A stretch of DNA of 64,000 bases from NCBI RefSeq assembly GCF_021134715.1, contig NC_060017.1, forward strand, positions 6,200,001 to 6,264,000. The letters are read 5' to 3'. Positions 1-64,000 of the stretch are shown piece by piece (within the stretch, counting starts at the first letter, position 1; every line of letters starts with the position of its first letter). The translations under genes were made by a program, and so were the position numbers. Source of the stretch: Daphnia pulex. Its lineage: Eukaryota > Arthropoda > Branchiopoda > Diplostraca > Daphniidae. The notes under the pieces were generated by a model. It worked only from the letters and a program-made list of their open reading frames with translations, had not been told where the DNA came from and did no database searches.

Positions 1-2
1 TG

Positions 3-326
3 TACAGCCAATTTCTCAACAGCGAGTTTTGGCTGGAAGTTTCTAACGTAGGGCTTCACTTTCTGCCCAGATGGCCAATTATTTGCAGAGATTGTGAAAG
101 TGGAAGTGACGTCAAAGTTTTCTATAAGGTGGACAAAGAACATTTTCTTGGTAAATTTGCTGTGGTTAGGTTACTTAATGGAATTTCCTGTAACGTTCGG
201 GTTTTACCTCGCAGACGAGTCCCGCCAATATTCTTCCATTGCGCTTGCGGATCGATATTCCCAGCCAGACTGGCGAACAGCTGTGACCCCGTTTCCCGTG
301 ACTACCCAACTGATCGTGCTCATTAG
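3..326 (+). CDS. possible 3' end of an upstream gene, unrecognised
   Basis: A reading frame is open from the left edge to a TAG at 324-326, about 107 codons. The composition is protein-like (Cys-, Arg- and Phe-rich, for example VFYKVDKEHFLGKF) but I do not recognise the family. If real it is the last exon of a gene that begins outside the window. No start, signal peptide or catalytic motif can be assigned. An open run of this length can also occur by chance at this base composition, so confidence is low. Confidence 0.25.
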   Translation, partial: YSQFLNSEFWLEVSNVGLHFLPRWPIICRDCESGSDVKVFYKVDKEHFLGKFAVVRLLNGISCNVRVLPRRRVPPIFFHCACGSIFPARLANSCDPVSRDYPTDRAH

Positions 327-1141
327 TATCCTGAACGACTCGTAGTATATTATCTCTAACCATAGATTCAATCTTTCGTTTTCGTCCGGTGGTGCGATTA
401 CAAAACTAACTCTACTTGAATGACAGCCCCTTATCAATTTCCGTACCATGTTATGTTCGTCTGTAATTTAGGCGGGAAATTGGGCGGATATAAAAAAAAC
501 TTAATAACTGGGCAAATTTAACGATCACAACCGGTTGTAGCGGGACAAGCTGTCAACAGTAAAGTGATCCGACAGTCATAAGCTCACTGTGCGCTTTTCA
601 CAATGTGCTTTCAGCAGCTGACTTCCGTTGGAATGCAATGAAATAAGAGCAAGAGTTGGGAAAAAATGACGGCAGACTAGAAAGTTGACGCTGTGACCAA
701 CTGATTACCATTCTGTATATCGTGTTATTAGCAGTTTTATTTTTCCTGGAAACGGTCGCCTTATACTACCGCAAGTGGATTGTGTTATTGTTATTCGGCT
801 GTGTACATAGAAAACAAACTTATCATCACGACCACATAGAAAGTCTTTTAGCTGAAACTTTACGCTTTCGACGCCGAACTTGATGCTGGTTGGATGACTG
901 TTGAGGGCAACAACCCGTAAGAGAAAAACGAACAACTCTAGACGCGCAAAAAACTAGTTTGATCAAATTTCTCCGTGACTGCACCAATTTTTCAAGGAAG
1001 AAAGCGTTTGTCCTTTGCCGAAGCTAGTCTAGGTTTTATTTTGAGAAACAACATTTGTCGCATTCGCAGAGGAGCTTTCGGATGTTCAACAAGTCTAATA
1101 TGTTTGGGATCCTTTGTAAAAAAAAACGAAAAACAGGTGAA
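327..1141. other. noncoding spacer and 5' region of nucleotidase copy A
   Basis: No convincing gene is seen. There is an AT-rich stretch with a GATATAAAAAA-like sequence near 487 and many stops on both strands. The last part presumably carries the promoter and 5'UTR of the nucleotidase at 1142. Only the final 30 bases or so (an A-rich run before the ATG) resemble the region upstream of the second nucleotidase copy. Confidence 0.5.
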
Positions 1142-3802
1142 ATGTCGCCCACGGCGGCCCATTTGACTGGAGAAAAAACTCTAACTATTCTTCACTTTAA
1201 CGACGTGTACAATGTGGAGTCGGTGAATACGGAGCCTGTTGGCGGAGCAGCTCGTTTTTGCACGGCATTTAAATCATTCTCTCATTTGCATCCCCTGGTT
1301 TTGTTCAGCGGTGATGTATTCGCTCCGTCATTCAGTAAGTGCTAAAGTTCTTGGAAATTCAATTATTTATTTTATTCTAACAATTCTTTTTTATTCTTTT
1401 TTTTTCTTTAATTTAAAAGTGAGTACATTCACCAAAGGTAAGTTTCACTTTATTTTTTATTTTTTATATTTTTTAAAAATTAAAGTTGCTATATTTTTGT
1501 TAATTTAAAAAGGAGAGCAGATGGTACCAGTCCTCAATGCCCTAAATATTCAATGCGCGGTCTACGGAAACCACGATTTCGGTGAGCCGTAATCGATTAA
1601 CTATAAAAACAATCAGATTAGAGAGAAAAAAAAAGAAAATGTGGTAATAATCGACACTAAATAACTTTTCGTTTTTAGATTTCGGTATTGACGTGTTGAA
1701 GCAAAGAGTTGAAGCCACAACGTTTCCTTGGCTAATGTCCAACGTGATAGACAACGAGACACGGAGGCCACTGGTAAGAATAGAGAAAATTTATAATTGA
1801 TTTTGACCTTAATAAACACAAATTGTTTAATAATTCAGGCAGATGGAAAGTGCAGTCTAGTTATTGATTGGCACGGAACCCGCATCGGACTGGTATGTAA
1901 AGCAAAAATTTAAAACAAATTGTCACATAATTCCAAAATTATATTTTTATAATCTATTTGTCATCAGGTGGGGTTGGTGGAGAAAGAATGGCTGGACACA
2001 CTTTCAGCGGTTGATCCGGAACACGTAACGTACACCGATTACGTAGAATGTGGCCGTTTATGTAAAGCTCTAAAACAAACCTAGTTCCTATTCGTGATAT
2101 TGATTAAACATGCCATTGTTCCTTCACATGCAGTGGCGCGCAACCTGAAGGATATCCAAGGTTGCAGAACTGTGATTGCCTTAACTCACATGCGAACACC
2201 TAATGATCTCAGATTGGCTAAGGAAGTAGAGGAGATCGATTTAATCCTTGGAGGCCATGATCATGTTTCAGAATTTATAGAGGTAATTACTTTCGATAAA
2301 AATATCTTAATTCAATGTAATATGATTTAATTTTGTGTGTCCGGAATATAGGTGGAAAATAGGTGCATCATCAAGAGTGGGACGGATTTCCGTCAATTTT
2401 CTGAAATCACGATGCGCTTTTCTGGCGAGAAAGAAAAGCCATCAATCAGTGTTAGACTAATAGACGTTACCTCTCAATACGACGAAGATGAGGACCTTAA
2501 AAAGGTTTTAGATGGTTTTACAGGTTAGAATTTACCTACAGATTTTTCAAAAGGGCATGACTAATTTATTGCTATTGTCGTAGGCGTGATTGGAGAGAAA
2601 ATGGAGGAAGTCTTGGGTGAATTCACGGTTCCTCTAGATGGCCTTTTTGCTTCTGTTCGCACTTCTGAAACCAATTTAGGAAATTTTATCTGTGATATTA
2701 TGGTAAATCAACTAAATAAATGACTGTATATTGATAATTGAAATTAGATATTTGGTCGGTAGGTGGCTGCAACTGATTCGGATTTGGCTCTACTCAACTC
2801 TGGGACTCTGCGATCTGACAAGATACATCCGCCTGGTCCGTTCAAAATTCGTGATTTGAGTCAGATTCTTCCTATGCTTGATCCTCTAATCGTCGTCGAA
2901 ATTTCCGGCGAGGATTTACTCGCCGCATTGGAGAACGGTGTTTGCATGTACCCAAAGTTGGAGGGTCGTTTCTTACAGGTCGGCGGAATGAGTTTCGCCT
3001 TCGATCCCACAAAACCACCGCTCCAGCGTGTAGACCCGCGATTCGTTCGTATCGGCGATCAGTATTTGGAGCTCAAAACTAAATATCGTTTAGTGACAAA
3101 GGCGTACATGATTGCTGGCAAAGACGGATTCGATGTTATGAAAAGGCAAAAAATCCTGGTTAGACAAGTTTACTTTAATTAATAGTGGAAACTAATAGTA
3201 TAACATATTTGTTTGAAACACAGGTTGATGAAGAAGACAGTTTGCCACTAAACTGTGCAGTGCAAAATCATTTCCAGGCTATCCAGAAGCTTTGCGCTAA
3301 GAACAAACGTCCAACTCATCATAGGCAAAGTCTTGTTACTCTTTCTCGAAGGTAACAATATTTCCGTAATTTATAGGAATAATTAATTTTAAAAAAAAAA
3401 TTGCTGTAAGTCATCACAATATTTTTTTACAGACATAGTTTGGCTCGTACAATTGAGAGCGAATTGCATCCAGACGGAATGATCCCAACCGCTATTCCAG
3501 AAACTGGATCAATCCGTCTCCGACGATGCAGTACAATCGAAGCTCCAAACGAAGCACTACTATTTGAAGATAGCTCAGCTGTAGTTGACGTTGAGGTACC
3601 GATACACAACAGGCCAAGAGCACCGAAACTGCGGAGACAATCCAGTATGGAAGAAGTGGAGAAAGCTTCTTGCAAATTGGAACCACACATCGAAGGCAGG
3701 ATTGTTGTCCTTAATGAGGAAACACTGGTGCATCTGATGAGCGAACGTGAAGCGTGGCAGAAAAGTGTGGCGCGTACCATCAGGGAATCCAGTGAAAATT
3801 GA
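1142..3802 (+). CDS. 5'-nucleotidase/UshA-family metallophosphoesterase, tandem copy A
   Basis: Predicted 618-aa enzyme of the UshA/5'-nucleotidase family (calcineurin-like N-terminal phosphoesterase plus 5'-nucleotidase C-terminal domain), expected to hydrolyse nucleotide or related phosphomonoesters. Exons: 1142-1334, 1420-1437, 1513-1581, 1679-1773, 1839-1892, 1968-2061, 2134-2282, 2352-2523, 2584-2702, 2763-3158, 3224-3351, 3433-3802. Metal-ligand motifs are in order: LHFNDVYN, FSGDVFAPS, GNHDFDFG, ALTHMR and GGHDH. The C-terminal domain carries NSGTLRSD and GKDGFDV, the substrate-side region of this family. There is no N-terminal signal peptide, so it is probably cytosolic. Exon 2 is only 18 nt. 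The start is placed at 1142 because the aligned copy B starts at the same codon; an upstream in-frame ATG at 1055 is not shared. The tail (from about residue 500) is Arg/Glu-rich and outside the catalytic fold. The exact substrate cannot be read from sequence. Confidence 0.9.
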
Positions 3803-4173
3803 TTCTTTTGTCCTACGGCCTTGTTATAAGGATCAAAATAATGTTGGAGGCACTAGCATTAATTTACCGTTTCTTCTCTAAAAATCTGATTGTTAAACGT
3901 TATTCACTCCTGTTGTTTCTTCGATAAATTTGGCTGTTAAGTCTTTTTTCCCTCTAACGTCCATGACAAAACTTCTGAAGCTTTTACTCCATCCATATGC
4001 CCGTTTAATCTCAGCAATACAGAAATTTTTGATTATACAGAAACAACCGATTCCAAAATATTTAAACCAGAACTACTGAGTGAAAGTTATGTAATGAACA
4101 AAAGTTCAAAAGTTAAATATTGCCTAAATTTGGTCGTGCGCTTCCAAAGACAGACCGGTAGTCTTATCTACAC

Positions 4174-4291
4174 GGAATTGATTTCATTTCCGAACGTATG
4201 CAGAGAAACTCTGCTAGAATACAGGTGATAGTAACACAGGAAAACTGTAAGACCCACCAAGAAGCTTAATACGGCCATCCTGAGTTATAAA
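4174..4291 (-). pseudogene. SYS1 exon 3 fragment left by tandem duplication
   Basis: These 118 bp align without gaps to 7781-7898, the middle of the last exon of the intact SYS1 gene, with about seven mismatches. The fragment lacks the other exons, the rest of exon 3 and the stop codon, so it cannot encode SYS1. It marks the end of the duplicated unit: copying of nucleotidase plus the adjoining SYS1 tail left this piece between the two nucleotidase genes. Confidence 0.88.
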
Positions 4292-4295
4292 TCAG

Positions 4296-4353
4296 TCATC
4301 TATCATAAGTCCCTAAGTTTCAATTTTTACCATAACTTATGGACTTATGATGA
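4296..4353. repeat. imperfect inverted repeat at the duplication junction
   Basis: The arm ATCATAAGTCC at 4302-4312 is matched in reverse complement by GGACTTATGAT at 4341-4351. Allowing one small gap and a mismatch the arms extend to about 19 bp, around a T-rich loop. It starts five bases after the SYS1-like fragment ends and is absent from the equivalent place beyond copy B. Confidence 0.6.
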
Positions 4354-4666
4354 CCGAAAGTTTGTGATATTCTTGTTTTTTTTTTTTTTTACTTTTGTAG
4401 GTTGTGTTTTTGAGGCAACCCTGGGCACTTCTTTGCCATTTCATAAGTGGCAGCACTGGTTCAAACCTGTTTCTTTGCAACAATCCGGTTAATCACGATG
4501 CGAACTAACCTATACTACATGCCCTTGGTTGATCTTCAACTTTTTAACACCTTTTTCTCGACTGATTCGTTTCCATTTAAACGAAATTCCATTAAACAAC
4601 GACAAACTGTTCAATAGCGGCGTAAAAGACTGTAAAAAACAAACAAACAAACAAAAAACAAGTAAA

Positions 4667-7230
4667 ATGTTACCCAGGGCGGCTCATTTGACTGGAGAAA
4701 AAACTCTAACCATTCTTCACTTTAACGACGTGTACAATGTTGAGTCAGTGAACACGGAGCCTGTTGGCGGAGCAGCTCGTTTCTGCACGGCATTTAAATC
4801 ATTCTCTCATTTGCATCCACTTGTTTTGTTCAGCGGTGATGTATTCGCTCCGTCATTCAGTAAGTGCTAAAGTTCTTGGAAATTCAATTATTTTTTTTAT
4901 TCTAACAATTCTTTTTTTATTCTTTTTTTTTTCTTTAATTTTAAAGTGAGTACATTCACCAAAGGTAAGTTTCACTTTATTTTTTATTTGTTGTATTTTT
5001 TAGAAATTAAAGTTTGTTATTTTTTTGTTAATTTAAAAAGGAGAGCAGATGGTTCCAGTCCTCAATGCCCTAAATATTCAATGCGCGGTCTACGGAAACC
5101 ACGATTTCGGTGAGGCGTAATCGATTAACTATAAAAACAATCTGATTAGAGAGAAAAAAAAAATGTGGTAATAATCGACACTAAATAACTTTTCGTTTTT
5201 AGATTTCGGTATTGACGTGTTGAAGCAAAGAGCTGGAGCCACAACGTTTCCTTGGCTAATGTCCAACGTGATAGACAACGAGACACGGAGGCCACTGGTA
5301 AGAATAGAGAACATTTATAATTGATTTTGACCTTAATAAACACAAATTGTTTAATAATTCAGGCAGATGGAAAATGCAGTCTAGTTATTGATTGGCACGG
5401 AACCCGCATTGGACTGGTATGTAAAGCAAAAATTTTAAACAAATTGTCACATAATTCGCAAAATAAATATATTTTTATAATCTATTTGTCATCAGGTGGG
5501 GTTGGTGGAGAAAGAATGGCTGGACACACTTTCAGCGGTTGATCCGGAACACGTAACCTACACCGATTACGTAGAATGTGGCCGTTTATGTAAAGCTCTA
5601 AAACAAATCTAGTGCCTATTCGTGATATTGATTAAACATGCCATTGTTCCCGTCGTTTGCAGTGGCGCGCAACCTGAAGGATATCCAAGGTTGCAGAACT
5701 GTGATTGCCTTAACTCACATGCGAACACCTAATGATCTCCGATTGGCTAAGGAAGTAGAGGAGATCGATTTAATCCTTGGAGGCCATGATCATGTTTCAG
5801 AATTTATAGAGGTAATTACTTTCGATAAAAACATCTTAATTCAATGTAATATGATTTAATTTTGTGTGTCCGGAAAATAGGTAGAAAATAGGTGCATCAT
5901 CAAGAGTGGAACAGATTTCCGTCAATTTTCTGAAATCACGATGCGCTTTTCTGGCGAGAAAGAAAAACCCTCAATCAGTGTTAGGCTAATGGACGTTACC
6001 TCTCAATACGACGAAGATGTGGACCTTAAAAAGGTTTTAGATGGTTTTACAGGTTCGAATTTACCTAAAGATTATTCAAAATGGCATGACTAATTTATTG
6101 CTATTGTCGTAGGCGTGATTGGAGTGAAAATGGAGGAAGTTTTGGGCGAATTTGCGGTTCCTCTAGATGGTCTTAATGCTTCTGTTCGCACTTCTGAAAC
6201 TAATTTAGGAAATTTTATCTGTGATATTATGGTAAATCAACTAAGTAAATGACTGTATATATATTGATAAATGAAATTAGACCATTGGTCGGTAGGTGGC
6301 CGCAACTGATTCGGATCTGGCTTTACTCAACTCTGGGACCTTCCGCTCTGACAAGATACATCCGCCTGGACCGTTCAAAATTCATGATTTGAGCCGGATT
6401 CTTCCTATGCTTGATCCTCTAATCGTCGTCGAAATTTCCGGCGAGGATTTACTCTTCGCTTTGGAGAACGGTGTTTGTATGTACCCAAAGTTGGAGGGTC
6501 GTTTCTTACAGGTTGGCGGAATGAGTTTCGCCTTCGATCCCACAAAACCACCGCTCCAGCGTGTAGACCCGCGATTCGTTCGCATCGGCGATCAGTATTT
6601 GGAGCTCAAAACTAAATATCGTTTGGTCACAAAGGCGTACATGATGGCTGGCAAAAACGGATTCGATGTTATGAAAAGGCAAAAAATCCTGGTTAGACAA
6701 GTTTACTTTAATTAATAGTGAAAACTAATAGTATAACATATTTGTTTGAACCACAGGTTGACGAAGAAGACAGTTTGCCACTAAACTGTGTGGTGCAAAA
6801 TTATTTCCAGGCTATTAAAAAGCTTCTAAAAAAGTAAACTATATTTCCTTAATTCACAGGAATAATTAGTTTTTTTGTAAATAGATGTAAATCATCCACC
6901 ATATTTTTTTCCAGACATAGTTTGGCTCGTACAATCGAAAGCGAATTGCATCCAGACGGAATGATCCCAACCGCTATTCCAGAAACTGGATCAATCCGTC
7001 TCCGTCGATGCAGTACAATCGAAGTACCCAACGAAGCACAAAAAAGAGCACCGAAATTGCGGAGACAGTCCAATATTATAGAAGTGGAGAAAGCTTCTTG
7101 CAAATTGGAACCACGCATCGAGGGAAGGATTGTTGTTCTAAATGAGGAAACACTGGTGCATCTGTTGAGCGAACGTGAAGCGTGGGAGAAAAGTGTGGAG
7201 CGTACCATCAGGGAATCCAGTGAAAATTGA
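4667..7230 (+). CDS. 5'-nucleotidase/UshA-family metallophosphoesterase, tandem copy B
   Basis: Predicted 583-aa paralogue of the gene at 1142, nearly identical through the catalytic exons. Exons: 4667-4859, 4947-4964 (18 nt), 5041-5109, 5203-5297, 5363-5416, 5496-5589, 5663-5811, 5881-6052, 6113-6231, 6296-6691, 6757-6833, 6915-7230. All metal-site motifs (LHFNDVYN, GNHDFDFG, ALTHMR, GGHDH) are kept. It differs from copy A in the C-terminal tail: exon 11 is 51 nt shorter and now ends at a donor (AA|GTAAAC) whose first bases spell an in-frame TAA, so an unspliced transcript would stop there; exon 12 lacks an 18-codon acidic stretch. Both changes keep frame. Introns are as similar as exons, which points to a recent duplication or gene conversion. 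The upstream region is unlike that of copy A, so expression may differ. Confidence 0.88.
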
Positions 7231-7749
7231 TTCTTTTCTCTAACGTCCATGACAAACTTCTGCAAAACTTTTACTCCATCCATATGCCGTATAATCTCAG
7301 CAAAGCAATACATAAATTTTGACTGTACAGAAATAACACATTCTAAATTATTTTACCCAGAACTACTGAGTGAATGTTATGTAATGAATAAAAGTTCAAA
7401 ATTTAAATGTTGCATAAAGTTTGCCGTGCACTTCTGAAAAGTAAAAACAGACCGGTAGTCTTCGTCGGGTTTCCCCCGCTTTCGATTAATGCAAAGTTTT
7501 CCTTATGATTTCTAAAAAACAAGTTTAAATAATTTCCCCCAGCATCGTTGTCCTTCACTCCATGGCCGATGCCCTAATTTTCAAGTCCTTTCTCTTTCAC
7601 CAACGCGAAAGCTTACGGATATAAACATAAGTAGAATATGAAATGACAGATGAAAATGCACAATTGTTGAGGTGTAAAATGATCACACATTTATTTACAG
7701 ATTTACATTTTATGTCAGACCAAAATTGCTCTTCCCTTTTTCATTAGAG
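7231..7749. other. convergent 3' spacer, copy B to SYS1
   Basis: Holds the 3'UTRs of copy B (+) and SYS1 (-). Positions 7240-7462 match the spacer after copy A; about 318 bp at 7463-7780 have no counterpart there. AATAAAAG at 7386 could serve as a polyadenylation signal for copy B. No ORF of interest. Confidence 0.5.
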
Positions 7750-8358
7750 TTAGAGATCTACCCTTGCAGACATCCCCAGTGGAATTGATTTCATTTCCGA
7801 ACGCATGCAGAGAAACTCTGCTAGAACACAGGTGATAGTAACACAGGAAAACTGTAAGACCCACCACGAAGCAGAATATGGCCATCCTGAGTTATAAATG
7901 AGGGATGCAACTAAATGCAAAAAGAATGCTGTGGCACTGAAATCCAAACATAGTTTCGTTCTTTGGACGATAGCCCAAAGAGATGTAGCACTAGGATACA
8001 AACCAAAATATTATGAGTTAGCTAAATTAGCCTTAAGTTTTTAAGTAAAAAAAAATACCAAGTTACCTTATTAGAGAGTTCAACAGGAAACAAGCAACAA
8101 CTAAACGTCCACTGACATCTTTGACATTTACTTCCTAAAGGCGGAAAAACTTGTAAATTACTCCAACATCACTGAAGAGCCAAAGGTAAGTACCTGATAT
8201 TTAAATATGTAATCAATTGAAACAGGATGTCCAGCAAGAAAATTCAAGAGTACTATAATCCATAATCCGAGTGAGACATACATGATGCATTGCACTGCGA
8301 CGATTTGTGATAGAATCAAAGGAGGATCCCATACTGCTATTCTAAAGGAGCCACTCAT
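7750..8358 (-). CDS. SYS1: SYS1 Golgi trafficking protein
   Basis: SYS1 is a four-helix Golgi membrane protein that recruits the Arl3/ARFRP1 GTPase and thereby Arl1 and GRIP golgins. Exons on the minus strand: 8194-8358, 8067-8134, 7750-7990, giving 157 aa. The N-terminus reads WDPPLILSQI, matching the family's WDPLLILSQI signature; then come SLGLW, the exon-2 segment GRLVVACFLLNSL, the exon-3 motif CLDFSATAFFLHL, and the C-terminal EFLCMRSEMKSIPL, equivalent to EYLCMRTELKEIPL in vertebrates. Length equals the family norm. It converges on nucleotidase copy B. A piece of its exon 3 is repeated at 4174-4291. The broken frame at 8405-8726 lies just upstream on the same strand, only 46 bp from the SYS1 start. 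Confidence 0.93.
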
Positions 8359-8404
8359 TTCAAGTCTTCAAGAAGTTTCAGAATCTGTCAAGAAGGTCAC
8401 AGTT

Positions 8405-8726
8405 TTAGAAACCAAATAGTAGCCAGAATGATGATGTAATAATGAGACCGGATATTACGATGACAAGTCGAATGATAATATACAGCCAAAAGGTAGTGTA
8501 CTAAACAGTACCCATCTGTCATATTTCAAACTCATTGATTGGCCATCCAGTGATCCAGTTATTCCAGCTGCCTGTATCAACAGAAAAATAAAACTCGCCG
8601 TGGATAAAGAGAAAACAATTCTTTTTCTTATTACTACTGCCCTTAAATTCGTGCGGAACCCGATAACCGTTCGCTTCAATTAAAAGCTTTCCGGTTCCGT
8701 TCGCCCAGAGATAGTCTCTCTCGTCA
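8405..8726 (-). pseudogene. broken small membrane-protein frame, unrecognised
   Basis: Reading leftward from an ATG at 8726, the frame gives MTRETISGRTEPESF, an in-frame TAA, then about 60 codons with a hydrophobic helix (FSLSTASFIFLLIQ) followed by KYDRWVLFSTLPF. At that point a second frame takes over without overlap of sense, giving FWLYIIIRLVIVISGLI and a stop at 8405. The two hydrophobic halves look like one small two- to three-helix membrane protein. No intron of normal size joins them (the gap would be under 35 nt). The arrangement K-D-x-W...FW-hydrophobic is loosely like TMEM60/TMEM185 proteins, but I would not name it. It could be a decayed gene, a gene with sequencing errors, or chance. 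Confidence 0.35.
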
Positions 8727-10799
8727 TTTTAAAACTTTTATTAAAATGCGATTTTTATGTAAAAATACAAAATAATTAAAATATTCCAGTTAAACCAGAG
8801 AATTTGTGAAAGCTCTTAATAATATCGATCGCCTAAATTTTAATCACATTGGCAGATCTCACTACCGTCTTTGACATAGCGCTAGAAGTGGTTTGTCCAC
8901 ACGAAGAAATTCTTTATTAAACAGAGGTGAAATGATTTGAATAATCGGAGGAAGATTTCAGTGTATGTGTGTTACATGTCTTGTCCTAAATGCGAAGTGG
9001 CACTCAAGAATATAAAAAATAACCTTGGGCGACTTCTCAAGCAGTTAGAAATGTGCACAGTCATCGGTGCATTTACTTACCTTCAGGCTTCAACATTGAA
9101 AGTATTCGTGGGCGTCAGCATGTCGAAGTTATTGAAATCGTACATTGTGCTTAAAAAAGGATTTAGGTTTCACCGCTAAACATTAACTCAGAAAAACCGA
9201 TAACCTGGCCTTGTCTGCCTGCCGATTCGTTATAAAGAATCTATTTAAAGTAATTCTATAAATAGGGGCATTAAACAACAGTTAGTGAGAGTGCATTGTG
9301 TGATTTTATAAAATGATCTCATAATTTTTCTACAAGACGGATCTGACCTTATTTTGAACTTGCCAATATCCAAAACGTGTTCGTTAATGCCCACATGCAG
9401 ATAACTGAAATGCCATGAGACGTTGATCTCCAAATAAGACATGATATCGCTTGTAAGAGGAAAGACCAATTTAGCCAACAAAATGCTGCTATTTTCCTAT
9501 GAAGTCTTTACTTGGCTCTGCGTACTTAATGACGACTGCCCCCCCCATAAAACAAAACAACATCCAAGGTCACTCTGCCAAGAGCAAAAGAAACGGATGA
9601 TGGCGTTGGTTTTATTTGACTAGAAGCAAATGCGGCTTGCCCCCAAAGAAACGCATAAATATAAGAAGTATCAAGTTACGTGTGTTTGATTCCTTATGAA
9701 ATCACAGATTCTGAAAGATTTCAACAAGTTGACCCCCGACTTGATCATGCATCTGTTTCATCCAGCAGAGATCGCATGTGCTACATATGATTCCATGTGG
9801 AAACTAGAGATTAGACGAATATTGTTACTACGCTCCGGCATGAATGTAGAACGCTTCTTCACGAAAAGTTTCCTCCAGGCCAATTTACTTTGTTGTGGCA
9901 AAGAATTTTACAGTTGCTAGGAGGTTCTTGTGAGTCTAATCAAACCTTGAAGACATTTTTTTGCACACTAGGGATATAAGATATCATCTTCATTAATGAT
10001 TGAATACTTTGAATTCCACAATCCTCTCCTCCCATTTCTAAGAAATCGAACATTTAATCAAGAGCAGTTCAAGGATCTCCTTTATTGAAAACGAGTTTCT
10101 GAATCCAGTTTTATCATTAATTGTTAGCATGGAAACTGAACCATTTACGCATTTCAACGGTATGAATATAAAATAGAAAGGGGGAAACTATGGAAGACAA
10201 GTAATACAAACCACGTGCTGGACAATGATCCCATGAAAAAGAAAACAAGTAATAACAAAAACGTGGAACAATAAACGGTGGGATAAGAAGGATAGTCAAC
10301 GGAGCAAGTGATTGTACCCCAGTATCGTTCAGCATCAACTTTTCTGAATATACAAATGTTATCGCGATCCTTTGTTCAAACCATTTAAAATAAAAACTTT
10401 TATTTTCAAATCATTTTCTAAACATTTTCAGAAATTTCTATCATCATAATCAAAGTCTGCGAAAAGTTGAAACAAAAAATTAGCTGATTTGGTGGTTTTG
10501 GCGTCCAGCCGCTAGGGGGCTGTAAGAAACTGTAGTCGCACGGCCATTGCTTTAGCTTATGAATACTGGCAGAGGTGTGGGGCTTTACCTACAAAATTTA
10601 CCAGCACAAGTAGGAAAGCCCCCTAAGAAGGAGGAGAAGTGGGACGTGACTTTACCTGGGTAGGCGGGAGAATAGGTATGCTGTGTACCTGATCATCTAT
10701 TGAATTACCCATTTTATATAGGTTGTTGTTTCTCTTTCTGAACCAAATAGAAAGTTTGCAAGTCTGAGGTATCATTCGGCCCCCATACGCTGAACAAGA
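8727..10799. other. gene-poor stretch
   Basis: Two kilobases without a gene I can support. Several 60-90-codon open frames exist on both strands but none shows a recognisable domain, and donor-like GTAAGTAA sites (minus, near 9082) have stops in all frames before them. The best candidate for a relic is the hydrophobic minus-strand frame near 10117-10404, listed separately. Confidence 0.4.
10117..10404 (-). pseudogene. hydrophobic frame, possible receptor tail relic
   Basis: A minus-strand frame open for about 95 codons ends at 10117. It contains a hydrophobic helix (PLTILLIPPFIVPRFCYYLF), then WDHCPARGLYYLSSIVSPFLF and EMRKWF. This spacing resembles helix 6, loop 3 and helix 7 of a class A GPCR in which NPxxY is altered to SPFLF. 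No upstream helices were found on the strand, so at best it is a terminal exon or a relic. Confidence is low. Confidence 0.18.
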
Positions 10800-10985
10800 C
10801 GGTTCTCACGTTTTACCTTCACGAAATATCCACTTGATCAGCTGTTTGAACTTCGTCTGTTGACTTGATTGAGTTCTAGCTTCGAGGAAAGCCGTCGAGA
10901 AAGCTGCACAATTTCTCCAGCAGCAACGAGAAAATACCTGAGGGGCTGTTGCTGTTTTGCTGAATCATTCCTTGTTTTCTTAAAG
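10800..10985 (+). promoter_or_regulatory. likely 5'UTR exon of the SLC10-like gene
   Basis: The stretch ends with a strong donor (AAAG|GTAAGTTC at 10982-10989) and has no ATG-led frame of note. The nearest suitable acceptor for a downstream plus-strand gene is TTGTCACAG|GTGC at 13745-13757, ten bases before the SLC10-like start codon. The exon start is a guess; no TATA box is evident. Confidence 0.4.
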
Positions 10986-13753
10986 GTAAGTTCCTGTTGC
11001 AGGAGATTTTCTTGCCTATAACGTGTATTTCGAGACAACAGCAGAATTACGTAATTATTTCTACGGTATTTGTTACTGTAGTTTTGTGGGAGGCTATCGA
11101 GCACATTTTCAGGGTCAGTTCAACATTCATCTGGCACATTTCAATTTTTTCCTTAACATTCAACATTAGGAAAAATGGCTTGATGAAAACACTTGTAGGG
11201 ACTTATCAATTTTTATGTAGGACGATCGTATTATCGTATCTTACATTAACCAAACTTTGAGTCACGAGTGTTATAAGAGTCACTAAACAAAAATGGGACA
11301 GGTAAAATTTTGTGTAGGGTAGTGGTTTTTATCTCCTATGGTACTTTTTTTCCCTTGGCTTGGATTTTTAGAGGCCCCAGAAAGCTGTGTTTCTTTGGTA
11401 ACGCGCCCTATTTCTGCTTCCATCAAACTTTCTAATTTGAGAGCCGAAATTGTAAAGCCTTGGGCTATCCTTTGTAAATAGCACCTCACATGCTTACAGT
11501 TTTTGCCAAACAGTATCTGGAAGCTGGCCATTATCTTACCTACAGTGATGTCATTCGGTTTGAATTTGTCATGTGTTTTAATGGCGGGGAATTACCAATA
11601 CCTTTTACTAAAATCCGACCCCGTTAGCCAAAATGTGAATAACCTATATAATAAGACGTAAACAGAGTGATTATTAAGTAGTTCACAGCTGTATTGTCAC
11701 CTTTATGTTGAATTGAATGTCCCGGATGTCTGAAAAGTGCATTAACATTTCCGAACAGCTTTCGTATATTCACGAATCTGGACGGTATGGCTTGTTTTGT
11801 TGCAAACCTACATCCTGCACGCACAATTTTTCGTCTAGGCTAAATATGAATTGAATAGATCTCTGGTAATGGGGCGCATCTGTTTGCTCAGTAAAATGTT
11901 TTGAATGTGTTTACTTCTCTTTGGGCACTATTGAATAGTTTACACAGCTGCGTTACCTAGCACCATATTTTTGTTAATAGCTAACAAGTGGTTCACTCCC
12001 GGATTTTCGATGCATTTCGTGGAGAGAAATAGAAATTCGATATTGTTAGAATGGTGTTTGTAAATTCAGAAAATAGACCAAAAGATTATTGGTGTCTTTA
12101 AATAAATAATGTATGAATGCTTTTTGTTTGACGTTAGATAAAAAAAATAGAGAGAACATTTCAAATTATATCTTTCAATGACGTACAACAAAGCTGACGC
12201 TATATGTTTGTATTGGCATCCTGTACCTATACAGATAAATCCAGCGCTCCAGGACTTGGAAAATTTCGTGATATTCATAACCTTCGATCCGTGACTGCGT
12301 GAAAAAAGAAAGTTTCCTTTTAACAATTGTTTGAAAACACTTTGTGATAAAATCTTTCAATAAGGTCTTTTATATAACTCAGTCACTCTTCATCGCCTTT
12401 ATCCAGGGTGAAACTTGTGTTGTCGGGTCTTTCATCCGTTGAAAGGATACCACAAAGATAATGCGTTAATTGTTTCAATTAGAAAGGAGAGATAGTCAAT
12501 CTCGGTTTGCGGACAAATTTGTACGTACAGCCGTTCACGTTGTTCGTGGTGACTATCACGGTCGCGGTAGTAAATTCAGCGTTACATTCGTCGAAAATTA
12601 AATTTAGTTATCGAACAATGCCAGCGATTTAGAAATTAACCAAGCCAGGAAGCTTTCTATCGTTCGTCTAGCAGCTTTAGTGCTCTTACACAACATTTCC
12701 TTTTCCTTCATTAGAATTTAGAAATTTGGTTGAGAAACCATTTCCTTTACCAACACTTTGATACATATCGTGCATACTAATGCTGTCTCTGAAGAAAATC
12801 TAATTGGAAAATTGTCCCATGTTCTTTTTGTTCGACTCTTAAAATATACCTCTTGGTACGTTTCCAGGTGATCAGGTGTCAGTTAAGCTAATGAAGATGG
12901 TAAGATAGATGGTTCGCGTGGCTATTCGAAGATCGGGAGCTGACGTGCTGCATGTCACGTCGCACTGTTTTGGTTCCAAAGTTTAATGCCGATGAAAACT
13001 GCTGAGGTTTAACACGGATCCATCTCTAATGGGAAGTCGTGCGTATTCACGATTGCTTCTGCCAGGGCCACTCCGGGTCAGTACGCTCGTACCCATTATT
13101 CCGTGTTAGCATAACACTCGCATGTTGCTCGAATAGAAAACGTGTAATCTAGAGGTCATCTTGGGGCATCATTGGTCCCTTCGTTCAAGAGACGTTTTTG
13201 TAAATAATCCACTGGGAAGCCGTGGTGGTTGAGTACATCTCGTGATCTCTCTCGACCAACTTTTTTTTTTAAAAAAGTCGCAGCATCTTTTTTAAAACAT
13301 TTCTTAATCTTGGAAAGCTCCACGATGAGGAGGAGGGCGTTTACATTTCTTCGCATCGGAGAAGTCGATAACACAACATGAAAATAAGGTCGTCTTTCGT
13401 CTTTTAGTCAATAGAGACTTTTAGTTCTTGGTCACCACGAGTGGCGAGAGTGGTCGTGCTTTATTCTGACAAGAAGAGATCCCTAGTTACCGTGCTTTCA
13501 GTGATTACTTGATTGTGTCTAACAATCTCGTGTCTCACGCAATTCCGATGATTGCGAGTCAAACGACAAAAATACAAAATACAAACGTGCCATTGGCGTG
13601 ATTTACTTAAAATGATGACCAAGTAAGGTCTACTTCTGGATCTATTGGACTTTTTTCTTTCTCCTTATATAATTGGATATGATTGCATATTAATCGAATT
13701 TTGAATCATTGATCAAGGTAACTTATTTTTCCTTTTTGCTTTGCTTGTCACAG
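10986..13753. other. probable first intron of the SLC10-like gene
   Basis: About 2.8 kb with no supported gene. ORFs are short and unlike known proteins. If the 5'UTR exon is right, this is by far the longest intron of the gene and the natural place for regulatory elements. A short inverted match (TCGTGGTGAC near 12544 and GTCACCACGA near 13431) is too weak to call an element. Confidence 0.4.
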
Positions 13754-13763
13754 GTGCTTTAGA

Positions 13764-15653
13764 ATGTGCCCGCTGTGGCCCTTGCATATTATCCTGCTCT
13801 ACGTGCTGTGCGTGGCTCCGCTGTTGTTGATGGCTCAGCACATCCAAGTCGCTAAGCCGCAGCAACAACCCAAGCAGCTAAAAGTGGCCTTCGGACCGGA
13901 AATGAGCGAAAAGATCACCGAAGGCGAGACCAAGATGATTGAATTCCAGATTGCTAATATGGAGGATTTTGATGACAGAGGATCGCTGGAAGTTGAAGTG
14001 ACAACTACCGATCCGCACATAGCCAGCGTCCAATACATGGGCGATTCCAAGGATTTCTCGCCCAATACCAATTGGACGGGTAGTTTCAATTTGACTGCCC
14101 GTTTTTTGGGCTACACTAAAGTCGTCGTCAGGCTGTGGGGAAACATTTCCATCGGCCGGGATGCTGGCAAAGATCTAATTGCGCAGTCGGAACCTGCCAA
14201 AGTGGCTGTCATTCGCGCTGCCAGAGCCATTGACAAAGCCTTCATCTACACCATAGCCATTTTGGTATCGGTTGCCTTTATCAACATGGGCTGCATGCTG
14301 GACTTGGAGATTGTCAAGGCAACGTTGAAGAAACCGATTGGACCGGCCATTGGTTTTTGTTGTCAATACATCTTTATGCCCTTGGTATATTTACTTTTTG
14401 ACCTCTATACTGGATATTATTTCATCTGAATCGTTACCCAAGCGACTCACTCTTTCTGTTTGATGTATACAGTGTGCTTTCGGGTTGGCCAAACTCTTCT
14501 TAGCCAACAATGTTGCCCTCCAACTGGGCTTATTTGTCACCGGATGCAGCCCTGGAGGCGGAGGATCCAATTTGTGGACATACATCTTAGGTGGCAATCT
14601 CCATCTTAGCATCACCATGACGTTCCTTAGTACTCTGGCAGCCTTCGGTATGTGTTATATAAATTAATAAAGAACCCTTTAGTCATTATCGCTTTTCTTA
14701 CAGCTATGATGCCCTTCTGGACCATGACGCTTGGTCGTTTAATTTTCGCCGAGGGCCATATCGTTGTGCCTTACCGCAATATCGCTACGCTAGCTGGTGG
14801 ACTAGTGGTTCCTTTAATGGTAAATAGCTGATTCGAATACCTTCTGTTAGATTAGGAATTCGGTTTTAAAATCAAATATTTACTTTTTGAGCTGAAATTT
14901 TTGTAATCCGATAGTTTTTAATCCACGCCTACGAAAATTAACAATATGCTTGAAAATGTTCTTGTTAATACTTAAAAGAAACGTATTAAATATTTTTCTT
15001 GTCTCTTTTAGATTGGACTGGCGATTCGCCGCTTCTTTCCCAAGGTCGCAACTGTTTTGGCTAGAGCACTGAAGCCTCTTGCCGGACTTTTCATTTGTGT
15101 TATTGTCGGCTTTGGCGTTTATGCCAATTTATACATGCTTCAACTATTGGATGGCATGGTAAGCATTTCATATTATTTTAAAACAAATAGCGCCATGCTA
15201 ATATAATCTAATGTCATTCTTTTGCAGGTCCTATTGTCTGCGACATGTTTGGTTCTCCTTGGCTACACTTTTGGCGGAATGGCAGCCGCTATAATGCGTC
15301 AGTCGTGGCCTGATGCCCTCACGATTGCAGTCGAGACGGGTATTCAAAATACTGGAATTGCAATCTTCATTTTACGTGTTACTCTGGAACAGCCCGAAGC
15401 AGACATCAACACAGTGGTCCCAGTTGCCGTTGCCATCATGACTCCGGTTCCGTTGTTTATACTTTGGGTGCTGCAAAAATGCGTGCTCTCACGTTTCGGA
15501 TACTGTGTGGTTAAGAATCCGGAGGAGAAGATTGTTTGCCCGGTCGCGTGCATCGAAAACGGACTCGAGCCAAACAATAGTGCCAGTGTTGAGAAACTTC
15601 TCCCGAATAACAACGATATGCCCGTCAACGTCAAAGAGTTGACGGTCAAATAA
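13764..15653 (+). CDS. SLC10-family (P3/sodium-bile acid cotransporter-like) membrane protein
   Basis: Predicted 494 aa. Exons: 13764-14384, 14473-14647, 14704-14819, 15012-15158, 15228-15653. A hydrophobic signal sequence (IILLYVLCVAPLLLMA) leads a 120-residue extracellular beta-rich domain with N-glycosylation sites (NWTG, NLTA, NISI), followed by a multi-helix transporter domain. The transporter part shows the family hallmarks GCSPGGGGSN (about residue 235) and the AVETGIQNTGIA helix. The large luminal domain makes it most like SLC10A3/P3 and insect SLC10-like proteins rather than the short bile acid carriers. The C-terminus is hydrophilic and ends in LTVK. It probably sits in plasma or endosomal membrane; substrate unknown. 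Confidence 0.88.
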
Positions 15654-16396
15654 GAATACGATCTTTTATAAAACCACAATTAAGATGAGGGAGGAACTTC
15701 GTAGATCAAAGTCGAACGGATTCTTGGTCATTTGTAATGATTAGATTAGGTGCGCAAAATAATTGTTTTACTTATTATTTTTTTTTTTGAAAGCCGTAAA
15801 TTCCATCATTTGCGATTATACGCAGTTTGGCGATGAATCGTGATTCTTATAAGAAAAATTGTTAGATTTCAGTATTTGAACATTAACCATTTGAAAAAGA
15901 GATAGCACACCAATTTCGCTTTTACAGTACTTACTCATGTACCTTTATTGAAAGAAAAAAGTTTGTAAACACCATCATAATGAAACCGTTCGAGTCTTGT
16001 ATGCGTTAAGTTCGGCAAAACAAGTTCTGCAATGATCCCTCTATAAAAAGTTAAGAACGCCGTCCCACATTTCTCGTTTCATTTTGGTGTCTGGGTCTCT
16101 TTTTGGGAGTTCAAATATAATTAGCCTTTGGCAACATGATATCTGTGTGTTGTTTCATTATTGATCAAACTTGATAATTAAAATTAAAGCTTTTGCCTTG
16201 CAAGATATGGTTTGATACACAGGTAACATGTATTCTTAGTGAGGAAAAGCAATGGGTTACACTGCATCTGAGAAAGTTAATAGTGTTAATCCAATGGAAG
16301 AAACAAGATTTCCAAATTCAAAAACTGAAGCATGAAGGCTATATCATTTATTCCTGAAAGAATGGCAGGAAAGAAAATTAGCAGCACACAAGACAA
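15654..16396. other. convergent 3'UTR region, SLC10-like and NTF2
   Basis: Contains the 3'UTR of the SLC10-like gene (+) and of NTF2 (-). TTTATT at about 15943 could be the NTF2 polyadenylation signal read on the minus strand. No ORF or RNA gene was seen. Confidence 0.5.
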
Positions 16397-16905
16397 TTAG
16401 GCGCTATGAATTCCCAATCTGAAAATATCATGTTGCAAAAAGAAAGTATCACTAATAGGTTTTAAAACAAATGTTTGGGAAAAAGAATGGGGTGGGTCAT
16501 CATCTGTCTTCAGCTGTCCCAGAACATTGATTAAAATCCCTCCATCAAACATAGGTTGACAGTCAACTTTAGTGATGATGTGCTGAATCTTCTGGAAAGT
16601 TAAGCTCTAAAGCGTGGGATAAGTTTAGTTTCACAAAACCAATTGTTAATTGTAAACCAATCTTACATTGAATTTCTCCATAATGTTGTGAGCACCTTGG
16701 ATCTGAATTCCTTCGAATGTCATGAGTGAAGTTTCAGCCTTAATCAATACACAAAATGTTAAATGCATTTTCCAACCAAATATAAACAATTTATATTTAC
16801 ATTGTAAAAGTTGATCAAGGTTCCAAAATTTCGCTCGTCGAATGTTGAATAGTACTGCTGAGCAAACGCTTGTCCAATAGCATCATACTGCGGATTTAAG
16901 GCCAT
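16397..16905 (-). CDS. Ntf-2: nuclear transport factor 2
   Basis: NTF2 dimerises, binds RanGDP and FxFG nucleoporins, and carries RanGDP into the nucleus. Three exons on the minus strand (16801-16905, 16667-16738, 16397-16606) give 128 aa, the usual length. The N-terminus MALNPQYDAIGQAFAQQYY matches the insect protein. Downstream are MTFEG, the GxxNI helix, FQKIQHIITKVDCQP, the conserved DDDPPHSFSQTF (Ran-binding acidic patch region) and HDIFRLGIHSA at the end. It is not in the six-frame list as one ORF because the exons are short. It shares a 219-bp divergent promoter with MRPL39. Confidence 0.95.
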
Positions 16906-17124
16906 TTGTGGAGAATCAAATGTGTTGTTTGAACACGAATTGCTGTCAAAAAATGACGCCCCAATAAACTCTGGATCGAAATCTTTCTACAGCCTTCACG
17001 AATCTTCGAACACCTCTAGCACAAACGTTGCGTGCGTGTATATTGGTCAAAGGCGAGAATTTTTTTGCTGTTGCAGCCGGAGCCGATCTGACTTTAACAA
17101 AGTTGTTGCCAAATCTACTACAAC
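16906..17124. promoter_or_regulatory. bidirectional promoter of NTF2 and MRPL39
   Basis: The two start codons are 219 bp apart and point away from each other, so both core promoters and 5'UTRs must lie here. No TATA box is visible, as usual for housekeeping pairs. Confidence 0.6.
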
Positions 17125-18667
17125 ATGGCGGTCACACGTTTTCAATTTTTATCTACATTTTCAAGTAATAATAACCATCCACTGATCACTGTTTTATAAA
17201 TTATGTACCGATTATTTTAACTTTGATATTCTGCTCATTTTTGTAGGGCAATTCAGTTCAATTAGCAATGCTCACATTGTTCAACCAAAGCTACGAATCG
17301 AAGAAATTCGTGGGAAACGTATTTCTATTTTTGATAAGGAATATAAAAGGCAACAGTCATTAATTCCGCGTTTGGAGAAAATTGAAGTGGCCTATGAAGG
17401 ATTTGATAATGAAACAACAACTCTGGTCATGAACAAAGGGGTGTCCACCCCTTACAATTGTGCTCAACGTAAGTAACATTTGTTTAAAAATCGTGCCATG
17501 TCATATTTGTTTGGAAGCTATAATGCATATTACTCTGTAGATATAAGTGAACATGTCATGAAGAATTCTGTTGTTGCCGAAGTAAATGGAGAGATTTGGG
17601 ACTTGCATCGTCCTATACCAAGTGACTGTACCCTTAAACTACTGAGCATGAAGCCAGAAGACCAACATCAAGCGTCACTAGTCAACAAAACATTCTGGAG
17701 AAGCTGCAGTTATCTTTTAGGTGCTGTTGTGGAAGGATCATTTCAAGATGACATTTCAGTTACTCTTCATAGTTTCCCACCAGCAAATGGTAATAATAAT
17801 AAATTCAAGAAAATAATATTTATTGATGTTTTTTTTTATTCAGTAAGAAGTGGGAGTTTTGTTTATGATGTTCAACTAAGTCTAGATGACTGGGTTCCTT
17901 CTCTAGTAAGTGAGAAAGTAGCAAACATTTTTATTCTTTGTCAAATTAGTTTCAAATGGTTTGTTCTCATTTTTAGAACGATTTTCGACAAATTGCGGCT
18001 ACCTTTCAGAAGTTCGTTCGGCAAAATCATACCTTCCAACGGTTGGATATTGATTCTTCCGTGGCGCTAAAAATGTTCGAAGATAATGCTTTTAAAGCCG
18101 ATCAAATTCCTCACATAGCCACAAAATCGAGTTCGGGTAATACTGTTACCGTTTACAGATGTGGTAAGTGAATATGCATTGTAATTTCATGATGTTTACA
18201 GCTTGTTTTTCTTAACATCTTAATTAAACTATATATAGGTGATCACATTGATATCAGTCGAGGTCCCATGATTGCTTCGACCTCCTTAGTTGGTCGGTGT
18301 TCAATAGCAGCGGTTAGTATTAATTTCGTTACCGCATTAGATTCGCGAAAATCTGGAATATTAATAATATTGGGTTCTTCTGTCATATTAGGTTCACAGG
18401 CTAGATTCCAGAATTTACCGGTTTCAAGGAGTTGCCCTTCCCTCAGAAATCTATGTAAGAAGATAACACAGTAAACCATGACGGTCAAAATTAACTTACT
18501 CAATCTTTTACAGATCAATCATTTTGCATTTGGAATTCTTGAGACTCGTGCTAGAAAATTGGTAATTAAGAGATATTATTTGTAAACACATTGTATGAAT
18601 TATACTATTTATTTATTCTATTTAATTGCAGAATCCTGCAAGAACTCCGGAGTTGAAATCCAATTGA
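17125..18667 (+). CDS. mRpL39: mitochondrial large ribosomal subunit protein mL39
   Basis: mL39 is a component of the mitochondrial 39S subunit that resembles the TGS and editing parts of threonyl-tRNA synthetase. Nine exons: 17125-17164, 17247-17468, 17541-17789, 17844-17905, 17977-18163, 18239-18312, 18392-18454, 18514-18561, 18632-18667, giving 326 aa. A basic, Ser-rich presequence (MAVTRFQFLSTFSRQFSSIS) fits mitochondrial import. Matches to the vertebrate protein in order: PRLEKIEV, MNKGVSTPYNCAQHISE, VNKTFWRSCSYLLGAVVEG, GSFVYDVQL, DDWVPS, DHIDISRGPMI and YRFQGVALP. The C-terminal tail is shorter than in vertebrates. Confidence 0.94.
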
Positions 18668-19166
18668 CTGGATAAGCTAACACATCTCGAAAGTGTGAAA
18701 GACACAATAGTTCGTGATTAATACACTGTATTTGTTCATTAATAAAAGCGTAAATAGCTAGTGTATCCAATGAACAAACGAGAGTCTGTGATGCCATTGG
18801 TTTTGATGAGTTCAACGTAAGTTTTCTTGTGAGCAAACACAATTTATTTATCAAAACCATTAAGTTCAGCAAACTACCTCACAGAAAGATCTTATTCAAA
18901 AGCCACTTTAGCAGATCCAAGGATCAAGATAAAATGTATAAAGATCGACTAGAAGACGGTCCAATCAAAAGTGTATGCTTATTTACCACTAGATTTCTAG
19001 GACTGTCCCGATGACGTCTATTTGTCTAACACAGTCGATATTCCTGGGATAGAAGTACACATTCAATTTACGTAATGTATTTATTATCCAAAATCCAAAG
19101 TTGAAATTTTTGCCGACAATGACATTAAAACATCAGTACATTACACGAGTAGCATATTTTAACAAT
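18668..19166. other. convergent 3' spacer, MRPL39 to GTF2E2
   Basis: 3'UTRs of MRPL39 (+) and GTF2E2 (-). AATAAA at 18741-18746 is a plausible polyadenylation signal for MRPL39. Nothing else seen. Confidence 0.5.
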
Positions 19167-20267
19167 TCATTCATATTCTTCCAAAATCTCTTTAAGATGC
19201 TCATTATCACGAGGTTTCTTGAAAGTCCGCTTTTTCGGCGCAGCTTTCCGTTTGAGCTTGCCAGGCATGACTTTGAGGCTTGTGTCCTGCATCGAACGAA
19301 TACCTTGCTTCTCCAAATACTCTTCAATCTTATTGTCGTCGATTCCGTCAACAGCAACCGAGCGCCAAAGCTTTTGAAACTCGTCGTCAATCGGCATATG
19401 CGCAGTCTTATCATTGTAAAATAGTATTTTCTTTTTGTCAATCGGTCGGGTGATATAGACTATATCCTTTTCGAGTACCTGTAATACAAATTCCGTATAA
19501 ATTTGTTCAAAGGGCGTGAAAGAAAGTGTAATACATACTTTCAAAACTTTTTCATGATTTGGTAAGGATTCTTGAATATCATCAAGAAGAATGCCTCCAA
19601 AGCCCTTTAAGTCAGTCTGTCTCAGAAGCTTTAATAAGCCTTTACGATCCCTTATCCTGTAAGGAGGTTTGAACATGTATCTGCCATCAGAAGTCACATC
19701 AATTTTGGGGTTGCTACCCAAAGCTTCAGTTCTCAACCACTTTTGAAGTGACACAAGTAAATGAGTTAAAACAAAAATTTAAACCACATATTTTGAACAT
19801 ATTATATCACCTGAGAAATTTTCATGCCAACATCAAGTTGATTAGTTTCATCAAGAATATCCTCCAAACTTAAAGCATGATCACCTCCATCTTGATGCAA
19901 TGTCTTCAAATGCTTCACAATTTTCGCCAATACACCAAATTTGTATTGTGAGCTACCTGACATGTGTTTGTAGCTAAATAAAAGAAATGTTATGCCAGCA
20001 CTGTAATAACGAAATATTAAATATTTTGTTCTACTTGGTGGCATCAATTCTGGGTGCCACAGCAGTGGATTTTGGAGGTGGTTTAGGTTTCTTTTTTGTC
20101 TCATCTTCAGTTGCTTCTTTTTTCTTTTTGTTCTCAACTCTGGAAGGCAAAAGCAATGATCTTTCTATGGCGTCTAACAATAATGTATAATTTTTTAATA
20201 CTTACACTGGCGTAGCGAAAGCCTTTTTCCTGAAAGCCTCGCGTTCACGTAGCAATGCAGGATCCAT
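19167..20267 (-). CDS. TfIIEbeta: transcription initiation factor TFIIE subunit beta
   Basis: TFIIE-beta works with TFIIE-alpha in the RNA polymerase II preinitiation complex, recruiting TFIIH and aiding promoter opening. Exons on the minus strand: 20206-20267, 20035-20139, 19811-19973, 19539-19739, 19167-19478; 280 aa. [12 protein letters not shown] matches the human MDPSLLRERELF start, followed by a Lys-rich linker ([18 protein letters not shown]). The first winged helix contains [10 protein letters not shown] and [12 protein letters not shown], then [15 protein letters not shown]; the second contains [18 protein letters not shown] and [34 protein letters not shown] and the basic tail ([14 protein letters not shown]) close the protein. 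Confidence 0.95.
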
Positions 20268-21139
20268 CTTTTTATAATGCTTAGGCCTAAATATAGAATA
20301 TTAAAAACGAATAAACTTTCTAAACTGTTAAAAAACTGATGGGATCTGGATCAAACAACAAAACGTAATCCCATTCTCAAGTAAAGCAGACGTCATAACA
20401 ATCACATACAGCAATGCCACATCAATCAATCCACCTTTTCATTGTTCGTAATTCTAATTTTTTTTTTTTGCCGCACTTTGGCCTGCTTCTGCTGGGGACA
20501 ACGTTGGAAAATTTTTTTTAAATGTTTATGGGGAAATCATTTAAATGTAATTGATAATGTCTTGGAATCTGGATATAATCTTTGAAAATTAAGTTTACTT
20601 GATAATAATTGATTAGTGATCATACACAATTTACGAATTGACAAGAATCCCTTTCAAAGTGCCCGTGGGTGAACTTGAGCTTATTGGGAAATCTGGGATT
20701 GCACACGATACACGAAGTCGTTATTTTGGGGGAATGTTTCGTGTTTGACTATTTGCTAGCTTAAAAAGTCAAGCCTTAATTTTCCTATAGCGTTCCTCTA
20801 ATTTTTTGAGAATTAAAAAAAGTTCGAGTAGCTATTTAACGACGTATAAAAGTTAAATCAAAACTTTTAGTGCTTAGTTTCCACCAGGTGGCTCGAAAGC
20901 AGAATGACGGGCAATTGGGGCAAATGAGGCAAACGCGAATTGTGTTATCAATAAGAATAAGTTAGGATTCTTCTAGTTAATGTATTTGATGCATTACTTT
21001 GAAGTGAAGAATCTATTATCTAATTTCTCGATGATAACGCCAAGTGAATAAGCCTCGCGTTTCGATTTTCAGTTACAAGTGTTTTTCGTTTAAATTGGAC
21101 CAGTGTGCCCAACTTTGTTTGATCCAACTTATTTCCATC
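20268..21139. promoter_or_regulatory. divergent intergenic region, GTF2E2 and PHF14
   Basis: 872 bp between two start codons pointing apart, so it should hold both promoters and 5'UTRs. It includes a T-run near 20459-20469. No ORF or known element is recognised. Confidence 0.5.
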
Positions 21140-24100
21140 ATGAGTGAAAATGCAGAAAAAAAATTGCCAGACGATTTGCCGAATATCAATTTTATGTACA
21201 AGACCATGTGTATGTTGAAAAATGTGGATGTTTTTATTCATCATCAACTAATAAAGTTTGGTGTTTATTTTTAGTGGCTCGTGATCCTAGTAAAAGAAGA
21301 GTCAAACCAACTCCAACAGTTGAATTATTTCCACTGACAATAGAGTCAGAATCAGAAGACTCTGATTTCAAACTTGAAGAAGATGACTCTGATTCAGGAT
21401 CTGGCTCATCATCCGATTCTATTGATGAATCAGAACCAGAAAGTAGTGAGGAACTATCTGAATCTGAACAGAACAGCACACATGTTAATGGATCATCAAC
21501 AGCTCCATTATCAGAAGGTATAAATTTTGTTTTCACTAACCAAACCCGTTCTTATTTAACTCTTTACTATTTTCTTTTTTAGTAATAAAGAGTCCTGGTG
21601 TGAAGGTACAAGAACCTATTGCCCCATGTAAAGTTACAAATTATCAATTGGTAAATATATTCCCAGAAATTTGCGGTGAAGTTTTGAAACAATCTGTATT
21701 CTTTTTGTAGCCTCCAGAAATACCACAAGTAAGAGTTTGCTGCATTTGCCTGGGTACACACAGCTCAGATGTAAATGAAGTGGTAGAATGTGACTCATGT
21801 GGTATATTAGTACATGAAGGTTAGTGAGACATTGATTCTTTTTTGTTAGGACTATTTTAAAAATAGTATTTTTAAATGTACCTTTCCATACAATAGGGTG
21901 CTATGGTGTAACTGAAAGTGGAAGTGTGTCTAGTACTGCCTCTTCATGCTCAACAGAACCATGGTTTTGTGAACCTTGCCAAGGAAATGTTATAAATCCA
22001 CCTTGCCAGATGTGTCCTAACCTAGGTAAATAATCAGTTGTGGATTTGTAAAACAAAACAAACCAACAGAAATCAATAACTTTTGGGGTTTTAGGTGGAG
22101 CACTCAAAGAGACAGATACTGGACTTTGGGTTCATCTAGTCTGTGCGTTGTATACACCGGGAATTGCGTTTGGTGAATTAGACAAGTTAACTCAGGTATG
22201 GCTATACTACTTTGCTTTGTTCTTTGCCAAATTTTTTGTCTGATTCAAATTATTTTTAAGGTCACCTTGTTTGAAATGCCTTATTCTCGATGGGGTGCCA
22301 AATCGTGCTCACTTTGTTCTGATCCTTGGTTAAGTAGAACTGGGGTCTGTATCGGGTGCGACGCCGGAATGTGCCGAACATTTTTTCACGTCACTTGGTA
22401 ATTCCTAGATTTCGCTTTGATGGTTTCAATATAAATTCCGATTGTATTGATGGTTTTCATTACAGTGCCCAGCGAGACGGACTTCTTTCAGAGACGTTTC
22501 ATGAAGAAACCGTTCAAGCAGATCCATTCTACGCAAACTGCAGACTACACACAGAAAAAAGCACAATCAAGTATCACGATTATGGTGCTATTCATATTCG
22601 TATAGCAACTAATATATATTATTAACTGTATTATAGGAGAAGAAAACAAAATTATTTGTCTCATCAGAGACATCTAGTTTGGTGGACCAACAAGAGAAAC
22701 ACTGGCCGTGATATGTTGACATCAGGACAAAGTGAAGATGTGTCCCTGCGTCGGATTCTCCGCAAATTGGGGCGTCAACGAGTCAAATTCCAAACAAAAC
22801 ATTGGCCTCGTGCAAGTTGGGGTATTTCTCAGTGTCTTGTCGCTTTGTTTTTGTAACTTCATTAACCAATTGTACCTTTAGTTCCAACTCAAAAAATGCC
22901 TCGTTTGCTAACCACCTGTGCGTCTGCCGTGAGAAGATTACGCGCTAAAGCTGTCCTTATGGCTGTCGATGTCGAAGCGGAAGAGGTACGCGAAGCTCAA
23001 GTATCAGCGTTGGCCGACCTTCCGAAGAAATGGCACATACCACCAGCTTTCTCTGTTGAATTTATCGCTTATGTCATCGATAGAGAACGCAGAATTGCTC
23101 AACTTAAGGAACAGGTTTGTTGCGGTTTTTTTTTCCCCAATTTCTCGATTCTTTTCCGTTATATTTACCTTGATCTTGACGATTAGACAACTTCCATGAA
23201 AGAGGAATCTCGGGAACTGGATGATAGTGAAAAGCAATGGCGATTGCGGTATGATTGCCTTATTGAGGAGCAGAATTTACTTAAAAATCGGGAAACGGCT
23301 TACCGAAATCAATTGAACACGTTACATCACATTCTGTCAGCTGTTTCTCCCAAGCGTGGCTTTAATCACCCCTCAAGTCCACGACGAGGTATTGAAGAAA
23401 GCACCTCTAGTGGGCGTCGTTCCGGTCGACCTTCGTCTCCTTCAAAAATTCGGCCGAATCGAGACAGCATCGAAAGTGTTCCATCTCAGACCGAAAACTC
23501 CAACCAGAGTTCGCAAGATTTCTGGGTGGCCGATATTCGAGGTATTGTTTGTTCATCCACAGAAATGTAATTAAAAATATTAATAATAGTAATGGTTATG
23601 ACTAGCGGGGCCCTCAAATCGCTTTTCGAATATGGTACAAGAAGGCCAGAGTGGATCTTCCAGCACCAATGATGTGAGTCCACGAATGGTTCTTAAGCGA
23701 GTGATGAAATCTGCCTCGCCTTATTTAGTGCACAAACAGAAGAAAGCTAGAATGGAGGATACTAGTGAATCGCTGGCCGTATCCCTGAAATCTATTCCTT
23801 CGGGTTCTACACGATTCGATCAGTTGGATCATTCAGTTACGCCTGTTTCAACTAAAGCTGAACGTGTTGCTCAGTTGACGATCTCTCCGAACTACAGGAC
23901 CAACGGTAACTCCTCCACGGCGTCTTCACAACACGCTGAAGTACCGAAACTCATGATAAAATTAAAACCTATCCTGCCCAAAGCCACGCAATCAGGATTT
24001 CCCTTCATCTTCACAAATTCGGATTCAGATCATTCACAACCGGTATTAGCGTGACATCCTCGATATTCTTGTTTAATTCTTATGTTTCAATTACTTTGTC

Positions 24101-24517
24101 TAGGCCCGAAGCCGTAGCCCTTCCGCCACCCGTCCAGAACCAAGCTCTGTCACCGCGTTTGTAGAGAGTGCAATGCGGACCCCAGTAGTACCCATTGTTT
24201 GTTCAGCTTGCTCACGCAACGGAATCAAGTCAGACACCGTTAGGTAAGTCTAGCTGTCTTACCTCGTTATCTACAAATTGCTCGTTAGAAAGATTGATTC
24301 ATAATTGTATGGTAATGATGTTTGTTTTGAAAGTTGCGACGAATGCCAGCGAGTGTTCCACTTTGGTTGCCTTGATCCACCTCTAAAAAAGACGCCTAAG
24401 CAGCGCGGTTATTCATGGCATTGCGCTGAATGCGACCCTTCGGTAAGGTTGCTGTCTTGTCTCTCATTAATTGCCTGTTATTGAAATGTCACTTTTTGTT
24501 AGGATCAAAGTGATTGA
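21140..24517 (+). CDS. Phf14: PHD finger protein 14
   Basis: PHF14 is a nuclear multi-PHD chromatin reader that binds unmodified histone H3 tails. Fifteen exons (21140-21209, 21275-21517, 21583-21650, 21711-21819, 21897-22025, 22095-22195, 22261-22397, 22466-22570, 22637-22821, 22882-23114, 23187-23541, 23606-24042, 24104-24243, 24334-24442, 24503-24517) encode 811 aa. An acidic Ser/Asp/Glu-rich N-terminus precedes PHD1 (CCICLGTHSSDVNEVVECD...WFCEPC), a zinc knuckle (CQMCP) and extended PHD2 (VHLVCALYTPGIAFGE...CSLCSD...CIGCDAGMCRTFFHVTC). A coiled-coil region (RERRIAQLKEQ) follows, then a basic Ser/Pro-rich stretch, and a C-terminal PHD (CSAC...CDECQRVFHFGCLDPPLKK...WHCAECD). The vertebrate protein has one more PHD between; here that part is replaced by low-complexity sequence. 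The last coding exon is only 15 nt (DQSD-stop). Confidence 0.93.
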
Positions 24518-24975
24518 GTGCTTTCCAGAACAGGCCAATTCATCGCTTGTCAACATCTTACTTGTATTCTGATTTGATGTCGAACTATGCTAAACTAAAG
24601 AAAGTGAACTGTGTCACGGATGAAAGGAATTTGCACTCCGTTTAATGGATTTCACTGGGTTAAATACCAAGCGTACAGCAAATTTGTCGGAGAATGTTGA
24701 TACTAGAAATCATACACTTAACTTATATGGCAAAACAAGGGTGTATTTCCCGATCACCTTGAAAGTCTGCTCAATGTCATCTTCACGTTTTTTTTTTTAT
24801 GTATGGTTAATAGGTTAACAAGACGATTATTTAGTTTGTCTTAATCTTTTACCAATGTTAAGGAAACTTTTATCTCTGATTTTAACTTTACATTTAGGAT
24901 ACGAACTAATTTTTAGTTTAATCTTCGATTTACAATAATAGAATTGTTGGTATTCTCGACGTTTTAGCGTGCGGT
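24518..24975. other. convergent 3' spacer, PHF14 to aquaglyceroporin
   Basis: 3'UTRs of both genes. A T-run lies at 24789-24798. No gene seen. Confidence 0.5.
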
Positions 24976-26590
24976 TTACCAGCGTAGGCCTATCCTTGGT
25001 AATTCGACTACCGCGTGGGCATGATGGTCATCATGAATCGCCTTGATGTTATTCAGTTCAATGTCATGCTGCTCCTGTTCCTTACGTTGAATTTGCTGAT
25101 CATGCTCAACCTTTGTAAGATCTAGAGCATTGGATTGATGGAGCTTCAAGAGAAGTTGAAAGATGCAAACTCCCAAAATGGCACCGATGTGTGGCCCCAC
25201 GATAAAAATCCAAAACCAGTTGTAGTCCCTGAAGCTAAAATAGGATAACATCAATTTTAGTCAAAGAAAGTTATTTAATTCATTTAAGAAAGTTATTTAG
25301 TTGACAAGAGAAACCAGCTTACCTGAAAACTCCCGTTCCCCATCCTCCTAAGTACGATGTTATGCGAGGACCCAGATCTCGAGCCTTTTGGAGAAAGGTA
25401 AGTATTCAAATTACTTTTTTATTCTCTATGTTAATTAAAAGGAAATGCATCAAATTTTACCGGATTCAAAGCGTAGCCGCTGTTTGCTCCATATGAAATT
25501 CCAATAGCAAGTAACGCGAAACCAATAAATAGGGGCTGCAAGAAGGCAGGTATTTTCGAATATCTTTTATCCGTTGTTACGCAAATGACCAGCATGAAAA
25601 TCATGGTAGCTAATATCTATGGAAAAATAATTAATACTTTTTTAATTTGAAACGGAATACCATTTTAAACAAGAACCTCTTCGACCAAACAGAGACCAGC
25701 CGACGAGTAAGGAGCCGGATAATTTGCAAAAATTGAAGCCGATCCTGGATTGAAAGGTACAATTTATTATAATTTATTCGTTAGTTTATTTTCTAAATGA
25801 AAAAACCTGGGTCAGACGAGTCTTTATGAATGCGGAATTCGCCATTCACTTTCCCTTGCATGATTGCCTCTGAAGAGATTCTAATTAGTTCTTAATTTTG
25901 AAAGGACCGATTTCGTATTTTGAAAGTACCGTAATAAACCCCTAAAACCGTTCCAGACGCAGTCAGAGCTCCTAGATATTGCGCGAACCAGTAAACGGGT
26001 AGTTTTTTCCATTCGAATCTACGAGTAATGGCCAGGGCCAGTGTGACTGCAGGATTTAAGTGGCCACCTTAAAACCACAAAAGAGGCATGCAAAGCATTT
26101 TTTTATCGAAATGTGAAAACCACTTAACTTGTCAAAAAAGTTTTTGATTGATTCCGTCATTTGAATAATTCATTCCAAACATGCGTAACTAAAGTGAAGG
26201 GACAATACCTGATACATTGGCCGAAATTAAAACGCCGAGAACACAGCCGAGAGCCCAACCCCAATTGATCGCGAAATAGTCACCTTTAATTGAATTTTAA
26301 CATTTGTAATTGTTTGTTTGTTGTTTTAATTTAATTAGAACACAAATTTTAATTGAGATTGAAGAAAATTGAATAGTCACCTTTCTGGCCGTGAGTCAAT
26401 TGGGCTTGCGCTACACTTCCGTTGCCAATAACCTTCAAAGCGAAAGTTTCCCAGTTTATTAAAATCACATTTAAATTAGAAAATAATTATGTCGATTGGA
26501 TTTGAATTCACTTACAACCAAAACGTATGTTCCGACGAACTCAGCGAAAGCTGTGCGCACCATGAGCGGAATGGAAAACCTCGGACGCAT
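24976..26590 (-). CDS. aquaglyceroporin (AQP3/9/10-like)
   Basis: Membrane channel for water, glycerol and small solutes, predicted 315 aa. Nine exons on the minus strand: 26516-26590, 26381-26432, 26209-26283, 25930-26067, 25807-25869, 25677-25744, 25461-25616, 25323-25384, 24976-25234. The start MRPRFSIPLMVRTAFAEF leads helix 1. The first pore motif is intact (GGHLNPAVTLA), and the second reads YALNPARDLGPR. The Asp after NPAR is the classic mark of glycerol-permeable channels; water-only aquaporins have Ser or another residue there. Segments FAQYLGAL (helix 3) and DYNWFWIFIVGPHIGAILG (helix 6) fit. The cytosolic tail is long and charged, with a His-rich stretch (HDDHHAHAVVEL). A 5'UTR exon upstream of 26590 is likely but not located. 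Confidence 0.93.
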
Positions 26591-27605
26591 TTTTAATCAG
26601 GGACACTGGATTAGCAACCGACAGTGTTACTCAGCTGAAGTCCAAACAGCGTCTGAAGTTGAAAGCCTGAAATGCAAATTATTAATATAAGATTGGTTCG
26701 CTCATAGAACAAGGAAAAGTCCATGACCAAAGATTCTGTTACTGACTGCCCATTGCCATTGACAATGCATATTGAAAAAAAAACAGACAACACGGATAGA
26801 AATGAGGAAAAACTGCCATCGGAAACGTAACGGGGTGAGTTTCTCCATTTGGTTGCATTCATTGATTTATTTAAAATTTGACCACCAGTTATAATGCATT
26901 TAAACTTGTCTTACTCTGATTGCAAATCCCAAGAAATCTGGAGAGAGTACCGAATGCATGGAACCTTCGGCTATTGGCTGTAGACTGTGTTTGAGAAAGT
27001 CTTTTCGAAACCTTATATGAATGTCCCACCGTTTTTTTTCAGGTGATTATTTTCAAATTTTGATCATTTGAAAATCATTTTGATCTTAAAAAATTCACCG
27101 CGTGTCCGTAGGGGTTCACCTTCGTGACTTGGCAGTAATCATAACAACAACAAACTCATCAATTCCTGACACCTCCAATTTGGCCACGAAATGCAATATA
27201 TTGCTTTGTCACCAGGTCAGTGTTGAACGGAATAAATAATTCATTTCTAAGGCACCAGGGACGGTTTATTTTTGCATTTTAGAACAAAAAGGGAATTTAA
27301 AAAAAAAAAATCAAAGTATACAAATGGTTAGACCGGGCAGTATAAATCAGGAAGATCTTTTTTTAGGCTAATTAGACTTAAATAGACTTTTTTCGGTAGC
27401 TTTTTAAAATACTTTGAAAACAAAAACAAGAACTATGATAAATTTGCATGCAACTCAAGTAAAAACATATAGCACCGTAACATCCAATGGCGAAACAAGC
27501 TGCCAGTTTCATCATACAGAAACGAAGTAACATCGTGATCGGGTTAATAAATGATTTGATCATTATATGGCTCTGTTTTCAAGTTTGTTTGTGCTAGATA
27601 ATTTC
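26591..27605. other. spacer between aquaglyceroporin 5' end and Fps/Fer 3' end
   Basis: Contains the upstream region of the aquaglyceroporin (read leftward) and the 3'UTR of the Fps/Fer kinase. Short A- and T-runs near 26778 and 27299. No supported gene. Confidence 0.45.
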
Positions 27606-31068
<3,463 letters not shown>

Positions 31069-33040
31069 CTAAACAAACAAAGGTAAGTATAATGTGTTAA
31101 CAAAGAATTATTTTCAAAAAATTTACCTTTAATTTTTGAAAAATTCGGTTAGCTGCTCATTTCACTTAGAACTCCTCCGTCATGAGTTCCTTTCAGCATG
31201 GATGTTGAATTCAAAGGGTGATGGCTAAAGGAAATATGTCCGACACTTGATTAAAAATTCACGCCCGAAGCGATAGTTGGCTCTTCAATCAGGTGTGTTG
31301 GGTACACCTTTTACAAAACTTGGCTGCTGCTGCTGCAAGAGAGAGAGAGACTATATAAAACACTCCGGACGACAAACCTTTTTGGCTAGCGGCTTCGCAA
31401 TAAAAACTTCCCCGATAAAATGCACACAACAGCTCTACATACGTAATCCCAACGCCCACAACTCACAACCAAAGAGAGATAAAAATGTGAATGTTGTGTG
31501 CTCACCTGCAATGATGACAACAAAACCCGCATCTGGGATTGGCCTGCCGTAAGCTATGTTTTTTTTTCCTGCTTTTTTTTATCTATGTAATTTCGCTGCC
31601 ATCTATTAAGTTTCTCTTGAAGCTCGATTACAATGAATAAGTGACCGAAACCGGAGGTATCCAGAAGAAGAATGCTGACACTGTGTTACGTTTTTGCTTC
31701 CAGCAGCACAATGTCATCCACACTGGGGAAGGAGGATATGGGTAGTACCTGGATGATGACACGATCATACACCCAAGGTCTCTTATTGGTCCGTCTAAAC
31801 GAACACCCACACAAGGGAATTTCCGTTATTTATCAAGCGTGAAAAATACTTCCGGCTGCAACAAAGTAGAATCCGGAATTTTGAAAAACAACATCCGTGA
31901 TTTCCGGTAGTGCCAAAAACAGCAGCAGCGCTGTGAATGAACATGTATTTATAAACTGTATATTTGGTGCATTATACCTGACGCAACAGAGTGATCACCC
32001 CAACTCACAGTTCAGAGCAAAATAAAAATACCCTTTCTTGCTGCTGCAACATGCGTGCGAGCAGGAGAGATTTAATTATAGCTGACGGACCAGCGACGAC
32101 GTGACTCGGAAGAAAAAGTTTTCTCGACAAGTTCTAGAAGTTTCATCGTCTAGCCTGAAGATTTGAACATGCACTACGGTTTAGAATTTCTTCTTCGGGA
32201 GTCGAGAGCCAAAATTATTTACCAGAGAGCTCGTGAGACAATAATAAAAACTGTCTACTCTGTTTGACGCTTGATTAGATAGCAGTTCTATAGGGGCACG
32301 AACGAGCCGTGACCTGCCGTGCGAATTTCACGCGAGTACACGCTCGTAACCAACACAAAATTGCGTAGAGTAAAAACAGAAAAATAGGTCAAAAACTTTC
32401 AGGTAAAAAGGTTAAGGCTTCAAAAGTATAATTGTATTCTTTCGAAAAAAGAAAAAGATGAAAAGGTCGATGGACGGGCAAATCGAGCGTGGAACGTATA
32501 GTTAGAAAATGAGACACGAATTGGTTTAATGGCGTTAAAGGCCTCATCATATCTTCACCGATGAAAGGCACACACACACACACAATGGCGATTGATTGAC
32601 GCTATCATGTTACATGATTCAAGAAAAGAAAATTTAACGAGACAATTCTTTTCTACAGCACACCCGAATTACCGTTAAGAAGGCGACTTTTGGGGTTGGA
32701 TCTTTTCCTAGACACAAAAAATGATGAACGTTTTTTCATTAAAAACAAGAGAAACAGAGATATTTTCTAAAAAACACAATCAAAGAGATTACACAAATAC
32801 GAGACATTTGAAGATTCTCTCCGGTTCTGGTCGGAATGTCATTCTACAGTATGTACAATGGGAGAAAAAGGTAAGTTCCATTTGGAATCGAGTCCACAAA
32901 GGACAATGGCGACAGACTGGAATGAGTGGGCAATGATTGCAGAGAGATCCTCTGAATCCTTGGCATTTTTTAAATCATGGCTTCAACCAACACTATCAGT
33001 AATGATCTAACAAAGAATAAATGCTTTCATTATTATACTG
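31069..33040. other. spacer upstream of Fps/Fer and 3' of NKAIN
   Basis: About 2 kb. Near 31335 is a GA repeat and at 32569-32584 a CA repeat. The part next to 31068 should hold the kinase 5'UTR and promoter. A minus-strand acceptor (CTGTAG|AATGAC, near 32845) could serve a further NKAIN exon. No independent gene seen. Confidence 0.4.
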
Positions 33041-35544
<2,504 letters not shown>

Positions 35545-36096
35545 GTTTTTTTCACTGAATTGATTTCCGACGTCGATCACAGCTAATAACGATTATCCGA
35601 AAAGGCACGTTCGAATTCAATTGAAATTGTCTGTTGTTCACGTTCGTCATCATCGTTGCACAGAAAACAATAAACTGAAAACTTGACAAACGGTGGCTTC
35701 CATTTCTCCCACTCTCGTCACGAAGGTTGCGTGTTAGACTCTGGATATGAGCTGTGTTAATCTCTTGGCATACCCCCACGACGCGTTCAAGTTCTTCAAG
35801 TGGGCGCAAGGGGTCCGGAAATCGTCTTGTCTTGTATTTTCACCGCTAGGTGTAGTCTTGAAGGTCGTTCACTGAAACGTAGTCTGCTCTCATGAATATT
35901 CTCTGTATGGACTGTAGCCTGGTGAGTTGGAAGTTTCCAAGTTCTACCATATCGGCATCTGTTACTAACTAAGCGGAATCAACGTGTAACGTGTTCGCTC
36001 GCTCAAGAGTTGAGCTTGGACGCAGTCCTCCGTCGCAAAGTCGTCAAACATAAATTCAGCAGAGGTCGTAGGAAATTTCAGCAATAACAACACATC
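35545..36096. promoter_or_regulatory. bidirectional promoter region of NKAIN and ASPH
   Basis: The start codons of the two genes face away from each other across 552 bp. The right part (35990-36096) is probably ASPH 5'UTR. No TATA box recognised. Confidence 0.5.
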
Positions 36097-39000
36097 ATGT
36101 CTACCGATCCCAGTAAAAAACGCAAAGACAAGAAGAAGAAGAAAGGTAACGTTGTTTGTAGTTGTGTTTTAGTCGATATTATATGAAAGCCGGTGATTAT
36201 CAAATGTTGCTTTGTGTCTTTACCGATTACTCTTCTCTGGATCATATCATTAACAATTTTCGGATAGATGACATAAAGAAACTTTTAAAAGATTTAAATC
36301 ATACCAGACATATTTAAATAACTACGTTGGAAAATCACTTGACTCGGAACGGTGCGACGCCATTGAATTTTTGTTTAAATTTTCACTGCCTTAAACCCTT
36401 GTGGGATATTTCTGTCTAAAAATATCACGTCTACACGGGTGGGGGTGTTGTGTTTGGAACTAAGCCTAGCCAACTTCTTCTTTCGACATCTCAAAGTATT
36501 AGCATATGACATTGGAACTACGTCCTTTTTCGAAAAGCGTTTCGTCGTTTGTTGACATGGCTCGTGTGCGTAATTCTGCTTTTAATCGTATTGAATCATG
36601 TATGATTGTCATTCATAGCCATGTTAGAGGCTTTACAACAAGAAGAGTATCAAGAGGAACGGGCCCATGTCCAGCAATTGGAAGATGTCGATGAAGATTT
36701 CATTGTTTATCCTGCCGATGACTCAGGTGTCTGAAATGAGACTATATTAAATGTGTTTTTTTTTTTTTTGTCCCTGGGAATGCATTTCAAAAAACCTGTT
36801 GGATTGTTACTTGACCATCTGTTGCCGATATTGTATGTAGGCATGACTTAACATTCATTGCGATCCGTTAACGTTCCGCACGCGCATGGCAACTGCCTTT
36901 TTTATTATAAACGAAATGCCACATACTCTTTTCTTTTTTAATAACATTTTTTAATTTCAACAATTTGATTAGATGATACCGCCCCCCTATTGGAAGAGAG
37001 TGATGGAAGCGGAGCTTGCGCCAAAATTGTTTTTCTCGTCCTACTTTCCTCTCTGGGAATGGCCATTGGCGTGATATTTTTTGAAATGGGCGGCATGCAG
37101 ACGTTGACTGGTCTAATGGACGTTGAATCGATCATTAATGCTCCTCCGGTCAAATATGATCCTCCAACTACTCCGGTGGATGTTGCAATTGATGACGATT
37201 TTGATCAAATTGATCCTTCTCCTATAGAGCCAGGTATTATTGTTTAATTTATTGATAGATTACACTTTAAGAATTCGTCATTTCTCCTACTAGAATCTTT
37301 AAAAGACGACAAAAGTGATGTGATAGCGGAAGCTGTTGAAGCCGTAAAAGACCTGCCGGTTGAGGTTATCGAAACTGTCACTGAAACTGTTGTTGTACCG
37401 GAGGTTGTCGTTAAGGAAATTGAGGAAGTAATAGTCGAAGAGCCGGTTGTAGAGGAGCCGGTAGTAGAGGCAGAAATTGTTGAACAGCAAACGGTAGAAA
37501 CAGAAGCTGTCGAGCCAGTAGTTCAGCCAACAGAATCCGTTCCAGAACCCATTGAAGAACTGCCTGTTGAAACGGTCGCCGAGGCCGTTGAAGAAGCTAT
37601 TGTTGTCAGCGAAAACTTTGAATCGCAATTGGAGGACGAACTGGCCGAAGTTCCACAAGGTATTATTGCATTGGCGTATGTTCTCAGTTGCAATAATTTT
37701 AATAATAAAATTATCTTGTACAATTTCAGAGTCCTTTACTATGCGAGCGGAAAGGGAAGCAGTCCAAGGAGCGGTCGATGAAGTTTGGGTCATGACAGTT
37801 AGATGCATCGAAGAATTGAGAGCCCTACAAGTAATGGCAAAATCATCACTAACCCACGCAGTTATTGATTCGATTAGTCAACGCCTGGAACCATTGAGAA
37901 GTCAGTTGGATGGCCTGGTGAAAAACACGTCCGACAGCGTTTTTGACGGCGCTTTGGAGCAGGCAGCTGAATTGGAGCGCAATCTTCGAGCCGTACTTGG
38001 AGAACTGGATGAGGCCCGGAACCAAGACGTAATAATGTATATCCAATTAGAATTATTGTGATAGTTTTTCACTGTGGTGTTTTTGGTTGTTGTTGCGTTT
38101 AGACCATATTGGCAGAAGAAGAGGCCGCCCGACAAGAACAACTAGCTGCCGAAGCAGCTGAAATTGTTAATGAAGAGCCGGAAGAAGTGATGGCTGAAGT
38201 CCAAGAGGAAGAGAAGGTGGAAATCAACGAAGAACCAATTCAGGGAGAAGTAGAAATTGAAGAACAAGAGGTAGAATCTCTGCATGAACCGGTAAATGAG
38301 GCTATTCCTGAACCCGTAGAAACCTTGACCGAGGTCGTGCATGAAACAGAAGTTGAAATTCTTCCGGAGCCGGAAATTGAGACTACTGCTGAATCCATTT
38401 TAGAAACCTTGCCCGAAACCCCCTCACACACAATAGTCGAGTCTATCCCTGATTCTGAGGAAAAAGCAGTAGAACTTATTCCCGAATCTACAGTAGATTC
38501 GTCAACGGAATCAGTTGTAGAAACCGAACCTGAATCACAGGTCGTAGTTATTGAAGATGTGATTGCCACGGAACCCAACACAGTAGTCGAATCCATCGCT
38601 GATTCTGAGGAAGAAGTAATAGAGCTTATTCCAGAATCTACAGTGGATTCGTCAACGGAATCAGTTGTAGAAACTGAACCTGAAGCACAGGTCGTAGTTA
38701 CTGAGGATGTGATTGCTACGGAACCTGACACAGTAGTCGAATCCATCCCTGACTCTGTAGAAAACGTAGTTGAACTCATACCCGAACCTGCATTGGATTC
38801 GTCTACGGAATCAATTGTGGAAACTGAACCTGAATCACAGGTCGTAGTTGAAGATGTCATTGCCACACAACCCGATACAGTAGTCGAACCCATCCCTGAC
38901 TCTGTAGACAACGTAGTAGAACTCATACCCGAACCTGCAGCGGATTCGTTAACGGACTCAGTTGTAGTAACCGAACCTGAAACTCTTCCTGAGCCACAGG

Positions 39001-41961
39001 TCGTAAGTTTTGAAGATGTGATTGCTGCGGAACCCGAACTTGAAGTCGCTGCACCGGAGATGGTTGAAGAGGAATCTCAAGCCGAAACAGTTCCAGGTAG
39101 TTGATTTATTTGACTAGTTTTTAAGTATTTAACAATTGTCAATCCTTTAAAATTCATTAATGGAACTGGTTGTTGCAGAAGCAGAGGTTAAAGAAGAAGT
39201 GATTGCTGAAGAGCCTGAAATTGAAGTCGCGCCAGAGATTTTCGAAGAGGTAGGTCAAGTGGAAGCCGATCAACCCATAGTAGAAGAAGCCACCAATGTG
39301 CCTGAAATTATTGAGGACTCTGTTGAAGAGCCAGAAGAAAACGTAGAACAAGAGCTTATTGAAAATGTGATAGAACCCGAGCTTGAAATAGCAACACCAG
39401 AGGTTTTCGAAGAAGAAGCCCAAGCCGATCAACCAACAGTTGATGTTGTGTTTAACGAAGTGGCAGAAGAAACTGTGCCTGAAACCGTCGAGTCTGCGGA
39501 AGAACAAATTATTGATGCCCCAGCACCAGAAGCTACACCAGAGTCGGATTACAGGTTCCTGTCGGAAGTAGAGGAAGAACAGGAGGTTGAAGAACCCCTC
39601 CAAGTAGCGACTGAAGCATTTGTCGTTGAGCCAGAAGTAGAACAAGTCGCCGTACCCGTAGCAGAATCTGTTAAAGATGCGCCATCGAGGATGCAAAATC
39701 TGGAGGAGGCCGATCGGCTTGTGGACCAGGTAAATTGAAAAAAAAAAAAAAAAAAAAAAAAAACATTAAAATATTTGGATAATATCAAAGTTAAAGTCGT
39801 AAGGCACTGCCCTTTTTCTTTTATCGAGTTGTCGAATGTCTCAGCTGCTCAAACGACAACTCGAAGTGAATATTAAATATCATTAAATGCATTTAATCTT
39901 CTATTCGCTAATTTCTGTAGGCTCCCCCAGCTGCATAAATATCTTCTATCTAAAAAAAAAAAAAATACTCCGAAAAACAAAAAAAAATCTGCCCCATTTT
40001 CTCCCCTGACTTTGATAGTGTCATGTTTGTAGAATTAATTTGGTCGTCGTAAGTGCCGATAATATCAAACAAATTTTTGACATTTTTTCTTGCCCTCCTT
40101 CTCATAATAGACAAAAACTGGTGTGGGTGTGAGGTTGTTTTGATGATGACGCTTGCAGACGAATGATCATTTACTTTTATGAGTTATTGGGGCTTATCTC
40201 TGTAAGGTTCGCGGTTTGTGTCTGAAATTAAACTCTGAGTTTTAAATGAAAAGAAGCGATATGTTGTCATTTCATCGTATGTTAGAATCCCTCCGCTGCT
40301 AACGTAGCACTTCTTTGTAGTAATCAATTCCTCTTTATCTTTTTGAATTTGATATTCTAGCGCATGAACTATTTAACCACTAATCATTTGTAAGAGCACG
40401 ATAAAAACGAATCACGAAGTTAAAAAGTGTTTGTGCAACATTTAACAAAAAAAAGCATTAAGATAATACAGGAATGGCTTTTTTGGAAAGTGTTTGAAAC
40501 ATTGAACCTTGAACCTTTGTGTCCGTCCCTTATTGCCTTGAATCCAGTCGCCAGCCCAGGCATTAGCTCTGATGGAACAGATTTTGGAGAAGGATCCCCT
40601 CAATGCGCTGGGCCTTTACGGCCGAGCTAGGAGCCTGGACTCACTCGCCGAAGTGGAAAGATCTAATGCTCGCTTGGAGCAGTCCGTCTTCGCTTACAGG
40701 GCTGTCCTAGATCTTGAAGACCAAGTTGATGATCAGCTTTATTTGAAAGCTGCTTTGCGCTGCATCGACCGGATGCGATTTAGAGGTAATTATGATGCTT
40801 ATTCAAAATTTTATGTAATTACTAATTATCTTTCTCATCTCCATAAAATAGGATTCCACGGCAAAGCCATCAGGATCCAGCAGAGACTCGTAGCCCGCTT
40901 CCCTAATGATATCCAATACCAGAATCAATTGGCTGTTGGTTTCCTTCTGACTAACCAACCCGAAGCCGCTCGAACAATTCTAGAAGGAGTGTTGGAGCGG
41001 TGGCCCAAGTCTGGTTTCGCTCAAGTTCATTTGGGCTTTATTCTGAAGACAACTTTCGAGGACTACGATGCCGGAGCTCGATGGATGATGGCAGGAATCG
41101 CATCTCGTGAAGAGGGAGTCATTGACGGCCGGTTTTACTCTCACCTGGGTGACGCCCTGACTCGATTAGGCAAACACCAAGAAGCCCAAAGGGTATTATT
41201 ATTCATTTGTTAACATTTGTTTGAAATGCAAATTTATCTTTTAAATGTTCAGGTCTACCTCGATGGAGAAAAGGAAGGTGTCTTTCTTTCTCATCAACAA
41301 CGTTCGCTTTACAATGTAGATCGCCTTACCGGCAAGCCCTGGTGGGACAAGGAGTCGACCACTTATGGGCATTTCTTTGATTTGTTGGAAGCTAACTGGC
41401 GACAAATTCGTAATGAAGGAGTCGCGTTATTGACGTTGGAAGCTCCTGAGGGTTTCGCAGATGAGTCGGAAAAATTACGAGATTCTGGAGACTGGAAACA
41501 ATATGAACTATTCGCGCAAGGCAGAAAGAATGCTGCACACTGCACTAAAGTATTAATTTGCATAACTTGTAACAATGGAATTCCCGACAGATGCTAGAGA
41601 CGTTCTTAATTATTTATAGGCTCCTGTAACGTGCACGCTGATTGAAAACTACCCACCTGCCCTTTGCAAACGGGGCCAAGTTAAGTTTAGCATAATGCAC
41701 CCAGGCACTCACGTTTGGCCTCACACTGGTCCAACTAATTGCCGAATCCGAGCTCATTTAGGTCTAGTCGTTCCTGGTGGAGCTCAGCTTAGAGTGGGCA
41801 ACACTACTGATACTTGGGAGGAGGGCAAGTTCATCATCTTCGATGACAGTTTCGAACATGAAGTCTGGCACAAAGGATCGTCTTATCGTTTGGTGCTCAT
41901 CGTTGACCTGTGGCATCCCGAACTGACAGCTGAAGAATGGCGGTCTCTGGCTCCTATTTGA
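36097..41961 (+). CDS. ASPH: aspartyl/asparaginyl beta-hydroxylase
   Basis: ER membrane 2-oxoglutarate/Fe(II) dioxygenase that hydroxylates Asp/Asn in EGF-like domains. Eleven exons (36097-36145, 36619-36726, 36973-37233, 37294-37659, 37730-38028, 38103-39096, 39179-39729, 40548-40785, 40852-41192, 41253-41549, 41620-41961) give 1281 aa, much longer than human ASPH (758). A short Lys-rich cytosolic start leads a single membrane helix (IVFLVLLSSLGMAIGVIFF). A very acidic luminal stalk of about 750 residues follows, with four tandem repeats in exon 6. TPR-like helices begin at exon 8. The catalytic domain has SLYNVDRL, HPGTHVWPHTGPTN (facial-triad His region), DDSFEHEVWH (second His), and SSYRLVLIVD with the 2-oxoglutarate-binding Arg. 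It ends LTAEEWRSLAPI. The 818-bp intron after exon 7 could allow a stalk-only isoform like vertebrate junctate. Confidence 0.95.
38430..39020 (+). repeat. in-frame tandem repeats in the ASPH stalk
   Basis: Four units of 150, 150, 147 and about 145 bp begin near 38430, 38580, 38730 and 38877. Each encodes about 49-50 residues following the pattern TVVESIPDS, then VELIPE, DSSTESVVETEPE and VVV-EDVIATEP. All unit lengths are multiples of three or keep frame, and the units differ by scattered point changes. Confidence 0.85.
39738..39763. repeat. A26 homopolymer in ASPH intron 7
   Basis: Twenty-six consecutive A residues begin nine bases after the exon 7 donor. No target-site duplication or transposon body is seen next to it. 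Confidence 0.9.
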
Positions 41962-43488
41962 AACTCCAAAATTAATTTGATGTTCTCATTCCCCTCACAA
42001 AAAATGTGCCAATATCTTGCAGCTTATCTCCCACCTTTTCACATCACGTTTCTTCTTGTTTTCTGTGCTTTTTAGTGACATGTTATATTTTTTCAACAAA
42101 GTCCGTGTTTTTGTGCAATGCAAGTGCCTTATTTAGTTTAAGGACTGATGACAATATAGCATTTGGATACAAGTCAAAGATATCTTTGGTGAATCGTGAT
42201 TCGTGGCTTTTTCTTCAAAGATTTAATTATGGAAATTCGAGATTTGTATTTCAGGGAATCCATTTTGATTTGATTCGTGACGTAATAACCATTTTTGCCA
42301 CCCGTATAATCATGATGGCGCATTATTCCTGTGAAAGCGTCATCAGCGAAAGCCATCCAACCGCAATGAGAACACCATCCTATGATCCGTTGGAAGAGGA
42401 TGACGTTTCTTGGAACCACTCTCTTAGTTCCCTTGTGCCGTTGTTTAATGCGTATATTCCTATTCGATTCGTGTCGGGATTTTCTCCACTGGTTTTCCAA
42501 TGGATTTCCCCTTGTCGTACATGCACGTCGTGAACCAAAAGGGAATGGTGATGCTAGGGAACTATTTATGGGTACCTGTCGCTTTTTGGAACTAGTCAAC
42601 CGAGTTACTTGAGGAAGATTCGTGCATGTGCGATCGGAAATCTCTATGCAGATATACGAGATGGACAGACTTAATGTACATAGAATGTATGTTTACGAAA
42701 TTTTGTGAATTTGAATGAACTGTCATCTCGGAGTCGGAGAGTCTATCGACCAAAAAAAAAATCAATGATGACCTCCATTTCTTTGCAGGACGAAGTTTGC
42801 AATATAACGCCTGTAGCTTTGGATGAACATAGCTGTCAGCACAGGGAAGAACCGCAAGTTTGGCGTAAAGATTGACTTCTCGTTATTTTTAAAAACCCTT
42901 ACCGCCCACCAGCTTTGGAAGACTCACCCCATCCTTTGTATTGCAAAATAAGACAAGATTGTGCTGAATCGATAAATAGTTATGCCTGTAAAGTTGGGGT
43001 ACTCTTGAAACACGAATGAAACCTTTCCAAAACTAAAAACAAAACTTTATTTAAAAACTAAAGTATACTTTATACGAGACTTTTCACTTTTGGCAAAAGA
43101 AACCGTATTTGCGGGTGGTCTTCAGAATTAAACAAATATGATGTCTTTTGGTTGGCAAGCGAAGTATATTTTGAAGTTACCCTTAGTTGCGATACTTATT
43201 TTTAGTTCACACACAAAAATGATTTATTCGATTTCGTAAAATATATATACGTGCATAAACAAATTAACAAATTATCGTACAAATCTAAATATTTTAAAAC
43301 ATTTGTTTGGAACACAATTTGTAGATGGCGCTTTTTTTTGCGTACACAGAATAGCAGACGAAGCGATAGACGGTAGCACCTTGTGGAAAAAGAACACGTT
43401 TTGAAATTCAAGTGGAAATTAAGAACAAACTTTCTTGTTACCTCAACGACCAGTCGCTTTGGTAAATTGGAGTGCCTGTAAATTTTAT
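41962..43488. other. ASPH 3'UTR and spacer before DTWD1
   Basis: The first 800 bases or so are likely ASPH 3'UTR, followed by AT-rich spacer. The open frames here (for example 42006-42533) show no domain and look incidental. No RNA gene recognised. Confidence 0.45.
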
Positions 43489-45246
43489 ATGACCTCTGAA
43501 ATGGTAATAACATTCAGCAATGATTCAAATAAAATTTGATGTAATTCTTATTTGGAAACAGGATGAGACATCAAGTGAGCAAATGACACCAGTCGAGAGA
43601 GACACGAACGAAAGATTGGAAGTAGCAGAGATTTACAGAAACAAGCACAAAGGACGCAAATTTAAGAATCCTCGTACTGCTCATCGCAGTATTTTCTCCA
43701 CTTGCATGGCGAGATGTGAAAATCAGCAACCGTTTTCTGGTCTTAAAACATCCAACACCACATTCCTTGATGAAATAGATAGAAGAGGGAACTGTGAGAA
43801 TTGTGGGAGGTCAAGGAAATTCTTTTGTTACACATGTCATATACCTCTACCAGCAATTAAAGAGTTAGTTCCTTATATTCCAGTAAGTTTTTGAAAGATA
43901 TTTCTAATACCACTGTTTCACAACTTGATTACCAACCTTTCGATTCATAGAGCCTCCCATGCCGTATAGATGTTATCAAACATCCAAATGAACATGACGG
44001 AAAAAGTACATCTATTCACGCTGCTGTAGTGGCCCCAGAAATGGTGAAAATTTTCACTTTCCCTAACTTCCCAGACTATAGTATTGAAGATGGGGTAAGT
44101 CACCATAATTTTTTCAACAAATAGTTCATAGTTAGTATATTTGGGAGTGTTTATCCAAAATCCAATATTTGGAATAGCTGTCTATTTATTCCAACTAGTT
44201 CTCTAATGAACTGTTTAATATTGGAAACATTTCAAAAATGTTGGAAAAAATCTGTAGACAGAGTAAAGGAATTTTTCCATTCAAAATTAGCTTGCAAAGG
44301 AGCTTTTAATAAGTCTAATAGGAGTAATGACCCTCCACATTCCTTTCATGTATACAAGGTGGTTCTAGTTTATCCCTGCGACGGAGCGGTTCCTATGACA
44401 ACGATGACGACTAGCCGGGCGGCTGAGATCCAAAAAATGGTCTTTATCGATTCAACATGGGCTCAAGCCAAGCAGATTTACAAGGATTCACGTTTAAAAG
44501 GTAAAGTTGAATTCATTTCTACCGTGGCAGCAATACAACAAAATGCTGAAAACATTGAAGGGAAAGGTTTGCCAAAAAGCAAAAGAAAGTAAAATGAAGA
44601 ATAAAACAGCAACATGGCCAGGCAGCCGCGTGGTATTGTCCACGCGTTCTAGAACATAATAATAGAGCGTGACAGGACGCTGCCGACCGCGAAACAAATT
44701 TCACCTTCACATCCCGAATGACAGCAGCGGGGAAATGACTCAAAGTAAAAAGAAACAAAAATCGAAGTTTAATCAATTTAATCATCATAAATTGTCTGCA
44801 ACCTCGTAAATTTTTGCCAATTTTATTTAATGGGATCTTAGGCGGGAAATCGACAAGGTGTAGAAACGATTATTTTTGTCGTCGCCGTGTGTCTTTTTTC
44901 CCACCTGAGATAACAGATGTGTCTCAGAGACTAGTGAATACTTCACGATAATAAAAAGTTCTCTTTTCTTATTTTATTTTTATTTGTTTACGCAGCGCTT
45001 CCATGTGTCGTTTTACGGACGCGGAAGTCTCTTTTCTGGCGGTATCAACTGGGCAAACCAGACAGTTACTTGGCCACAATCGAAGCTATCTACGACGCTG
45101 TTGTTAGTCTGGACGAGCGCCGGCGTGGACCGGATTCTGATGGAGCGAGCAGTTACGATGGGAGCTACGATAATTTGCTCTTCTTTTTCCGCTATTTTTA
45201 TGAGAAAATGGAAGATTTGTACTTTCACAAATCACCAGCTGTCTGA
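43489..45246 (+). CDS. DTWD1: DTWD1, tRNA-uridine aminocarboxypropyltransferase
   Basis: DTW-domain enzyme that transfers the aminocarboxypropyl group of SAM to uridine in the tRNA D-loop (acp3U20 in human). Exons: 43489-43503, 43562-43882, 43951-44094, 44359-44500, 44996-45246; 290 aa. A zinc-ribbon-like start has NCENCGRSRKFFCYTCHIPLP. Next are LPCRIDVIKHPNEHDGKST and SIHAAVVAPEMVKIFTFPN, matching the human IDIIKHPNETDGKST stretch. The signature is FIDSTWAQAKQI, with Ser in place of the first Thr as in human IFIDSTWNQ. After a 495-bp intron, exon 5 restores LRTRKSLFWRYQLGKPDSYL and ATIEAIYDAV, then YDNLLFFFRYFYEKM. Reading through the intron gives a plausible but wrong short C-terminus; the family alignment supports the distal exon. 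Confidence 0.93.
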
Positions 45247-45470
45247 CATGTGGAATCTATATCGGTTGTGAACCAGGACATTATCGATCCATTACATGGT
45301 CCGAATTCAAAGTCTGTCTGTCTGTGATTAAAATGGTGTACCATTCACGTCTTCATCAGTCGAAAGTATTTCTGATAAGGCATGGGTTTCGTACTCTGGC
45401 ATTTGAGTCAAAAATGGACAACCACTCGCAATCTATTACTCGTTTCTAGGCTTCCATTCTATATTTTTAG

Positions 45471-45910
45471 TTTACCCGGCTGATTGTGGGCGATTCATTG
45501 CAGCGCGTGTTGACGACGTGCGGGTCTCGTGGGCGAATGAAACTATCGAAAAGAACAGCCAATCCCTGGTCCAGGAGGATAAATCTCTTTAAGCTGATGC
45601 AATATGCTCTACAAATTTTCTGCTCGGCAACATCAGACGAGGAAGGAGCGAGCACGATCGCACTTTGATCCGAGGCCCCCCTGCTGTGCATGCAACACAC
45701 ATCCGAGAGCAATGTCTAAGAGAGATCTACTTAGACCACGAACCATCTGATCAGCAGGTAAATAGTTTTAGTTTTCTCTTTCCCCCTTATTTACATAGTA
45801 CAAGGAGTGGATGATAAAGCGAAAATGTTAGTCTTTGCCAGGCAAAACTCATTGAGGCACTCGGAGTATTTCAAAGGGATGTCCAACGATGGTTCAACCG
45901 TGTCCCTTAA
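45471..45910 (+). pseudogene. unidentified two-exon coding-like remnant with an in-frame stop
   Basis: Exon-like block 45471-45757 follows a good acceptor (TATTTTTAG) and ends at CAGCAG|GTAAAT. In one frame it reads VDDVRVSWANETIEKNSQS, a TAA at 45590-45592, then ADAICSTNFLLGNIRRGR and REQCLREIYLDHEPSDQQ in the same frame. After an 84-bp gap an acceptor at 45841 gives a phase-matched exon (45842-45910) reading AKLIEALGVFQRDVQRWF, NRVP and stop. The amphipathic, charged composition and consistent phase look like a real protein, but I do not recognise it. No start exon was found between DTWD1 and here. It may be a decayed gene, a terminal part of an unusual one, or a stop recoded or spliced around. 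Confidence 0.35.
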
Positions 45911-46155
45911 CTAGTGGATTATAGGAGTGAGGCAAACGGGACAACTTCTTTTACTGCCTTTATTCTCGTTCCACTACTCATCCCGAGTAAAACAAGTTTT
46001 CTCCGCCCATCTTTTATTTGGTTTGTACTTCACTCTCTCCCCCGCCCTCTCCTCCTCTTGTGTCCTGGGGTGTTGTCGTAAAGGTCGCTGTTCGTCGACG
46101 ACGACGACGTCGCAATGGCGGCAGAGTCTAGCGATGACGTTGTTGAGGGGGGGGG

Positions 46156-46163
46156 TATATAAA
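46156..46163 (+). promoter_or_regulatory. TATA box, distal promoter of the DH44-like locus
   Basis: TATATAAA follows a G-run and sits about 30 bp before a likely start site (46186-46205). A TGACGT half-CRE is at 46135-46140. Confidence 0.6.
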
Positions 46164-46185
46164 CCGCCGTCCGGTTACACATCTC

Positions 46186-46366
46186 GTCACAAAATCCAGA
46201 TCTCAGAGTGCTTACTTACCAGCTCTTTTATCCCCTCTTATAAAACATCACAGGGTATTTATTTGTCGTCCCATCTACACGCCCAGCCTCTTCTGTCTCC
46301 TGGTTGTTTAAAAATCCACTCAGCACATCCCCTTCTACACCAATTGATCTTCAAGTTTCGTTGTAG
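46186..46366 (+). other. probable distal 5'UTR exon (1a) of the DH44-like gene
   Basis: Between the TATA box and a strong donor (TTGTAG|GTAAGTTC at 46361). No long ATG-led frame. The next plus-strand gene is DH44-like, so splicing to the acceptor at 51005-51007 is the simplest reading, but it could belong to an unseen gene. The start site is estimated. Confidence 0.45.
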
Positions 46367-49300
46367 GTAAGTTCTGATTTCTTTTTCCATTATTGAATTG
46401 ATTTAAGTATTAAGTTATGTACAGATCTAAATTTCATCAATGTAATTAGATCACGTTGGTTAGTTAGTGGGTCTTTTTCTAAGAATTTATTGTTAATGAA
46501 ATGAAATAGGCCTATCCGCCGGGGATTAAATGAGATTTCAGATAGATTGGATGGTAATTCCGAAAGTACGCACCGATAAATAAATAATTTGCTACGGTTG
46601 GTTAGATCAGACAAAGCGTAGTCTGATTGGAAACCAAATTATTCGGTCCAAGGAACAGTATTAAATGTGCGGAATCAATGCGATTAGAATAGTTTGGGCA
46701 TCGTACTTTCCCGCTGCTGTAGAGGATTGTGTCATCAAGTACGATCTAATGATCAAACAGGATCCTCAGGCATGAAGTTTGACGTTTTCTTATTATGTAC
46801 CCGTCTCATATACATAACTTGTCGTTTGAGTTCCATTTTGAGTTTGACTGGACGTGTCACAAGAGCCAGTGGCGTAAACGTAGCGCTGCAGGACTCGACC
46901 GAAAAGTTGATCCGCCGCATCCATATGTTACCGTGTCCCATCTCATCTTTCAGCTCCATCATTATAAAGGCAGATCCGACCTCGTTATCGTTATGACTCC
47001 TAATAGGATTCATCCCTCATTTCTCTTTGTCATTGTGTTTTGCGTGCCTGTTTCTCTTCAAATTGACCTTGTGACGTCACCCGTTGTAAGTAATGGTTTT
47101 ATTTTTGACAAAAATGCTTTTTTGAATGTCAAATTGATAAACAAAGAGGTAACCGTTCCAACTGGCTGCAAGGACAGATAGCAACCGTATTAAACTTGCC
47201 TTAGGCCCTTTTTTCAATTTGATTATGTGTACCGAGTGACTACGCCGTTGTTCAAATATTAATTCCTCTCTTGTTTGCATCTGATCCCAGCAAACATGAT
47301 CCGATCCATCCCGCTCCCGAGTTACTAAAACCAATTTTTCTAAAAGCTCGCGCTCCTTTACTATTCATCCCTTCTGACTTTTACAAGTATAAATAACATC
47401 CCGTGGGTGGAAAGTCTCGAATTCACGTCATATTTTCATCCTCCATTTTTCTTGGTTCCATCACTTCCCAGTGCGGTCCCGAAATCACATCTGTTTCAGC
47501 CCAATAGGACGTAAGCGTAGGGCTATTTTCACCACTAAATAATGCAACGCGGGTTGCACCTACTCTCACGCGGTTTACATCTCGTGCTAGACATGTCATT
47601 CTTCCCCCAAATGAATCAGTTGTTATTTATTATCGAAGACAAATTTCGTTGTCGGTGTTGATGTAAAGAAATGAGCCCCACACCACTGTGTTAAGTAATG
47701 CATCCGGACGTATCGGGCGCTGGCTGGGCTCCGCTTTCCGCCATCGGCTTACATTACCGCACTACTTTCTCTTTCTTAATCGCCCCCTCCTTCTCGATGT
47801 ATTTGTTTGTATTAGTGTGCCAAGACACGATATATATACACACACAGATACATTCGTTTGGGAGATAGGAGAATGTACTACTACACTACTACTATCTCTT
47901 TTCTGCAGAGAAAAGCAAAATACAGAAATTGATTGAGAGACGAGAACTATGTCGCTGACGAAAGACGGAGGAAATGTGTACGCATATGCAAAGCGTGTTC
48001 GACATGTCCATGACCCTGCGACCTGGGTGATTAGGATCCACTCAAAGCGGTCAGTGCACCTCCCATCGATAGCTATTTCATCTTCAATGGAAGGAGGAAT
48101 AAAAAAAAATAGAAACCACCGCTTTTTTTGTCGCCTCCATTTGTTTAACCTCCAGCATTTGCTTATAAGTATCGACCAACTGTGAGGTTATCATTTACCA
48201 AGGATCGTCAATCCCCCTCTCACACACACATGTCTCAGTAATGGAAGAAAGAGCCAAGTCATACATAAAATTGATAAACGAAAAGCAGCTTAACGTGTGT
48301 CTGCTTTATCGACAATAATGGACTAGACGGGATATGTCAGGGCTAAACCATCGAGTAGATAGAGTCGGTGATGAGTAGTATTGATTGCTTATTTTTTTGT
48401 GTTATCCCCTATAATTTATTATCTCTCTGTCTTCGCCCACTCGACTGATATCGGAACAATCGTATATTATTTAATGGTGGCTAAAACGAGGTGTTACGGT
48501 TTGTCTCGTTGTTACGCTTTGACTTTGTAAATAATTGATGATGCAACGGAAACCATTGAAAGTTTTTATTATGACAGCATAGCCTCAATCGATTTTGAGG
48601 TCAACGGAATTTCAAGGCCTTCTGTGTCTGTATATAAGCTTGTATATGTGTATATACATACATGGGGCGTCTGGTGCGCTGAAGAGTCGCTTTTTTTTTC
48701 TCCCCTTATCGGCTTTTATTTTGTTTACATTTTTACGTTCATCGCGATATTTAGACGTTACTGCAGAACGCGTCAAAGACTCCCAGTCGCTTTCCGTGAT
48801 TCCGCCCACCCGATTCTCGGTATGAAACAAATTTTGATTGCTCAATATTTCTGGTACTACTCGAAAAAGGGAAGCGTAGTAAAGTAGCTCGTAGTAGTAG
48901 TAGTTTCCTCCTTCTTATTTGTTTTTATATCTCGTCGTGCGTGCGTGTTTCTTGTTATTGGTTTTTTTGAAGTTTCGACATTTGCTAGGGATTGTTGTAG
49001 ACAGGAGCGCTACCACTAATTAATTGGTTACCCAACAAACTAATTGAAATGTTGCTCCATGCATCGAACAGCGCTTTGGACTATTTTTACACGCAAATGA
49101 CGTAAACTTTGGTGTTCGTCGAAAGTAAAGCTGTTGGAGGGGGGACAGCTTAGAAATCCTGACAATCGTTTTCTCGCTAAAAGTAAATGTCTGTAGTTCT
49201 AGGTGGTTGCTTTTAGCGATTTCGTTAAAAAAGTAACTGTAGTAATTATCAAGGATTTACTGTGTCACTGGCAGTCTCTTGAGAGAAATGAGGAAAAAAC

Positions 49301-49397
49301 AAGGCAGCAGGAGAGAGAAACAAACAAAATGGGCGGGTGGTGGTGGTAGTGGGTTGTCGGTTGCGGCGGCTTCAATGATCAATCGAGAGCGCGCGAA
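46367..49397. other. 3-kb regulatory or intronic stretch
   Basis: No coding gene supported. It contains a perfect CRE palindrome at 47072-47079, a TGACGTAA at 49098-49105, a short GTAGTAGTAG run near 48890, and C/T-rich stretches. If exon 1a is right this is intron for that isoform and upstream sequence for the proximal promoter. Confidence 0.4.
47072..47079. promoter_or_regulatory. consensus CRE palindrome
   Basis: TGACGTCA, the full cAMP response element bound by CREB/ATF factors. Its position between two promoters of a CRF-like hormone gene makes function plausible but unproven. Confidence 0.5.
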
Positions 49398-49404
49398 TAT
49401 AAAA
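49398..49404 (+). promoter_or_regulatory. TATA box, proximal promoter of the DH44-like gene
   Basis: TATAAAA in a GC-rich setting, with an arthropod initiator-like CCAGTTG at 49431-49437, about 33 bp downstream, the canonical distance. Confidence 0.7.
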
Positions 49405-49431
49405 AGAGCGGCGGACTCGTCTCTCGGCTGC

Positions 49432-49834
49432 CAGTTGTTCGCGGACTCTTCCCGCTAGTGCGTTTCTAAGCCGTTTTCTTTTTCCCTCTCTTTTCTTTCC
49501 GGATTGAACTTGTTTTTCGAAGAGAGAAAAAAAAGAAGCGACTTTTGCTTCGGAACGGATTGGCGGGGGTTCCTTTTTCCTTAAAGTCTTCTTCTTCTTC
49601 CTTTCATAACACTTCATCGCACACCGGCGATTGCGTGTCTCTTGTGTGACCTATTGTTCGTTCTGCGCTTCTTTGATGCTCTCTGTGACGTAAAACGCGC
49701 ACGTTCTCGTTAAACCGATACTCTTAAATTCTTAAATTAAAGTGCTATTGTGCTAAGTGTCCTCGATCGTCGATTGTCTGTTGACTTCGTCTCTTTATTC
49801 AAGCAATTGTCGTCATACTACGGGTAACAAACAG
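49432..49834 (+). other. probable proximal 5'UTR exon (1b) of the DH44-like gene
   Basis: Begins at the initiator-like site and ends at ACAG|GTAAAA. It carries a TGACGTAA at 49686-49693 and is C/T-rich. The intron to the coding exon acceptor at 51007 would be about 1.2 kb. Confidence 0.55.
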
Positions 49835-50189
49835 GTAAAAAGCCATTACGATTCGTTTGGCACCTTCGGCTTGATCTATTTTCGTAATGTCTGTTACTTA
49901 ATGGGGGCAAAAGAATCGACGAGTGCAATCACGTGATCTGATTAGCGTAATAGGAAATGTTGTTGCGGAACTGCGCGGCTAATAGGCTAACGGGAAAACT
50001 GTTGTACTATCAGTTAGGGCAAGCCGTTCAAGTGCAGAAGTTTCTTTTGCGTCTGATTGTTCAATCCAATTTTTCAAGTTTACCGTTAAGTTCAACTTAA
50101 ACACAATTCAATATCCTTATTTCCGTTTAGGGAGATAGCCTTACGTGCGCCAGGCATAGGCTAATGTAATCTTTCGAAATAATTGCGAG

Positions 50190-50215
50190 GACGTCACGAG
50201 CGGTCGCGACGTCAT
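50190..50215. promoter_or_regulatory. pair of CRE-like sites in the DH44-like intron
   Basis: GACGTCAC (50190-50197) and GACGTCAT (50208-50215) each match seven of eight bases of the CRE palindrome and are 18 bp apart, close to two helical turns. Confidence 0.45.
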
Positions 50216-51039
50216 TGATGGTGCGATTTCAAGTCGGCGAATGCGATACGACCACCGCTGGTCTATCAGAAACCTCTTCAACCTTCTTATCCCGAGAAAA
50301 AAAAAAAAAAAAACCTCATCGTCGGCCATTTTTAGATTGGTGTGGCGTGAGTGAGCGTATGTTTATGTCGGGCAGCCGTCTAGAGCAGAAATGTCGATCT
50401 AATCAAAACAACAACAAAACTTCCGTAGGCAGACATACGAGTTGGCATCAAATGCCAACATCTGATTTTTATTTTTTACTTGTGATATCTTTTGGCCATT
50501 TCCGTCATTCCGTGGATCAACCATCAAACAATGGCCAGCTTTTGGCCCAGACCGCGATACCAAGGTTGATATATTACCAACGGCGGTCGTTTACTATTGT
50601 TAGTTCGCGTCTGGGCATAATCAATGATTCGCTAGACTTGGTGGAATTGATAGTTATTTCGGGAACGCGAAGATTCGGCACGAGCTCGTTGAAATTCCAT
50701 TTTTATTCATCCCAGCGCTATTTTGAGATGAGAGAAAAGAAATCGTAATAAATCTTCATTCAAAGTCGACATGTTAGACATTTCGTAGTCTGTGTCATTT
50801 CCGTTCTGGTTAGGTTCGCGATTCATGTGCCTTGCAAGTTTTTAATATGAGACGATCGAATCAGAAAAAAGAAGAAAGAAAGAAAATGAAGTAGTTAGTT
50901 TTTTGCTGATACAATCAAGGCCGGAGTTGGCATCTGTGTAACCGGATGAGACAAATGATGTTTATTTGTATTTTCATTTTTGTTTTATCCAATTTTTTTT
51001 TTCGTAGATTTTTTATCAACAACGGCGCGTCTATTATCA

Positions 51040-51899
51040 ATGCGGTGGCACGTGGCCACACTCGCCGCCGTCTGGCTTATTATTATGGGTTGGTGCGGTA
51101 GCGCAGTGATGGGGCAGCCCATCGCCGGATCGATGGATCAGCCGCATCCGCCACATCATCCTCCAGCCGGACAGACCATTCCTGAAATGTGGGCTCTGAT
51201 GGATCCCGCGGACGGGCCCCCCGACACAATTCGAGATGGCGATGATTTAAATGGTGACCTTTATTATTTCCCTGCCGTTCCAATCATGAAGAGACAACAA
51301 AGTTTAGACGACGATTCCGGCTGGATATCCCAGGTAAATTGATTTTTCTTTTTCCCTTTTTTTCTTTTTTCAATTTTATTCTTTTTCTTGTTCATGATCC
51401 GTATTTAAGTTTGTAGTTAATTCCATTGCCCGCATTGATTTTTAGCATGTAAAAATACCCGAGAATGTTTGTGATTGATGTTTGATGTTGAACCCCTTAT
51501 TCGATAAATTAAAAGGATCGTTCGAAACGCCAGAGCCAATCACACAGCGGCTCGTCCGGAAATCATCACTCGCAGTTATCCATCATTAGTCCGATTGAAG
51601 CTTTACGCAGTCGGCTCCGATTGGAGATGCTTCGCCGTCAATATGGCAACCAAATCAAACAGAACCAGGACAAGCTCGAAAGGGTCGGCAAACGCCGTAA
51701 GAGGAGCAACCAATCTTCTCCTATCGCCGTTGATGGGTAAGATATCTACGTTATACCTCTTGACATTTGTTGGAGAGGCCACCATTTTAATTTGAGAGGT
51801 TAGAGCCTATCATAATTCAATTTTTGCATGTTTGGCAGATCGGATGAGAAACGGATGAGCCAGCCGTCGGTAGCACCAGCAGCGATCAAAGCACCATAA
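51040..51899 (+). CDS. Dh44: CRF-like diuretic hormone (DH44) precursor
   Basis: Prepro-neuropeptide of 191 aa; the mature peptide should act on a class B GPCR to raise cAMP and drive fluid secretion. Coding exons: 51040-51333, 51516-51736, 51839-51899, with the non-coding 5' part of the first beginning at 51008. A signal peptide (HVATLAAVWLIIMGW, cleavage near AVMG-QP) leads a spacer. A dibasic SKR site precedes the hormone, which begins QSQSHSGSSGNHHS and carries the family core LSIISPIEALRSRLRLEML followed by QIKQNQDKLERVG and KRRKR. The Gly before Lys-Arg is an amidation signal, giving a 52-residue amide; N-terminal Gln may cyclise. LSI-P-(V/E)LR-R shows the CRF/DH44 signature. The peptide is longer at its N-terminus than insect DH44 (about 44-46 aa). 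Confidence 0.92.
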
Positions 51900-53664
51900 C
51901 ATCTCTTGACCGGAACGGGCCAAGAGCTAACACAAACACACACCACGAGGTCAGTTTAGAATTCGATTAGATGTTAAAGAGAGAAAAACTTTTATTTTAT
52001 AGCGGAAAGAAAATGAAAAAAAGAAATAAAATTTTCCAATTGGCAAAGTTTGAGCTGGAGATTAAATTTCCGTTTCCGTTTTTTTTCTTTCTTTATTGAT
52101 TTCAGATTTAGTACCTAGGAGACACACGGCAAGACTGGTAACCACTACAAAGAAACAGAGGGAACGCGACAAAACATTTATACATACAAGGATCAAGGAA
52201 TGAGGTTTTAATTGACGAGGATGATCTTATATTTCTCCCAAAATCCCTTTACTTTCCCCAGACCCTTGATATTTGTTCTTGTTTTTAATTATAATATTGC
52301 ACTGTGCCCCCTCTCCGGAAACAACGTCTTAAAATTGACACACAGCCCTCCCTTATTCTCCCATTATATATATATTGTAACGACACATTTAATTGAATAT
52401 GCGCGCCCACTCTCCTTGTGAAGAGAGATTTGAAAAGACGACAAAAAAAAACAAGAAATCCACCGACAGATTTATTACTTATATAATATTGTAAGCCTCC
52501 GTCATTGTTGCTAACATAAAAAAAAAATACGATATATGTTATCCCTCTTTGTGCTGAATCAGTATTTCACCCACACCGTAATTAAATGCTTTTCCTTTCG
52601 GTGTCTCTTTATCCTACGATAGTACATGTTTAAAATTCACAATCGATATTTATTTTTGGATTGTTATGGTTTGCTTTTTATTGATTAAAAGCGAAACAAA
52701 AGAAAAGAAGAGATGAACGGGATTCGTCTTCGTACTACGACGATACGCGCAACGAGAATTTTGCACTTTCAATCCCGCTATAAAGTCATATAAATTGGTG
52801 TGATAACGAATGAAATTTTATTCAAACCCACGAACTTCTTCTCTCTCAAGTAGTTGGAGATTCTAGCTGTATCCCGGGATAAGCAAATTTTTGTGTTGCC
52901 CTTTAGAACCTGGTCAGCGGTCACATTTCGTCTGATGCTCCGTTTATTCTCTTTCTTCCGTTTGAATTCGCAATAGCCTGAAACCTTTTACCCACCGTTT
53001 ATGGCTTCTATGGCAGCGTATTATTGTAAAAGTTTTTATTTATTTTTTCAAACTCTATGAAGAATTCCGAGAACGCCAATCGAGATCGATAAAAGTGATA
53101 GCTTGGGAATAGATTGGGATTTCAACGACCACATCAAAAATGGTTTTTAAAGTAGGATACATTTAAAGGAAATCAACACTATTTTTCTATTTAAAACAAA
53201 AACAGTTTAGTCAAGTAGAACTTGCCGCGCAGCAAGGGATCTGGTTATAATTCGTCACTATAATATACATGCCGAAGGCCAAGCCTGACTGAGTTGACTG
53301 AGTGGACTGAGATATTTTATAGTTTCAACTTCTGCCGCTACGTGGTCAGGCGAGTTCACTGGCCTTTTTTGTAGCCTTCTTGTTAGAAGTTGAATAACAC
53401 CTTCAGTAAATCAGCAGTTCGGTAAAGTTCATCGTGAAGAAATCAAAAAAACAATCGTAAGGTACGGTACGTGAAATTTAACGTTTATTATTTAAAAGTA
53501 GATGCTTTCACATATTTACTTCCATTCGACACGCAATCAAAAAAATTTAAAAAAAAAGAAATCACATTCAATTTCTTGTCAAAATCTTTAAAATTTTAAC
53601 ACGTTCGACACCATGCACTTCAGATTCTATCGTATTTCTTATTTCATTGCAGAAAAGGGCTGGA
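51900..53664. other. DH44-like 3'UTR and spacer
   Basis: The first part is 3'UTR, possibly with an intron (donor near 51949, acceptor near 52105). AATAAA occurs at 52026. From about 53340 the sequence is upstream or 5'UTR of the COX14-like/MCEE transcription unit, with an acceptor (TTGCAG) at 53652. A TGACTGAG motif is repeated three times near 53287-53312. Confidence 0.45.
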
Positions 53665-53928
53665 ATGAAACGAAACCGAGTGCGAGTAGAGAAGATCTTA
53701 GATACTGTTCATCGAAGTATTGTTTTGGGTTGTGTTGGCTTGACTGTGTATGGTTTCTACCTCGCAGGTCTCCGATTCCATAGATTCTATACTGTCCTGA
53801 AACCAGCAGGAGAGGAGAGAAAACGTCTCAAGGAACTGGAACTACTCTCTGAGGGCCAAGATAAATCAGCCGACAGCCAAGAGTTTTTTCTCCCTGAAAT
53901 ACCAAAATTAGACAAAGAAAAGTTTTAG
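53665..53928 (+). CDS. COX14-like small mitochondrial inner-membrane protein
   Basis: An 87-residue protein with one membrane helix (SIVLGCVGLTVYGFYLAGLR) and a charged C-terminal tail. LTVYGFYLAGLRFHRFY parallels LTVYGGYLCSVRVYHYF of human COX14, an assembly factor needed for COX1 translation and complex IV assembly. COX14 proteins are 57-80 aa; the extra length is in the tail (EFFLPEIPKLDKEKF). The start ATG at 53665 follows an acceptor ending at 53652. The stop lies just 13 nt before the methylmalonyl-CoA epimerase start, with no splice site or promoter room between, so both are probably on one mRNA. The COX14 assignment rests on one short motif. Confidence 0.6.
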   Translation: MKRNRVRVEKILDTVHRSIVLGCVGLTVYGFYLAGLRFHRFYTVLKPAGEERKRLKELELLSEGQDKSADSQEFFLPEIPKLDKEKF

Positions 53929-53941
53929 AAAAAAGAAAAAT

Positions 53942-54473
53942 ATGGCCTCTGTATGTAACATGTTATTTAAAAGGTCTTTTACATCAAAGTCTGTGCCAGA
54001 AGCTCTTTGGAAACTGGGAAGACTCAATCATATCGCCATAGCAACTCCTGATTTAGCTAAATCTGCCTCACTATACAAAAACATCTTGGGAGCTGATATA
54101 TCAGAACCCCAACATCTTCCTAATCATGGAGTCACAACTGTATTCGTCAACTTGGGAAACACTAAACTAGAGCTCCTTCATCCTTTAGGAGAAAAATCAC
54201 CAATTCAGGTTTATACTGTTTACAGTTAGTTTTTTCAATTGAAATATTAAATAATGTGTTCTGTAACAGGGTTTTCTGGACAAAAACAAGTCTGGAGGTC
54301 TTCATCATATCTGCATTGAAGTTGACAATATTCACAACGCTATGAAAGAGTTAAAAGCTAAAGGTATCCGCTGTCTGACGGATGAACCTCGAATTGGAGC
54401 CCATGAAAAGCCTGTTGTATTTCTTCATCCTAAAGACTGTGCCGGAGTTCTTGTCGAATTGGAACAATCGTAG
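53942..54473 (+). CDS. MCEE: methylmalonyl-CoA epimerase, mitochondrial
   Basis: Converts (2S)- to (2R)-methylmalonyl-CoA in propionate, odd-chain fatty acid and branched amino acid breakdown, between propionyl-CoA carboxylase and methylmalonyl-CoA mutase. Exons 53942-54208 and 54270-54473 give 156 aa. The first 22 residues (ASVCNMLFKRSFTSKS) look like a mitochondrial presequence. The vicinal-oxygen-chelate fold shows its metal ligands: His in LNHIAIATPD, His in GGLHHICIEVD and Glu in GVLVELEQS. PRIGAHEKPVVFLHPKDC is the conserved C-terminal segment. It is the second cistron of the unit that starts with the COX14-like frame. Confidence 0.95.
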
Positions 54474-55644
54474 GATACATCTTCTAGTTTACAAGTAACG
54501 ATATTTTCATTGCTGGTAATTTGTTATGTAATTGAGCGATTGGAGCAATTTATGTTTCATCCCAAGTTGTAGAGTATAAATGGAATTAAGGTAACCTCTT
54601 TATTGATGCAGTTCATATCTTCACAACTAGGGAAATGCGGTGAAAAAAGACCTATTTTGAATTAAGAGAACGATCACCATTTGTATTTCGCATTTCTGTA
54701 CACAAGACGTGAACGGACAAACGCAGGTTGGCGACGCAACACGTACAAGGTTATACAAAGAACATCGGAAGAATCCATGGACAAACTTATTGGTTTCATA
54801 TAGGATTCGCATTTTAAAAAAAGCGTCTAGTCTCCCCAAGTGACTGTATTGCGTTAATGGCAATCAGTCCACCCGAGTCGACTTCTATTTTGACTTGGAA
54901 AATATCCATTACGTGTTAACATGAACAACTGAACATCCACCAAGTGACACACAGCGCTTAACAGTATTTAAATGAAGACAGAATAGATACAGGTAGAGAG
55001 AGTGATAAATATGTTAGGTGAATTCCCCTGGTCCATTTCAGCGAACCAATCAATCAACTTCTTTTCTTCTTCTTTCCAGTGTTTGGGACCTTTTGTTCCA
55101 TGTTTTCACGTGAAATATTAAAAGAGAACCCACAAAAAAAAACACAGCGGCGTTTTCTGGATCTTGCGGCAAATAAATATCACATAGCTCAGAGAGAACC
55201 AACTGCACAAGACTAATGACAATGGTGCACAGCAATACAATATATAAACGTCAGGTGGAGGGGGAATAGGTGACACGCAAAGGAGAAACAACCCAAGAAG
55301 AGAAACTGAACATGTGAATGTAGTGAACAGAGTCGAAGAAAAAGTACCCGTAGTGCAGCTACATTAGCATGTCATCTACTACACAGAGGGTCCGTACAGG
55401 TGATGAGAATATCAGTAAAGGGTTGGTTTTCTGGATCGTTTTTTTGTTTGTTTTTGTTTTGCCCGTTTCATACCTTTCCTTCGTTGAATCAAATTATTTA
55501 AAAAGGTTATACGTAAAGTAGGATAGCCAATTAATTCATCTTGGAAGAGTAACGTAGGGTTCTAGGGAGTGCTAGCATAGATCAACATTTAAACTGTTAA
55601 CATATCTGCCCCTTATCTCCTAGTTTTCTATTATTATTATTATT
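54474..55644. other. convergent 3' spacer, MCEE to INO80D
   Basis: 3'UTRs of MCEE (+) and INO80D (-). Contains (TTA)n-type sequence at 55630-55645. No supported gene. Confidence 0.45.
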
Positions 55645-58358
55645 TTACAATGGATGAGCAGCAGAACCTTCTCTATCATCGATGAAACTGCCGTCATGGT
55701 GATGCTGGTTCAGACTCGGTGGGCTAGAGCCCCTGGCAGGACTGGCGTGTTGCCCAGCAGGAATCATCGATAGGCTCTTTCTTCTGGACAGCATAGGCGA
55801 AGAAGAAAAGGCTTCTTCTGTTGTATAAACGTCTATAAATACGATTCCAAGAAGAAGAAAAAATATTATTACAATTTAACAACAGGAAACAAGCAAGTGG
55901 CTATTAAATAGAAGTTACCTGGATGGATTGTTTGATGAGGAATACTGAGATTGTCCAGGTAGAGATGATTTGAAACCGATGCATCGTTACCCATAATCAT
56001 ACTTTGAGCTGAAGCCCCGGCACCCAAGGTAATGAGGTCATGAGCCAAAGCCAAAGTGTGATCGTCAATTAATGATAAGTCACTCAGATCGGATTCTGGA
56101 TGACCAACGCCACCCATTGTTGCGCTTTCGGCTACAGCTAGAACACGCTCCAACTCTTCAGCTTCTTCGCGGCTTGGCATGGGAACAAATAGACCGTTAC
56201 GAGATGAAGAAGCAGCAGCTTGTGTCATGGCAAATATCTCCTAATTGTTTTAAAATATTCCCGTTATTCTAAATTGACTCACACATACGAAGTTAAGAGT
56301 TTACGAACCTGAAAGGCTTCGTCAGGCAGACGGTTGAGCAACTCTTTTAAGTCGTGATCTTCTAGAATTTCCGCTTCATGATCAACAGAAGCCGCCATAG
56401 GATTGATAACAGGGTGTGCAGTGTGAGGTATCAATTGTGCCGGCGTTGGATAGGCTGGTGAACAGTTTTCGGGACTATCAACAGTCTCCACATCTAGTTC
56501 CATTCCATTGTCGGCTGCTTCGATGCAGTGGATACGAGTCTCACTTCCTCCACTGGACCCAATTCGCTTAGCTCGGCGACGATTGCGAAGTCGGCGAGAA
56601 TGACGTCCCAATGACGAAGTTGAGCGGGAACGTGCTTTTCTTCGATTGGTTTTACTGGACACACTTCCTTGGTTACCTCCATTGTTACTCATTTGGTCGC
56701 TGCCTTCGACATTTTTAGGTGTATTGGCTGAAGCCGAAGAACTGTTACCATTTCCGTCACCTTGAACAGCATGTGCTGGACAATATGGTAGGCCTGAATG
56801 AATAGCCAAAACTGGGGCTCCGCACGGTGTTGAACCTAGAAGATTGTGATCAAACGATTAAAATGGTTTTCAAGGTATAATATTTGGAAAACTATTACCT
56901 GATCCTCCTCGAGCAGAGCAAAATTCAAACAACTGTTGATCAACGCTATAAAGGATGTGTCGACTGCACAGCGTTGAGCAGGGCAAACAGAACTCGGGGC
57001 ATCCAGAGTCCGTTGTAAGATGACCTGAACTGGCGCGACGAAAGCTGCACCGACGTTTGGAGAAGATCTTTAGACTGGAAGGATTGAATCCAGTCGAGGA
57101 GCTAGTGGGATTGCGTCCTTGCAGCAACAAACCAGTCTCATTTGGAAAGCGACGAGCCGCTTCTACGAGTTTATTAATAACAGTTGACTGATACTCGCCA
57201 CGGAACTTTTCTTCTGCATCGATCGTTTGGGCAAATTGGAGATATCTGTGTCGAAATTCTCTTTTGCTTCGCTCTAGCTTTACTGCCCGAGGAGCGTCCG
57301 TTGTGGAACGGAGTGGAATAGCAGAGATGTATTGAGATAAACCACCACCAAAAGAAGAACTTTCTTCGTCATCCGATTCATCAATAGGTTTAGGCAAGAG
57401 GTACTGGGTTTTGTTCCCATTAATTGAATTATCTAGCTGTTGTAAAACGGCTGGAAGTGGATAAATTCCTCCAGATGGTTTCAGTGCCACTGTACTAATA
57501 ATGGGTTTCTTCTTTCTTGATATTATGATAGATTTCGACTTGACCTCCGACTTTATCCGAGAGTTGGCTTTCATACCATTACTACCCAAGGGTGGTACAG
57601 CAGGTAAACTTTTGCAAACATTGATTTCAGTGTTACTGTCAACACTACTGCTGCTGGTACTGCTTGGAGTCAATGGTTCAATAACCAATGGACTATTGTG
57701 AGGTGGGTTATTCATATCTGAGGGTTTTTGGTGGATTTCAGACAGAATCTGGTCTGGTTTGGTAATGAGCTCAGTGTCATCACTGAATGTGTATGGATCT
57801 CCATCACTCATCTCCATAGAAGAAGATGTTGGTTCATTAGATTGATTGCTCATTTTTTCATTGGGTGAAGATGCAGAATAATTTTGGCCATTTTCCTTCT
57901 TTGTATGCCTGCGGTCTCTTTTAGCTGCAGGAAAACCAGCTAATTGAAGATGGGTATTGCACAGCCTAAAAATCAAAATTTACATTATGTTTAAGATTAA
58001 GACATTTCCAGAGTCACAATGCAGATTTTAGGTAACAAAAAAGCATCACAACTTCTAAATAGCATACCCTTTTGGATGAGCCATGGAAATTACATTAGTA
58101 CACTTGTTTTGACCAGTAGATGCCACAAACGAGCAAACTCGGAATGGAGCAGAAGAATCTTCAAGAATATGTCTAAAATGTCAAGAATTTGATTGCTTTA
58201 TATGGCATATCAGTCACATTTTTGTAAAAGTAATAAGTTACAAACCTGATGCAGAAAGCAAAGCCATTAAGCCTCCTTTGCCGACAAAGTTTGGTTGAGA
58301 AAGAACATAGTGGTTTCTGGTCAACAGGACTGAAATGAATATGTTTTCCTTCAAACAT
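55645..58358 (-). CDS. INO80D: INO80 complex subunit D
   Basis: Metazoan-specific subunit of the INO80 chromatin remodelling complex. Six exons on the minus strand (58246-58358, 58068-58172, 56899-57965, 56309-56835, 55919-56237, 55645-55832) give 772 aa. The N-terminus MFEGKHIHFSPVDQKPLCSF and CRQRRLNGFAFCIRHIL match the first zinc-knuckle-like potential DNA-binding domain of INO80D and KANSL2 (human MYEGKHIHFSELDNKPLCSY). The first domain continues with CSFVASTGQNKCTN and CNTHLQ. A second such domain is in exons 3-4: CSTLCSRHILYSVDQQLFEFC and STPCGAPV...CPAHAV. Near the end, EEAEELERVLAVAES matches the human TEEAEELERALQAV. The basic run RRLRNRRRAKR may be a nuclear signal. It is shorter than the vertebrate protein (about 1,000 aa). 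Confidence 0.92.
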
Positions 58359-59252
58359 TGTGCGTTGTGTTCAGTGAATGATAGATTCCATCGAAGTGTT
58401 AAACAGGGACACCAATTATTTAGTTATTGTTCACCACAAGCCGTCGTCATACTAGCATTAGGATTTCTTATCGAGCCGAAGTTCTTCCAGATATCTAATG
58501 ACGGATTCTCACAAAGTCGAAATATGCTTCTTTTCCTAACTGAATGTCTAATTTCATTCAACACAAAAGCTATAAATTTCCCGAAATCAACTAATAAATA
58601 CCGAAAACAACCAAACAGACGAAATTACTGATTACTGTGGAGTACAACTAAAGCGTGGATAGCGGGATGCGGGATGGGATAAACCATTTAGTAGGCTAAT
58701 AGTAAATTGCGTTATAACCTTATGAAAATCTTGTACTGTATAAATTACTTAAATTATTTAATCGACAATTTTATATGAATGAAAAGAAAACGAGTTTCTT
58801 TAAAAATAACAACCATTCAATTAATGTAAACCAAAGGTTGTTTCCCTTGTTATTTCTGTTCTGTTCTTACCTAATCTAATCAAAAATCTCTTAAAATATT
58901 TCCATTTGAACATAGAAAGAAGTACGGGATAATTTATTTATTTTAAGAAAAACCTGGAAGTTTCCTAATATTATTTAGTAACCCCAGCCCTGACATCAAT
59001 GTCAAGCTTCTGAACAAATGTGATTACCTAACATTTGCATTAATCAGATTTCAGATTCCATCGCTATTTACGCCGTTGAACAAATTATTGAGTGAGCATT
59101 CGGTACAAATTCAATTCTAAAAATCTATGGATTTAATGAATGTAATCTTGAAAAATTTCGTGAAGTCGAGAATCAGAATAGCATACAATTTTCATGTTTA
59201 TTTAAAATTTCTGAAATATCGCAAAAATAAAATATTTCATGATCTACAACGA
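58359..59252. other. INO80D upstream region and GOSR2 3'UTR
   Basis: INO80D promoter and 5'UTR at the left, GOSR2 3'UTR at the right (both minus strand). AT-rich, without a supported gene. The open frame at 58335-58631 is the antisense of the INO80D start region. Confidence 0.45.
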
Positions 59253-60026
59253 TCACTGGCGAAAATACCAAAACGCGGCAAGAATGAAGATGCAAGTAAT
59301 TATCGCCAATCCATAAAACAGATATTTATCTTGAGTAGATCGTCGTTCAATCATTCTCATAACAGAATTACTCAGACTCAGCATTGATGTTACATCAAGG
59401 AGCCTTCGATGGGCTTTCTTGAAAACACTTTTCTGGGTACGTAAGCCATCAAGCACTGCAGTTCCAGTCTCCCAAATGTCATCCAAGCTTCTATGAATGC
59501 CATTAAGAGCAGTGTGGTGTTGCAATGATTGGTCAATGTACAGTGAAGTCTCCCTGTTGTTTGGTTGGAATGTCTGAGTCAATAGCTCCTCTCTTGCAGC
59601 TTCTTCTTGCTCTCTCTGCATCCTTTTTTGCTGAAGCATATGGATGGCATTCTAAGTAAAAAATTCACTTATATAGATACACAGAATTTTAAATATAAAT
59701 ATATATTAAAAAAAACATACTTGTAACATGAGCCTATCCTGTTTTAACTGATCAACCTTGAGTCTTGCTTCTCTTCTTCGAACAGGAAGCTCCTTATTGA
59801 CAAGAATATCTAGTCTTTGAATATTGCTAAAAAGAAATTTAATGGAATAACAACAGTCTACATTAACGATAAGAATATAAGGCTAGTACCTCGTGATTTC
59901 TTCGAGTTTTCCTTGAATTGTCCGCTCAATAGTTGCAGCATCTTTTCCTACATTTCTGTCAATATGTGGCAGAAGACTTTGAACATCAAATACCAATTTC
60001 TGTGATTGGTGGTATAATACTTCCAT
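59253..60026 (-). CDS. GOSR2: Golgi SNARE membrin/GOSR2
   Basis: Qb-SNARE for ER-to-Golgi and intra-Golgi vesicle fusion. Three exons on the minus strand (59890-60026, 59721-59826, 59253-59651) give 213 aa, the family length. The start MEVLYHQSQKLVFDVQSLLP leads the N-terminal helical bundle, continuing with LDILVNKELPVRRREARLKV, DQLKQD and EEAAREELLTQTF. The SNARE motif holds DGLRTQKSVFKKAHRRLLDV and LSLSNSVMRMIERR, with the central Q-layer region as in vertebrate GOSR2. It ends with a tail anchor (YGLAIITCIFILAAFWYF) and two residues after it, typical of a C-terminal SNARE anchor. Confidence 0.94.
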
Positions 60027-60503
60027 TTTTCATCGGGAGCGTTAGATTAATTTTACCCTAAAATTCAGAAATGTACTTTTTAACTTCAACACTTCCTTTC
60101 ACACTAGGCGAGATTTGGCGAATGTTACATCAGTTTTACATTTGATATAATCTGTGCGAAACCCAGACAAGTGACACGAAGCACGAAAAAAAGGATTTGG
60201 CAACCTTCTCTTGGGTTGGGCAACCACAGCACCAGAGCTATTTGTGGGCGGGTACGGGTGGTCACGTGATGATGGAAATACCTGTCATCTAGTGAGAAAT
60301 CCCCCAAAGTTTCTCAAAAAAACGCAAAAAAATTGAGTTTAGTTGAAACTAAGGTTGCCCACTTTTTTTTACGTAAAGAATTGTCTGTGGCACTGATTTT
60401 TTATGGATTTGGTGATTTTGGTCGTAATTTTTTAACTATTTTAAATTGCTCGGACACTGAGGACATCTGGCGAACAGATTTGTTTTCAATTCTGGGGCAT
60501 AGA

Positions 60504-60529
60504 CTAGCCCTTTAGCCCCTACCTTCTTC
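60504..60529 (+). repeat. 26-bp exact repeat, copy 1
   Basis: Identical to 63063-63088 (begins CTAGCCCTTTAGCCCC). Flanks differ, so the shared unit is short or the copies are old. Confidence 0.8.
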
Positions 60530-60978
60530 ACACCCTTTTCCTATCAATGGAAAGTCCTGGCCACCAGGTGCCACTGCAGTTTAATAACAACAATGACTGC
60601 CATGGTTAGTGCACGGTTAGTTGCTGTTTTTCACGTTTCGATGCAGTATAAAGTGAACTATTAAACATTTCAAAAAGTTTGTTAAATAGCATAATGTAAT
60701 GTGGTAAAGCAGATTAAGTGTGAAACCAACATTATAGGTATTCTGCGTAGTTGATTGAACAATTAGTATTTTTTATTTCCTTGACTTGCAATTCACACTC
60801 ATCAATTCTTATGTCTGAATTTTTGAAACAGTGAGATCCTTGTGAAAGGAAAATAGCATGATCCAGGCTGTTCTTCAATTGCAAAGAAAGAGAATAATGA
60901 TTGAAACAAATGCAAAATATCCAACTGGAATTCTCTTCATATTTGTGTATTCGTGGTGTAAGTTTTACTGTAAGTTGT

Positions 60979-61115
60979 ACTATAAAGTTTATACTAATTC
61001 CTTTTACTTCTTCTTTTGATCATGATCAGAATTTTGGAAAACATTCTTTCCAGAGAATAACACCTTAAAATAAATAACTGTGGTTATGATAATGTAGCAG
61101 TATTGCGTGAGTATT
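60979..61115 (+). repeat. direct repeat B, copy 1
   Basis: Aligns to 61949-62085 across about 137 bp, sharing CATGATCAGAA, GGAAAA, the CCTTAAA block and TATTGCGTGAGT at the end. The shared end looks like a splice donor and the front like an acceptor, so the repeat may be a duplicated exon with its intron edges. Confidence 0.7.
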
Positions 61116-61649
61116 AGGTTTATTATTACCTGTTTTTGTTTGTTATGTTTTTTCTTACTTTAGTAGTATGTCTTGATTTAGCTAGAGCAGGGATCCTTTT
61201 CATTTTCAGTTTTCAGCAGTTAATGTTAGATAATTTTGTGTGACAACTGACCGTAAGCCACAAAGCTCACTTGTTAGACTTTGGTAATTTGCTTGTCTAC
61301 TTTTGGATTTTAAAGGAGTTAGTACTTCATTTAGTACTTATTAGACGCCCAAAAGAATGATTTTTCCTGAACTATAGGATATGGCATAAGACAACAATTA
61401 GTGCATATTCGTGATTTGCTGATTTGATTCAATATTTTTGAAGTGCTCATCTCCATTGTTTTTTGTTGACTTGTTTCTCTACGCCTCGTTATTGATAAAA
61501 TCTTACTTAAATTTCCTTTCAGTTGAATCCGTCGCCACCTTTCCATAGACTGACCCATTGGATGGTGAAACTGACGAGAGAATGCTGTTATTCAAGACCA
61601 CTAAATTGTTTAGTTGTTAGATAAATTACAAGTGCATATCTGGGCTCCC

Positions 61650-61870
61650 TTCTTTTCTGTGGCCCCGTTTCCCTAACTAACCACTAACCAACGCCCGCCG
61701 GTGGTCACTCACCCGCTGTGAAACCAGGAGGAGGGGAGGGCTCTGGTCGAACGGGGACTTGGAAGGCGCATGATCCGACGAAAACTTTTAGAGGGTCATG
61801 AGTCTAACCCGGAAGCCTAGTATGACTAATCGCTCCCCAGTAAAACTTGCCTCGCACTCTTCTCTCCTCT
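61650..61870. other. GC-rich block of unknown nature
   Basis: About 220 bp clearly richer in G and C than its surroundings, with runs such as CCCGCCGGTGG and GGAGGAGGGGAGGG. It has no long ORF, tRNA or rRNA likeness that I can see. It could be a 5'UTR or CpG-rich promoter, or an inserted element. Confidence 0.4.
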
Positions 61871-61948
61871 TCCATTTCCAGGTAATCTCCCTGGAGCTAC
61901 GCCGACACTTTCAACTAAAATTCCCTGCATAGATGTGGTGAATATTTA

Positions 61949-62085
61949 ATGTAAAGTTTATAAATATACCTTTTATTTCTCCTTGTTAGGTCATGATCAG
62001 AACTATGGAAAATATTCTGTCCAGGGAATGACGCCTTAAAGAGAAAGAACAGGGTTACGATCTTCAACAATATTGCGTGAGTGTC
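61949..62085 (+). repeat. direct repeat B, copy 2
   Basis: Second copy of 60979-61115. An acceptor (CTTGTTAG) at about 61981-61988 and a donor (TTGC|GTGAGT) at about 62076 bracket an exon-sized block of some 85 bp with no long reading frame. It lies just before the TBCD fragment. Confidence 0.7.
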
Positions 62086-62179
62086 ATTTCTTTTATCTGC
62101 TATTTAATGTTGTTTCTAATTCTATTTCAAATAAAATAAATCGAAAGAAAACATTTGAATATTTCTACAGGTTGTTTAG

Positions 62180-62685
62180 GTATTGACCAACACCTCGCAA
62201 CCAGACCTACTTGAAGCTGACCTGATCCGCTCCGTATTGCATGCGGTGGCTAAACAATCGACGGAACAAATCCGTCGTAACCAGTTGTTGGCCCCCAACT
62301 TCTTTTCTTCTCTCGTCTACTGGTACTTACAGAAAACAACTTAATTCTTAACTTTAATACCTATAACGAATTGATGTTTGTTTTAGTGATCCCACCATTC
62401 CTCACATTGAGCAGTTGGAAGAATTGCGTTCCATCATTCCATCGCCTCCGCTGGACATTTCGACCGAGAAGGAATGTTTCGATTTGTGGATGAAGGTGAT
62501 GCGACTCGACACTTACCGCAAAGCCGTCATCACCGGACTTGTTTCAGCATCGGCAGTCTCACGGAGAGTTTGGTATGCATTTGCATTTATTAAACAACAC
62601 CTCGAGTATTGCTTATGACCTAACTTGTTGTCTCGCAGGTTAAAAGTTCCAGCGCTTCATCAAAGCTCACCTTTGCACGCTTCTA
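62180..62685 (+). pseudogene. tubulin-folding cofactor D (TBCD) fragment, frameshifted
   Basis: Three exon-like blocks (62180-62322, 62387-62572, 62639-62685) keep TBCD introns. They read SQPDLLEADLIRSVLHAVAK, DPTIPHIEQLEELRSIIPSP and LDTYRKAVITGLVSASA, matching the human RPELLSPDLVRRV, IPHVPHRQELESLFP and YHVLLGLVVSVGG region. After SASA a single missing base shifts the frame: the expected GLTESLVKSSSAS is still legible in another frame across the exon 2/3 junction but is out of phase. No upstream or downstream TBCD (normally about 1,200 aa) was found here. It is therefore a partial, probably non-functional copy; a full gene should exist elsewhere. Confidence 0.78.
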
Positions 62686-64000
62686 AATATTGTAAATGTG
62701 AGTTTGATTGAATGCGCCGTTTTTTTTCTTTCTTTACACCTTTACTACAAAACCAGATTTTACACAAAAAAAAAGCCCTTCGGGAACCTCTCCAAGGAGC
62801 AAAGCGCATTGGTAGAAATTTTAGTAAGTCTCGATTAGCTAGAGAAGGGATCCTTTTCATTTTACTGTTTTAAATTTTAAACATTTCTTGTTTACAACGC
62901 TAGATGGCTTAGATTGTTTTCAGCGTTAAAAAAACATTAGTTTCATTTCACTGTTTCAGTAACTTTCATTATACACAATTATTTTTTGTTTGAAAAACTG
63001 AAAAAAAAAAAATCATCGAAGAATTCTTCGTCAACGTCAATTTTGTTATGCCAAAAAACAGGCTAGCCCTTTAGCCCCTACCTTCTTCGGTTCAGTCGCC
63101 ATTTTCATTTGTTTGGGGTTTGAATTAGCTTGACTGCTACTTGTTAGGCATTTCTGAGAACTTCTGATGGGTTTTAGACTTAAGTTGGTTAGGACTGTGG
63201 TTAGGGTTGACGGTTGTTCTTGAGCTTGCTATTATTCTTGGTATAATTGATTCGATTAAATCACATTAAATTGCTATTATTCTTGGTTGATTTAATTAAA
63301 TTCTATTACATGTGCAGTGAGAGTGGCCTGAAACTGTTTAATTTCATTTTTTATTTGTAGACAAATTTTGATGCTGAAAGACTTGGAAACCATGCTGTCC
63401 ACCACGACCATGTCCAGAAGCAGAGTAACATTCTGCATGTACAATGTTCTGAATGGTAAAATTAATGACTACACTGTTTGAATAATATTTTTTATCATAA
63501 CATTTGTAATTTTTTATTGCAGGCACCTCTTAATGCAAGGAACTTCAGCCATCCAATCCAGGACTTGCATCCAATCGTGCAGGCTGCATGGAAGTCTCAT
63601 TTACCTTTGCTGTGAACATCATGAACACATACACTATTCGAAGGTGACAATCTTATCCAGTTTAGATTTTACAATTAAAATGTGATTAAGCTTTGCATCC
63701 ATTGGTTAGTTTTAACATTTTGGGATTTTGTCAAGTCAACAGCTATTTCCTTCAGTCATGTGTTCCGTTATGGATTTTTAAAGGGGATTTTGTTGTAAGC
63801 AAGAAAGGCAGATACTGAAAGAAGTTTTGTTTATTTTGTAAGGATTTCTGGTGGCAGACATAATCCTTACAATTTGTTCCACTGTAGAGTATTCTTTAAA
63901 GTTTAAATGAATTTCTATTTAAATCTTAAGTGAATCATCTAGTTTCATGTAAATTTATTAATTTAAGTTTCAACAATAGGTATAAGATGATGTTGCCATA
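62686..64000. other. right-end region, no firm gene
   Basis: Mostly AT-rich. Positions 62834-62866 repeat 61178-61210 with few changes. Two exon-like blocks (63361-63459 and from 63523) have acceptors, open frames and a shared donor, but their protein is not recognised and more than one frame stays open. These may be part of a non-coding transcript or an unknown gene running off the window. Confidence 0.35.
63063..63088 (+). repeat. 26-bp exact repeat, copy 2
   Basis: Identical to 60504-60529. The order of repeat pieces differs between the two areas (A-B-C on the left, B-C-A on the right), which suggests rearrangement after duplication. Confidence 0.8.

Follow-up and report, generated by a model that had tools for sequence, protein, structure and literature searches.

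In the Daphnia pulex genome, a COX14-like frame and the gene for methylmalonyl-CoA epimerase (MCEE) follow one another on the same strand with almost no space between them, raising the question of whether one mRNA carries both and, if so, how ribosomes reach the second. We examined this locus within a 64,000-nt stretch of DNA (the window; C1:6200001-6264000) and searched the whole assembly, 133,188,837 bases in 13 contigs, for further copies of both genes. The coordinates, the strand, the length of the first frame and the 13-nt gap given in a preliminary description of this DNA were all borne out by the sequence and by a check of its open reading frames (Table 1). The two coding frames do not overlap, belong to known families and differ in reading frame, and the gap between them is A-rich.

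The families named in that description were confirmed as well, each by a profile match above its cut-off. The first frame (ORF1) matched the Pfam COX14 profile (PF14880) with an E value of 5.6e-16 and 58.5 bits (cut-off 25) over residues 3-57, and its hydropathy plot contained one hydrophobic segment, peaking at residues 18-36. It resembles the family in both respects, whereas about 30 residues at its C-terminus fall beyond the profile. No relative of ORF1 was found among PDB sequences (best E 0.37) or in the viral contigs scanned, and NCBIfam, a prokaryote-centred library, gave no match at E 0.01. By its family, ORF1 is COX14-like and would be a putative inner-membrane assembly factor for complex IV.

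The second protein, 156 aa after splicing, matched the equivalog profile TIGR03081 at 186.3 bits (cut-off 114.95) along its full length (1-129 of 129), and the human MCEE structure 3rmu with an E value of 2.9e-61. Its N-terminus resembles, by eye, a mitochondrial presequence. The preliminary description had placed the end of the gene correctly but did not mention the 61-nt intron within it. We scored splice sites with a model that started from a general consensus and was then refined on 187 introns found in 254 kb of the genome; percentiles from this model lean towards that consensus, since it served as the seed and only introns above a total score were kept. On this scale the MCEE donor and acceptor stood at the 63rd and 65th percentiles. 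Apart from the gene layout, we saw nothing notable to distinguish this full-profile match, close to human MCEE, from animal MCEE in general.

Table 1. Features of the COX14-MCEE locus, in window coordinates.
Feature	Position	Strand	Remarks
Predicted 5′ leader exon	53340..53466	+	both ends uncertain; left end guessed
Predicted 5′ UTR intron	53467..53652	+	acceptor tatttcttatttcattgcag; left end uncertain
COX14-like CDS (ORF1)	53665-53928	+	264 nt, 87 aa, stop TAG
Intercistronic gap	53929-53941	+	13 nt, AAAAAAGAAAAAT
MCEE coding exon 1	53942-54208	+	includes start ATG 53942; TIGR03081 and 3rmu matches
MCEE intron	54209-54269	+	61 nt, GT..AG; flanking exons join in phase
MCEE coding exon 2	54270-54473	+	includes stop (54471-54473); TIGR03081 and 3rmu matches

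Elsewhere in the window, an ORF with a zf-C3Hc3H domain (56870-57853, minus strand; 30.3 bits, cut-off 27) lies downstream of MCEE on the opposite strand. A 100-aa ORF at 51040-51342 (plus strand) has a start that looks by eye like a signal peptide, and gave no Pfam match at E 0.01.

Searches of the whole assembly yielded a single COX14 match over the cut-off, together with a weak one (E 0.175, one internal stop), and a single MCEE gene, recovered as two exon matches, together with a weak match containing three stops (E 0.29). With one convincing copy of each found in the assembly, this locus probably supplies both products. Matches to the MM_CoA_mutase profile were detected elsewhere, seven on contig C12 and five on contig C10. 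Human MMUT was the best hit of the exon checked on C12 (E 5e-52, 177.3 bits over 107 aa) and of the one checked on C10 (74.5 bits over 65 aa, fewer bits per residue than on C12). Methylmalonyl-CoA mutase exons are thus present in the genome, and with them the pathway step that follows MCEE. The second set of mutase matches (C10:10550526-10551658, minus strand) may be a paralogue or a decaying copy.

Could two such frames lie this close by chance? With the 222 ORFs that start with ATG and reach 80 aa or more across 508 kb of strand as background, we calculated that a randomly chosen position would have one of them ending 0-13 nt upstream in about 0.6% of cases. Tandem ORFs by themselves are not rare: nine pairs with gaps of 0-30 nt occurred in the same 508 kb, the COX14-MCEE pair included, and by eye the other eight resembled either consecutive exons belonging to a single gene or frames that do not code. 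We therefore judge the COX14-MCEE pair to be real because of its two separate matches to unrelated families, and not because of its spacing alone. Among the tandem frames seen, two at 40572-41594 of the window (plus strand), 12 nt apart, resemble by eye successive exons of one gene, putatively of the aspartyl beta-hydroxylase type, and adjoining frames at L022:4957-5659 (plus strand) resemble by eye pieces of a reverse-transcriptase retroelement.

We propose a single mRNA that bears both coding frames, the COX14-like one ahead of MCEE, and whose 5′ leader probably contains an intron. The AG at 53652, 12 nt upstream of the ORF1 ATG, scored 11.4 bits (91st percentile of the 187 training introns), the highest among the AGs listed in 53400-53945, and would serve as the acceptor of this leader intron. 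Candidate donors were identified at 53466 (6.2, 43rd percentile), 53497 (6.5, 47th), 53461 (5.1, 24th), 53405 (5.0, 21st) and 53421 (4.6, 19th). ATGs at 53502 and 53613 fall within the predicted intron, and no ATG occurs across 53281-53497. Since joining any of the candidate donors to 53652 would remove the former two and leave an ATG-free stretch upstream, the ORF1 AUG would be the first in the mature message. Use of the AG at 53501 (7.1, 33rd percentile), or retention of the intron, would instead keep both ATGs in the leader.

The preliminary description had also put forward a shared transcript, citing the short gap with no splice site, poly(A) signal or room for a promoter in it. The lack of a splice site was supported for the AGs immediately ahead of MCEE: 16 of the 16 ending in 53811-53941, the stop-codon AG at 53928 among them, scored 0.4 or less, while the lowest training acceptor scored 2.82. 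The statement proved too broad for the region as a whole, given an AG at 53767, inside ORF1, with 6.0 bits (21st percentile). Another at 53809 scored 4.3 (8th percentile), and either of the two, if used, would remove the ORF1 start. Alternative splicing might then divide the products, one leader donor being joined either to 53652, giving a COX14 mRNA in which MCEE is perhaps silent, or to an acceptor within ORF1 such as 53767, which comes after the ORF1 start and also after an AUG at 53750 and would leave the MCEE AUG first. An unseeded expectation-maximisation splice model (74 introns) favoured such an outcome over a single mRNA, since it ranked 53809 top of all (100th percentile), with 53652 only at its 78th percentile; we dropped this model for its unrealistic consensus. 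However, 53767 is weaker than 53652 by 5.4 bits, and strong AGs are no commoner in 53667-53941 than chance would provide: among the 27 AGs ending there, one reached at least 6 bits and two at least 4 bits, compared with 1.6 and 3.7 expected from the genome-wide background rate. Alternative splicing therefore seems to us an unlikely source of MCEE expression, and the shared transcript stands as the best reading, with the reservation that splicing to 53767 could bypass ORF1.

The 277 nt between the ORF1 and MCEE starts could also accommodate a second promoter within the ORF1 exon, which would yield a separate MCEE mRNA with a short leader and make the two genes merely tightly packed neighbours. 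Yet transcripts started upstream would contain the two frames all the same, except where they terminated in ORF1 or in the gap, and a search of 53661-54245 for five poly(A)-signal words found no occurrence. We regard a second promoter as improbable. Since 13 nt is too short for a poly(A) site plus a promoter, and since the nearby AGs are very poor acceptors, the sequence of the locus is best read as encoding a shared mRNA, and in our judgement it is likely that one transcript carries both the COX14-like frame and MCEE.

A shared precursor could in principle be resolved as an operon, with spliced-leader trans-splicing ahead of MCEE. Spliced leaders were trimmed from an amphipod crustacean transcriptome, according to the available portion of the report (PMC5111886). 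The AGs directly before MCEE argue against such processing here, all of them scoring below the lowest training acceptor. Searching the assembly for two amphipod leaders with two mismatches allowed returned one match each, compared with one and six for reversed-pattern controls, and Rfam SL1 gave no match among the 50 scored of 31,019 first-look candidates; these tests cover amphipod-type leaders and Rfam SL1, and an unrelated leader would escape them. The accessible part of PMC3796463 yielded nothing on Daphnia spliced leaders. Trans-splicing at this site is, in our estimation, highly improbable.

If both frames are on one mRNA, MCEE translation has to be accounted for. We propose that ribosomes scanning from the cap would first meet the ORF1 start (TGGA-ATG-A), that a share of them would bypass it and also skip the AUG at 53750, and that these would then initiate at the MCEE AUG (AAAT-ATG-G). 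At positions -3 and +4 the MCEE start carries A and G, respectively, and the ORF1 start G and A. The lone AUG between them, at 53750, has T at -3 and G at +4 and opens a 16-codon frame in the MCEE register. Leaky scanning is favoured by the context of the MCEE start compared with that of ORF1 and by the presence of one intervening AUG only; at the same time, the ORF1 start is not clearly weak, since it has a purine (G) at -3. The scarcity of AUGs in ORF1 was not a significant signature of leaky scanning, as synonymous permutations contained at most one out-of-frame ATG in 89% of cases. Further controls on AUG scarcity were likewise not significant: P was 0.17 in a Markov control and 0.16 to 0.43 for a leader lacking ATGs. 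The complete model, a shared mRNA with leaky scanning to MCEE, appears probable to us, as a matter of judgement and not as a computed figure.

Other routes to the second start were weighed against leaky scanning. Reinitiation after a frame of 87 codons, with 13 nt for reacquiring initiation factors, would be inefficient; some reinitiation may nonetheless contribute to MCEE translation. The junction might harbour a structured internal ribosome entry site that drives MCEE, for which the A-rich gap offers a hint and otherwise nothing specific. But the 119 nt around the junction gave a folding z of 0.51, and 142 of 200 shuffles folded as well or better, in a test that bears on structured entry sites and that an unstructured one would escape. 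We consider a structured entry site to be very improbable.

A frameshift fusion of ORF1 with MCEE was considered and rejected as unlikely. The MCEE frame contains a stop at 53909, upstream of both the MCEE ATG and the ORF1 stop, so that any slip would be confined to the last few codons of ORF1. Fusion would also bury the presequence-like N-terminus of MCEE.

The closest likeness that we found to the proposed leaky scanning from a COX14-like frame to MCEE is the Drosophila sloth1/sloth2 locus, for which, in the text available (PMC9681215), a bicistronic mRNA with a 5-nt gap has been demonstrated and reporter tests support leaky scanning. Sloth1 and Sloth2 are described there as likely distant paralogues that act together on complex III. 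In both loci the first frame encodes a small protein with one membrane segment, predicted in the COX14-like case, and a role in respiratory-complex assembly, putative in that case, and a second mitochondrial protein follows a few nt on, in another frame and with a better start context. The loci differ in that the fly proteins are paralogues separated by 5 nt, whereas the COX14-like protein and the epimerase are unrelated, separated by 13 nt and predicted from genome sequence to share an mRNA.

Drosophila upstream ORFs encoding conserved peptides offer a further parallel, with CG12788/CG17767 with Tim9b upstream and the MOCS2 transcript CG10238 as cases in the sections available of PMC2276209. 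As here, the first frame encodes a conserved product, and the same sections report conserved upstream frames preferentially in mRNAs of mitochondrial proteins. The COX14-MCEE pair was not among the genes named in 12 of the 21 places of that paper, and no description of it was found in the open-licence literature, represented partly by titles and the first lines of abstracts. A bicistronic mRNA with a small mitochondrial protein encoded first is an established kind in arthropods; the pairing of COX14 with MCEE was not found described.

The suggestion that joint expression links complex IV assembly to propionate breakdown is speculation and unsupported. That the COX14-MCEE mRNA represents an old regulatory unit, conserved in crustaceans or more widely, in which translation of COX14 sets epimerase output through competition for scanning ribosomes, is a quite doubtful proposition. 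If shown at the RNA level and found to be conserved, the arrangement would add a case in which a single animal mRNA encodes two mitochondrial proteins that are well defined and unrelated to each other. It would, if true, agree with the preference for mitochondrial mRNAs reported earlier for conserved upstream frames, serve as a warning for gene annotation, which tends towards one frame per mRNA, and provide a simple test case for leaky scanning beyond insects.
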